Shown here piece by piece: positions 1 through 38,518 of a stretch of 38,518 nucleotides of DNA (its first letter is position 1; every line of letters starts with the position of its first letter). The notes beneath the pieces were generated by a model that saw only the letters and a list, made by a program, of their open reading frames with translations, did not search any database and had not been told where the DNA came from. Both the position numbers and the translations under genes were made by a program. Source of the DNA: Bacteroidia bacterium (GTDB taxonomy: Bacteria > Bacteroidota > Bacteroidia > UKL13-3); the NCBI GenBank assembly GCA_023151275.1, contig JAKLJI010000028.1, forward strand, positions 1 to 38,518, read 5' to 3'.

Positions 1-735
1 AATCAACCCCTATTTATTCTATAAACCTGTGACCCCTTCAGGGTCGTGGAATTGCATTCAATCAATTATCAAACTGGTCTATAAACCTGCGACCCATTCT
101 GGGTCGTGGGCATATACCCAATCAATAATTGTCCTATAAACCTGTGACCCCTTCTGGGTCGAAGAGATTAAATCAACCCCTATTTATTCTATAAACGTGT
201 GACCCATTCTGGGTCGTGGAATTGCATTCAATCAATTATCAAACTGGCCTATAAACCTGTGACCCATTCTGGGTCGAAGAGAATAAATCAACCCCTATTT
301 ATTCTATAAAACTGTGACCCCTTCAGGGTCGTGGAATTGCATTCAATCAATTATCAAACTGGTCTATAAACCTGCGACCCATTCTGGGTCGTGGGCATAT
401 ACCCAATCAATAATTGTCCTATAAACCTGTGACCCCTTCTGGGTCGAAGAGATTAAATCAACCCCTATTTATTCTATAAACGTGTGACCCATTCTGGGTC
501 GTGGAATTGCATTCAATCAATTATCAAACTGGCCTATAAACCTGTGACCCATTCTGGGTCGAAGAGATTAAATCAACCCCTATTTATTCTATAAACCTGT
601 GACCCCTTCAGGGTCGTGGAATTGCATTCAATCAATTATCAAACTGGCCTATAAACCTGTGACCCATTCTGGGTCGAGGAGATTAAATCAACCACTATTT
701 ATCCTGTAAAGCTGAGATCCGCTTCAGATCATTTA
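1..735. repeat. Palindromic tandem array with 285-bp higher-order period
   Basis: Twelve clear copies of a 15-bp inverted repeat (GACCC, 5-nt centre, GGGTC) start at 31, 91, 146, 201, 261, 316, 376, 431, 486, 546, 601 and 661. A decayed thirteenth lies at 716-730. Spacing alternates 55 and 60 bp. Each palindrome is preceded by a CTATAAACCTGTG-like leader. Loop and linker types recur every five units, giving an exact 285-bp period: the AATCAACCCC linker is at 1, 286 and 571, and again at 171 and 456. Stop codons occur throughout, so the array is not coding. It starts inside a unit at base 1 and probably continues to the left. Function is unknown; it could be a structured RNA, a protein-binding array or simple repeat expansion. 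Confidence 0.9.
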
Positions 736-842
736 ATTTCAAACACCACAAGTTTTGAAATAAAACTGTATCCATTCAAGACTTATGAAAACAGGATGCC
801 CGAGCTAATTCATAAAAGTAACTGCTCACTGTGCTTTACTCA

Positions 843-3818
843 TCAAAACAAACGAGTCTGCTCCAAGGCGTGGAAGCGGCCAATTAACTCCCGGATAAAC
901 TCGTAATGCTTTACATACGGATTGGGAATCAAGAGCAGTTGAATGCCTTTTGCGTTCAAGTACTCCGATTTGATCCGATCTGAGTTCATACGCTTTTTGT
1001 CTTTGTAATGTTCAATGCCATTCAACTCAAACACCACTTTGGGCTGCTTGCCTTCATACAATACCCCATCAAATTCTTTTTTATTCAAGGAAGGATTATT
1101 CAGCTCTTCCGGGAATAAGGAAACCAGCTTCACATTGCGTTCAAAGCGAACCTGTTTGATGGTGCAATAATGTTGCATGGTCTTGTAAAACTCATTCTCA
1201 AAGTAGGAGTCGTTTGAAAAGCCAATGGTGAATTTTGTCGCCGCACTTTGAGCTACTTTTACCTCTCCGTTCTTAGCCACGTATTCAATCAACGCATACA
1301 AATCATCGTCCCTGTTCGAGAGCGTTGCAATGGCTTTGGTATCGCAAACCACAATCAAATTTTCCTTGGCGCGGGTTACTCCAACATTAATCAATTCACT
1401 GTTGTTTTTAATCCAGTTGTACGTGCGTTTGCTGCTATTGGTAGCCAAAGCAGTAGAAATTACAATCGTTTTATTTTCCTGACCCTGAACCTTGTGAATG
1501 GTGCCGCATTGAACCGAATCATCAACCCGACCAAATGCTTTGGCTTCTTTCAGATAATGGTTGAGCACTTCTTCCTGATTCCGAAATGGCGTCAGAATAA
1601 ACACATCGGTTAACTTGCTTTCCTGAATATACCGCACAATCTCTATGGCTTCCTCGAGTTGTGAATTCTTGGCTTTCTGGTTGTGATTAGAAACCTTAAG
1701 CAATTTCAAATTTCCCAGTTTCTGAATGGCTTCAATATTCAGCTTATTCTCGTAAAAGCGTTGGTTGCTGTAATTGATTATTTTTCGTCCACAGCGGTAA
1801 TGGTAACTCAATAAAATATTTCGTGAGATATTATCAATCCGCTTAAAAACAGAAAGAATCGAATTCTCCCGGTAATTGTACTCCTCCTGTATATCCAGCT
1901 TTTTCATGAGCTCTTCATTCCGAAACTCATCCAACAAAATAATCGGCTTGAGCTGGTTGGTATCTCCAATCAAAACCATGTTCCTGCACTTGGAAATGGG
2001 AACCAAACTGGTTGGAATATCACATTGTCCCGCTTCATCTATTACCAACAAATCAAACTTGTAAGAATGCCCCAGGCGATGCGCGGAAATATTCGTAGTT
2101 AAAATCACAGGAAAAACCTTAAGCAACAATTCTAAATTGGCATCCACACCCAACCAGGAATTGAATGCTTTGATTTGCTCGTCTTCAAACTCAATTTTCA
2201 GGATATCCATCAAGGGCTGAAACTCTTTACCACGAAGGCGCTTAATGCATTTCAGGGATTCAAAATAAAAGAACTGCAACAACGAATGATTGCCCTCAAT
2301 CACTTCAAATATGCCTTTAAGACTTTCCTCCGAAACAGGTGGAAGCGCTTGCAATTCTTCCAACAATTTGCTGCGTTCTTTTTCCAGCAAATGATAGCTT
2401 CCTTTTGCAATCAATCCTTCTACAAATTCAAGATTCTGCTCCAGTTCCAAACGCGACTCAATGCTCTCCAAACGTTCATCCAGCAAGCGATTCCTAGCTT
2501 TCGATTTCTCTTTCAATTGCGAAAGCAAGTTCTCTCGTGGAATATCTTTCGACTCAAATGCAGCATACTTACGGATGGTTTCTAATGCCTCCTGAGTATA
2601 AGCCTTATTGCCTAACCGAAGGATTGGAAACAGAATGGGCTTGTTCTTGTAAGTACCTAACTTCAACTTGGCTAAAATTCCATCTATCGGCACATTGTTA
2701 TTCGAGCTAATCAACAAGGTTTTATTGCTCGTAAAACAGTTCACCACTATGTTCAAAATGGTTTGTGTTTTTCCGGTTCCTGGCGGCCCTTGAACATAAG
2801 TAACAGGATACTTCAAGGCATTGTAAATGGTACGAAGCTGATCGCGGTTTACCTGATCATCGTACAATACAATATTGGGTTTGGTACGGTTGCGGGTATC
2901 CAGCGACGACATGTTCTGAAACAAAGCCTTCAAGGGTATCTGCAAGGTTCCGGCATTCAATTCCTGTTCAATCTGGTTGTAAATGCGTGAAAGATCAAAT
3001 TGCCTGTAGCCCAGCACCACAAGTTCCGGACGCGTATTGGCAAGCTCTCCCCTGCGAAACTGTGCCTGCAAATGTTGTATCACATCTACCTTGTTTGCGA
3101 GGTACCAGTTCTCAAAATCAACCTGAGTCATTTCACTGTAATACGACAAGGCATGCTTGACCCCTTGGATATAAAAACTTGGATTGAAGCGAACCTTATT
3201 GCCCACAACCAGGGTTCTGCTCACCGGGTCGAAACTCATCTTCCGGTAAGCAACCACAAACTTCCCTCTGGATTCCAGGTCAATGGAAAACTCACAAAGT
3301 GCAAGCTCATAATCCTGGTAGCGCGGATAATCATTTTGGTAAATTTCGGCAATGAGTTTCTTCTGCTGCGCACTATCCAATACATAGGGGTTTGTAGCTT
3401 GTAAGGTATGCAAATCAATTCCCGGGATTAGGTACTGTTGATATAGAAAAGGGTCGCAATTTGCCCTGTAGCATTCGAGGTAATAAGTAAGAATGCGGTT
3501 GTGATTTACATGCAAACCATAAGGCTCCAGCGATGGGTCGCTCTCAAGCTTCTTTAACAAATAAGGACCCGGCTCATAATGCGAAAACCGTAAGACTTCA
3601 GCCGATTGAATGCGCGAAAAGTAAATCTTCTTATTCAGCAAAGGCTCTTCCTTGGTAACATTAAACATATCAACCTTCAACCTATCGTTGGGAAGAATAT
3701 CGAGGATACGAATCCAAAAGGGCGTGATAATATTCTCCTGGTTCTTGTAAGTTATAGCCAGGTACCTGCCCTCGCGAACAGCCTTTCCAACCAATGCCCC
3801 AATGGAGTAACTAGCCAT
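843..3818 (-). CDS. Superfamily 1 (Upf1/Dna2-like) helicase with C-terminal DUF2726-like nuclease domain
   Basis: A predicted ATP-dependent DNA or RNA helicase of 991 residues. Seen in the sequence: Q-motif region near 322-328, Walker A GPPGTGKT at 344-351, Walker B VIDEAGQ at 592-598, motif III GDTNQLKP at 618-625, a YHYRCG motif near 672, motif V HKVQGQE near 775-781 and motif VI VGVTRAKEN at 812-820. Residues 425-495 are charged and probably coiled coil. The C-terminus (about 868-990) resembles DUF2726, a PD-(D/E)XK-like fold, with D917, E931 and N933 at candidate active positions and a basic R/K-rich segment following. The N-terminal 300 residues were not recognised. It stands alone, facing the palindromic array, with no close co-directional neighbour. 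A role in DNA repair or defence is inference; the helicase call itself is secure. Confidence 0.9.
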   Translation of the reverse strand: MASYSIGALVGKAVREGRYLAITYKNQENIITPFWIRILDILPNDRLKVDMFNVTKEEPLLNKKIYFSRIQSAEVLRFSHYEPGPYLLKKLESDPSLEPYGLHVNHNRILTYYLECYRANCDPFLYQQYLIPGIDLHTLQATNPYVLDSAQQKKLIAEIYQNDYPRYQDYELALCEFSIDLESRGKFVVAYRKMSFDPVSRTLVVGNKVRFNPSFYIQGVKHALSYYSEMTQVDFENWYLANKVDVIQHLQAQFRRGELANTRPELVVLGYRQFDLSRIYNQIEQELNAGTLQIPLKALFQNMSSLDTRNRTKPNIVLYDDQVNRDQLRTIYNALKYPVTYVQGPPGTGKTQTILNIVVNCFTSNKTLLISSNNNVPIDGILAKLKLGTYKNKPILFPILRLGNKAYTQEALETIRKYAAFESKDIPRENLLSQLKEKSKARNRLLDERLESIESRLELEQNLEFVEGLIAKGSYHLLEKERSKLLEELQALPPVSEESLKGIFEVIEGNHSLLQFFYFESLKCIKRLRGKEFQPLMDILKIEFEDEQIKAFNSWLGVDANLELLLKVFPVILTTNISAHRLGHSYKFDLLVIDEAGQCDIPTSLVPISKCRNMVLIGDTNQLKPIILLDEFRNEELMKKLDIQEEYNYRENSILSVFKRIDNISRNILLSYHYRCGRKIINYSNQRFYENKLNIEAIQKLGNLKLLKVSNHNQKAKNSQLEEAIEIVRYIQESKLTDVFILTPFRNQEEVLNHYLKEAKAFGRVDDSVQCGTIHKVQGQENKTIVISTALATNSSKRTYNWIKNNSELINVGVTRAKENLIVVCDTKAIATLSNRDDDLYALIEYVAKNGEVKVAQSAATKFTIGFSNDSYFENEFYKTMQHYCTIKQVRFERNVKLVSLFPEELNNPSLNKKEFDGVLYEGKQPKVVFELNGIEHYKDKKRMNSDRIKSEYLNAKGIQLLLIPNPYVKHYEFIRELIGRFHALEQTRLF

Positions 3819-4118
3819 GCATTAAACCGACAAAGCGGGGTAGCATGAACAAGAAAAAGAAGTGATGGATGAATGCTAATAACAAACAACCGGCAAAAGA
3901 GGAATACTGAAAATCAGAAACCGAAAACTTCCGGAAGCGGCAATAACAAAAACAACTCATAATACTAGTTATTTCAATGGCTACCCGAAACTAAACAGAG
4001 TTGGAACCAAAAACAAGCGTCGCCGCTACAAAAGCGCTTGATTTAAAATAGAAACAAAAATCACATGTAGGATTTTTGGGCGTTGCCCGGCTATGAAAAT
4101 AGCATAAAGCACAAGCCT

Positions 4119-4220
4119 AATTTCCAGCCGGGCCGGGCTATCCACTGCTATCTTTTTTGCAGGCCCAAGCACCTTCCCGACCTGCAAAAAAGGATATCCG
4201 TTGCTATCCCTAACGCGGGT
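4119..4220. repeat. Stem-loop intergenic repeat of a Bacteroidota type
   Basis: A perfect 11-bp inverted repeat, TTTTTTGCAGG (4153-4163) and CCTGCAAAAAA (4181-4191), encloses a C-rich 17-nt loop. It is flanked by GGGCTATCC on the left and GCTATCCCTAACGCGGG on the right. From memory, elements of this general form (GGGCTATCC, T-run hairpin, A-run, CTATCCCTAACGC) are dispersed in intergenic regions of many Bacteroidota genomes; I cannot verify this here. It is not followed by a T-tract in a position that would terminate either neighbouring gene. Confidence 0.55.
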
Positions 4221-4520
4221 TTACGTAAGGAAGACAAAGTGCATTGCTAAAGCCCAATTAGGAGAAAGCCTGCGTCGATTAATTGTATGATTCAGGAGTC
4301 GGATTGAACAGTCTTTTTCTTCTTGGAACCTTGCAGGCGTATATCTCAAGGCTGAAACTCCTTACAAATACTGGCCTTTCAGAATTTGGCACAAATTTCT
4401 TCAGACCTCTCAGTGTTTTGGCTCAATTCTTGAAATTGAGAGCGCATGTCCACTTGCGCTATAATTGACACCAGTTACCTGATTTTATGCAGGTTCAACG
4501 GCCTTATGGGCAGAATAATT

Positions 4521-4528
4521 TACATTTG
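4521..4528 (+). promoter_or_regulatory. Bacteroidota -7 promoter box
   Basis: TACATTTG matches the TAnnTTTG -7 consensus of Bacteroidota sigma-ABfr promoters exactly and lies 30 bp before the start codon of the giant T9SS cargo gene. A clear -33 TTG-type box at the usual distance is not evident, so this is a candidate only. Confidence 0.45.
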
Positions 4529-4558
4529 CAGGACATTTAACCCGCCTAGTTTAAGTGT

Positions 4559-7500
4559 ATGAAGCATTTCTACCCTTTTCTACTTTCTTTATTTTCTCCT
4601 TTTCTAAAAAAAGGCAAGCTGCATTTTGCTTTGCTTTTGCTTTTCCTTTCGACATCGCATAGTCTGTTTTCACAAGGGTTTAAAATCCATAGCTTCCTTG
4701 GAAACCGCTGCAACAACCAAAGCTTCCAACTTGTATTTACCTACGATACCCTAAACGCTCCAACTGCCCCAATTATCGCTGAGCTTTCGGATGCAGCAGG
4801 AATCTTTAACCCAATCCCACCTAGTATTGGTTCAATAAGCTCTTTAAGCGGAGGCTCCGATACCATCACCTGTTCTTTCTCAGGCATTCCTGCCGGTTCC
4901 AATTACCGCATCCGAATCAAAAGTAACAATAGCCCCCCATGGATGGACACCTCGAGTTCCTTCAGCATTTCCATTCCAACGGTGAGTTTTACGTTTACCA
5001 ACAACAATGCTTGTGCAGGTGCTGTAGTTCTTTTCTCGAATACATCAACTGGAGTAGGTAGTCTGAGCTGCAATTGGGATTTCGGAACCAATCCAGGTTC
5101 GCCGGGAACATCAACCCTTTGCTTCCCTGGTGTAAGCTTTTCACCACCACCCGGAGGAGGTTCGGTAAATTACACGGTTGCACTTACCGTCACCGATGGA
5201 CAAGGTTGCAAAGCAAGTACCACAAACATTGTGACTGTAAAGCAGAATCCAAATCCTTTATTCGATACCGCAAACGTTACATCAACAGCAACATTTGATC
5301 ATTCACAAAACCTATTTATTGGTGACTGCTCTGTTACGATGCAGTCTCCAAACTTTAACTTCGTAATTGGAAACACATCGACTACGTCCTCAAGTATTAC
5401 GAGTTATTCCATAAACTGGGGAGATGGAACAGCCAATACAATCCTACCCAATTTTGTTACCACAAGCCATCTTTACACCCAACTTGGCCTTTTTAACATC
5501 AATCTAACGGCTACAGCAGTCAATGGCTGTCAGTTCACAAAAACCTATCAATTTTTTAATGGAAACTCTCCTTCAGGCAATTTAACAACTATTCCAAATA
5601 TTAATGATTGTGTACCTTATACGATTACATGGCAAGTCGACACAAGTACAACAAATTCAAATCCACCAGGAACAACTTATACTTTCGAGGTAAATGACGG
5701 TTCTCCCATCCAAAACTTTACCCAATCTACCTTGCCAACTAGCATTTCTCACACATTCACCGTTTCATCCTGTAGTATTCCACCCTCAAATTCTTTTACA
5801 ATTAAGTTTACTCCAAAAAATCCATGCCAACCGTATCCGACTACTTTTACAGCGAGGCCTTCCCAAAAACCGGTTGCATCATTTACAATAAATCCATCAA
5901 ACACTATTTGTACAAATACAAATGTATCTATCAATAATACCTCAATTGGAAATTACTTTATAGGCTCAACCTGCTTTTCAAATTTTGAAAAATACTGGTT
6001 CATCACTCCAGCAACAGGTTGGACTTTACTTTCAGGACAACTCGCTCCTTCACCCACAGCTATTAATGGTTCCAATAATCTCAGTTTGAGTTTCCAACAA
6101 CCTGGTAATTATCAAATAAAACTTAGAATTGTCAGATCTAATTCAGGAGGAAATCTAAGCAGATGCTTTGCAGATTCTGCAATACAAACCATCTGCGTTC
6201 AACCCATACCCATTCCCTCTTTTACCTTAAACGTTTCTCCTTCTTCCAATTGTAAGCCTACCCTGGTTTCGGCTGCCAATACTTCCAATACCTTGAGCAG
6301 TTGCGCAACTCCGGTGTATACCTGGACAATTCGCGATAGCAGCACAACAGGCTCTACTCCTGTGCTTCCGGGTACTCGTTTTATTTTTGCCAACGGTACC
6401 GATTCAAACAGCCTCAACCCCAGCTTCCAATTTCTTCAAAAGGGTCGATACATCATTCGCTTGCGCATCAGCAATACCTGTCCGGGAAATTTCTTCAAAG
6501 ACACACTCATCATCATCCGCGATATTCCCGTGGTTGGACTTCGACCGGATATCATTTATTGCGGTCCGCAAAGCCTTTCCTTCTCTTCCTCAAACCCAGC
6601 TCATGTTGCTACGTATGATTCCAGCTTTAGTCCTATCAATTCATACGCGTGGAGCATTAGTCCTGCAAGTGGATACAGCTTTGTAAGCGGAAATGCATCC
6701 AGTCCTTTTCCAACCATTCAGTTTACAAACACTACCAATCTTCCTATCACGTATCGCTTAATCCTAACTGCCACCAATGCCTGCGGAGTTTCAAACCCCG
6801 ATACGCAAAACATTACCATCAACCCAAAACCTATTGTAACTGCAAACTCCCTCAACCCTGCATTCTGTTCGGGAGGTACGGCTCAAATCACCCTAAGCCA
6901 TAACCTGGCCGGTGGCGTTTTATATGGCTGGCGAGCTTACCCAAGCTCTCCTAATATTTCGGGATTCAGCAACAGCAGCAGTCCGGTTAGTGGACCTATC
7001 AACCAAACCCTTTTCAATTCAGGCTCAACTACCGAAACAGTGACTTACAAGATTGCAGCCTCACAATCGAGCACCAATTGCTTTGGCGATTCAAGCTCGG
7101 TGGTAGTTACGGTTTACCCCATACCCAAGGTGCAAGCCATTGCACAAGCTATTTGCTCGGGTGCAACATTAAGCCTGCCTTTGAATTCAACTGTTTCAGG
7201 AGCCTTATTCACCTGGACAGCCAATTCAAAAGCCTCATTGGTGTCAGGCTTTAGCAACAATCCAACTCCGGCTCCTGGACCCATTCTGCACACGCTTATC
7301 AACTCGTCCAATTCGACTGTCGATACCGTTCGATACACCATTCGTGCGAGTGCCAATGGATGCAATTCTCCGGATACCTTAATCCAAATTCGGGTTTCAC
7401 CCACACCGGTAGTCAGCGCTTCCAATCAAACCCTTTGCAGCGGAACCCAATTGGGTCTTAATGCAAGTTCCTCTGTTGCGGGAAGTAGTTTTGCTTATAC

Positions 7501-10500
7501 AGCACAACTCATTTCTGGCACAGCCACCGGGTTTGGCGGAGGAACAAGTATCCCCATCAATCAAACCCTTACGAATACAGGCACTACACCGGCACTCATT
7601 CGCTATAGCTTAAGCACCACGAGTCCGGCACCTGCGTTCTGCCCCAGTGCACCAGTTTTGATTGATGTTACGGTTCAACCCAAACCCGCTTTATCTGTAA
7701 GTAGTACAAGCACCATTTGCAGTGGCTCATCTACCTCCATAAACTTGAGCAGCAATGTAACAAACACGCTTTACCGGTATAACGCAACCTTAGTTTCAGG
7801 CAGCTCAACCTTTGGCTTTTATTCCAAAACCACCGACACCCTTGGCCCCATTTCACAAACCCTTTTTAACAATGGAAGTACAAATGCTGTTGTGCGTTAT
7901 TTTATCACGCCACGCATTGGGAATTGTTCAGGCGATAGTGTTCAACATGAGGTAACGATTATTCCAGGACCCATACCCGGAACCATTGGCAGTATGGGAC
8001 CTTTTTGCAGTGGCAACAATGCATTCAACTTACAACTTTCAGGCAGCAGTGGAACCATTGTGCGCTGGGAAAAAAGTGTTGCTCCATTTACAAGTTTCGA
8101 CCCAATTGCAAACACCAATGCCATATTGCCTCAAAGCGGTCTAACTCAAACCACCAAATACCGTGTGGTAATCAATACCGGAGCAGGTGGGGCATGTGGT
8201 TCAGTTACCACACCGGAGGTAACCGTTCAAATTGATTCAATCTCCTTGGGAGGAACCTTGAGTGCTTGGGATACCGTATGCACCGGAACCAATAGCGGCA
8301 ATCTTACGCTATCCGGCAGCAGGGGCCAAATTCAAAGTTGGCAAAGTGCAAGCAATCCACTGGGAAGCTGGACAAACATTAGTGGAACAGCCAATCAAAG
8401 CAACTATACCTTTTCAAATCTAAGTAACACTACCTGGTACAAGGTACTCGTTAAAAATGGGGTATGTCCGAGTGCAATTTCAGACAGTGTGCGGATATTG
8501 GTTGACCAACAGCCCTCCAATGCTTTGGCATTTGATACCAGCTTTTGCTTGCTTACAGCCGGCATACCTATAACAGGATTCGTTCGCGCTCAGGCCATAT
8601 CCATTGGCAATGGAAACTGGCAATTTTTATCGGGACCAAGCAGTTCAAGTGTAAGCTCACCCCAATTGCTTAGCACGCCAATTTCCAATTTACTTCAAGG
8701 CGATTATTACTTCACCTGGAGGGTATCGAATGGAAAATGTCCATCAAAAGTTGATACTGCCAAGGTGAGTATTTATCCGCCACTGCAAAGCAGTATTGGC
8801 AGCGAACAAACCATTTGCCAGGGCCAAACAGCAGCCACACTTACGGGTTTGGCAACAAGCGGAGGAACCGGGACCTATACCTATCAATGGGAGCAAAGCA
8901 CCAACAACATTATCTATACGAACATAAACGGCGCTACCTTATCCAATTATAGTCCGGGAGCATTAAGCAGCAGCACCTGGTTCAGAAGAATTACCCGCTC
9001 AGGAACCTGTGTTCATATTTCAAGCAGTGTAAAGATTACAGTGCTACCTTCTATTGGGGGAAATAGCATATCAGCAGATCAAGCCTATTGCATAGGAAAC
9101 ACATCCAACCCAATTACAGGCTCCTCCCCAACAGGAGGCGATGGCACATTTAAGTACCAATGGCAACGCTTTAGCGGAGGTACTTGGGTAAACGCAGGCG
9201 GTGCAGATACGCTGCAAAACTATGCACCCGGAGCCTTGAGTCAAACCACCCAATTTAGAAGATTGGTAACAAGTAATGTTTGCTCAGGCGCACAGCAAAG
9301 CATAAGCAATTCCGTTACGCATACTGTGTATCCGCTACCTGTGGTGCAAGCCGGGGCCGATATTATCAAATGCAATAACCAGCCTAAATTCAAACTGCTT
9401 GGCAATCCTTTGTCGGGAACTTGGTCTGGACCTCAACCCATAGTGGCTGACAGCATTGACCCTACACAATATGCTTTGGGAACCTATTCGCTAATCTATA
9501 CCTACACGAATAGCAATGGCTGCACAAATCGCGACACATTAAACTTTACGGTAATAGCTCCACCGGTAGTGGATGCCGGAAGCAATTTCAGCATTTGCCA
9601 AAACAGTCCTGCGGTGCAACTCAGTGGCTTCAATCCGGCAGGCGGCACATGGTCGGGACCAGGGGTAAGCAGCGGTGGATTATTTAACCCAAGTACGGCC
9701 GGCGCGGGCACCAAGCAACTGATTTATTCCTTTACGGCTGGAAGCGGTTGCAATGGAACTGATACATTGCTTATTATGGTGCAACCCAAACCCGACCCGG
9801 GTTTTATTTTACCTGTGCGTGCTTGTGCCTTGGATACAATCCTGCTTTCAGCTACAAGCAATCCTTCAGCAAATCTGGCCAGTTTAGTTTGGAGCCTAAG
9901 CAATAATGGTGGAATGAGTAATGCCATTTTGGGCAGTACAACAGCTGCAAACACTCAAGCCATATTCCCCGAAAACCAAGGCAATACAGACATTACCTAT
10001 ACTGTTAAACTGATTCAGGTTACCAATCAGGGTTGCTCGGATAGTATCAGTAAAACGATTGTCCATTTAAGAAGGCCATTGGCCCAATTCAATACCGGTG
10101 CGGCTATCAATTGCGGACCTGCCTCCTACTCTATCCTGAACACGACATCGAATGTTGCGAGTACGTATTTGTGGTCGGTGAATCCAACAGGCAACGTGAG
10201 CATTGTTACGCCAACAGCGGCAAATCCACAAGTGAATCTGCCGGTGAACACCAGCAATGCACAAATCAGTTATCAATTGCAACTGATTGCCACACGGAAT
10301 ACCGGCGACCTAGGCTGTAGAGATACCGCAATTGCCAATTTGATTGTGTATCCTAAACCACAAGCAGCGTTTACCTTATCGCCCAATGCAGCAGGATGTT
10401 CACCGCTTCCGGTAACATTTACCAATGCATCAAACCCCAAAAATGGAGAAAGTATCAACGAGATGAGCTTCAGTTGGACCTTTGGTGGATTAGCTGCTGA

Positions 10501-13500
10501 TACCAACCGAGATCAAAGCAGAACCTTCTTCAACCGAGGTGGCATAATTGATAGCTTATACACCGTTCGATTAATTGCCACAAGCAAATGGGGTTGCAAG
10601 GATACACTCAGCAATACCGTGACGGTGTATCCATTCCCTAAAGCTGATTTCTCGGCTAGTGTCATTTCCAATTGTGCACCCTTTGCCATTGGCAGTTCGG
10701 TGATTAGTTTGAACCAATACCCTATTGCCAACGATACCTATACCTGGCATATTTTAGACAAAGCACATAACATCCTGAGCACATCCAGCGGAACAAGTAT
10801 TCCAAGCCATACGCTCAATCAACCCAACGACACGGTGTACTACCGACTCATTACCTCGAATGTACACGGATGTAAACCGGATACCTTAACTCGCATGTTC
10901 AGAACCATTGAAAATCCGAAAGCTTTATTTAGCCTGAGTGATTCGGTAGGTTGCCATCCTTTGAACATAAATCTGACAAGTCAAAGTACCGTCGGAGTTA
11001 ATCATTCCTGGAACTTTGGCAATGGAGCAACAAGCACCACAATCAATCCAAGCCAAAACTTTATCAATACCAGTTTTACCAAAGATACTACCTACTTTGT
11101 ACGCTTGGTGGTAACCGCTGGGACAGGTTGTCGAGATACCTTGATCAAGCCGCTCACTGTTTATCCGAAGCCATTGGCAGCATTTTCGATAAGTCCGCAA
11201 GCATGTGCAAAATCTGTTGTGAGCGTTGTTAATAGCAGCCAACACAAAGGAAGTTTCGCCACATGGAATTGGAGCAGAATGAGTCCAACACAATCTTTGC
11301 TTCAGGCATCCGACAGCACCTTACGCGAACCCCAATTTGCATTGCCTGATAACCAAGGAACAAGTGATAGCAGCTATACCCTCAGGTTACGCGTAACCAG
11401 CTTGGATGGATGTTCAGCAGATACATTCCGAAGTTTTACCGGATTACGAAGACCCTTGGCAGGTTTCAATTTACCCAATCCTACTTGCGGACCCGTGCTG
11501 GTGAATTCAAGCAATACCACAAGCAATGTTGGGGCAAGCTTCCAATGGACATCACAACCTTCAGGAGTAAGCATTAGCAATCCCAACGCAACTTCACCCA
11601 GCTTCAGCTTCCCATTAAACGGCAGCGCCGATTCACTTAACTACCGGATAACTTTATTGGCCATAAGCTCAACAGGTAATTGCCGTGATTCCATCGGCAA
11701 AACAGTTACCGTATATCCGAAACCCATTGCCAGCTTCAGCAGTAATGCCCTTGATAGTTGCGGACCTAGAAGGATGGAATTCATCAATAACTCAGACCCA
11801 AGAAATGGAGAAGACTCAAACAGCATGACCTGGAACTGGAGCTACCTGGGCAAGCAAATTTTTAGCAAACATGCAGCTGACACATTCCGAAACAGTGGCG
11901 TGGTGGATAGCATTTATGCGGTACGTTTGATTGTTACCAGTCAGCATGGTTGTAAGGATAGCACAAGCAAAGACATTCGTGTACGCCCCGATGCCAAAGC
12001 ACAATTCAGCAGAAGCATCAGCATCAGTTGTGCGCCCTTCCAAATCACGAGCAGCATTATCAGCACAAGCATTTTCCCGGAGGCCAATAGCAGTTACGAA
12101 TGGTATGCCAATCAAAGTTACTTGGGTTCAGGTAGCACATTTCCGGGATTTAATTTAGCCAATCAAGCGGATAGCGTTTTGATTAAACTAAAAGTGTTGA
12201 GCAAAAATGGCTGTAAGCACGATAGCATGTCGCTTTGGTTTTATACCATTGAAAATCCAAAGCCGAATTTCATCGCCATTGACAGCGTGAGCTGCAGCGG
12301 CAAAACGGTTCAGTTTACCAACTTATCTACTCCCACAAGTGGTTTAGCCTATACCTGGCAATTTGGAAGCAGCGCGCAAAGCAGTAATCAAAGCAACCCC
12401 AGCTTTAGCTTTACCAATTCTGGAAACCTTGATACAACGGTATTCATCAAACTGATAACCCTTGCAGGAGGAACAGGTTGTAAAGACTCGCTTATCAAAA
12501 GCATTGTAATTAAGCCATTGCCTAATCCCGATTTCCAGTTAAGCGATTCGGTGAATTGTTATCCATCTCCTGTATTGGCCACTATCAGTTCAGGCAATCA
12601 ACCACCCATTAACCCATCCACTTACCGCTGGGTAGCCGGACCAACAGGAATTAGTCTGCTCAACGATACTGCATCTGCAAGCAATAGCTTTCAATTTACC
12701 GACAATCAATCGGGCAATTCAAATGTGTATTGGGTGCGTTTGAAAGTAGCCTCCAATTTTGGATGTATTGACAGCATCAGCAAAGCCTTACGCATACCTA
12801 GCCGACCCATTGCCTCATTTGTGTTTAATCCGGGAAATGGCTGTGGACCATTCAGCAGCATAGCCACTAGCAATTCAAGTTTTGGCACTAGCTATACCTG
12901 GAAAGATTTAAGTCAGCAAGGAACTGTGAACAACCCAAGCGCATCAAGTACAGGCATTAGCTACCCCGTGCACCGTGGCAATCTGGATTCAATTTATGCC
13001 CTGCGATTGATTGTGAGAAGCAATGAAGGTTGCTTAGATTCAATTAGCAAAACCGTTACGGTACATCCTAAACCCATAGCCAGATTTGTGGTGGATACGA
13101 GCAGCGGTTGTGCCCCATTGCACATCAACTTTAGCAGCAATTCCATTGTGAAAAAGCCTGCCAGTTTGAATTGGAACTTTGGAGATGGAAGCGCGATTGT
13201 TATCAGCAGCAATGACAGTTCAAGCCATACCTATTTGGGCTCCAAATGGCAGGACACCAGCTATACTTCGCGACTAATTATCCAATCGGCAGACGGATGC
13301 AAAGACACCGTTTATAAATCCATTTTTGTTCAAAGTGGTGCCTATGCCGATATTGTTCTTCCCGATACCCAATTGTGTTCATCTAAACTAAATCCGGCAT
13401 CGCTGCTCATTCAAAACAAATCCTATGGTAGCGTTGATACCTTTTACTGGGATTTTGGCGATGGACAACAACTAATTACCACATCAGACAGTGCCATTCG

Positions 13501-15913
13501 CCATCCATACAATCAAGAAGGGTATTACAAAATAACCTTGCGGGCAAAGAACGATTGCCGTGAAAGCTTTGATTCGGCTTATGTGCTTGTTCAAACCCCA
13601 GCCCGGGTTCAAATTACCAAGAGCGATTCGGTAGGATGTAGTCCGATGAAAGTAAGTTTTACCAACCTAAGCACCGATACATTCAGGGCACAATTCTATT
13701 GGAACATGGGCAATGGAAACACCTATTCAAGTTTTCAAATACCGGAGCAAACCTACCTGCAAAGTGCTGTCACAGATACCTTCTATTACATACGCCATAC
13801 CATAAGCAATGTGTGCGGAAGCTTTAGTATTTTGGATACCGTTCGTGTATTGCCTTTACCAACTTCCTATTTCCTTACCAATACAGATTCGGGATGTTCA
13901 CCCTTGGCCGTAACGGTACTCAACCTCAGCTATGGCGTTCCACAAACCTACAATTGGGACTTTGGAAACGGCTATATCAGCACACGCAGAAACCCCAATC
14001 CGGATTCTTTGGTGTACCGCACCCTTGATACACCAACAGTGTATTTGATTAAGTTGGTAGTAAGCAATATTTGCGGAAGCGATAGCAGTTTCAAACGCAT
14101 CAAAGTGATGCCTAATACCGTGAACTCGTTCTTTACCGCAGATGTTCAAAACGGTTGTGATGCACTTACGGTTCGGTTCACCGACTACTCAAGCGGCGGA
14201 CAAAACCTGAGTTGGAATTTTGGGGATGGAACAGGCAGCACGGCAAAAAATCCAAGCCATACCTTTACGCAGCCGGGCATTTACCGCGTATCGCAATTTG
14301 TAAACAACAACTGTAGTTTTGATACCAGTTCGGTACTCATTCAGGTGTATCCAAGTCCGGCCTTTAGCATCGCCAAACAAAGCAAAGCAGCTTGCATGGA
14401 AGAACCTGTGCAATTCAGCGCTACCTTAACAGACCCGGGCACATTGATTTGGTATTTTGGGGATGGAGATTCCTCCTTCCAACAAAATCCTACACATCGC
14501 TACACAACATCCGGAATCAAAATCATCAAAGCCGTGATGGTATCGGCATTGAATTCCTGTACGAAAACGCTTTGGGATACGCTACTCATCAATCCATTGC
14601 CCGGTGCGACAATAATTGCAGATACCAGCAGAGCCTGTCAAAATGAAGGTTTCCATTTCATGGGCACAACTCAAACTCCGGCATTCCTGCAATGGGATTT
14701 TGGGGATGGTAGTTTTGGAAACGGAAATTCAGTAAGCCATTACTTCAATCAAGCCGGCAGCTTCAGCATACGCTTGGTAGCCACAAGTGCTGCAGGCTGT
14801 TCGGATACGGCACAAAAAATAATCACGGTATATCCTGCTCCGGATGCATCGTTTGTTATGAGTCCGAGAGACACCTGCAATGGACCAGCTTGGGTTAACT
14901 TTACCAATACCAGTCCGGGAGCGAATACATACCTCTGGCAATTTCACGATGGAAGCAGTTCAAGTTCCATCAACGAACGCAAATTTTATTCAGGACTAGG
15001 CAGCTATGCCATCCGTTTGATTGCTACGAACGGCTTCCTGTGCAAGGACTCGGCCATTGACAGTTTCGCCATACTAGACAAACCGGTAGCTGCATTTGAT
15101 TTCACACCGGAAGATTTGTGTGAAGGAGAAAGCGTTCAGTTCAACAATCAAAGTTTAAGAGGCAAGCGCTTCACCTGGTATTTTGGCGATGGAGACAGCT
15201 CGCAGCAGGAAAATCCAAGTCATCGCTACTTGGATTCGGGCGAATACCGGGTAAGGTTGATAGCCTATGCAGGCAGTGTTTGTTTGGACAGTTTAACTGC
15301 ATCAAAAACGGTGAAGGTGCATCCGAAACCGAGGCCTTCAATGCTCATTCAAGTTGACAGTACAGAAAAGCCAGTACGCACCGTAAGCTTTGCTTATACA
15401 GGCACACATGGCAAACGAGTAAGTTGGAATTTTGGTGATGGCTCTGAATCGCAAGGCAATCAGGTAATGCACAAGTACACGTATGGGTACAACGACTCTT
15501 GCTTCAATGTAAGCGCATCGATTCTGTCCGATTATGGCTGTGACACATTGCTCGTACAACGCATTTGCTTACCTGCTTACAAGTATGGCTTATTTGTTCC
15601 GAATGCCTTCACACCTGATCATGGCATAGCTGAAGTAAGGGAATTCAAACCGGTAGGAAAAGAAATCAAAACCTATCATTTGCGCATCTTTACCAAATGG
15701 GGAGAATTGGTGTTTGAGTCAACCGAACTAGCAGATGGAAGTCCGGCAAAAGGATGGGACGGCAGGCACAAAGACAGCGGAGTATCCCTGGATCAGGGCT
15801 CATATATCTGGACCATAGAAGCGGTGTTTACCAATGAACAAGCCTGGGATGGAATGCTATTTCCGGGAGCCAGCAAAAAAGTTAAAGTAGGAAATGTAAC
15901 GCTAATCCGATGA
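4559..15913 (+). CDS. Giant PKD-repeat surface protein with T9SS type B sorting domain
   Basis: A 3784-residue secreted protein, probably an adhesin or surface filament. The N-terminus has a long signal peptide ending near LFSQ (about residue 39). The body is Ser/Thr/Asn-rich and built from tandem Ig-like domains. Residues of about 740-1240 carry PKD-like units with a recurring CSG start; elsewhere WxFGDG-type PKD motifs occur about 15 times, for example WNFGDGTGS and two near-identical GDGDSS units close to the C-terminus. Residues 3675-3784 match the gliding-motility-associated C-terminal domain (TIGR04131): VPNAFTPD, IFTKWGELVFES, GWDGR and a GSYIW strand. This sends proteins through the type IX system. 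The stop overlaps the start of the PorP/SprF gene by 4 bp, the usual partner arrangement for type B cargo. A block of about 450 residues is repeated (see findings). Confidence 0.93.
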   Translation: MKHFYPFLLSLFSPFLKKGKLHFALLLLFLSTSHSLFSQGFKIHSFLGNRCNNQSFQLVFTYDTLNAPTAPIIAELSDAAGIFNPIPPSIGSISSLSGGSDTITCSFSGIPAGSNYRIRIKSNNSPPWMDTSSSFSISIPTVSFTFTNNNACAGAVVLFSNTSTGVGSLSCNWDFGTNPGSPGTSTLCFPGVSFSPPPGGGSVNYTVALTVTDGQGCKASTTNIVTVKQNPNPLFDTANVTSTATFDHSQNLFIGDCSVTMQSPNFNFVIGNTSTTSSSITSYSINWGDGTANTILPNFVTTSHLYTQLGLFNINLTATAVNGCQFTKTYQFFNGNSPSGNLTTIPNINDCVPYTITWQVDTSTTNSNPPGTTYTFEVNDGSPIQNFTQSTLPTSISHTFTVSSCSIPPSNSFTIKFTPKNPCQPYPTTFTARPSQKPVASFTINPSNTICTNTNVSINNTSIGNYFIGSTCFSNFEKYWFITPATGWTLLSGQLAPSPTAINGSNNLSLSFQQPGNYQIKLRIVRSNSGGNLSRCFADSAIQTICVQPIPIPSFTLNVSPSSNCKPTLVSAANTSNTLSSCATPVYTWTIRDSSTTGSTPVLPGTRFIFANGTDSNSLNPSFQFLQKGRYIIRLRISNTCPGNFFKDTLIIIRDIPVVGLRPDIIYCGPQSLSFSSSNPAHVATYDSSFSPINSYAWSISPASGYSFVSGNASSPFPTIQFTNTTNLPITYRLILTATNACGVSNPDTQNITINPKPIVTANSLNPAFCSGGTAQITLSHNLAGGVLYGWRAYPSSPNISGFSNSSSPVSGPINQTLFNSGSTTETVTYKIAASQSSTNCFGDSSSVVVTVYPIPKVQAIAQAICSGATLSLPLNSTVSGALFTWTANSKASLVSGFSNNPTPAPGPILHTLINSSNSTVDTVRYTIRASANGCNSPDTLIQIRVSPTPVVSASNQTLCSGTQLGLNASSSVAGSSFAYTAQLISGTATGFGGGTSIPINQTLTNTGTTPALIRYSLSTTSPAPAFCPSAPVLIDVTVQPKPALSVSSTSTICSGSSTSINLSSNVTNTLYRYNATLVSGSSTFGFYSKTTDTLGPISQTLFNNGSTNAVVRYFITPRIGNCSGDSVQHEVTIIPGPIPGTIGSMGPFCSGNNAFNLQLSGSSGTIVRWEKSVAPFTSFDPIANTNAILPQSGLTQTTKYRVVINTGAGGACGSVTTPEVTVQIDSISLGGTLSAWDTVCTGTNSGNLTLSGSRGQIQSWQSASNPLGSWTNISGTANQSNYTFSNLSNTTWYKVLVKNGVCPSAISDSVRILVDQQPSNALAFDTSFCLLTAGIPITGFVRAQAISIGNGNWQFLSGPSSSSVSSPQLLSTPISNLLQGDYYFTWRVSNGKCPSKVDTAKVSIYPPLQSSIGSEQTICQGQTAATLTGLATSGGTGTYTYQWEQSTNNIIYTNINGATLSNYSPGALSSSTWFRRITRSGTCVHISSSVKITVLPSIGGNSISADQAYCIGNTSNPITGSSPTGGDGTFKYQWQRFSGGTWVNAGGADTLQNYAPGALSQTTQFRRLVTSNVCSGAQQSISNSVTHTVYPLPVVQAGADIIKCNNQPKFKLLGNPLSGTWSGPQPIVADSIDPTQYALGTYSLIYTYTNSNGCTNRDTLNFTVIAPPVVDAGSNFSICQNSPAVQLSGFNPAGGTWSGPGVSSGGLFNPSTAGAGTKQLIYSFTAGSGCNGTDTLLIMVQPKPDPGFILPVRACALDTILLSATSNPSANLASLVWSLSNNGGMSNAILGSTTAANTQAIFPENQGNTDITYTVKLIQVTNQGCSDSISKTIVHLRRPLAQFNTGAAINCGPASYSILNTTSNVASTYLWSVNPTGNVSIVTPTAANPQVNLPVNTSNAQISYQLQLIATRNTGDLGCRDTAIANLIVYPKPQAAFTLSPNAAGCSPLPVTFTNASNPKNGESINEMSFSWTFGGLAADTNRDQSRTFFNRGGIIDSLYTVRLIATSKWGCKDTLSNTVTVYPFPKADFSASVISNCAPFAIGSSVISLNQYPIANDTYTWHILDKAHNILSTSSGTSIPSHTLNQPNDTVYYRLITSNVHGCKPDTLTRMFRTIENPKALFSLSDSVGCHPLNINLTSQSTVGVNHSWNFGNGATSTTINPSQNFINTSFTKDTTYFVRLVVTAGTGCRDTLIKPLTVYPKPLAAFSISPQACAKSVVSVVNSSQHKGSFATWNWSRMSPTQSLLQASDSTLREPQFALPDNQGTSDSSYTLRLRVTSLDGCSADTFRSFTGLRRPLAGFNLPNPTCGPVLVNSSNTTSNVGASFQWTSQPSGVSISNPNATSPSFSFPLNGSADSLNYRITLLAISSTGNCRDSIGKTVTVYPKPIASFSSNALDSCGPRRMEFINNSDPRNGEDSNSMTWNWSYLGKQIFSKHAADTFRNSGVVDSIYAVRLIVTSQHGCKDSTSKDIRVRPDAKAQFSRSISISCAPFQITSSIISTSIFPEANSSYEWYANQSYLGSGSTFPGFNLANQADSVLIKLKVLSKNGCKHDSMSLWFYTIENPKPNFIAIDSVSCSGKTVQFTNLSTPTSGLAYTWQFGSSAQSSNQSNPSFSFTNSGNLDTTVFIKLITLAGGTGCKDSLIKSIVIKPLPNPDFQLSDSVNCYPSPVLATISSGNQPPINPSTYRWVAGPTGISLLNDTASASNSFQFTDNQSGNSNVYWVRLKVASNFGCIDSISKALRIPSRPIASFVFNPGNGCGPFSSIATSNSSFGTSYTWKDLSQQGTVNNPSASSTGISYPVHRGNLDSIYALRLIVRSNEGCLDSISKTVTVHPKPIARFVVDTSSGCAPLHINFSSNSIVKKPASLNWNFGDGSAIVISSNDSSSHTYLGSKWQDTSYTSRLIIQSADGCKDTVYKSIFVQSGAYADIVLPDTQLCSSKLNPASLLIQNKSYGSVDTFYWDFGDGQQLITTSDSAIRHPYNQEGYYKITLRAKNDCRESFDSAYVLVQTPARVQITKSDSVGCSPMKVSFTNLSTDTFRAQFYWNMGNGNTYSSFQIPEQTYLQSAVTDTFYYIRHTISNVCGSFSILDTVRVLPLPTSYFLTNTDSGCSPLAVTVLNLSYGVPQTYNWDFGNGYISTRRNPNPDSLVYRTLDTPTVYLIKLVVSNICGSDSSFKRIKVMPNTVNSFFTADVQNGCDALTVRFTDYSSGGQNLSWNFGDGTGSTAKNPSHTFTQPGIYRVSQFVNNNCSFDTSSVLIQVYPSPAFSIAKQSKAACMEEPVQFSATLTDPGTLIWYFGDGDSSFQQNPTHRYTTSGIKIIKAVMVSALNSCTKTLWDTLLINPLPGATIIADTSRACQNEGFHFMGTTQTPAFLQWDFGDGSFGNGNSVSHYFNQAGSFSIRLVATSAAGCSDTAQKIITVYPAPDASFVMSPRDTCNGPAWVNFTNTSPGANTYLWQFHDGSSSSSINERKFYSGLGSYAIRLIATNGFLCKDSAIDSFAILDKPVAAFDFTPEDLCEGESVQFNNQSLRGKRFTWYFGDGDSSQQENPSHRYLDSGEYRVRLIAYAGSVCLDSLTASKTVKVHPKPRPSMLIQVDSTEKPVRTVSFAYTGTHGKRVSWNFGDGSESQGNQVMHKYTYGYNDSCFNVSASILSDYGCDTLLVQRICLPAYKYGLFVPNAFTPDHGIAEVREFKPVGKEIKTYHLRIFTKWGELVFESTELADGSPAKGWDGRHKDSGVSLDQGSYIWTIEAVFTNEQAWDGMLFPGASKKVKVGNVTLIR

Positions 15914-16983
15914 AGAAGTTAATCCATTTATGCCTGCTGTTTTATGCTTTTAGCTTGCAAGCACAAGACCCTATGCTTATTCAGTTTCAGAATCAAAAAC
16001 TGGAACTGAATCCTGCCTATGGAGGACATTCCGGCCCCGGAAGTTTGCATTTAGCCTTTGCAAAACGCACCTCCTTCTTTCCCGTTCGAGGACCTTTTAA
16101 TTATACAAGTGCGGCCGTTGATTTTAGCCCATGTTTTATTAAAAACATTGGCCTGGGAGTCCTTCTTAATAATGAAGTACAAGGAGACGGCCTTTACAGT
16201 AGGACAAGAGCAGGAATAAATCTAGCTTATGGTGTTGCCCTGAATGACAACAACTCCCTATTTTTTGGAATAAGGCCAGGCTTTGTGCACCAAGTCATTG
16301 ATTGGAATGAATTCACGTTTCCGGACCAATTAGACCCTATGCTTGGAATAACACAACCTTCTTTTTACGATCAAAAAGCAAGGGAAACCTCTACTACTCC
16401 AAACATCGATGCTGGGATAAAATACAATAGGTACAAAAATGGCAAACCACAATTCATGTTAGGCATTAGTGGTTTTAATTTAATTGAACCAGAAATTGGA
16501 TTACTGACAGAATTTACACTCAAAAGGCGAATAAGCGTTCACGGCTCAGTTACTTACGGACGTAACACTAAGCTGTATCATAGGACTAGTCTGCGGGCAG
16601 ACTTTCAAAACAACAATTACCTTTTCGCGATTAATCAGGAGCTGCTCATTGAAAACAAACTTACAATGATCTTAGGGGCATCAAGTCCTGTGCATTCACA
16701 ATTTACAAAGGACGTAAGCATGTTCTTTGCATCCGTTGGATTAATGTATCAACCAGTCCAATCTTTATCCTTTTATTTCGCATATGAAAACAATGGAAGA
16801 GGTAAAATGATAAGAGGCCGAACCAGTTCATTTGAAATTGGAATAATCTTGAAATCGTTTAACTCTTTCTGCAAAGGATTTGGACTAAAGGAGGCATTTG
16901 ACTTCAATCCCAACAAGAAAATCATTCAGCCGATGGAGTGTCCAAGTTTTTATCAAGGAGACAAAAAAATCAAAAGCTTCTAA
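15910..16983 (+). CDS. PorP/SprF family type IX secretion outer-membrane protein
   Basis: A 357-residue predicted outer-membrane beta-barrel. The signal peptide ends at LQAQ (about residue 19) and is followed by DPMLIQFQNQ and the family's LNPAYGG motif. Alternating hydrophobic strands and Gly/Asn turns fill the rest, as in PorP/SprF proteins. In the SprB/SprF model such proteins help secrete or anchor one particular type B cargo. The start ATG overlaps the stop of the giant PKD gene (ATGA), so the two are very likely translationally coupled and this is the dedicated partner. The C-terminus (after about residue 315) is Cys-containing and Lys-rich and may be a periplasmic extension. Confidence 0.9.
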   Translation: MKKLIHLCLLFYAFSLQAQDPMLIQFQNQKLELNPAYGGHSGPGSLHLAFAKRTSFFPVRGPFNYTSAAVDFSPCFIKNIGLGVLLNNEVQGDGLYSRTRAGINLAYGVALNDNNSLFFGIRPGFVHQVIDWNEFTFPDQLDPMLGITQPSFYDQKARETSTTPNIDAGIKYNRYKNGKPQFMLGISGFNLIEPEIGLLTEFTLKRRISVHGSVTYGRNTKLYHRTSLRADFQNNNYLFAINQELLIENKLTMILGASSPVHSQFTKDVSMFFASVGLMYQPVQSLSFYFAYENNGRGKMIRGRTSSFEIGIILKSFNSFCKGFGLKEAFDFNPNKKIIQPMECPSFYQGDKKIKSF

Positions 16984-16995
16984 GCCAAGCCTACC

Positions 16996-17895
16996 ATGAA
17001 ACAAAGTCCTGCTGAACTTTCCAATCCAACCGAAGCCTTCTTGTATTATTTGGAGCGCAGAGACCTGGAGATGCTGGACTTGCTCTTGGATGAAGAAGCC
17101 AGCTATTTCGGGGTAAGCAAAGCCACCTTCTTGGAAGCTTTAACATACATTTTCAATCAGGTTAAGCTTGCCGGAAGTCCGCATGCCATTTGCATTAAGA
17201 AAGTCAGTTCCGCAAAAAACAGGTACCGGATTTCCTGGTTCAATGACAGTGATTGGTTGGTGATTGATATCTTGGAAAAAGATTCCAGAATTATCGAACT
17301 AAAATTGGCCAAAAAGCCACCCTACTATGTGGAGGAGAGGAACACATTTTACTTGTGTTTTGGTGATGATGAATTGAAGGATTTCAAACCCTCTGTGGAG
17401 TACCTACTCGAGGTTCAGCAGTATCAGAAAGCTTATGAAGAATTGGTTCGGGATGAGCCCGTGGTGATGGACTTGGATGTCTTACAAAATTGGTTAAGCC
17501 GACATCAAGCGTTGTATGAGGAAGCCGAGCAGAAAACAAATTATTCCAAACCAAAACCTTTTAGAACACTCTACTTCAACATGGAGCTGTTGCTGGAGGA
17601 ACTTGAACTGGCACCGCAAGCGGAGTATGCATTGAACCGTTTTCGGAACATGAATAAGATAGACATGGAAGAGTGGTTAGCTGAGTTTAACCGTTTGTAC
17701 TATTGCGAGACCTTGGGCTATGAACTGAATTTTCAGGAAATGAATCCGCAAGATTTCAGTCTAAAATCAACCCTCTATCCCAATTTGTATTTCAAAGGAG
17801 AGGTGTTTTTTACTATTCTTGAATTCAACGAACGCTACAAGCATTACGCTCGGGAATTGTACGAGATTCCAAAGCCCATAAAAGAGGAGGATTGA
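16996..17895 (+). CDS. Unrecognised cytoplasmic protein, intact copy of a duplicated gene
   Basis: I do not recognise this 299-residue protein. It has no signal peptide or membrane segment and is acidic. The first 110 residues alternate helices and strands in an order that could suit an NTF2-like fold, but this is weak. The remainder is helical and rich in Glu, Tyr and Leu. It starts 12 bp after porP/sprF and could be read with that operon. The part from residue 31 onward is repeated almost perfectly at 18987-19796. The two coding copies share a 468-bp run without a mismatch (17145-17612), while the DNA after the stop codons is only loosely similar. This is the complete copy and has an ATG start. 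Confidence 0.8.
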   Translation: MKQSPAELSNPTEAFLYYLERRDLEMLDLLLDEEASYFGVSKATFLEALTYIFNQVKLAGSPHAICIKKVSSAKNRYRISWFNDSDWLVIDILEKDSRIIELKLAKKPPYYVEERNTFYLCFGDDELKDFKPSVEYLLEVQQYQKAYEELVRDEPVVMDLDVLQNWLSRHQALYEEAEQKTNYSKPKPFRTLYFNMELLLEELELAPQAEYALNRFRNMNKIDMEEWLAEFNRLYYCETLGYELNFQEMNPQDFSLKSTLYPNLYFKGEVFFTILEFNERYKHYARELYEIPKPIKEED

Positions 17896-17965
17896 TTGGA
17901 GCTAAGTATTCAATAGCAATGAAAATAGAACTATTAGTTGCCAGGGTTCTCTTGGATTAGGTCAA
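17085..17965 (+). repeat. Direct repeat, copy 1 (partner at about 18987-19866)
   Basis: The segment from TTG GAT GAA at 17085 to just past the stop codon is repeated at an offset of about 1901 bp. I count only a handful of mismatches in the coding part, placed near its ends (including 17143-17144, 17613, 17814 and 17817). Similarity drops sharply after the TGA, but a diverged match (shared TTAGTTGCC and CTCTTGGAT) continues for about 65 bp. Confidence 0.9.
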
Positions 17966-18144
17966 AATTAAACTGTCAAAAGGACCACCCATCAGCCCTC
18001 CAATAAACATCGTAGAAATCGAGCTTTCCCATTTGAGCATGCATTAAGATGGCACAAGGACCTGATAAACCGTAAGATTGTTTAGCGTAAAGCTTTATAT
18101 TAACCCATCAAACTCGAGGAGTTTCAAAAGATAAAATTTCAACT

Positions 18145-18963
18145 ATGGCAAAAGGAAGAAAAATACAGGTAAAAGACGCTGAAATTACTATTATCGAAAA
18201 AGAGGAAAACGACTTTATTTGCCTTACCGATATGACAGTAAATTTAAATGAAGGCAGCGGTTTAATCGGAAAATGGATTACGAATAAAAACACACTCGAA
18301 TACCTTGGAACTTGGTAAAAAATCAACAATTCCGAATTCAATTACCCCGAATTCGGGGTAATTGAAAAAGAGGCCGGGGTAAACCGATTCATCATGTCTG
18401 TTGGCCAATGGATTGAAAGAACAAATGCTACTGGGATGCTAGTAAAACCAGGTCGTTACGGAGGAACCTTTGCCCATAAGGACATTGCCTTTCACTTTGC
18501 TATGTGGTTAAGCCCGGAATTTCAGATTTACCTAATCAAGGAATTTCAGCGATTAAAAGAAGCCGAAACAAATAGGAATAAACTGGAATGGAACCTGCAA
18601 AGAACCCTTGCCAAAGTCAATTATCGCATACATACTGATGCTATTAAAGAACACCTTATTCCGCCTGCATTACCTAAGGAGAAACTAAATTTCACCTATG
18701 CTGATGAAGCTGATATGCTAAACATGGCTTTATTTGGTATGACTGCCAAACAATGGAGAGATAAAAAAAACAATGTTCAAGGAAATATTCGTGACGATGC
18801 AACCATAGAGCAATTGGTTGTGTTATCAAACCTTGAAAGCATCAATGCAGTATTGATTCACCAAGGTTTATCACAGTCTGAAAGACTTACTCAACTCAAT
18901 AAAATCGCAATTACACAGATGAAATCCTTACTTGGGAATAAACGTTTAAAACAACTGAAATAA
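18145..18963 (+). pseudogene. KilA-N domain protein broken by an in-frame ochre codon
   Basis: Read through one stop, this is a 272-codon KilA-N protein. The N-terminal part (MAKGRKIQVKD, then ICLTDM and LIGKWITNKNTLEYLGTW) ends at TAA 18316-18318, codon 58, where the family usually has Glu or Gln. The same frame then continues without a shift through VGQWIERTNATGM, GRYGGTFAHKDIAFHFA and SPEFQIYLIKEFQRLKE to a helical tail of unknown function. KilA-N is a DNA-binding domain common in phages and in chromosomal islands of Bacteroidota. The downstream part could restart at ATG 18394, but it would lack a third of the DNA-binding domain. The gene lies exactly between the two copies of the neighbouring unrecognised gene, which suggests it arrived as an insertion. 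Confidence 0.85.
18337..18366. repeat. Perfect 30-bp palindrome inside the KilA-N frame
   Basis: Both arms of 15 bases are exact, reading TTCAATTACCCCGAA and its complement, centred on a GAATTC. It begins 18 bp after the premature stop codon and lies in the KilA-N coding frame (reading FNYPEFGVIE). It could be a binding site, an RNA hairpin or a chance coding palindrome. Confidence 0.9.
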
Positions 18964-18986
18964 TGGAAAACTGAGCACAAATACAA

Positions 18987-19796
18987 TTGAATGAAGAAGC
19001 AAGCTATTTCGGGGTAAGCAAAGCCACCTTCCTGGAGGCTTTACTATACATTTTCAATCAGGTTAAGCTTGCCGGAAGTCCGCATGCCATTTGCATTAAG
19101 AAAGTCAGTTCCGCAAAAAACAGGTACCGGATTTCCTGGTTCAATGACAGTGATTGGTTGGTGATTGATATCTTGGAAAAAGATTCCAGAATTATCGAAC
19201 TAAAATTGGCCAAAAAGCCACCCTACTATGTGGAGGAGAGGAACACATTTTACTTGTGTTTTGGTGATGATGAATTGAAGGATTTCAAACCCTCTGTGGA
19301 GTACCTACTCGAGGTTCAGCAGTATCAGAAAGCTTATGAAGAATTGGTTCGGGATGAGCCCGTGGTGATGGACTTGGATGTCTTACAAAATTGGTTAAGC
19401 CGACATCAAGCGTTGTATGAGGAAGCCGAGCAGAAAACAAATTATTCCAAACCAAAACCTTTTAGAACACTCTACTTCAACATGGAGCTGTTGCTGGAGG
19501 AACTTGAACTGGCCCCGCAAGCGGAGTATGCATTGAACCGTTTTCGGAACATGAATAAGATAGACATGGAAGAGTGGTTAGCTGAGTTTAACCGTTTGTA
19601 CTATTGCGAGACCTTGGGCTATGAACTGAATTTTCAGGAAATGAATCCGCAAGATTTCAGTCTAAAATCAACCCTCTATCCCAATTTGTATTTCAAAGGA
19701 GAGGTGTTTTTTACCATACTTGAATTCAACGAACGCTACAAGCATTACGCTCGGGAATTGTATGAGATTCCGAAGCCCATAAAAGAGGAGGATTGA
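18987..19796 (+). CDS. 5'-truncated second copy of the unrecognised gene (probable pseudogene)
   Basis: This 269-codon frame is identical in protein to residues 31-299 of the gene at 16996-17895, apart from D to N near the junction and T to L at the position encoded by 17143-17145. The first 30 codons are missing. The homology starts at a TTG (18987), 24 bp after the KilA-N stop, and no in-frame ATG lies near. The nearby ATG at 18991 is out of frame. It could be translated from TTG, but the clean loss of the N-terminus argues for a recent partial duplication. The frame has not decayed. Function is unknown, as for the full copy. Confidence 0.7.
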   Translation: MNEEASYFGVSKATFLEALLYIFNQVKLAGSPHAICIKKVSSAKNRYRISWFNDSDWLVIDILEKDSRIIELKLAKKPPYYVEERNTFYLCFGDDELKDFKPSVEYLLEVQQYQKAYEELVRDEPVVMDLDVLQNWLSRHQALYEEAEQKTNYSKPKPFRTLYFNMELLLEELELAPQAEYALNRFRNMNKIDMEEWLAEFNRLYYCETLGYELNFQEMNPQDFSLKSTLYPNLYFKGEVFFTILEFNERYKHYARELYEIPKPIKEED

Positions 19797-19938
19797 TTGG
19801 TGTTAGCTGTTTAACAGCTTTAAAATGGAACAGTTAGTTGCCCTAGTACTCTTGGATGAGGATAAATTTTAGCACACAAATGTCAACAGTGTTGTCACAA
19901 AAACTGCTCCCAATTCAGGGCAATTTCAATAGTCTTTC

Positions 19939-20598
19939 CTAATCCCAGCATTCCATCAACAGCAGGTCGCCTTGTTGGTGTTTGATATGTACCTGGCCAT
20001 CTTCTAAGGCTTCATTTGAACTACCTGTTCTGTAGCCCAGTTCCAGACTTTCCTGCTTGAGGTTATACTTCAAGCCACTGGTTTCAATGCCTTCTACCTT
20101 GCCCAAGGGCATTAAGGACAAAGGTGTTCCCTTGGTGTACCATTTGGTGTAAGAACGCTTGAGCAAAAATATTCTGGAGTAATCATCCAAAATCACAATA
20201 TCGGCCAAGTCGCGGTATCTTGGCAATAGCGCAATATTGTTCAAGGTATGGTCGGCACGAAGTCCAGTTGCCCAAATGACATTGATGGATTGATGTCCGC
20301 GCTCAATTAACAATTCGATTCCCTTTTCAAGGTCGGTTTTGTTTTGATCGGGCAAAGCAACTATTTCAACCTGCTGATAAGCCAGGATAGCTTCGGGATT
20401 GCGGTTGCGATCGAAATCACCAGCCAAAATATCAATCTTAATCCCCAGCTCAAGCACGCGATCTACAGCGCCATCGAGCACCAAAACCACCGGACTCCAT
20501 TCCAGCAATTGGCCCAATAACTCGTTGGAACAAGAAGCTCCATTGGCAATAATCAAAGCAGGTTCCTGCTTATCGCGAACAACATGATGTGATGACAT
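19939..20598 (-). CDS. thiN: Thiamine pyrophosphokinase
   Basis: A 219-residue enzyme that transfers pyrophosphate from ATP to thiamine, giving thiamine diphosphate (EC 2.7.6.2), in the cytoplasm. Family motifs are clear: LDGAVDRVLELGIKIDILAG followed by DFDR, which is the GDFDS-type metal site; DQNKTDLEKGIELL, the Q-x-x-TDxxK motif; GLRADHTLNNIALL, the G-x-R-x-DH-x-x-N motif; and TGSSNE near the C-terminus. The length is normal for the bacterial family. ATG 20598 is taken as the start because it leaves a short leader before the first strand (PALIIANGA). It stands alone and is divergent from the large nucleotidase fusion gene. It is a housekeeping gene that marks the core chromosome here. Confidence 0.93.
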   Translation of the reverse strand: MSSHHVVRDKQEPALIIANGASCSNELLGQLLEWSPVVLVLDGAVDRVLELGIKIDILAGDFDRNRNPEAILAYQQVEIVALPDQNKTDLEKGIELLIERGHQSINVIWATGLRADHTLNNIALLPRYRDLADIVILDDYSRIFLLKRSYTKWYTKGTPLSLMPLGKVEGIETSGLKYNLKQESLELGYRTGSSNEALEDGQVHIKHQQGDLLLMECWD

Positions 20599-20705
20599 AG
20601 TTTATTAACCCGAAACGCAAAGCTAATGTTTGCCTAAGCATTTCATAAAGCTTGCTTAACCTTTTCTTAGCAATGGCTCACGTGCTTTGGACAAATTTAT
20701 CATTC

Positions 20706-23700
20706 ATGATGAAACCTGTTTCCAACCTTTTCTTTTTCGCTTGTTTGCTTGCCTTTGGAGCATTCCCCAAAGCAGGCAAAGCCCAATTGACGGCCCAGTT
20801 TCTGGGACGCTATTCAACAGGGTATTACGACAAAGCTGCTTCTGAAATTGCAGCCTATGACCCGGCATCCAAACGCATGTTTGTAATCAACGGTCCCGAC
20901 ACCAGTCTTCGCATTGTTGACATTTCCAATCCGGCCAACCCGGTTCAAACTGCTTTTATTTCCATCAAACCTTATGGCATAGACTTAACCTCTGTTGCCT
21001 GCAAAAATGGGCTGGTAGCCACGGCTGTCATCGATAGCAATGGAAAAACCAATCCCAGCTCCATTGTATTTTTTGACGTGAATGGCAATTTCATCAACAA
21101 GGTAAAAGCAGGTCCCAATGCCGACATGCTCACCTTTACTCCGGACGGAAAAAAGGTACTGGTTGCCAACGAAGGAGAGCCCAATGTAGGCTATACCATT
21201 GACCCGGAAGGCTCAGTATCTATTATTGACATTTCAAACGGTGTTGCATCTCTATCTCAAGCACAGGTAAGTCATGCAACATTTACAGGTTTTAACAATG
21301 CAGTGCTTGACAAGAGTATTCGCATTTTCGGTCGCATTCAATCAGGAGGAAATTTCCTAAGGTATTCAACTGTAGCAGAGGATTTGGAGCCTGAGTACAT
21401 CACCATTTCTCCCGACAACAAAACCGCCTGGGCCACTTGCCAGGAAAACAATTGCATAGCCGAAATCAGCATCGACAGCGCAGTGGTTCGTCGCTTAATT
21501 CCACTGGGCTTTAAAAACCACAACCTGCCCGGCAATGGCCTAGATGCATCCGACAATGGTAGTACCATAAACATTGCCAACTATCCGCTTTTTGGCATTT
21601 ACAATCCGGATGCCATTGCCTATTCCAATGGATTTTTATTCACAGCCAACGAAGGAGATGCACGCGCGGATTGGGGTGCAGCCAATGTTGAAGAAATTCG
21701 ATTTGGAAACAGTGCTTATGTTCTTGATACCGCCAAGTTTGGCGGAGCTGCCGCTGTTGCTGCTTTGAAAGCCAATTCAGCCTTGGGGCGCTTAACGGTT
21801 TCCAATCGCTTTGGAGATTTTGATAACGACGGTAAAATGGACTCTGCATTCTGTTTTGGCGGACGTTCTTTCTCGGTTTGGAATGCCACAACAGGTGCAC
21901 TGGTATGGGATTCAAAAGACCAGTTTGAACAGTATTTTGCCCAAAAGTATCCCAACAATTTCAACGCATCGCATACAAACAATACACTTAAAAACAGAAG
22001 CGATGACAAGGGACCAGAACCAGAAGGATTGACCCTTGGTAAAATTGGCGACAGCACCTATTGCTTTATCGTTCTGGAACGCATTGGTGGAGTAATGATG
22101 TACAATGTTACCAATCCCTTGAACCCTTATTTTGTGGAGTATATCAATACCCGGAATCTAAGCGTGAGTCCCTCTCAAGCCAACCTGAATGCAGTTGGTG
22201 ACCTTGGCCCTGAATCTGTAACCTTTATTCCGGCTTCACAAAGTCCGAATGGCAAAAACTTACTGTTGGTATCCAATGAAGTATCCGGCACAGTGAGCAT
22301 TATTCAATTGAATACCCGTTCTGACTTTCAACTTCAGGTATTGCATTCATCAGATATGGAATCGAGTTTGGAAGCAGTAACGGATATTCCAAACTATGCA
22401 GCTGTTATGGACAAGTTGGAAGACGAGCATGTAAACACCCTCAAGTTATCCTCAGGCGACAACTATTTACCGGGACCATTTATGTCGGCCGGCGAGGATG
22501 CCAGTTTACAAGCGCCTTTGCGCGCTACTGCCTCTTCTTATTTTGGAGGAACACAAGCCCTTCGCGCAGCCATTGGTCGCCCTGACATTGCTGTGATGAA
22601 CATTCTCGGTTTTCATGCATCAGCCATGGGCAACCATGAATTCGACTTAGGAACCTCTGAAATGAACAGCATTATTGGAGTTGATATCCGCAACAATGGC
22701 AACGACAAACGCTGGATAGGCGCTCAATTTCCATTCCTAAGCGCTAACCTGAATTTTAGCAATGATGCGAACTTAAGCTATCTGTTTACCAATCAGCGCT
22801 TGCATGTTGACTCCTTCAAAACAAAATCAACCATTACAACAAACACTCAAAAGAAAGGCATTGCACCTTCAGCCATTGTTACCTTGAATGGACAAAAAAT
22901 AGGTTTAGTTGGAGCAACCACTCAGATTTTGGCCAAGATATCATCACCGGGAGCCACCACGGTAACTGGTCCAAATCAAGATGATATGCCTGCCCTTGCT
23001 GCCATTCTGCAACCCGTTATCGATTCGATGCGCATAGGAGAAGGCATCAACAAAATTATCTTATTAAGTCACTTGCAGCAGTTATCACTTGAAGAAGCAT
23101 TAGCCCCTCTGTTGAAGGGAGTTGACATCATTATTGCAGGAGGTTCTCATACCCTTCTTGCCGACTCAAACGACAGACTCAGACCAGGACATAGTGCGGT
23201 TAAATCGTATCCGGTATTGACACAAAACGCCGATAACGAGCCTGTAGCCATTTTGAATACCGCTTCGGAATGGAAATATATTGGTCGATTTGTAGTTGAT
23301 TTTGACAGTACCGGAAAACTAATTCCTTCCTTGTTAAACAGCCAGATTAATGGAGCTTATGCAACAGACAGTTTGATGGTAAGCAGTTTGTACGGTGATT
23401 ACAATGCGGCCTTTGCTACCGGAACAAAAGGTGCTTTGGTAAAACAACTCACCAACGCCATTCAAAATGTAATTATTGCCAAAGACGGTAACAAATTTGG
23501 CAAGGCTAATGTCTTTCTTGAAGGCCGCAGGAATTTTGCACGTACCGAAGAAACCAATCTAGGTAATTTATCCGCTGATGCCAACCTGTGGATGGCCCGC
23601 AGAGTTGACCCAGGCGTTACAGTATCCATCAAAAACGGAGGAGGAATTCGTTCAGCTATTGGCGAAGTATTTGCGGTTGGAAGTTCAGTTAGTTTGTTGC

Positions 23701-26279
23701 CTACTGCTCCAAATGCATCAGCAAACAAAAGCCGCGGTGATATTAGCCAGCTTGATATTGAGAATTCATTACGCTTTAACAACAAATTGTCTATTCTTAC
23801 TGTAAATGCAGCAGGATTGAAGCGATTGGTTGAACATGGTATTGCTGCCACAAGGCCAAATCAAACACCTGGTCAGTTCCCACAGGTTGGAGGTATTCAA
23901 TTCAGTTACGATACTACCAAAGCAAGTGGTTCAAAAATTTGGTCGATGGTGGTGCTCGACAGCAACAATGTACGCAGAGATACTATCGTTCGTAATGGCC
24001 AGTTGTATGGAGATACAAGCCGTACCTTTAAAGTGGTAACACTTGATTTCCTTGCAGGTGGAGGCGATAATTATCCATTCCCTGCCAATGGATTTAACCG
24101 TATCAATCTTGATACGGCATTGAAAGATGCCATGCTGGCAAGCTTTGCAGCCATTGGCTCGGAGCAGGATGCCTTTGCCGAGTATATGTTGGCGAAACAT
24201 ACAAGCAACCCTTATTCCATTCGCGACACCTCACTATTGGGTGACACCCGCATTCAATTGCTGAATGCGCGTAAAGATGGCATTTTCCCTGAAACGAATC
24301 CTGCAATCAGCATTGCTGAAGCCAGAGCTACCGCAGCTCCAACATTGGTTCGGGTACGCGGTATAGTTAACCGAGCTTATGGACGATTCATTTATATTCA
24401 GGACCAGAATGCCGGTATTGGCGTGCGTCAATCAACAGGAGCACTCGTAGATGCCATTGCCTCCGGTGCACTTGCAGAAGGCGATAGTGTTGAAGTAATC
24501 GCAGCTCGAAATGAATTCAACAACTATGCCCAACTACAATTGAATTCCGGTGCTTATACATCAACCAATACGGTGATTAAATTGGGCTCTGGAAAAACCA
24601 TCAACCCCATTCAGCTCAGCGTAAAACAACTGCTTGCCAATCCTGAAGTTTTTGAAAGCAGGTTGGTAAAAATTACAGGACTTCGTTCGGTACAACAAGG
24701 TAATTTTGCGGCAAGTGCTAACTACACAGTATTTGATGGAACCACTGTTGGAGACACTGTTGTTCTTCGTGTAATTGCCGCGGCAGATACTGAATTGGAT
24801 GACGCCCCGGCCTTGGCCATTCCAAAGCAAACCTTCACCTTTGAAGGCATACTGGCTCAATTTTGTTCGTCACCTGCTTCAGGCTGTACAACCGGATACC
24901 AATTGTATGCCATTCGCAAAAAAGACATCACAGCCGATGTATTCACATTGGGGGCTTTCAGCTTAGTAACACCGGCAAATAACAGTCGCTTAGTTGCAGA
25001 AGCTTCAAACCAATCAACGGTACAAATCAATTGGACCAAATCTCAACATGCCATTGCTTATAAATGGATGATTGATGCAGCAAGCGGAAATTTCAATCCT
25101 GCTTTGTTAAGTCTTCCATCAACCAACAATGGAACAGATACCAGCCTTACATTACCTGTTTCAGGCATTGACGCCTTTCTTGCCTCAACGGGATTAAAAC
25201 CTGGAGATAGCATTTTAACCAAATGGACTGTTCGTGCGTATGGTGCATCAAACGATTCGTTGGACGCAACTCAAAGCTTCAATTTAACCTTGGTTCGCAA
25301 ACCTGTGCTTGGTTCATTCAGTTTGATTGCTCCTAGCGACAATAACCGCTTAACCGTTGAAGAAGGAAGTGGAACACCTGTGCAAATCAGCTGGAACAAA
25401 TCGAGCCTTGCGCTGGCTTACAAATGGATGGCAAAAACCTCAGCTGGAAACTTTGAACAAGCCTTACTAAGTATTCCTTCCGATAAATCAGGCTCTGATA
25501 CCCTATTAAGTTTAACATCAGGAATTGTTGATGCTGTGCTTGCCAGCAAGGGCATTGCCAAAGGGGATTCTCTAGATTTGATTTGGACCGTTTTTGCTTA
25601 CCTCAATCCAATGGATTCCTTAAAAGCAAGTCAAGATTTCCGTGTTCGTATTGTACGCGCAAATCCCTTGACAGCCTTCAATCTGATAAGTCCTGCAAAC
25701 AACCTAAGGCTTGTAACAAAATCAGGTGATAATACTCCGGTTGATATAACCTGGAGTGCATCAACCAGTAATGCAGACTATACCTGGTTATTGAGTGCTA
25801 ACCAAACAATGACCCCTGTGTTGAGCAGCTTACCATCGAACAATGCTGGAAAGGCAACATCCTTAACCTTAACACTTGGCGCCATAGATGACTTACTTGC
25901 AAGCAATGGGCTTGCTGAAGGTGATTCAATAAACTTATTCTGGACAGTTAGAGCCGGCAGAGGAGCTGAAAGCAGAAATGCTGAACAGACATTTGGAATT
26001 CGTTTGGTAAGGGACAAAGCAACCGGAATTGTAAAAATCATTCTTATGGATATATACAGCATCTATCCAAATCCTGCAAAAGACCAGCTTCATATTGAAA
26101 GCAGCAGTTCTGAAGCCTATTCGGTTGAGGTGTACAACTTAAATGGACAACAAGTTGCCAAATGGGAAATGGCAAGCGGAAACAGAAGTTTACCTGTACA
26201 TCAATTGGAAAAAGGCATTTACCTGATTCGTTTGAAAACAGACTTTTCTGAAATCAACAAACGCTTAGTGATTGATTAA
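20706..26279 (+). CDS. Secreted choice-of-anchor I / 5'-nucleotidase-like fusion with T9SS type A tail
   Basis: About 1857 residues from ATG 20706. That start puts a classic signal peptide (MMKPVSNLFFFACLLAFGA) at the N-terminus; the frame is open to ATG 20652. Next comes a beta-propeller-like choice-of-anchor I domain (about 27-540; VANEGEPN, TANEGDAR, DKGPEPEGL). A UshA-type metallophosphoesterase follows with D550-x-E552, SGDN 583-586, GNHE 642-645, H789 and GGSH815. The 5'-nucleotidase C-terminal domain includes KNGGGIRSAIG and FLAGGGDNYPF. Then come an OB-like DUF5689-type segment (about 1199-1412), three tandem SusE-like Ig modules starting near 1418, 1538 and 1657, and a T9SS type A tail (1782-1857; YPNPAKDQL, LEKGIYLIRL). 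It probably hydrolyses extracellular nucleotides or other phosphoesters at the cell surface. It is monocistronic and closed by a hairpin. Confidence 0.9.
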   Translation: MMKPVSNLFFFACLLAFGAFPKAGKAQLTAQFLGRYSTGYYDKAASEIAAYDPASKRMFVINGPDTSLRIVDISNPANPVQTAFISIKPYGIDLTSVACKNGLVATAVIDSNGKTNPSSIVFFDVNGNFINKVKAGPNADMLTFTPDGKKVLVANEGEPNVGYTIDPEGSVSIIDISNGVASLSQAQVSHATFTGFNNAVLDKSIRIFGRIQSGGNFLRYSTVAEDLEPEYITISPDNKTAWATCQENNCIAEISIDSAVVRRLIPLGFKNHNLPGNGLDASDNGSTINIANYPLFGIYNPDAIAYSNGFLFTANEGDARADWGAANVEEIRFGNSAYVLDTAKFGGAAAVAALKANSALGRLTVSNRFGDFDNDGKMDSAFCFGGRSFSVWNATTGALVWDSKDQFEQYFAQKYPNNFNASHTNNTLKNRSDDKGPEPEGLTLGKIGDSTYCFIVLERIGGVMMYNVTNPLNPYFVEYINTRNLSVSPSQANLNAVGDLGPESVTFIPASQSPNGKNLLLVSNEVSGTVSIIQLNTRSDFQLQVLHSSDMESSLEAVTDIPNYAAVMDKLEDEHVNTLKLSSGDNYLPGPFMSAGEDASLQAPLRATASSYFGGTQALRAAIGRPDIAVMNILGFHASAMGNHEFDLGTSEMNSIIGVDIRNNGNDKRWIGAQFPFLSANLNFSNDANLSYLFTNQRLHVDSFKTKSTITTNTQKKGIAPSAIVTLNGQKIGLVGATTQILAKISSPGATTVTGPNQDDMPALAAILQPVIDSMRIGEGINKIILLSHLQQLSLEEALAPLLKGVDIIIAGGSHTLLADSNDRLRPGHSAVKSYPVLTQNADNEPVAILNTASEWKYIGRFVVDFDSTGKLIPSLLNSQINGAYATDSLMVSSLYGDYNAAFATGTKGALVKQLTNAIQNVIIAKDGNKFGKANVFLEGRRNFARTEETNLGNLSADANLWMARRVDPGVTVSIKNGGGIRSAIGEVFAVGSSVSLLPTAPNASANKSRGDISQLDIENSLRFNNKLSILTVNAAGLKRLVEHGIAATRPNQTPGQFPQVGGIQFSYDTTKASGSKIWSMVVLDSNNVRRDTIVRNGQLYGDTSRTFKVVTLDFLAGGGDNYPFPANGFNRINLDTALKDAMLASFAAIGSEQDAFAEYMLAKHTSNPYSIRDTSLLGDTRIQLLNARKDGIFPETNPAISIAEARATAAPTLVRVRGIVNRAYGRFIYIQDQNAGIGVRQSTGALVDAIASGALAEGDSVEVIAARNEFNNYAQLQLNSGAYTSTNTVIKLGSGKTINPIQLSVKQLLANPEVFESRLVKITGLRSVQQGNFAASANYTVFDGTTVGDTVVLRVIAAADTELDDAPALAIPKQTFTFEGILAQFCSSPASGCTTGYQLYAIRKKDITADVFTLGAFSLVTPANNSRLVAEASNQSTVQINWTKSQHAIAYKWMIDAASGNFNPALLSLPSTNNGTDTSLTLPVSGIDAFLASTGLKPGDSILTKWTVRAYGASNDSLDATQSFNLTLVRKPVLGSFSLIAPSDNNRLTVEEGSGTPVQISWNKSSLALAYKWMAKTSAGNFEQALLSIPSDKSGSDTLLSLTSGIVDAVLASKGIAKGDSLDLIWTVFAYLNPMDSLKASQDFRVRIVRANPLTAFNLISPANNLRLVTKSGDNTPVDITWSASTSNADYTWLLSANQTMTPVLSSLPSNNAGKATSLTLTLGAIDDLLASNGLAEGDSINLFWTVRAGRGAESRNAEQTFGIRLVRDKATGIVKIILMDIYSIYPNPAKDQLHIESSSSEAYSVEVYNLNGQQVAKWEMASGNRSLPVHQLEKGIYLIRLKTDFSEINKRLVID

Positions 26280-26295
26280 TTGAGTCACTTTTTTA

Positions 26296-26337
26296 AAACA
26301 AGAAGGGCCATCGGAAAACCGATGGCCCTTCTTGTTT
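26296..26337. terminator. Strong hairpin terminator after the nucleotidase fusion
   Basis: A perfect 19-bp stem (26296-26314 with 26319-26337) with an AAAA loop lies 17 bp past the stop codon. The GGGCCATCGG core is GC-rich and a T-run precedes the left arm. It separates this plus-strand gene from the minus-strand Rhs array and could work in both directions. Confidence 0.85.
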
Positions 26338-26450
26338 GTTCGCAATTCAATTAATTGAGCAAACTTATTTTGGGATGTCAAGCATTTCCCCCTCAAACCC
26401 ATTCCGATTTAAGTAAACCATATAGCAAAGAATCTCCTGACTTGTCCCTT

Positions 26451-27497
26451 TTAGTGCGGTGGCTCTTGTGAATATGCAATACCTTTCATTTGTCTAGCAG
26501 CTAAAACTCTATCTTTTGGACCCTCCCCATTTTCATCGATTAATTTTAATGGTGAATTTCCCGCAAAACAATACGGAGAGATGGACAAAAATTGAAATGA
26601 CTTAGGGTCAATTGATAAAAATCTACCAAGATTTGAATAATAAATCCTAGCTCCAAAATCATAGGCGTTTCCGGTGCCGTTAATTTCATTGTCTTTCTCC
26701 ATGGTATTAAACCCAAACCTATACTCCCCACCATTCCAAGTTCTTCCAGCTAGCGGCGACCCAAAGGGTGAATAATCTGTTGCTGATATTCGCTCTGCTG
26801 TGAAGTGGGTAAAGGTAGTTCCAGTGAAGTTGGCTGTCTTTTTATCGGAGATCACAGTTAATACATTCCCTAAATGATTTGCTAGTTCATATCGCTTGGC
26901 GCCACGTTCTAATTGGTAGGACCTATACAAATAAGTTACTTCTTCCGGGGTTTCAATTACGTATTCGTTGTTGGTGATTTGGTTGTCGTTGTTTAGGTCT
27001 CTTGCTATGCGCTTGCTAATGGTTCTGTTGGCTTCGTAAAATCCTAATCTTGCACTTCCGTAGATATGCCATTCGTCCACCTTGATTTCATCTACGTACA
27101 AATTGCTTTGTTGCGCAAATTCAGTTACTAGTTGATCAAACATGCTTTGGCCAAAATGGGTCTTTATCTTCTGGAAGTAATTCTCCATGCCAGTTGCAAA
27201 GGGCGTTCCATAAAGATTACCCGGGCTGGTTTGGTAGCTTGCCACCAAGGCCGGATTTCTTAGCGTTGACAAATAAATAGAACTCGTGAAATCGTTTTCA
27301 AAATACCAGTTTATCAGCCAGTTCTTTTTTTGTTGCTCTGTGCTTATTCCTGTGCCTTGAACTTGCGCTATCATGGTACTACTCAAGGTAGTGGTATTTT
27401 GGGAATTTAGGAGGCTGAATAGATAAGATAATCCAAGCTCCTCGCAGCTAAAATTAAAATTGTCTTCGTTGGTGTTCTGGAATATCTCGTTGATTCT
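26451..27497 (-). pseudogene. Rhs core fragment with a truncated C-terminal tip
   Basis: The reading frame is open from 27497 and picks up the Rhs core at NEIFQNTNEDNF. It then runs through MIAQVQGTGISTEQQKKNW, YELANHLGNVLTVISDKK and ATDYSPFG to the hypervariable junction near FLSIDPKSFQFLSISPYC. No plausible start codon precedes it, so it is a 5'-truncated relic. The tip after the junction is short: GPKDRVLAARQMKGIAYS, ending at 26451. That pattern (A-R-x-M-x-G-x-x-Y) resembles the first helix of an NlpC/P60 peptidase tip. Past the stop another frame continues with TSQEILCYM and runs to about 26370, so the tip looks frameshifted. It is the leftmost, distal element of the array. No immunity gene was seen beside it. 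Confidence 0.8.
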
Positions 27498-27836
27498 TCA
27501 AAGGGGAAAGCTTCCAATTGATTTATTCATTCCAAGCTCTGAGTAGGTAATAGTAAAACCTTTACTACCACTGATTACATCCAATAATGGGCTTCGCTGT
27601 CTAATGGCAACTTAGCCCAGGTTTAAGCCTTAATAGTTGTTTCTGTTCATTGACTCTCAATTTTATCCGCCCCTTTCTTCAGATTTAGCATCAGCACCTG
27701 AACCCTTGCATTGTATTAACGATTCCGCTCGTTCAATACGGTCACTTTATAGAATAATGGTATGAGCAATGCACAAAAATAAGGATGCCGTGTATCGCAA
27801 AACATCCTTTTATACTTTCTTATTTTAGGACATAAT
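27498..27836. other. Gap between Rhs relic and ParE-like gene
   Basis: No complete gene was seen. Next to the Rhs relic, on the minus strand, a frame reads SPLLDVISGSKGFTITYSE and ends at the TGA 27498-27500. This may be the tail of a lost protein fused to the core junction. The part nearest parE holds a terminator-like hairpin (listed separately). The middle (27600-27770) shows nothing recognisable. Confidence 0.5.
27781..27809 (-). terminator. Terminator of the ParDE-like module
   Basis: On the minus strand, AAGGATG (27809-27803) pairs with CATCCTT (27787-27781) around a 15-nt loop and is followed by ATTTTTG. It lies about 30 bp past the ParE stop codon. Confidence 0.6.
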
Positions 27837-28142
27837 CTAATAGGTGATTGGATCTTGGCTTGAATGTCTAAACCTTGTTATGATGATTGCATCCGGTTCT
27901 ATTTTGTATGATACCCTAATACTATCTCTGCTGAATACTCTGTATGTCCCATCGTTATTACTCTTGAGTTCATCCTCTCTGTACATTTCGGGATTAACTG
28001 GAATAGACTTAATCAAATTCATAATCCTCGTTTTGACCCTTTTAGCATTGATCGGGGAATTCTGTTTAATATGATCTAGTATATCAACGAAGCTTTGAAG
28101 AGCTCTTTCATCCCAACGGATTTGTCTTATTTGCTTTCCCAT
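27837..28142 (-). CDS. RelE/ParE superfamily toxin
   Basis: A 101-residue basic protein of normal length for RelE/ParE toxins. It starts with an IRWDERALQSFVDILDHI helix, followed by KRVKTRIMNLIKSI. The C-terminal strands include GTYRVFSRDSIRVSYK and an IIITRFRHSSQDP end, typical of ParE-like proteins. ParE homologues poison gyrase and RelE homologues cleave mRNA at the ribosome; sequence alone does not say which applies here. The gene overlaps the upstream antitoxin by 16 bp, so the two are co-translated. It sits between Rhs core fragments. Confidence 0.85.
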   Translation of the reverse strand: MGKQIRQIRWDERALQSFVDILDHIKQNSPINAKRVKTRIMNLIKSIPVNPEMYREDELKSNNDGTYRVFSRDSIRVSYKIEPDAIIITRFRHSSQDPITY

Positions 28143-28357
28143 TTATTAAGCACGGCTTCTACCTCATCGTAAGTAGAAAATTTACCACTTCGAACTCTTT
28201 CAACAGCCTCATCAATTTCACTGTTGTAATCCGCAATGAAATTCTTTATTGCTTTTGCCTTAGCAAGGGTAAGCTCTTTTACTTTATCCAATAACACTTC
28301 ATCTTTGGTATTCAGAACCCATTCTGCTATTTTTTTTCTCTCTGCTACCGTAGTCAT
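28127..28357 (-). CDS. ParD/RelB-like antitoxin
   Basis: A 76-residue, mostly helical acidic protein (MTTVAERKKIAEWVLN, then KVKELTLAKAKAIKNF). Its C-terminus, SGKFSTYDEVEAVLNKWESK, is typical of antitoxins partnered with Bacteroidota RelE/ParE toxins; this segment normally wraps and neutralises the toxin. It is the first gene of the pair and overlaps the toxin by 16 bp. Autorepression is expected from the family, but no operator was identified in the short AT-rich leader. Identification rests mainly on context and composition. Confidence 0.8.
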   Translation of the reverse strand: MTTVAERKKIAEWVLNTKDEVLLDKVKELTLAKAKAIKNFIADYNSEIDEAVERVRSGKFSTYDEVEAVLNKWESK

Positions 28358-28607
28358 TGCAATAATCTTTATACTTCAAATTTAGAAAAATCCGATAATA
28401 AAATCAACCCAGCGGATGAACCCTGTTTACCTGTTCCTGTTGCTTTTCCAACAAGATTTGTTGGTAGCTGGTCTTTGAAAATACCCTCTTCCCCCCTTCA
28501 TGCATCCTTGCTTACTCCAAGTGGATTTCTTCTCCTTCAACCATCCAATAAGTAGGCTTAGCGAATAGTTCTGAGGTTCAAATTCTAGCGGTGAACAAGG
28601 ACTAACT

Positions 28608-28785
28608 TGTTTATTTCTATTAGCTTCATAAACTCCTAATCTGCTTGAGCCATAGATATGCCATTCGTCCACCTTAATTTCATCTACATACAAATTCCTT
28701 TGTTGCGCAAATTCGGTTAGCAATTGATCAAACATGCTTTGGCCAAAATGGTTCCTTATTTTTACAAAGGAGCATTCCATGTTGA
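28608..28785 (-). pseudogene. Internal Rhs core fragment
   Basis: The minus strand encodes KIRNHFGQSMFDQLL, TEFAQQRNLYVDEIKVDEWH and IYGSSRLGVYEANRN, an internal part of the same Rhs core found elsewhere in the array. Homology begins near the codons for ME and stops at NRN, just before the usual TISKR. No start codon, hypervariable junction or tip is present. The frame runs on to 28427 through sequence I do not recognise. It is a remnant flanked by ParDE on one side and a MITE-like element on the other. Confidence 0.8.
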
Positions 28786-28816
28786 TTTCACTGGTGATCA
28801 TAAGGATTGGAAGGTA

Positions 28817-29076
28817 TCTACGTAGGGTCTGCTGATTAACGCGTAATTTATTGATTGAGCAGATTCTAGCCCAGAAAAAATGAATTCTTCTGCAAGGTTT
28901 TGAAACGATTCTACTAGGTAAAATTGGATTTTACTTTGCAGTATGCTTTCCAGAACGCTAATCCAGCTCCGCATCATCTTCTTCGGATAAGCCTGGACAG
29001 CTGTACGAAAGTACTATCTGCCAGGCTTATCCTCGAATCTAATGCAGATCTGAATTTAACAGCAGACCCTACGTAG
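28817..29076. mobile_element. MITE-like element, 260 bp with 17-bp terminal inverted repeats
   Basis: CTACGTAGGGTCTGCTG (28817-28833) is repeated exactly in inverse at 29060-29076, and AT-rich bases continue the match imperfectly inward. The interior has no transposase frame. It carries a long imperfect hairpin near its right end (28985-29032). If the true ends are AGGGTCTGCTG, the flanking ACGT on each side would be a 4-bp target duplication; because the flank is palindromic this cannot be told from a longer repeat. A non-autonomous derivative of an insertion sequence is the best explanation. Confidence 0.65.
28985..29032. repeat. Long hairpin with GAAA loop inside the MITE-like element
   Basis: GGATAAGCCTGG (28985-28996) pairs perfectly with CCAGGCTTATCC (29021-29032). 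Inside it, GTAC-GAAA-GTAC closes the tip, with a few mismatched bases between. The folded arm would be about 22 bp. It may be part of the transposon end, or a folded RNA. Confidence 0.75.
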
Positions 29077-29185
29077 CTAAAGCTATGCCTATTATAAAAA
29101 ACTGCCTTATCAAAAGCTTAAGTTTGGATTGATTGCATTTGTGTGTGGCCTATGTTGGATAAAAAGGAGTGTCATAAGATTGACG

Positions 29186-29527
29186 CTAATTTTTTTCAAC
29201 TATTTCTAGGATTTGTTTATGAAGCTCACCTAAATTATTTTGAATAATTTCCCAGATAATTTCTAAATCAACACCCATATAATCATGCACAATTCGATTT
29301 CTAAAACCTCTGATTCGATGCCAATTTACTTCCGGATATTTATCTTTTATTTCATCGGGTATCCGATTCGATGCTTCTCCAATTATTTCAAAATTTCGTA
29401 TTACAGCATCAATAGTTTTATCGTCGTTATCAAATGATTCAAAAGTCATTCCCTCCGTATAGATCTTGATTTTTTCTATTGACTCAAGAATATCTTGAAA
29501 TAATAAATGAGGCTCTCTCTTAGACAT
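29186..29527 (-). CDS. HepT-like HEPN domain toxin (DUF86)
   Basis: A 113-residue all-helical HEPN protein of DUF86. The catalytic motif RX4HXY is present as R76, H81 and Y83 in FRNRIVHDY. The preceding FEIIGEASNRIP is the usual DUF86 helix. HepT homologues act as toxins, likely RNases, and are silenced by their MNT partner, which AMPylates the motif's tyrosine. The gene overlaps the nucleotidyltransferase gene by 8 bp and is second in the pair. It lies inside the Rhs array between core fragments. Toxicity is inferred from the family. Confidence 0.9.
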   Translation of the reverse strand: MSKREPHLLFQDILESIEKIKIYTEGMTFESFDNDDKTIDAVIRNFEIIGEASNRIPDEIKDKYPEVNWHRIRGFRNRIVHDYMGVDLEIIWEIIQNNLGELHKQILEIVEKN

Positions 29528-29810
29528 AGCTTATTTCATCTTGAATTGCCCTAAAGTGACTCTCCTTTAAACCTCGTTTGGAGACCAAATCAACTTTCTG
29601 GGAAAGAATTTTCTCAAGTTCTTCTGCCAAGTCAATAAACTCCATCCCTATTGGCTTGTTAAACTCCACTAAAATATCAATATCGCTGTCGGGAGTTTGT
29701 TGATTCCTTGCATAAGAACCAAAAATTGCAATATTCATTAAGCCATACCTTTCAGAAAGGTCCTTTTTATGCTTAACTAGCCTGCTTTTAATTGTTTCAA
29801 GGGATGTCAT
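29520..29810 (-). CDS. MntA-like minimal nucleotidyltransferase antitoxin
   Basis: A 96-residue protein from ATG 29810; an upstream GTG at 29825 would add only five residues. GSYARNQQTPDSDIDILVEF (31-50) is the GSxARGxxxxxSDxD signature of minimal nucleotidyltransferases, with D43 and D45 as metal ligands and D74 as the third acidic residue. In MntA/HepT systems this enzyme AMPylates HepT and blocks it. The end overlaps the HEPN gene by 8 bp. Only about 50 bp upstream, an Rhs core fragment reads in the same direction, so the module seems to have landed in or beside an Rhs gene. Confidence 0.9.
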   Translation of the reverse strand: MTSLETIKSRLVKHKKDLSERYGLMNIAIFGSYARNQQTPDSDIDILVEFNKPIGMEFIDLAEELEKILSQKVDLVSKRGLKESHFRAIQDEISYV

Positions 29811-29879
29811 ACCCAAAAGTACCACAGATATTCTAAGATTGCAAGTTTACAGCTAATCCTAATAGCTGAAATCAATTCT

Positions 29880-30121
29880 CCAACCCTGTTGCAAAAGGGC
29901 GTACCGTAAAACATACCGGGGCTTGTTTGGTAACTTGCCACCAAGGCCGGATTTCTCAATGTGGCCAAATAGATTGAGCCCATGGGGTCGTTTTCAAAAT
30001 ACCAGTTGATTAACCAGTTCTTTTTTTGTTGCTCTGTGCTTATTCCTGTCCCTTGAACTTGCGCTATCATGGTATTACGCAAGGTAGTGGTATTTTGGGA
30101 ATTTAGAAGGCTGAATAGATT
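29880..30121 (-). pseudogene. Rhs core fragment with frameshift
   Basis: The minus strand reads LFSLLNSQNTTTLRNTMIAQ, VQGTGISTEQQKKNW and LVASYQTSPGMFYGTPF, matching the Rhs core. A one-base change near 29890 then shifts the frame: the expected ATGLEN appears in the next frame. Homology stops right there, before the MntA/HepT module. Neither start nor tip survives. Confidence 0.85.
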
Positions 30122-30340
30122 TAGTGTTCACCTCTACTAAATTGATAATATGTTTACAAACCATCTCCTTAAAAAAAATTGAGGAATACTTTCATTAATT
30201 ACGTTCTCAAGAACAGAAACCCTCCTCAAACCAAGAACTCATTTTTTGCTCCCAAAAGTTTTTTAAGATTATGATAATCAAAATATTTTGAAAACACTTT
30301 ATTCACAAGGCCCCTTTTCAATAAATCAACAAAAAATAAG
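30122..30340. other. AT-rich gap with possible decayed reading frame
   Basis: No gene is called. On the minus strand 30226-30340 reads VDLLKRGLVNKVFSKY and continues to LLGAKNEFLV before a stop; another frame carries on with RRVSVLENVINESIPQFF. This could be a frameshifted small gene behind the secreted protein at 30341-30748, or chance. Confidence 0.3.
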
Positions 30341-30748
30341 TTAAAACCGAATAACATGTATCAAACCTAACCTCTTAAAAATCCATCTATATTTTACACG
30401 AAATTTAGGCCTTGAAGTGGTAGAAAAATAAACATTACCAGCTTCTAATTGTGGCTTTATTAAGACCGCCCTGTTAGCAATATTAAGATACCAGATTGAC
30501 CTATTTAATACTTTTAATACCACATTGGAAGAATCATTATTACAATCATAATCATAAAAGGACAAAATTGTAAAACTTCCATTTTCAGCAATCTTTGCAT
30601 AATGGCATAAATTAGTATCAGATAAATCTTTCCCTATTGATTTGACAACCAATCTCTCAACTCTATTTGGTATCGAAAACAATTCGGGACTCTGAGAGAA
30701 AACAAAAATTGGCATAAAAAGAATCAATATAAAAATAAATTTATTCAT
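30341..30748 (-). CDS. Secreted small protein, probable orphan immunity protein of an Rhs cassette
   Basis: A 135-residue protein with a clear signal peptide (MNKFIFILILFMPIFVFSQ) and a beta-rich mature part with a basic C-terminus (KFRVKYRWIFKRLG). I do not recognise a family. Its ATG overlaps by 4 bp the stop of an Rhs core relic that has lost its toxin tip. This is the same spacing seen for the other candidate immunity genes here. Position, size and export signal suggest an immunity protein that acted in the periplasm and outlived its toxin. An alternative is a general secreted protein with no link to Rhs. Confidence 0.6.
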   Translation of the reverse strand: MNKFIFILILFMPIFVFSQSPELFSIPNRVERLVVKSIGKDLSDTNLCHYAKIAENGSFTILSFYDYDCNNDSSNVVLKVLNRSIWYLNIANRAVLIKPQLEAGNVYFSTTSRPKFRVKYRWIFKRLGLIHVIRF

Positions 30749-30917
30749 AAATTATTATTAAATACAACATAACCACCCTGCCAACCATATACAATCGGAT
30801 CCAAATTCCATCTTCTTCCTAATCTTGTATCATACTCTCAAAACTCGGCGGTCATGATGTTACCAACTCCTGCTATTTCATCATCACGCTCTTGGGTATT
30901 AAACCCGTATCTATATA
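30745..30917 (-). pseudogene. Rhs core end with nonsense codon and deleted toxin tip
   Basis: The minus strand reads YRYGFNTQERDDEIAGVG, then NIMTAEF, a TGA stop, then EYDTRLGRRWNLDP. The intact neighbour at 31389 has Trp (TGG) at that position. After the junction only about 17 codons remain (IVYGWQGGYVVFNNNL) before a TGA that overlaps the start of the secreted protein downstream. Thus nearly the whole tip is missing. Upstream homology stops at about 30917. Confidence 0.85.
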
Positions 30918-31034
30918 CCCCTGCGCAGGTTTTTAGAATCACCAAATCCATCAAATACTGTTATTTTCAAAGAACTGCTCTTTCCTGTTAAAGCCGATAA
31001 TAGAGGAAACCCCGTAAATTTCATAAATCAACCC

Positions 31035-31382
31035 TTAATAAATCTCACCTGCATGAACAAAATATGAAAGAACAGACCAATTAGAATCACAAACAATTAC
31101 TTCATATGATTGATCCTTTTTTGCGAAATTTCTAAAAATCACAACTCTTTTGTCATATTTATTCTGAAAAATAATGACCTTCTTAGAGAATGCCAATTTT
31201 TCCGCCTTTCCATGGTTGTTAAGGATTTTTTCGCTTCCAAACGTTTTCTTCGTCATTTGTTCAAAATTGTAATACTGGTCAAGACTGTTTAATCTTGGTT
31301 TGATTACATGGTTATATCTCGACCTGTTTGAGCATGAAATCAATGAGATTATCATTAATAAGTTTAATAAATATTTCTTCAT
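31035..31382 (-). CDS. Small lipoprotein, probable immunity protein of the HEAGH-tipped Rhs toxin
   Basis: A 115-residue protein with a lipoprotein signal: MKKYLLNLLMIISL, then LISC with the lipidated Cys at 17. The mature part is basic, with no family I recognise. It starts 6 bp after the stop of the Rhs gene with a metallopeptidase-like tip, the spacing expected of a cognate immunity gene. Anchoring in a membrane facing the periplasm would suit neutralisation of an incoming periplasmic toxin. The immunity role is inferred from position and size. Confidence 0.65.
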   Translation of the reverse strand: MKKYLLNLLMIISLISCSNRSRYNHVIKPRLNSLDQYYNFEQMTKKTFGSEKILNNHGKAEKLAFSKKVIIFQNKYDKRVVIFRNFAKKDQSYEVIVCDSNWSVLSYFVHAGEIY

Positions 31383-31388
31383 ATATCT

Positions 31389-34094
31389 CTAATTTTTTAA
31401 GCGTTCCCAGGCAAGAGCAAATTGCCCGGAAACATCATCATGATTGTGACCTCCATTTAGGCTCGCTTCGTTTAGAGACTGAATGTATTTATAATATTTG
31501 GAGGTATGTCCACCAAACCAAATAAAGTGTCCGGCTTCATGATTTAGGGAATAACCACCAGTCTCGGGATCAATCTCACTAATTCTTGTATCTGGATGAA
31601 TAAAGATGGTAACTTTATTAGGACCGAACTCTGGACTGTTGGGTCTAATATGAGAAAGGACAGATTCCCCAGTCTGATTGTTATAGGTATGTAGCAATGA
31701 GAATTCAATTATATTTTTTCCAAACGCACCTTCGTCCTTTATAGTCGAACTTATGCCCAGCATGAAATCCACCTTTTCACCGTATTCGTTTTTAAGTTCG
31801 TTGACAGTTTTAAAAACATCGGGCGATTCCTTCTTCCACAATTCAATTTTCGCCGCAGTTATTCTCGAGTTCCTCGTATAAATACTTAATAACTCTCTTT
31901 CATTTCTTAAATCACTCTTAACCTGTTTGTATTCTTTCCATCGCTTTTTCCAATCATCACCACCATTTCTTTTGAAATCCTTTCTATTCGTGCCAAGTAA
32001 AGACTCTAAACTTTTTTGCTTAGAAGCAAGTTCTACCACTCTCTTTTCACTGTCTTGCCGTCTTAACTCATCTCCATTTATCACATCTAATCCTTCAGGA
32101 TCACGATAATAAATTGGGTTATTTGCAAAAGTAGCGTATGGTGACTCCCAATGTTTTTTAACAGGATCAACATTCCATCTTCTTCCCAATCTGCTATCAT
32201 ACTCCCAGAACTGTGCGGTCATTATATTTCCAACACCAGCTATTTCATCATCGCGTTCTTGGGTATTAAACCCATACCTATACTCCCCACCATTCCAACT
32301 CCTTCCAGCCAGCGATGCACCAAAGGGTGAATAATCTGTGGCTGATATTCGCTCTGCTGTGAAGTTAGTGAATGTGCTGCCTGTGAAGTTGGCTGTCTTT
32401 TTATCGGAGATTGCAGTTAGTACATTGCCCAAATGATTTGCTAGTTCATACCTTTTGGCTCCGCGTTCCAGTTGGTAGCTGCTGTACAGGTACATTACTT
32501 CTTCCGGGGTTTCAGTTAGGTATTCGTTGTTCGTGATTTGGTTGTCGTTGTTTAGGTCTCTTGCAACACGTTTGCTAATGGTTCTGTTGGCTTCGTAAAG
32601 GCCTAATCTCGCACTTCCGTAAATATGCCATTCGTCCACCTTGATTTCATCTACATACAAATTGCTTTGTTGCGCAAATTCGGTTAGCAGTTGATCAAAC
32701 ATGCTTTGTCCAAAGTGGACCTTTATCTTCTGAAAGTAATTTTCCATGCCTTTTGCAAAGGGTGAGCCATAAAGCATCCCCGGGCTTGTTTGGTAGCTAG
32801 CCACCAATGCCGGATTTCTTAGCGTTGCCAAATAAATGGAACTCGTCGGGTCGTTTTCAAAATACCAGTTGATTAACCAGTTCTTTTTTTGTTGCTCTGT
32901 GCTTATTCCTGTGCCTTGAACTTGCGCTATCATGGTACTACGCAAGGTAGCAGTATTTTGGGAATTTAGGAGGCTGAATAGATAAGATAATCCAAGCTCC
33001 TCGCAGCTAAAATTAAAATTGTCTTCGTTGGTGTTCTGGAATATCTCGTTGAAGTCTTCTATTTGCGAAAGTTCCTCCTCTGTTTGTTCATCCCAATAAT
33101 TATTCAAATAATCCTGATAGCTGATAATGTAATCATCACAATCTACATATTGGTTTGCCGCCAATAAATCGTTCCCCACTGCTGCAACGCCATTTGTATT
33201 TATCCTGGTAATCAAATTATCTAAATCTGTTTGTAAATCAACAGTGGCAATACCCAATTTAGAAAAGAAATCACTATACAAACCAGGTTTGTTTGCACTT
33301 AAATACGCTAAAAACAGACTGCGAAGTTTTGATTTAGACAAAACATGCTCCATAAATGTTTTATAATTGGGGGAATTGGGATCACCTCTCCTAGACTTCA
33401 TACAAATGCAAATTTGTTTCAAATTCAGGCTTCCTGATCCTTGAATTATTTTCAAAACTTCAACCTTATTGTAATTGGACCAAACCCGATCTGCTAAATC
33501 TGATTCTTGATTCAATATCAACTCCGGATTTAAACTGGGATGGTTCAAGAACCAATCGGTGGCCGCTGTGCCGGAAAGTATATCGTTTTTAAGCGCATTC
33601 TTAAGTCCAGTTGCTCCACTTGCATGTGCATTGGCCACAAACCAGGCAAAGCTTTCGGGACTGGTTTTTTCCGTAAGCTTGGTGTTCACTTGGGTGTACG
33701 AGAGGTTGGCATAGTCTATGGTCTTTTGGAACTGTCTGCTATAGGTGGCCATAATATTTCCCTGCGCATCCCTTACATAATACGTATAGGTTCGCATGGT
33801 GCTATTCTTTGGAATAATAATCTTTACTGCCCTATGTCCATCCGGGGTATATTCAAATTCCAAATCGGGTTTGGTGCTTGTGGCAGTGCGCGTTATCCGT
33901 TGTATCTTCCCATAAACCGTCCATTCAATTTTTTCTATTTCCTCACTGATGTCTTTGGTCAGGTTTCCTATTTCATCGTACTGGTAATTAAAACTATTGC
34001 TCTGGTTGTCGATATCATCAGCATGGTTCCCGGAGGCTTTGGTATCGGTAACATAGCTCAATTGATTGGTAAGTTTCAAATCAGCAGAAGCCAA
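31389..34094 (-). CDS. Rhs/YD-repeat toxin with HEAGH metallopeptidase-like tip, 5'-truncated
   Basis: About 901 residues from a TTG at 34094. The frame is open upstream to 34184, where homology ends, so the N-terminal part of a larger Rhs protein is missing. Core features in order: YD-type repeats (YQYDEIGNLTKD, YVRDAQGNIMATYSRQ), a long helical stretch without YD repeats, then YELANHLGNVLTAISDKK, ATDYSPFG and the junction EYDSRLGRRWNVDP. After YRDPEGLDV comes a unique tip of about 220 residues, with a charged coiled-coil-like part and then LNHEAGHFIWFGGH. HEAGH at 852-856 is a zinc metallopeptidase signature; H863 is at +11, not the metzincin +10. The tip probably cleaves a protein target. 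A lipoprotein gene follows at 6 bp. Confidence 0.85.
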   Translation of the reverse strand: MASADLKLTNQLSYVTDTKASGNHADDIDNQSNSFNYQYDEIGNLTKDISEEIEKIEWTVYGKIQRITRTATSTKPDLEFEYTPDGHRAVKIIIPKNSTMRTYTYYVRDAQGNIMATYSRQFQKTIDYANLSYTQVNTKLTEKTSPESFAWFVANAHASGATGLKNALKNDILSGTAATDWFLNHPSLNPELILNQESDLADRVWSNYNKVEVLKIIQGSGSLNLKQICICMKSRRGDPNSPNYKTFMEHVLSKSKLRSLFLAYLSANKPGLYSDFFSKLGIATVDLQTDLDNLITRINTNGVAAVGNDLLAANQYVDCDDYIISYQDYLNNYWDEQTEEELSQIEDFNEIFQNTNEDNFNFSCEELGLSYLFSLLNSQNTATLRSTMIAQVQGTGISTEQQKKNWLINWYFENDPTSSIYLATLRNPALVASYQTSPGMLYGSPFAKGMENYFQKIKVHFGQSMFDQLLTEFAQQSNLYVDEIKVDEWHIYGSARLGLYEANRTISKRVARDLNNDNQITNNEYLTETPEEVMYLYSSYQLERGAKRYELANHLGNVLTAISDKKTANFTGSTFTNFTAERISATDYSPFGASLAGRSWNGGEYRYGFNTQERDDEIAGVGNIMTAQFWEYDSRLGRRWNVDPVKKHWESPYATFANNPIYYRDPEGLDVINGDELRRQDSEKRVVELASKQKSLESLLGTNRKDFKRNGGDDWKKRWKEYKQVKSDLRNERELLSIYTRNSRITAAKIELWKKESPDVFKTVNELKNEYGEKVDFMLGISSTIKDEGAFGKNIIEFSLLHTYNNQTGESVLSHIRPNSPEFGPNKVTIFIHPDTRISEIDPETGGYSLNHEAGHFIWFGGHTSKYYKYIQSLNEASLNGGHNHDDVSGQFALAWERLKN

Positions 34095-34203
34095 TGGGCT
34101 GCCGGAAGCATGTTTGGAATAAGCCGTGAAATTAATTACTGCATTTTCAAAGGCACTAATTCCATTTAGCCTTGCATGGCAACTTTAAGAAGGCTTTAAT
34201 CTT

Positions 34204-34443
34204 TCAAAATAAAGCCTTTGCTACATCCTCTTTGCTCAGGTTAAAGTGACTACCTATATCTGTAAGAATAGCAGAAAGAGTTCCCAATTTAATAGGCTTA
34301 TGATTGGGAATGGTAATATGATGCTGTCCATTCTCTTGAGTTGTTAGTCGGATGTGACTTCCAGTTTGTCTAGTTTCGATATATCCCAACTTTTTACATG
34401 CCCTAATTAGTTCTTGGGCAGCAAGATCGCGTGGTAATTTCAT
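34204..34443 (-). CDS. HicA-like mRNA interferase toxin
   Basis: A 79-residue HicA (YcfA-like) protein with a dsRNA-binding-like fold. It begins MKLPRDLAAQELIRACKKLG; TGSHIRLT carries the family's catalytic His at residue 30; HHITIPNHKPIKLGTL is the second conserved block. HicA proteins cleave mRNA. The start overlaps the antitoxin stop by 4 bp (ATGA), so the two are coupled, in the hicBA order. It ends about 20 bp before the point where the truncated Rhs gene downstream loses homology, so the module sits precisely at an Rhs breakpoint. Confidence 0.88.
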   Translation of the reverse strand: MKLPRDLAAQELIRACKKLGYIETRQTGSHIRLTTQENGQHHITIPNHKPIKLGTLSAILTDIGSHFNLSKEDVAKALF

Positions 34444-34643
34444 AGGGCAAGCACTTCATCCTTTACCCAATGAAGCCTGATTAGCCGTTTTTTGTCATCG
34501 TCAAAATGGCAACGCACTGCATCCTTTACCGATTCTTTCAGCAAGCTTTCGGTTTCCGCTTCGGAAAAAATAGACACCCCAATTCCTTTGGCTATATACC
34601 CACCTTCATCACTTTCCTCAACCAAGAATATAATCTCCTCCAT
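34440..34643 (-). CDS. HicB-like antitoxin
   Basis: ATG 34643 is chosen, giving 67 residues starting MEEIIFLVEESDEGGYIAKG. The frame is open to a TTG at 34682, but the added residues do not match the family. The EESDEGGYIAKGIGVSIF and SVKDAVRCHFDD segments are typical of the short HicB-like proteins that lie upstream of HicA; some databases label these as a 2-oxoisovalerate dehydrogenase subunit, which they are too small to be. There is no separate DNA-binding tail. It is upstream of hicA with a 4-bp overlap. Confidence 0.82.
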   Translation of the reverse strand: MEEIIFLVEESDEGGYIAKGIGVSIFSEAETESLLKESVKDAVRCHFDDDKKRLIRLHWVKDEVLAL

Positions 34644-34745
34644 TTTGTTTAACACTTTAGTGCAAGTTAGTATTTTCCTCAACGTTTATCAAGGTATAAC
34701 CTAATTCTAAAGTTTAGTAATAAAGGCGCGAAAACTTGAAATTGA

Positions 34746-35150
34746 CTAGTACCACTGAAAAGGTGAAAACATTGGAATTTTTTTGGCCAATGGGTCGATT
34801 GACAAAAATTTCCCTAATCTGCTATCTAAAATTCTTTCTCCAAAATCAATAATATTTGCAAACCCTTTAACCTCATTATCATTTTCTTTCCCATTAAACC
34901 TATACTCCCCACCATTCCAAGTTCTACCCGCCAACGGTGCACCAAAGGGTGAATAATCTGTTGCGGATATACGTTCTGCTGTGAAGTTAGTGAAAGTAGT
35001 TCCTATGAAGTTGGCTGTCTTTTTATCGGAGATTACTGTTAGTACATTCCCCAAATGGTTTGCTAGTTCATACCTTTTGGCTCCGCGTTCTAGTTGGTAG
35101 CTGCTGAATAGGTACATCGCTTCCTCCGGGGTTTAAATAATGTATTCGTT
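34746..35150 (-). pseudogene. Rhs core fragment fused to the end of an immunity gene
   Basis: Homology begins abruptly with NNEYII, using bases of the stop codon of the upstream membrane protein (35152). The TAA at 35133-35135 replaces the Glu codon of the ETPEE motif. An open frame follows from ATG 35117: YQLERGAKRYELANHLGN, ISATDYSPFGAPLAGR and SRLGKFLSIDPLAKK, then only seven residues (ending SPFQWY) before a stop. So both ends are lost, leaving a core piece with a very short tip. HicBA follows downstream. Confidence 0.85.
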
Positions 35151-35151
35151 G

Positions 35152-35619
35152 TTATAATTCATCTGGACCATAAAATCTTCTTGGAGGAAGTCTTAAAAAC
35201 GATATTACCCTATCCTTATATTTATTTCTTGGCCATGCAATAAATGTGACAATTACACTAAAAATAAAAAAATAAATAGAGCTATTAAATGGAATTGTGG
35301 TTTCCTGAGGAACATCTATTACAGCTTCCCATGGACTTTTAGGATTATATTTGATAAATAAAAAATCACCACGTTCATATATGCCGATATTATTTCTATT
35401 TCCTATACATCGTTTTATACCTGTAGAATCCTCCCACCATACAAAATACCCATTGTACCTTCCCATACTTACCCAACCGGTTACAATTCCTTTTGCTCTT
35501 GAAGTATAATTTGATTCATAATTTCTCATATTTAAATAACTATCCAAAATAGACCAAATTGAAATCAAAATAAAAAATAGACCAAGGTAAAAACCCAATT
35601 TTCTCCTATTATGTTTCAT
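35152..35619 (-). CDS. Two-helix membrane protein, probable immunity protein
   Basis: A 155-residue protein with a hydrophobic helix at about 9-27 (LGFYLGLFFILISIWSIL) and another at about 112-130 (IYFFIFSVIVTFIAW). Between them is a beta-rich, probably periplasmic domain of about 80 residues (AKGIVTGWVSMGRYNGYF) with a layout like DUF3592 proteins. Its ATG overlaps the stop of the Rhs-tip gene by 4 bp (ATGA), so it is translationally coupled. This is the usual place for an immunity gene, and a membrane location would suit a toxin that acts on or across the inner membrane. The family was not confirmed. Confidence 0.65.
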   Translation of the reverse strand: MKHNRRKLGFYLGLFFILISIWSILDSYLNMRNYESNYTSRAKGIVTGWVSMGRYNGYFVWWEDSTGIKRCIGNRNNIGIYERGDFLFIKYNPKSPWEAVIDVPQETTIPFNSSIYFFIFSVIVTFIAWPRNKYKDRVISFLRLPPRRFYGPDEL

Positions 35620-36590
35620 TTGCTATTCTGGTTTTTTAAGAAAGGATCATTAGTTATTGGTTCTATAAATGGAGTTTTCAATTTAACTCCTCCTTGACCG
35701 CTAGGATTTATTTCCGTATTTACACCAACTTTAAGTTCTAAGGTAGCATAATTGTACTCCACAAATGGACCAAATCCTGAGTTATATTTTACAAATGGCT
35801 CAACCGTAAATTCATGCTCTTTTACTTTGAATGTGTAATCATCTTTAATATCACCTGAAAAATCGAAAAACATGGAAAAAGAAAAACCTTCATAAAGTTT
35901 GGTCTCCGAAATTGAAGAACTTAATGAAATTGTTGTTTGGCTCACTAATTCAGCTTTATAGTCTAAACCCGTTTCTGATCTCCCGTACAATTGTAGTGAT
36001 GCTTCTCCTCCAGTTTCAACTGAACCATTTGTAAACTCTTTCAAAATTGCGTTCAATTCCCCAGAAACTTCAACACCTGCGCGTTGCAAAACATTTGGGT
36101 AAATTTCTTGGTAAGTATTTCCTCCTAAAGTTTCATAAATCCAAAGGTCGGGATTAAATGCTTTAACTTTTTCACCTATGGCTGGAGCAACTTGTGTAAC
36201 ATGTAACAATTCAACTTTGTTATCCAACCTTAGTACGGTATAAACAACTCCTTCTTTAGGAATCTCTTCTCCTGTATTAGTTGTTAATAATGTCCTGGTT
36301 GCTTCATTTACCTCCAACTCTGTAGAAACTAAAAGAAATGAATGGTCTGGTTGCTCGATATACTGATACCAAACATCCTCCAAGCCATCTAAATCTACTG
36401 CCACAATTGGTTTGTTTCCTGCATATTGGTAAGATGAATAAAAAGGAAAAAAACGGGTTAGTGGATCTACACTTAAAAATTTACCCAGATTAGGATTATA
36501 AACCCTAAATCCATAATCATAAGTACTTCCTCCGCCACCCATTCCTTCTTGGTCTAGTTCTTTACCATTGAAACCAAAACGTGTAAGCAT
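35616..36590 (-). CDS. Orphan Rhs C-terminal cassette with an unrecognised tip
   Basis: About 324 residues from ATG 36590; a GTG at 36596 is also in frame. It starts directly at the end of an Rhs core: MLTRFGFNGKELDQEG, YDYGFRVYNPNLGKFLSV, then DPLTRFFPFYSSYQYAGN. It therefore lacks everything upstream of the RFGFNGKE anchor. After VDLDGLED comes a tip of about 260 residues I do not recognise. Its second half is rich in beta strands (AELVSQTTISLSSS, KVKEHEFTVEPFVKYN, then YATLELKVGVN) and could form a barrel or sandwich, for example a pore-forming domain. A two-helix membrane protein overlaps its end. The function of the tip is unknown. Confidence 0.75.
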   Translation of the reverse strand: MLTRFGFNGKELDQEGMGGGGSTYDYGFRVYNPNLGKFLSVDPLTRFFPFYSSYQYAGNKPIVAVDLDGLEDVWYQYIEQPDHSFLLVSTELEVNEATRTLLTTNTGEEIPKEGVVYTVLRLDNKVELLHVTQVAPAIGEKVKAFNPDLWIYETLGGNTYQEIYPNVLQRAGVEVSGELNAILKEFTNGSVETGGEASLQLYGRSETGLDYKAELVSQTTISLSSSISETKLYEGFSFSMFFDFSGDIKDDYTFKVKEHEFTVEPFVKYNSGFGPFVEYNYATLELKVGVNTEINPSGQGGVKLKTPFIEPITNDPFLKNQNSK

Positions 36591-36770
36591 TAGCACAGTT
36601 TTTAGACGGGCTTTCCTGATTTTGTAAGGGCTTTACAAAAAAATTGATTTGGCTTTGATATGTGCTTGTTCTCGTGTTCAACACAAAAATTTTTCAGGGC
36701 TTTTACAGGTGATTGATTTAGCTCTTTCAAAAAAGAAGTTCAAAGATTTGGTGCAACAGATTGGATAAAG

Positions 36771-36799
36771 CAAAAGCCCCGATTAATTCAGGGCTTTTG
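36771..36799 (-). terminator. Hairpin at the end of the first toxin-immunity pair
   Basis: CAAAAGCCC (36771-36779) and GGGCTTTTG (36791-36799) form a perfect 9-bp stem around an 11-nt loop. It overlaps the stop codon of the small membrane protein and would end the transcript of that pair, so downstream cassettes may need their own promoters. Confidence 0.65.
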
Positions 36800-37217
36800 G
36801 ACTTTGTTTCTCTTGTTCCATTTCCCAGTACGTACCACCGTAAGCTGGATAAACCACTTTTAACTCACATCCGTTAAGCAAAACTATTTTGTCAAATTCA
36901 AAATAATTGATACTGTCAAGTACTTTTCTGCCTTGTGGAATAAGACATGTGTCTGTTCCCAAGAAATCTGCATCCAAAACTAATTCACCACTATAATCAT
37001 TAAATATTTTTAGATGAACTTTATTTTGAGTTTTACTTTCTATATAATCAAACCAAAAACCACCATCCACACCGCCACTCCACACCGCATATTTAGGAAC
37101 ACTTCTATGCCTACTAGGTTCTGATGTATTAGGTACTCGTATTATAAACCACGTAAGTACAATACCGAACATCACTAATCCTAAAATCAATAAACCAATT
37201 TTTACACCTCGCTTCAT
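36783..37217 (-). CDS. Membrane-anchored small protein, probable immunity protein
   Basis: A 144-residue protein with one N-terminal helix (IGLLILGLVMFGIVLTWFII, residues 7-26) and an exported domain with aromatic and Asp-rich strands (GGFWFDYIES, DKIVLLNGCELKVVYP). It has no lipobox and is probably anchored in the inner membrane facing the periplasm. It starts 5 bp after the stop of the Rhs gene with the papain-like tip. Position, size and topology fit an immunity protein that blocks a cell-wall or periplasmic peptidase. I do not recognise the family. Confidence 0.65.
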   Translation of the reverse strand: MKRGVKIGLLILGLVMFGIVLTWFIIRVPNTSEPSRHRSVPKYAVWSGGVDGGFWFDYIESKTQNKVHLKIFNDYSGELVLDADFLGTDTCLIPQGRKVLDSINYFEFDKIVLLNGCELKVVYPAYGGTYWEMEQEKQSPKALN

Positions 37218-37222
37218 CTTAC

Positions 37223-38518
37223 TTATTTCTTTTTAGGTGCAGGCTTCTTAGCGTCACTTTCATCACCTTTACCGATAGTTGTCTTTTTAGCTTTAGCATC
37301 ATAAGTAACAGGAGCATTTCCTTCTTCCTGATATTCGTCAACAATATTTGTAGGTGTAGGATTGCTTATTGATGGTTGGTCAACTGTAGGGTCTTGATTA
37401 ATACAATCAGCAGCAAAAGTTCCGCAGTTATTTTCTGTCAATGTATAAGGTTCTCTATCCTTATCATAGTCTTTATTCCCTGGGTTACTTTCATTGTATT
37501 TACCATCAGCATATGCCTTCATTTCTTTGTACTTATCACTTTTTATGTATGCCCCTTCAATATTTCCTCCCTGTCCTGACTTTTGAGATATAATGCCCAT
37601 TGCTTTATTGACACTTTCTTCTGTCGCATTACCATCTTTATCAAAAGTGATTTTCCCAACGTCATACTTTCTTACACGCCCCTTAGTACCATCTTTTGTA
37701 GGATATCTTCCATATTCGTAATAGGTTGCTGCTCCAGTTTTATTATTTATAATTAAAACTCCAGCATGACCCAAGCCACCTATTTTTGGAGCTTTCCATT
37801 TTCCAACTTTTATTTCAGGGTCTATTTTATAATCAGGAAAAACAATTAGAATAGCATCCCTTCCATCTTTGTCAACGTAAATTAACGGGTTGTTTAGACA
37901 ATATGCGTAAGGAGAGATGCCAGGATATTTTGCAGCTAAGGGGTCTAAGCTTAAAAATCGTCCACCTAACCTTGGGTCTTGTATTCGAGCTTCAAAGTTA
38001 TAAGCATTTCCATCGCCATATATTTCGTTATCTTTTTCCTTACCGTTAAACCCGTAACGATATTCACTACCCTGCCAAGTTCTTCCAGCCAGCGAGGCTC
38101 CAAAGGGAGAATAATCTGTTGCAGATATACGCTCTGCTGTGAAGTTAATAAATGTAGTTCCTGTGAAGTTGGCTGTCTTTTTATCTGATACAACAGTTAA
38201 CACATTGCCCAAGTGATTTGCTAGTTCATAGCGCTTGGCTCCGCGTTCTAGTTGGTAGTTGCTGTACAGGTACATCACTTCTTCAGGGGTTTCAATTACG
38301 TATTCGTTGGTGGTGATTTGATTGTCGTTGTTTAGGTCGCGGGCTATGCGCTTGCTAATGGTTCTGTTGGCTTCGTAAACGCCTAATCTGCTTGATCCGT
38401 AGATATGCCATTCGTCCACTTTGATTTCATCTACATACAAATTGCTTTGTTGCGCAAATTCGGTTACCAATTGATCAAACATGCTTTGGCCAAAATGGGT
38501 CTTTATCTTCTGGAAGTA
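37223..38518 (-). CDS. Rhs/YD-repeat toxin with permuted NlpC/P60-like tip, N-terminus outside window
   Basis: The frame runs off the right edge; 431 residues are visible. Residues below count from the Met codon at 38482. The core includes FAQQSNLYVDEIKVDEWHIY, YELANHLGNVLTVVSDKK, ATDYSPFG and the junction PRLGGRFLSLDPLAAKYP. After VDKDGRD a tip of about 210 residues begins. It has GLGHAGVLIINNKTG with H239, a YYEYGRY strand, and NNCGTFAADC with C353. His before Cys, with these surroundings, is the order in circularly permuted NlpC/P60 (LRAT/YiiX-like) enzymes, which are thiol peptidases, amidases or acyltransferases. The end is Lys-rich (KKPAPKKK). A membrane-anchored protein starts 5 bp later. 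Confidence 0.8.
   Translation of the reverse strand, partial: YFQKIKTHFGQSMFDQLVTEFAQQSNLYVDEIKVDEWHIYGSSRLGVYEANRTISKRIARDLNNDNQITTNEYVIETPEEVMYLYSNYQLERGAKRYELANHLGNVLTVVSDKKTANFTGTTFINFTAERISATDYSPFGASLAGRTWQGSEYRYGFNGKEKDNEIYGDGNAYNFEARIQDPRLGGRFLSLDPLAAKYPGISPYAYCLNNPLIYVDKDGRDAILIVFPDYKIDPEIKVGKWKAPKIGGLGHAGVLIINNKTGAATYYEYGRYPTKDGTKGRVRKYDVGKITFDKDGNATEESVNKAMGIISQKSGQGGNIEGAYIKSDKYKEMKAYADGKYNESNPGNKDYDKDREPYTLTENNCGTFAADCINQDPTVDQPSISNPTPTNIVDEYQEEGNAPVTYDAKAKKTTIGKGDESDAKKPAPKKK

Follow-up and report, generated by a model that had tools for sequence, protein, structure and literature searches.

An ordered array of tagged palindromes in a Bacteroidia genome as a lead to a probable, so far overlooked REP-type system with a transposase of the IS200 clade

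Few short mobile repeats of bacteria have been studied as well as REP elements with their domesticated transposases, but bench work has centred on class 2 enzymes of Proteobacteria. The canonical REP carries a GTAG-type tetranucleotide at the 5' foot of its hairpin or at most 2 nt from it (PMC6006769), and the class 2 enzymes, named TnpAREP or RAYT, are described with the motif NP(L/V)(R/K)xG by the catalytic tyrosine (PMC2817692). In Pseudomonas, Bertels and Rainey (2011; PMC3116915) reported alternating GI-GIII arrays, as well as REPIN clusters beside three RAYT genes. Palindromic repeats tagged with CGTC have been described from five phyla, Bacteroidetes among them (PMC3733652). Subclass 1.2 of the TnpA_Y1 transposases has been characterised by Quentin et al. 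(2018; PMC6006769) as proteins of about 150 aa with the motifs DH[IV]H, WQ and Y---Q--HH, present at low copy number and reported mostly in Cyanobacteria and Bacteroidetes. In the same paper these genes are said to be generally without IS200-type terminal structures, and Table 1 enters 'no' under REP for the subclass. In the literature searched, this is the only paper that names both TnpAREP and subclass 1.2; neither 'subclass' nor 'bacteroid' occurs in the text of PMC8266576, and 'bacteroid', 'cytophaga' and 'flavobact' are all absent from that of PMC2817692. No published REP-type association was found for subclass 1.2 in this search, which left out most subscription papers, and an earlier notice is possible.

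The DNA analysed here, called the window, is the whole of contig C20 (38,518 bp) from a Bacteroidia genome of 3.9 Mb in 76 contigs. It opens inside an array in which 12 palindromic units, each with a tag and 51-60 bp long, follow one another in tandem (positions 1-685, plus strand), delimited by Tandem Repeats Finder, unit cutting and pattern matches; the 12 units are counted from the contig end, which cuts the array. When the array is cut at AATCAA, the units measure 59, 60, 51, 59 and 56 bp, then the same five lengths again, then 59 and 56 bp, and are followed at the array edge by a decayed thirteenth unit of 55 nt (686-740). Their order is ABCDE/ABCDE/AE. The first block consists of A (1-59), B (60-119), C (120-170), D (171-229) and E (230-285), the second (286-570) agrees with it at 283 of 285 bases, and the third cycle (571-685) is 170 bp short and holds A (571-629) and E (630-685) without B-C-D. 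Tandem Repeats Finder describes positions 1-676 as 2.4 copies of a 285-bp period with 98% matches (score 1324). A sequence-only reading of this DNA had already proposed the nested five-unit order with its 285-bp period, and a last cycle that is shortened before the array decays, and both parts of that description hold.

The two mismatches between the blocks lie at 26/311 and 283/568, one between the A units and one between the E units, while B, C and D are unchanged from block to block. Between A and D of one block there are 3 differences in 59 positions, and E combines the 5' linker of B with the 3' linker of C. Since E is a B/C hybrid, D-E (115 bp) reads as A-B-C (170 bp) minus one 55-bp unit. 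The near-identity of the blocks, the hybrid E and the short last cycle all speak for an exchange of whole blocks, as the earlier reading had supposed. The same reading had set aside a CRISPR array, and rightly, because the linkers between the palindromes recur in order and there are no unique spacers.

Each unit contains CTATAAAC (or a one-base variant), then 4 further bases and a GACCC-loop-GGGTC palindrome. An example is found at 19-46, with a CTATAA tag and a 6-nt spacer before the GACCC/GGGTC palindrome, and 11 further elements start at 79, 134, 189, 249, 304, 364, 419, 474, 534, 589 and 649, all on the plus strand; thus the 12 units of the window share one orientation and none of them forms a doublet. 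A generic tag-plus-hairpin pattern gave 5 matches in the window, every one inside the array, where shuffled sequence gave a mean of 0.09. Folded as DNA, positions 1-300 reach a z of -4.7, and none of 200 shuffles was equally low. No Rfam family reached its cut-off in positions 1-735.

The array is a real ordered arrangement of REP-like elements, and in itself it is a variant of the known REP arrays. As ordered tandem REP arrays have been published for Pseudomonas, its nested order is not new in kind; what is new here is the transposase subclass and the geometry of the tag. Whereas the canonical REP has GTAG at the hairpin foot, the tag here is CTAYNA at about 5-7 nt from the stem, and the window units carry TGT or TGC (plus strand) and TTC or CAC (minus strand) directly before GACCC, with no GTAG. 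The GTAG- and CGTC-tagged repeats of PMC3733652 are likewise tagged short palindromes, as described there, but neither tag abuts the window palindromes on either strand, and CTATAA stands at a distance instead.

The rest of the window holds several other features. The array adjoins the 3' end of a helicase gene (843-3818, minus strand). A Flavo-1 RNA (RF01705; 4127-4224, minus strand; 53.2 bits, gathering score 42) lies between the helicase gene and a 3784-aa ORF, and no CTAYAA-hairpin element was seen in it by eye. The 3784-aa ORF is followed directly by a gene for a PorP/SprF-type protein (4559-16983 together, plus strand), and the pair is presumably a type IX secretion adhesin operon. A match to group II intron D1-D4 (RF02001, 50.8 bits) is located at 27529-27700 on the minus strand, and a 419-aa ORF with a TseH-like domain (PF25218, E 1.7e-27) at the right contig end (37223-38482, minus strand). 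The PorP/SprF-type protein and the Flavo-1 RNA, together with a pattern match in a Bacteroidetes MAG described below, point to Bacteroidota as the phylum of this genome.

A search of the genome for further arrays, which the earlier reading had suggested, placed the array as one cluster of a dispersed family on at least 7 contigs. The GACCC-type element has 43 matches in its own genome at up to 2 mismatches, with none for the reversed-pattern control, and the 41 matches listed lie on contigs C4, C8, C11, C18, C20, C44 and C75. A sister palindrome with the same tag, AATCCC..GGGATT, has 20 matches at up to 3 mismatches, again with none for the reversed pattern. These copies sit in clusters and not in clean doublets. 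Nested periods occur in other arrays (155 and 465 bp on C4; 54 and 107 bp on C75), and in a relative, G057, the array has periods of 51 and 257 bp and five units as in the window, so the higher-order arrangement of the window recurs in the family; the array on C11 has a repeat period of 212 bp. Palindrome composition and order vary between arrays. The sequence-only reading had named identical units, widespread as inert repeats, as an outcome that would undo its proposal: related elements are indeed widespread, but when the genome was searched with the 735-bp query, the five-unit block was not found a second time. Two related units stand at the start of contig C18 (18-105, 92% identity to a section of the array), and this contig may carry the opposite edge of the C20 array.

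Two side observations concern these copies. Between two palindrome clusters on C4 there are two short ORFs (481-940 of the extracted locus L023) that look like a toxin-antitoxin pair by eye. Some copies on C44 and in the relative G034 read CTATAAACCTACGACC, with CTAC against the stem (GTAG on the other strand), which may echo the canonical REP tag, though at a different place.

The search of the genome for Y1_Tnp genes found two, which are 39% identical to each other. The first (C44:49534-49992) lies between two 254-bp blocks of window-family palindromes; these blocks share 89% identity at a distance of 1019 bp, and part of a third block is also present. This gene and the window array are on separate contigs. 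Upstream of the second (C75:96657-97094) there is an array of another palindrome, and the 7 close copies of it found in the genome are all in that array. Upstream of this second gene a 149-aa frame (L031, 3133-3582, minus strand) is made of the palindrome array and repeats KPRRGVIPQLWA; it is likely a spurious protein.

The product of the C44 gene has 153 aa, with DHIH, WQ and the tyrosine region YIENQKEHH. It scores 72.8 with the IS200-type model of NCBIfam (cut-off 55) and 23.6 with REP_Tyr_transpos, under the cut-off of 80, and for both Y1 proteins of the genome NCBIfam gives the IS200 type, while neither passes the REP-associated model. The PDB sequence matches of the C44 protein (8 found) are all named transposase and include ISHp608, as well as entries 2xm3/2xma, which we take to be ISDra2; the fold family was assigned from these matches together with those to Pfam and NCBIfam. 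In a tree of 70 homologous proteins, from which one truncated copy (L053) was dropped, the Y---Q--HH signature is present in all 70, WQ in 69 and [DN]HxH in 69, and the signature is also found in 28 of 29 proteins of a phylum-wide set. By its motifs and its length the C44 transposase is putatively assigned to TnpA_Y1 subclass 1.2, and the two genes per genome agree with the low copy number of that subclass. The earlier reading had suggested that a protein may bind the hairpins, and this Y1 (HuH) protein is a candidate for it.

Compared with the closest described systems, this locus shares with REP/BIME/REPIN elements and their class 2 TnpAREP the short palindromes, a transposase gene among them, doublets and ordered tandem arrays. 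It differs from the RAYT case in the IS200-type score and the failed REP_Tyr_transpos model, and in that its own proteins have Y---Q--HH in place of NP(L/V)(R/K)xG. The IS200/IS605 elements (TnpA subclass 1.1) have a transposase of the same protein family and hairpins beside the gene; here, however, there are no near-identical gene copies, as the identity between the two own genes illustrates, several hairpins are often present on one side, and hairpin families are dispersed without the gene.

The hairpin content around subclass 1.2 genes was surveyed in 100 loci. A hairpin was counted when it had a stem of at least 5, a loop of 3-5 and an inner arm with three or more G/C, and lay no more than 300 bp from the gene. 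The first set comprised the own gene and the homologues nearest to it among 97 relatives, 30 loci in all (the best 30 of the matches listed; L033, L034-L062). Two held-out sets of 20 and 21 loci, mostly of lower identity, consisted of 40 other loci and the second own gene (L031), all chosen by identity with their flanks unseen beforehand, and a phylum-wide set contained 29 loci (L184-L212), the best of the matches listed in a draw of 198 genomes.

In the first set there were 137 hairpins in 17.5 kb, and 28 of 30 loci had at least one. The held-out sets gave 92 and 107 hairpins (7.69 and 8.49/kb; 19/20 and 21/21 loci), and the phylum-wide set 125 in 17.2 kb, with at least one at each of the 29 loci. 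Over all sets, hairpins are present at 97 of 100 loci, with two or more at 94, at densities of 7.3-8.5/kb by set, though many of these loci are related and the counts are for this reason not independent events. Control densities were 1.2-1.35/kb. Around the thiamin pyrophosphokinase gene, placed by tblastn in all 30 control loci of the same relatives, there were 21 hairpins in 17.6 kb (1.19/kb), with at least one in 15 loci and at least two in 5, and flanks at 1000-1300 bp from the transposase genes gave 1.19/kb (10/30 loci) and 1.35/kb (13/29 loci). The three loci without a hairpin are one whose gene is 12 bp from a contig end (L035), the truncated gene of L053, which was kept in these counts, and L129. 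Hairpins near 97 of 100 loci stand against the 'no' under REP in the published table, and we take this as a correction of the description of subclass 1.2 and not as a reason to exclude these genes from it.

The position of the tag is fixed in part of this collection. Counted from the centre of the hairpin, CTA[TC][ATC]A lies at exactly -19 in 18 of the 28 hairpin-bearing loci of the first set, whereas at each of 35 other offsets it occurs in 3 loci at most; among 51 control flanks from 19 loci even the shorter CTA[TC] is absent at -19. The phylum-wide set has the tag at -19 in 15 of 29 loci, the next best offset being -20 with 6. The held-out sets have it in 6 of 20 and 1 of 21 only, which indicates that the tag is confined to some clades and that distant clades have other palindromes. 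Mapped on the protein tree, where it is present for 25 of 70 proteins, the tag needs 13 changes against a mean of about 21 for shuffled labels, and 0-1 of 500 shuffles were as low. The tag geometry is clade-specific, and the clade of the gene paired here with the window array is among those that have it.

The relatives add doublets and a second clade to this description. Among the 97 relatives a TnpA homologue is present in 73 and the window-type element in 6, and its presence or absence relative to the gene is uninformative; three relatives of the same genus have no window-type element by pattern search. The 23 pattern matches in G034 make up 14 sites. Every one of these is a head-to-head doublet with 13-15 nt between its tags, although the left palindrome is decayed at L166 and the right one is of a different kind at L161. 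The aligned arms are near-invariant inward from TTCGACC, and outside it homology is close to background except for isolated columns. By analogy with published elements these doublets have the shape of REPINs, and with the gene-flanking copies on C44 they provide the REP- and REPIN-like features of bounded, dispersed doublets and copies beside the gene. Three Y1 genes of G034 exceed the Pfam cut-off, and each has the tyrosine signature of subclass 1.2; the protein search counted a fourth match beyond those listed.

The palindrome of a second clade, with an CTACAAACAG tag, was found in 11 of the 97 genomes, including the 5 genomes from which the pattern was taken, with none for the control. In 8 of these 11 (G005, G010, G021, G025, G036, G045, G064 and G085) the coordinates place a match no more than 100 bp from a complete or fragmentary TnpA gene; G018, G060 and G074 have matches with no TnpA nearby among the matches listed, and G032, whose gene belongs to the second clade on the tree, has no match. 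On two contigs of G036 (C62 and C79) multi-stop TnpA fragments within 100 bp of tagged palindromes look like decayed gene-palindrome units. A scan of a species-genome collection returned a single stretch (L032, from a Bacteroidetes MAG) with one tagged hairpin adjoining another, the pattern being too strict to describe distribution.

The explanation that we consider likely is that the array is a local expansion of non-autonomous REP-like palindromes served in trans by the subclass 1.2 TnpA_Y1 encoded at C44:49534-49992. In favour of it are the dispersal of the family, its copies on both sides of that gene, the hairpins beside nearly all sampled relatives of the gene and the bounded doublets of G034. 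Against it stand the elements of G057 with no gene found, the small number of genomes with the window-type element (6 of 97, and none of the three from the same genus), the restriction of the tag to some clades, the confinement of the second gene's palindrome copies to one array, the single orientation of the units in the window, the location of gene and array on different contigs, and the genomes that break the pattern in the second clade (G018, G060, G074 and G032). Mobilisation of the palindromes by TnpA is what we infer from these associations. TnpA would bind the hairpin in single-stranded DNA, cut at or near the tag, and copy or move doublets. After arrival, recombination or slippage between hairpins would duplicate blocks: an ABC trimer may have given a copy shortened to DE, and duplication of the resulting ABCDE pentamer would have produced the 285-bp higher-order period.

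It is improbable that the array is an inert tandem repeat formed by slippage and unequal recombination only, with a coincidental or fossil link to the transposase. Recombination alone would yield the block structure, the hybrid E and the short last cycle, and G057 carries 29 elements of the window type, some of them arrayed close to the ends of contigs (L167-L169), with no Y1_Tnp gene found in this 96% complete genome, which is either an orphan repeat population or a case of a gene lost in assembly. An inert repeat nevertheless fails to account for elements on at least 7 contigs, for a tag that keeps its distance from the hairpin beside divergent genes and for the doublets at the 14 sites of G034. 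Still less probable is an array selected for binding or termination, as proposed for the BIMEs of E. coli (gyrase, IHF, transcript ends), with mobility as a secondary property; its place just 3' of the helicase gene and the binding roles of REP and BIME elements described in PMC2817692 would suit such a function, but the make-up and order of the palindromes change from array to array. An assembly artefact, a collapsed or misjoined repeat, is hardly credible even though four contigs (C4, C8, C18 and C20) begin or end in or beside such arrays, given that the blocks are told apart by substitutions and further clusters are internal to C11, C44 and C75; the number of copies in the array is provisional.

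The array, which we read as served from C44, is a lead to a REP-type system that has probably been overlooked and that would rely on a transposase of the IS200 clade. With moderate confidence we propose that subclass 1.2 TnpA_Y1 represents a separate and widespread system of REP type in Bacteroidota, with REPIN-like doublets and its own guide geometry (in several clades, CTAYNA at a distance of 19 nt from the centre of the hairpin). The mobilisation of REPs would then have arisen in the IS200 clade separately from that by class 2 RAYTs. Should the enzymes of subclass 1.2 indeed act on palindromes of their own, a likely role would be given to a gene that is common in Bacteroidota and a cause to many unexplained intergenic hairpins, and two enzyme clades could be compared for how an insertion-sequence transposase becomes a repeat-mobilising one.
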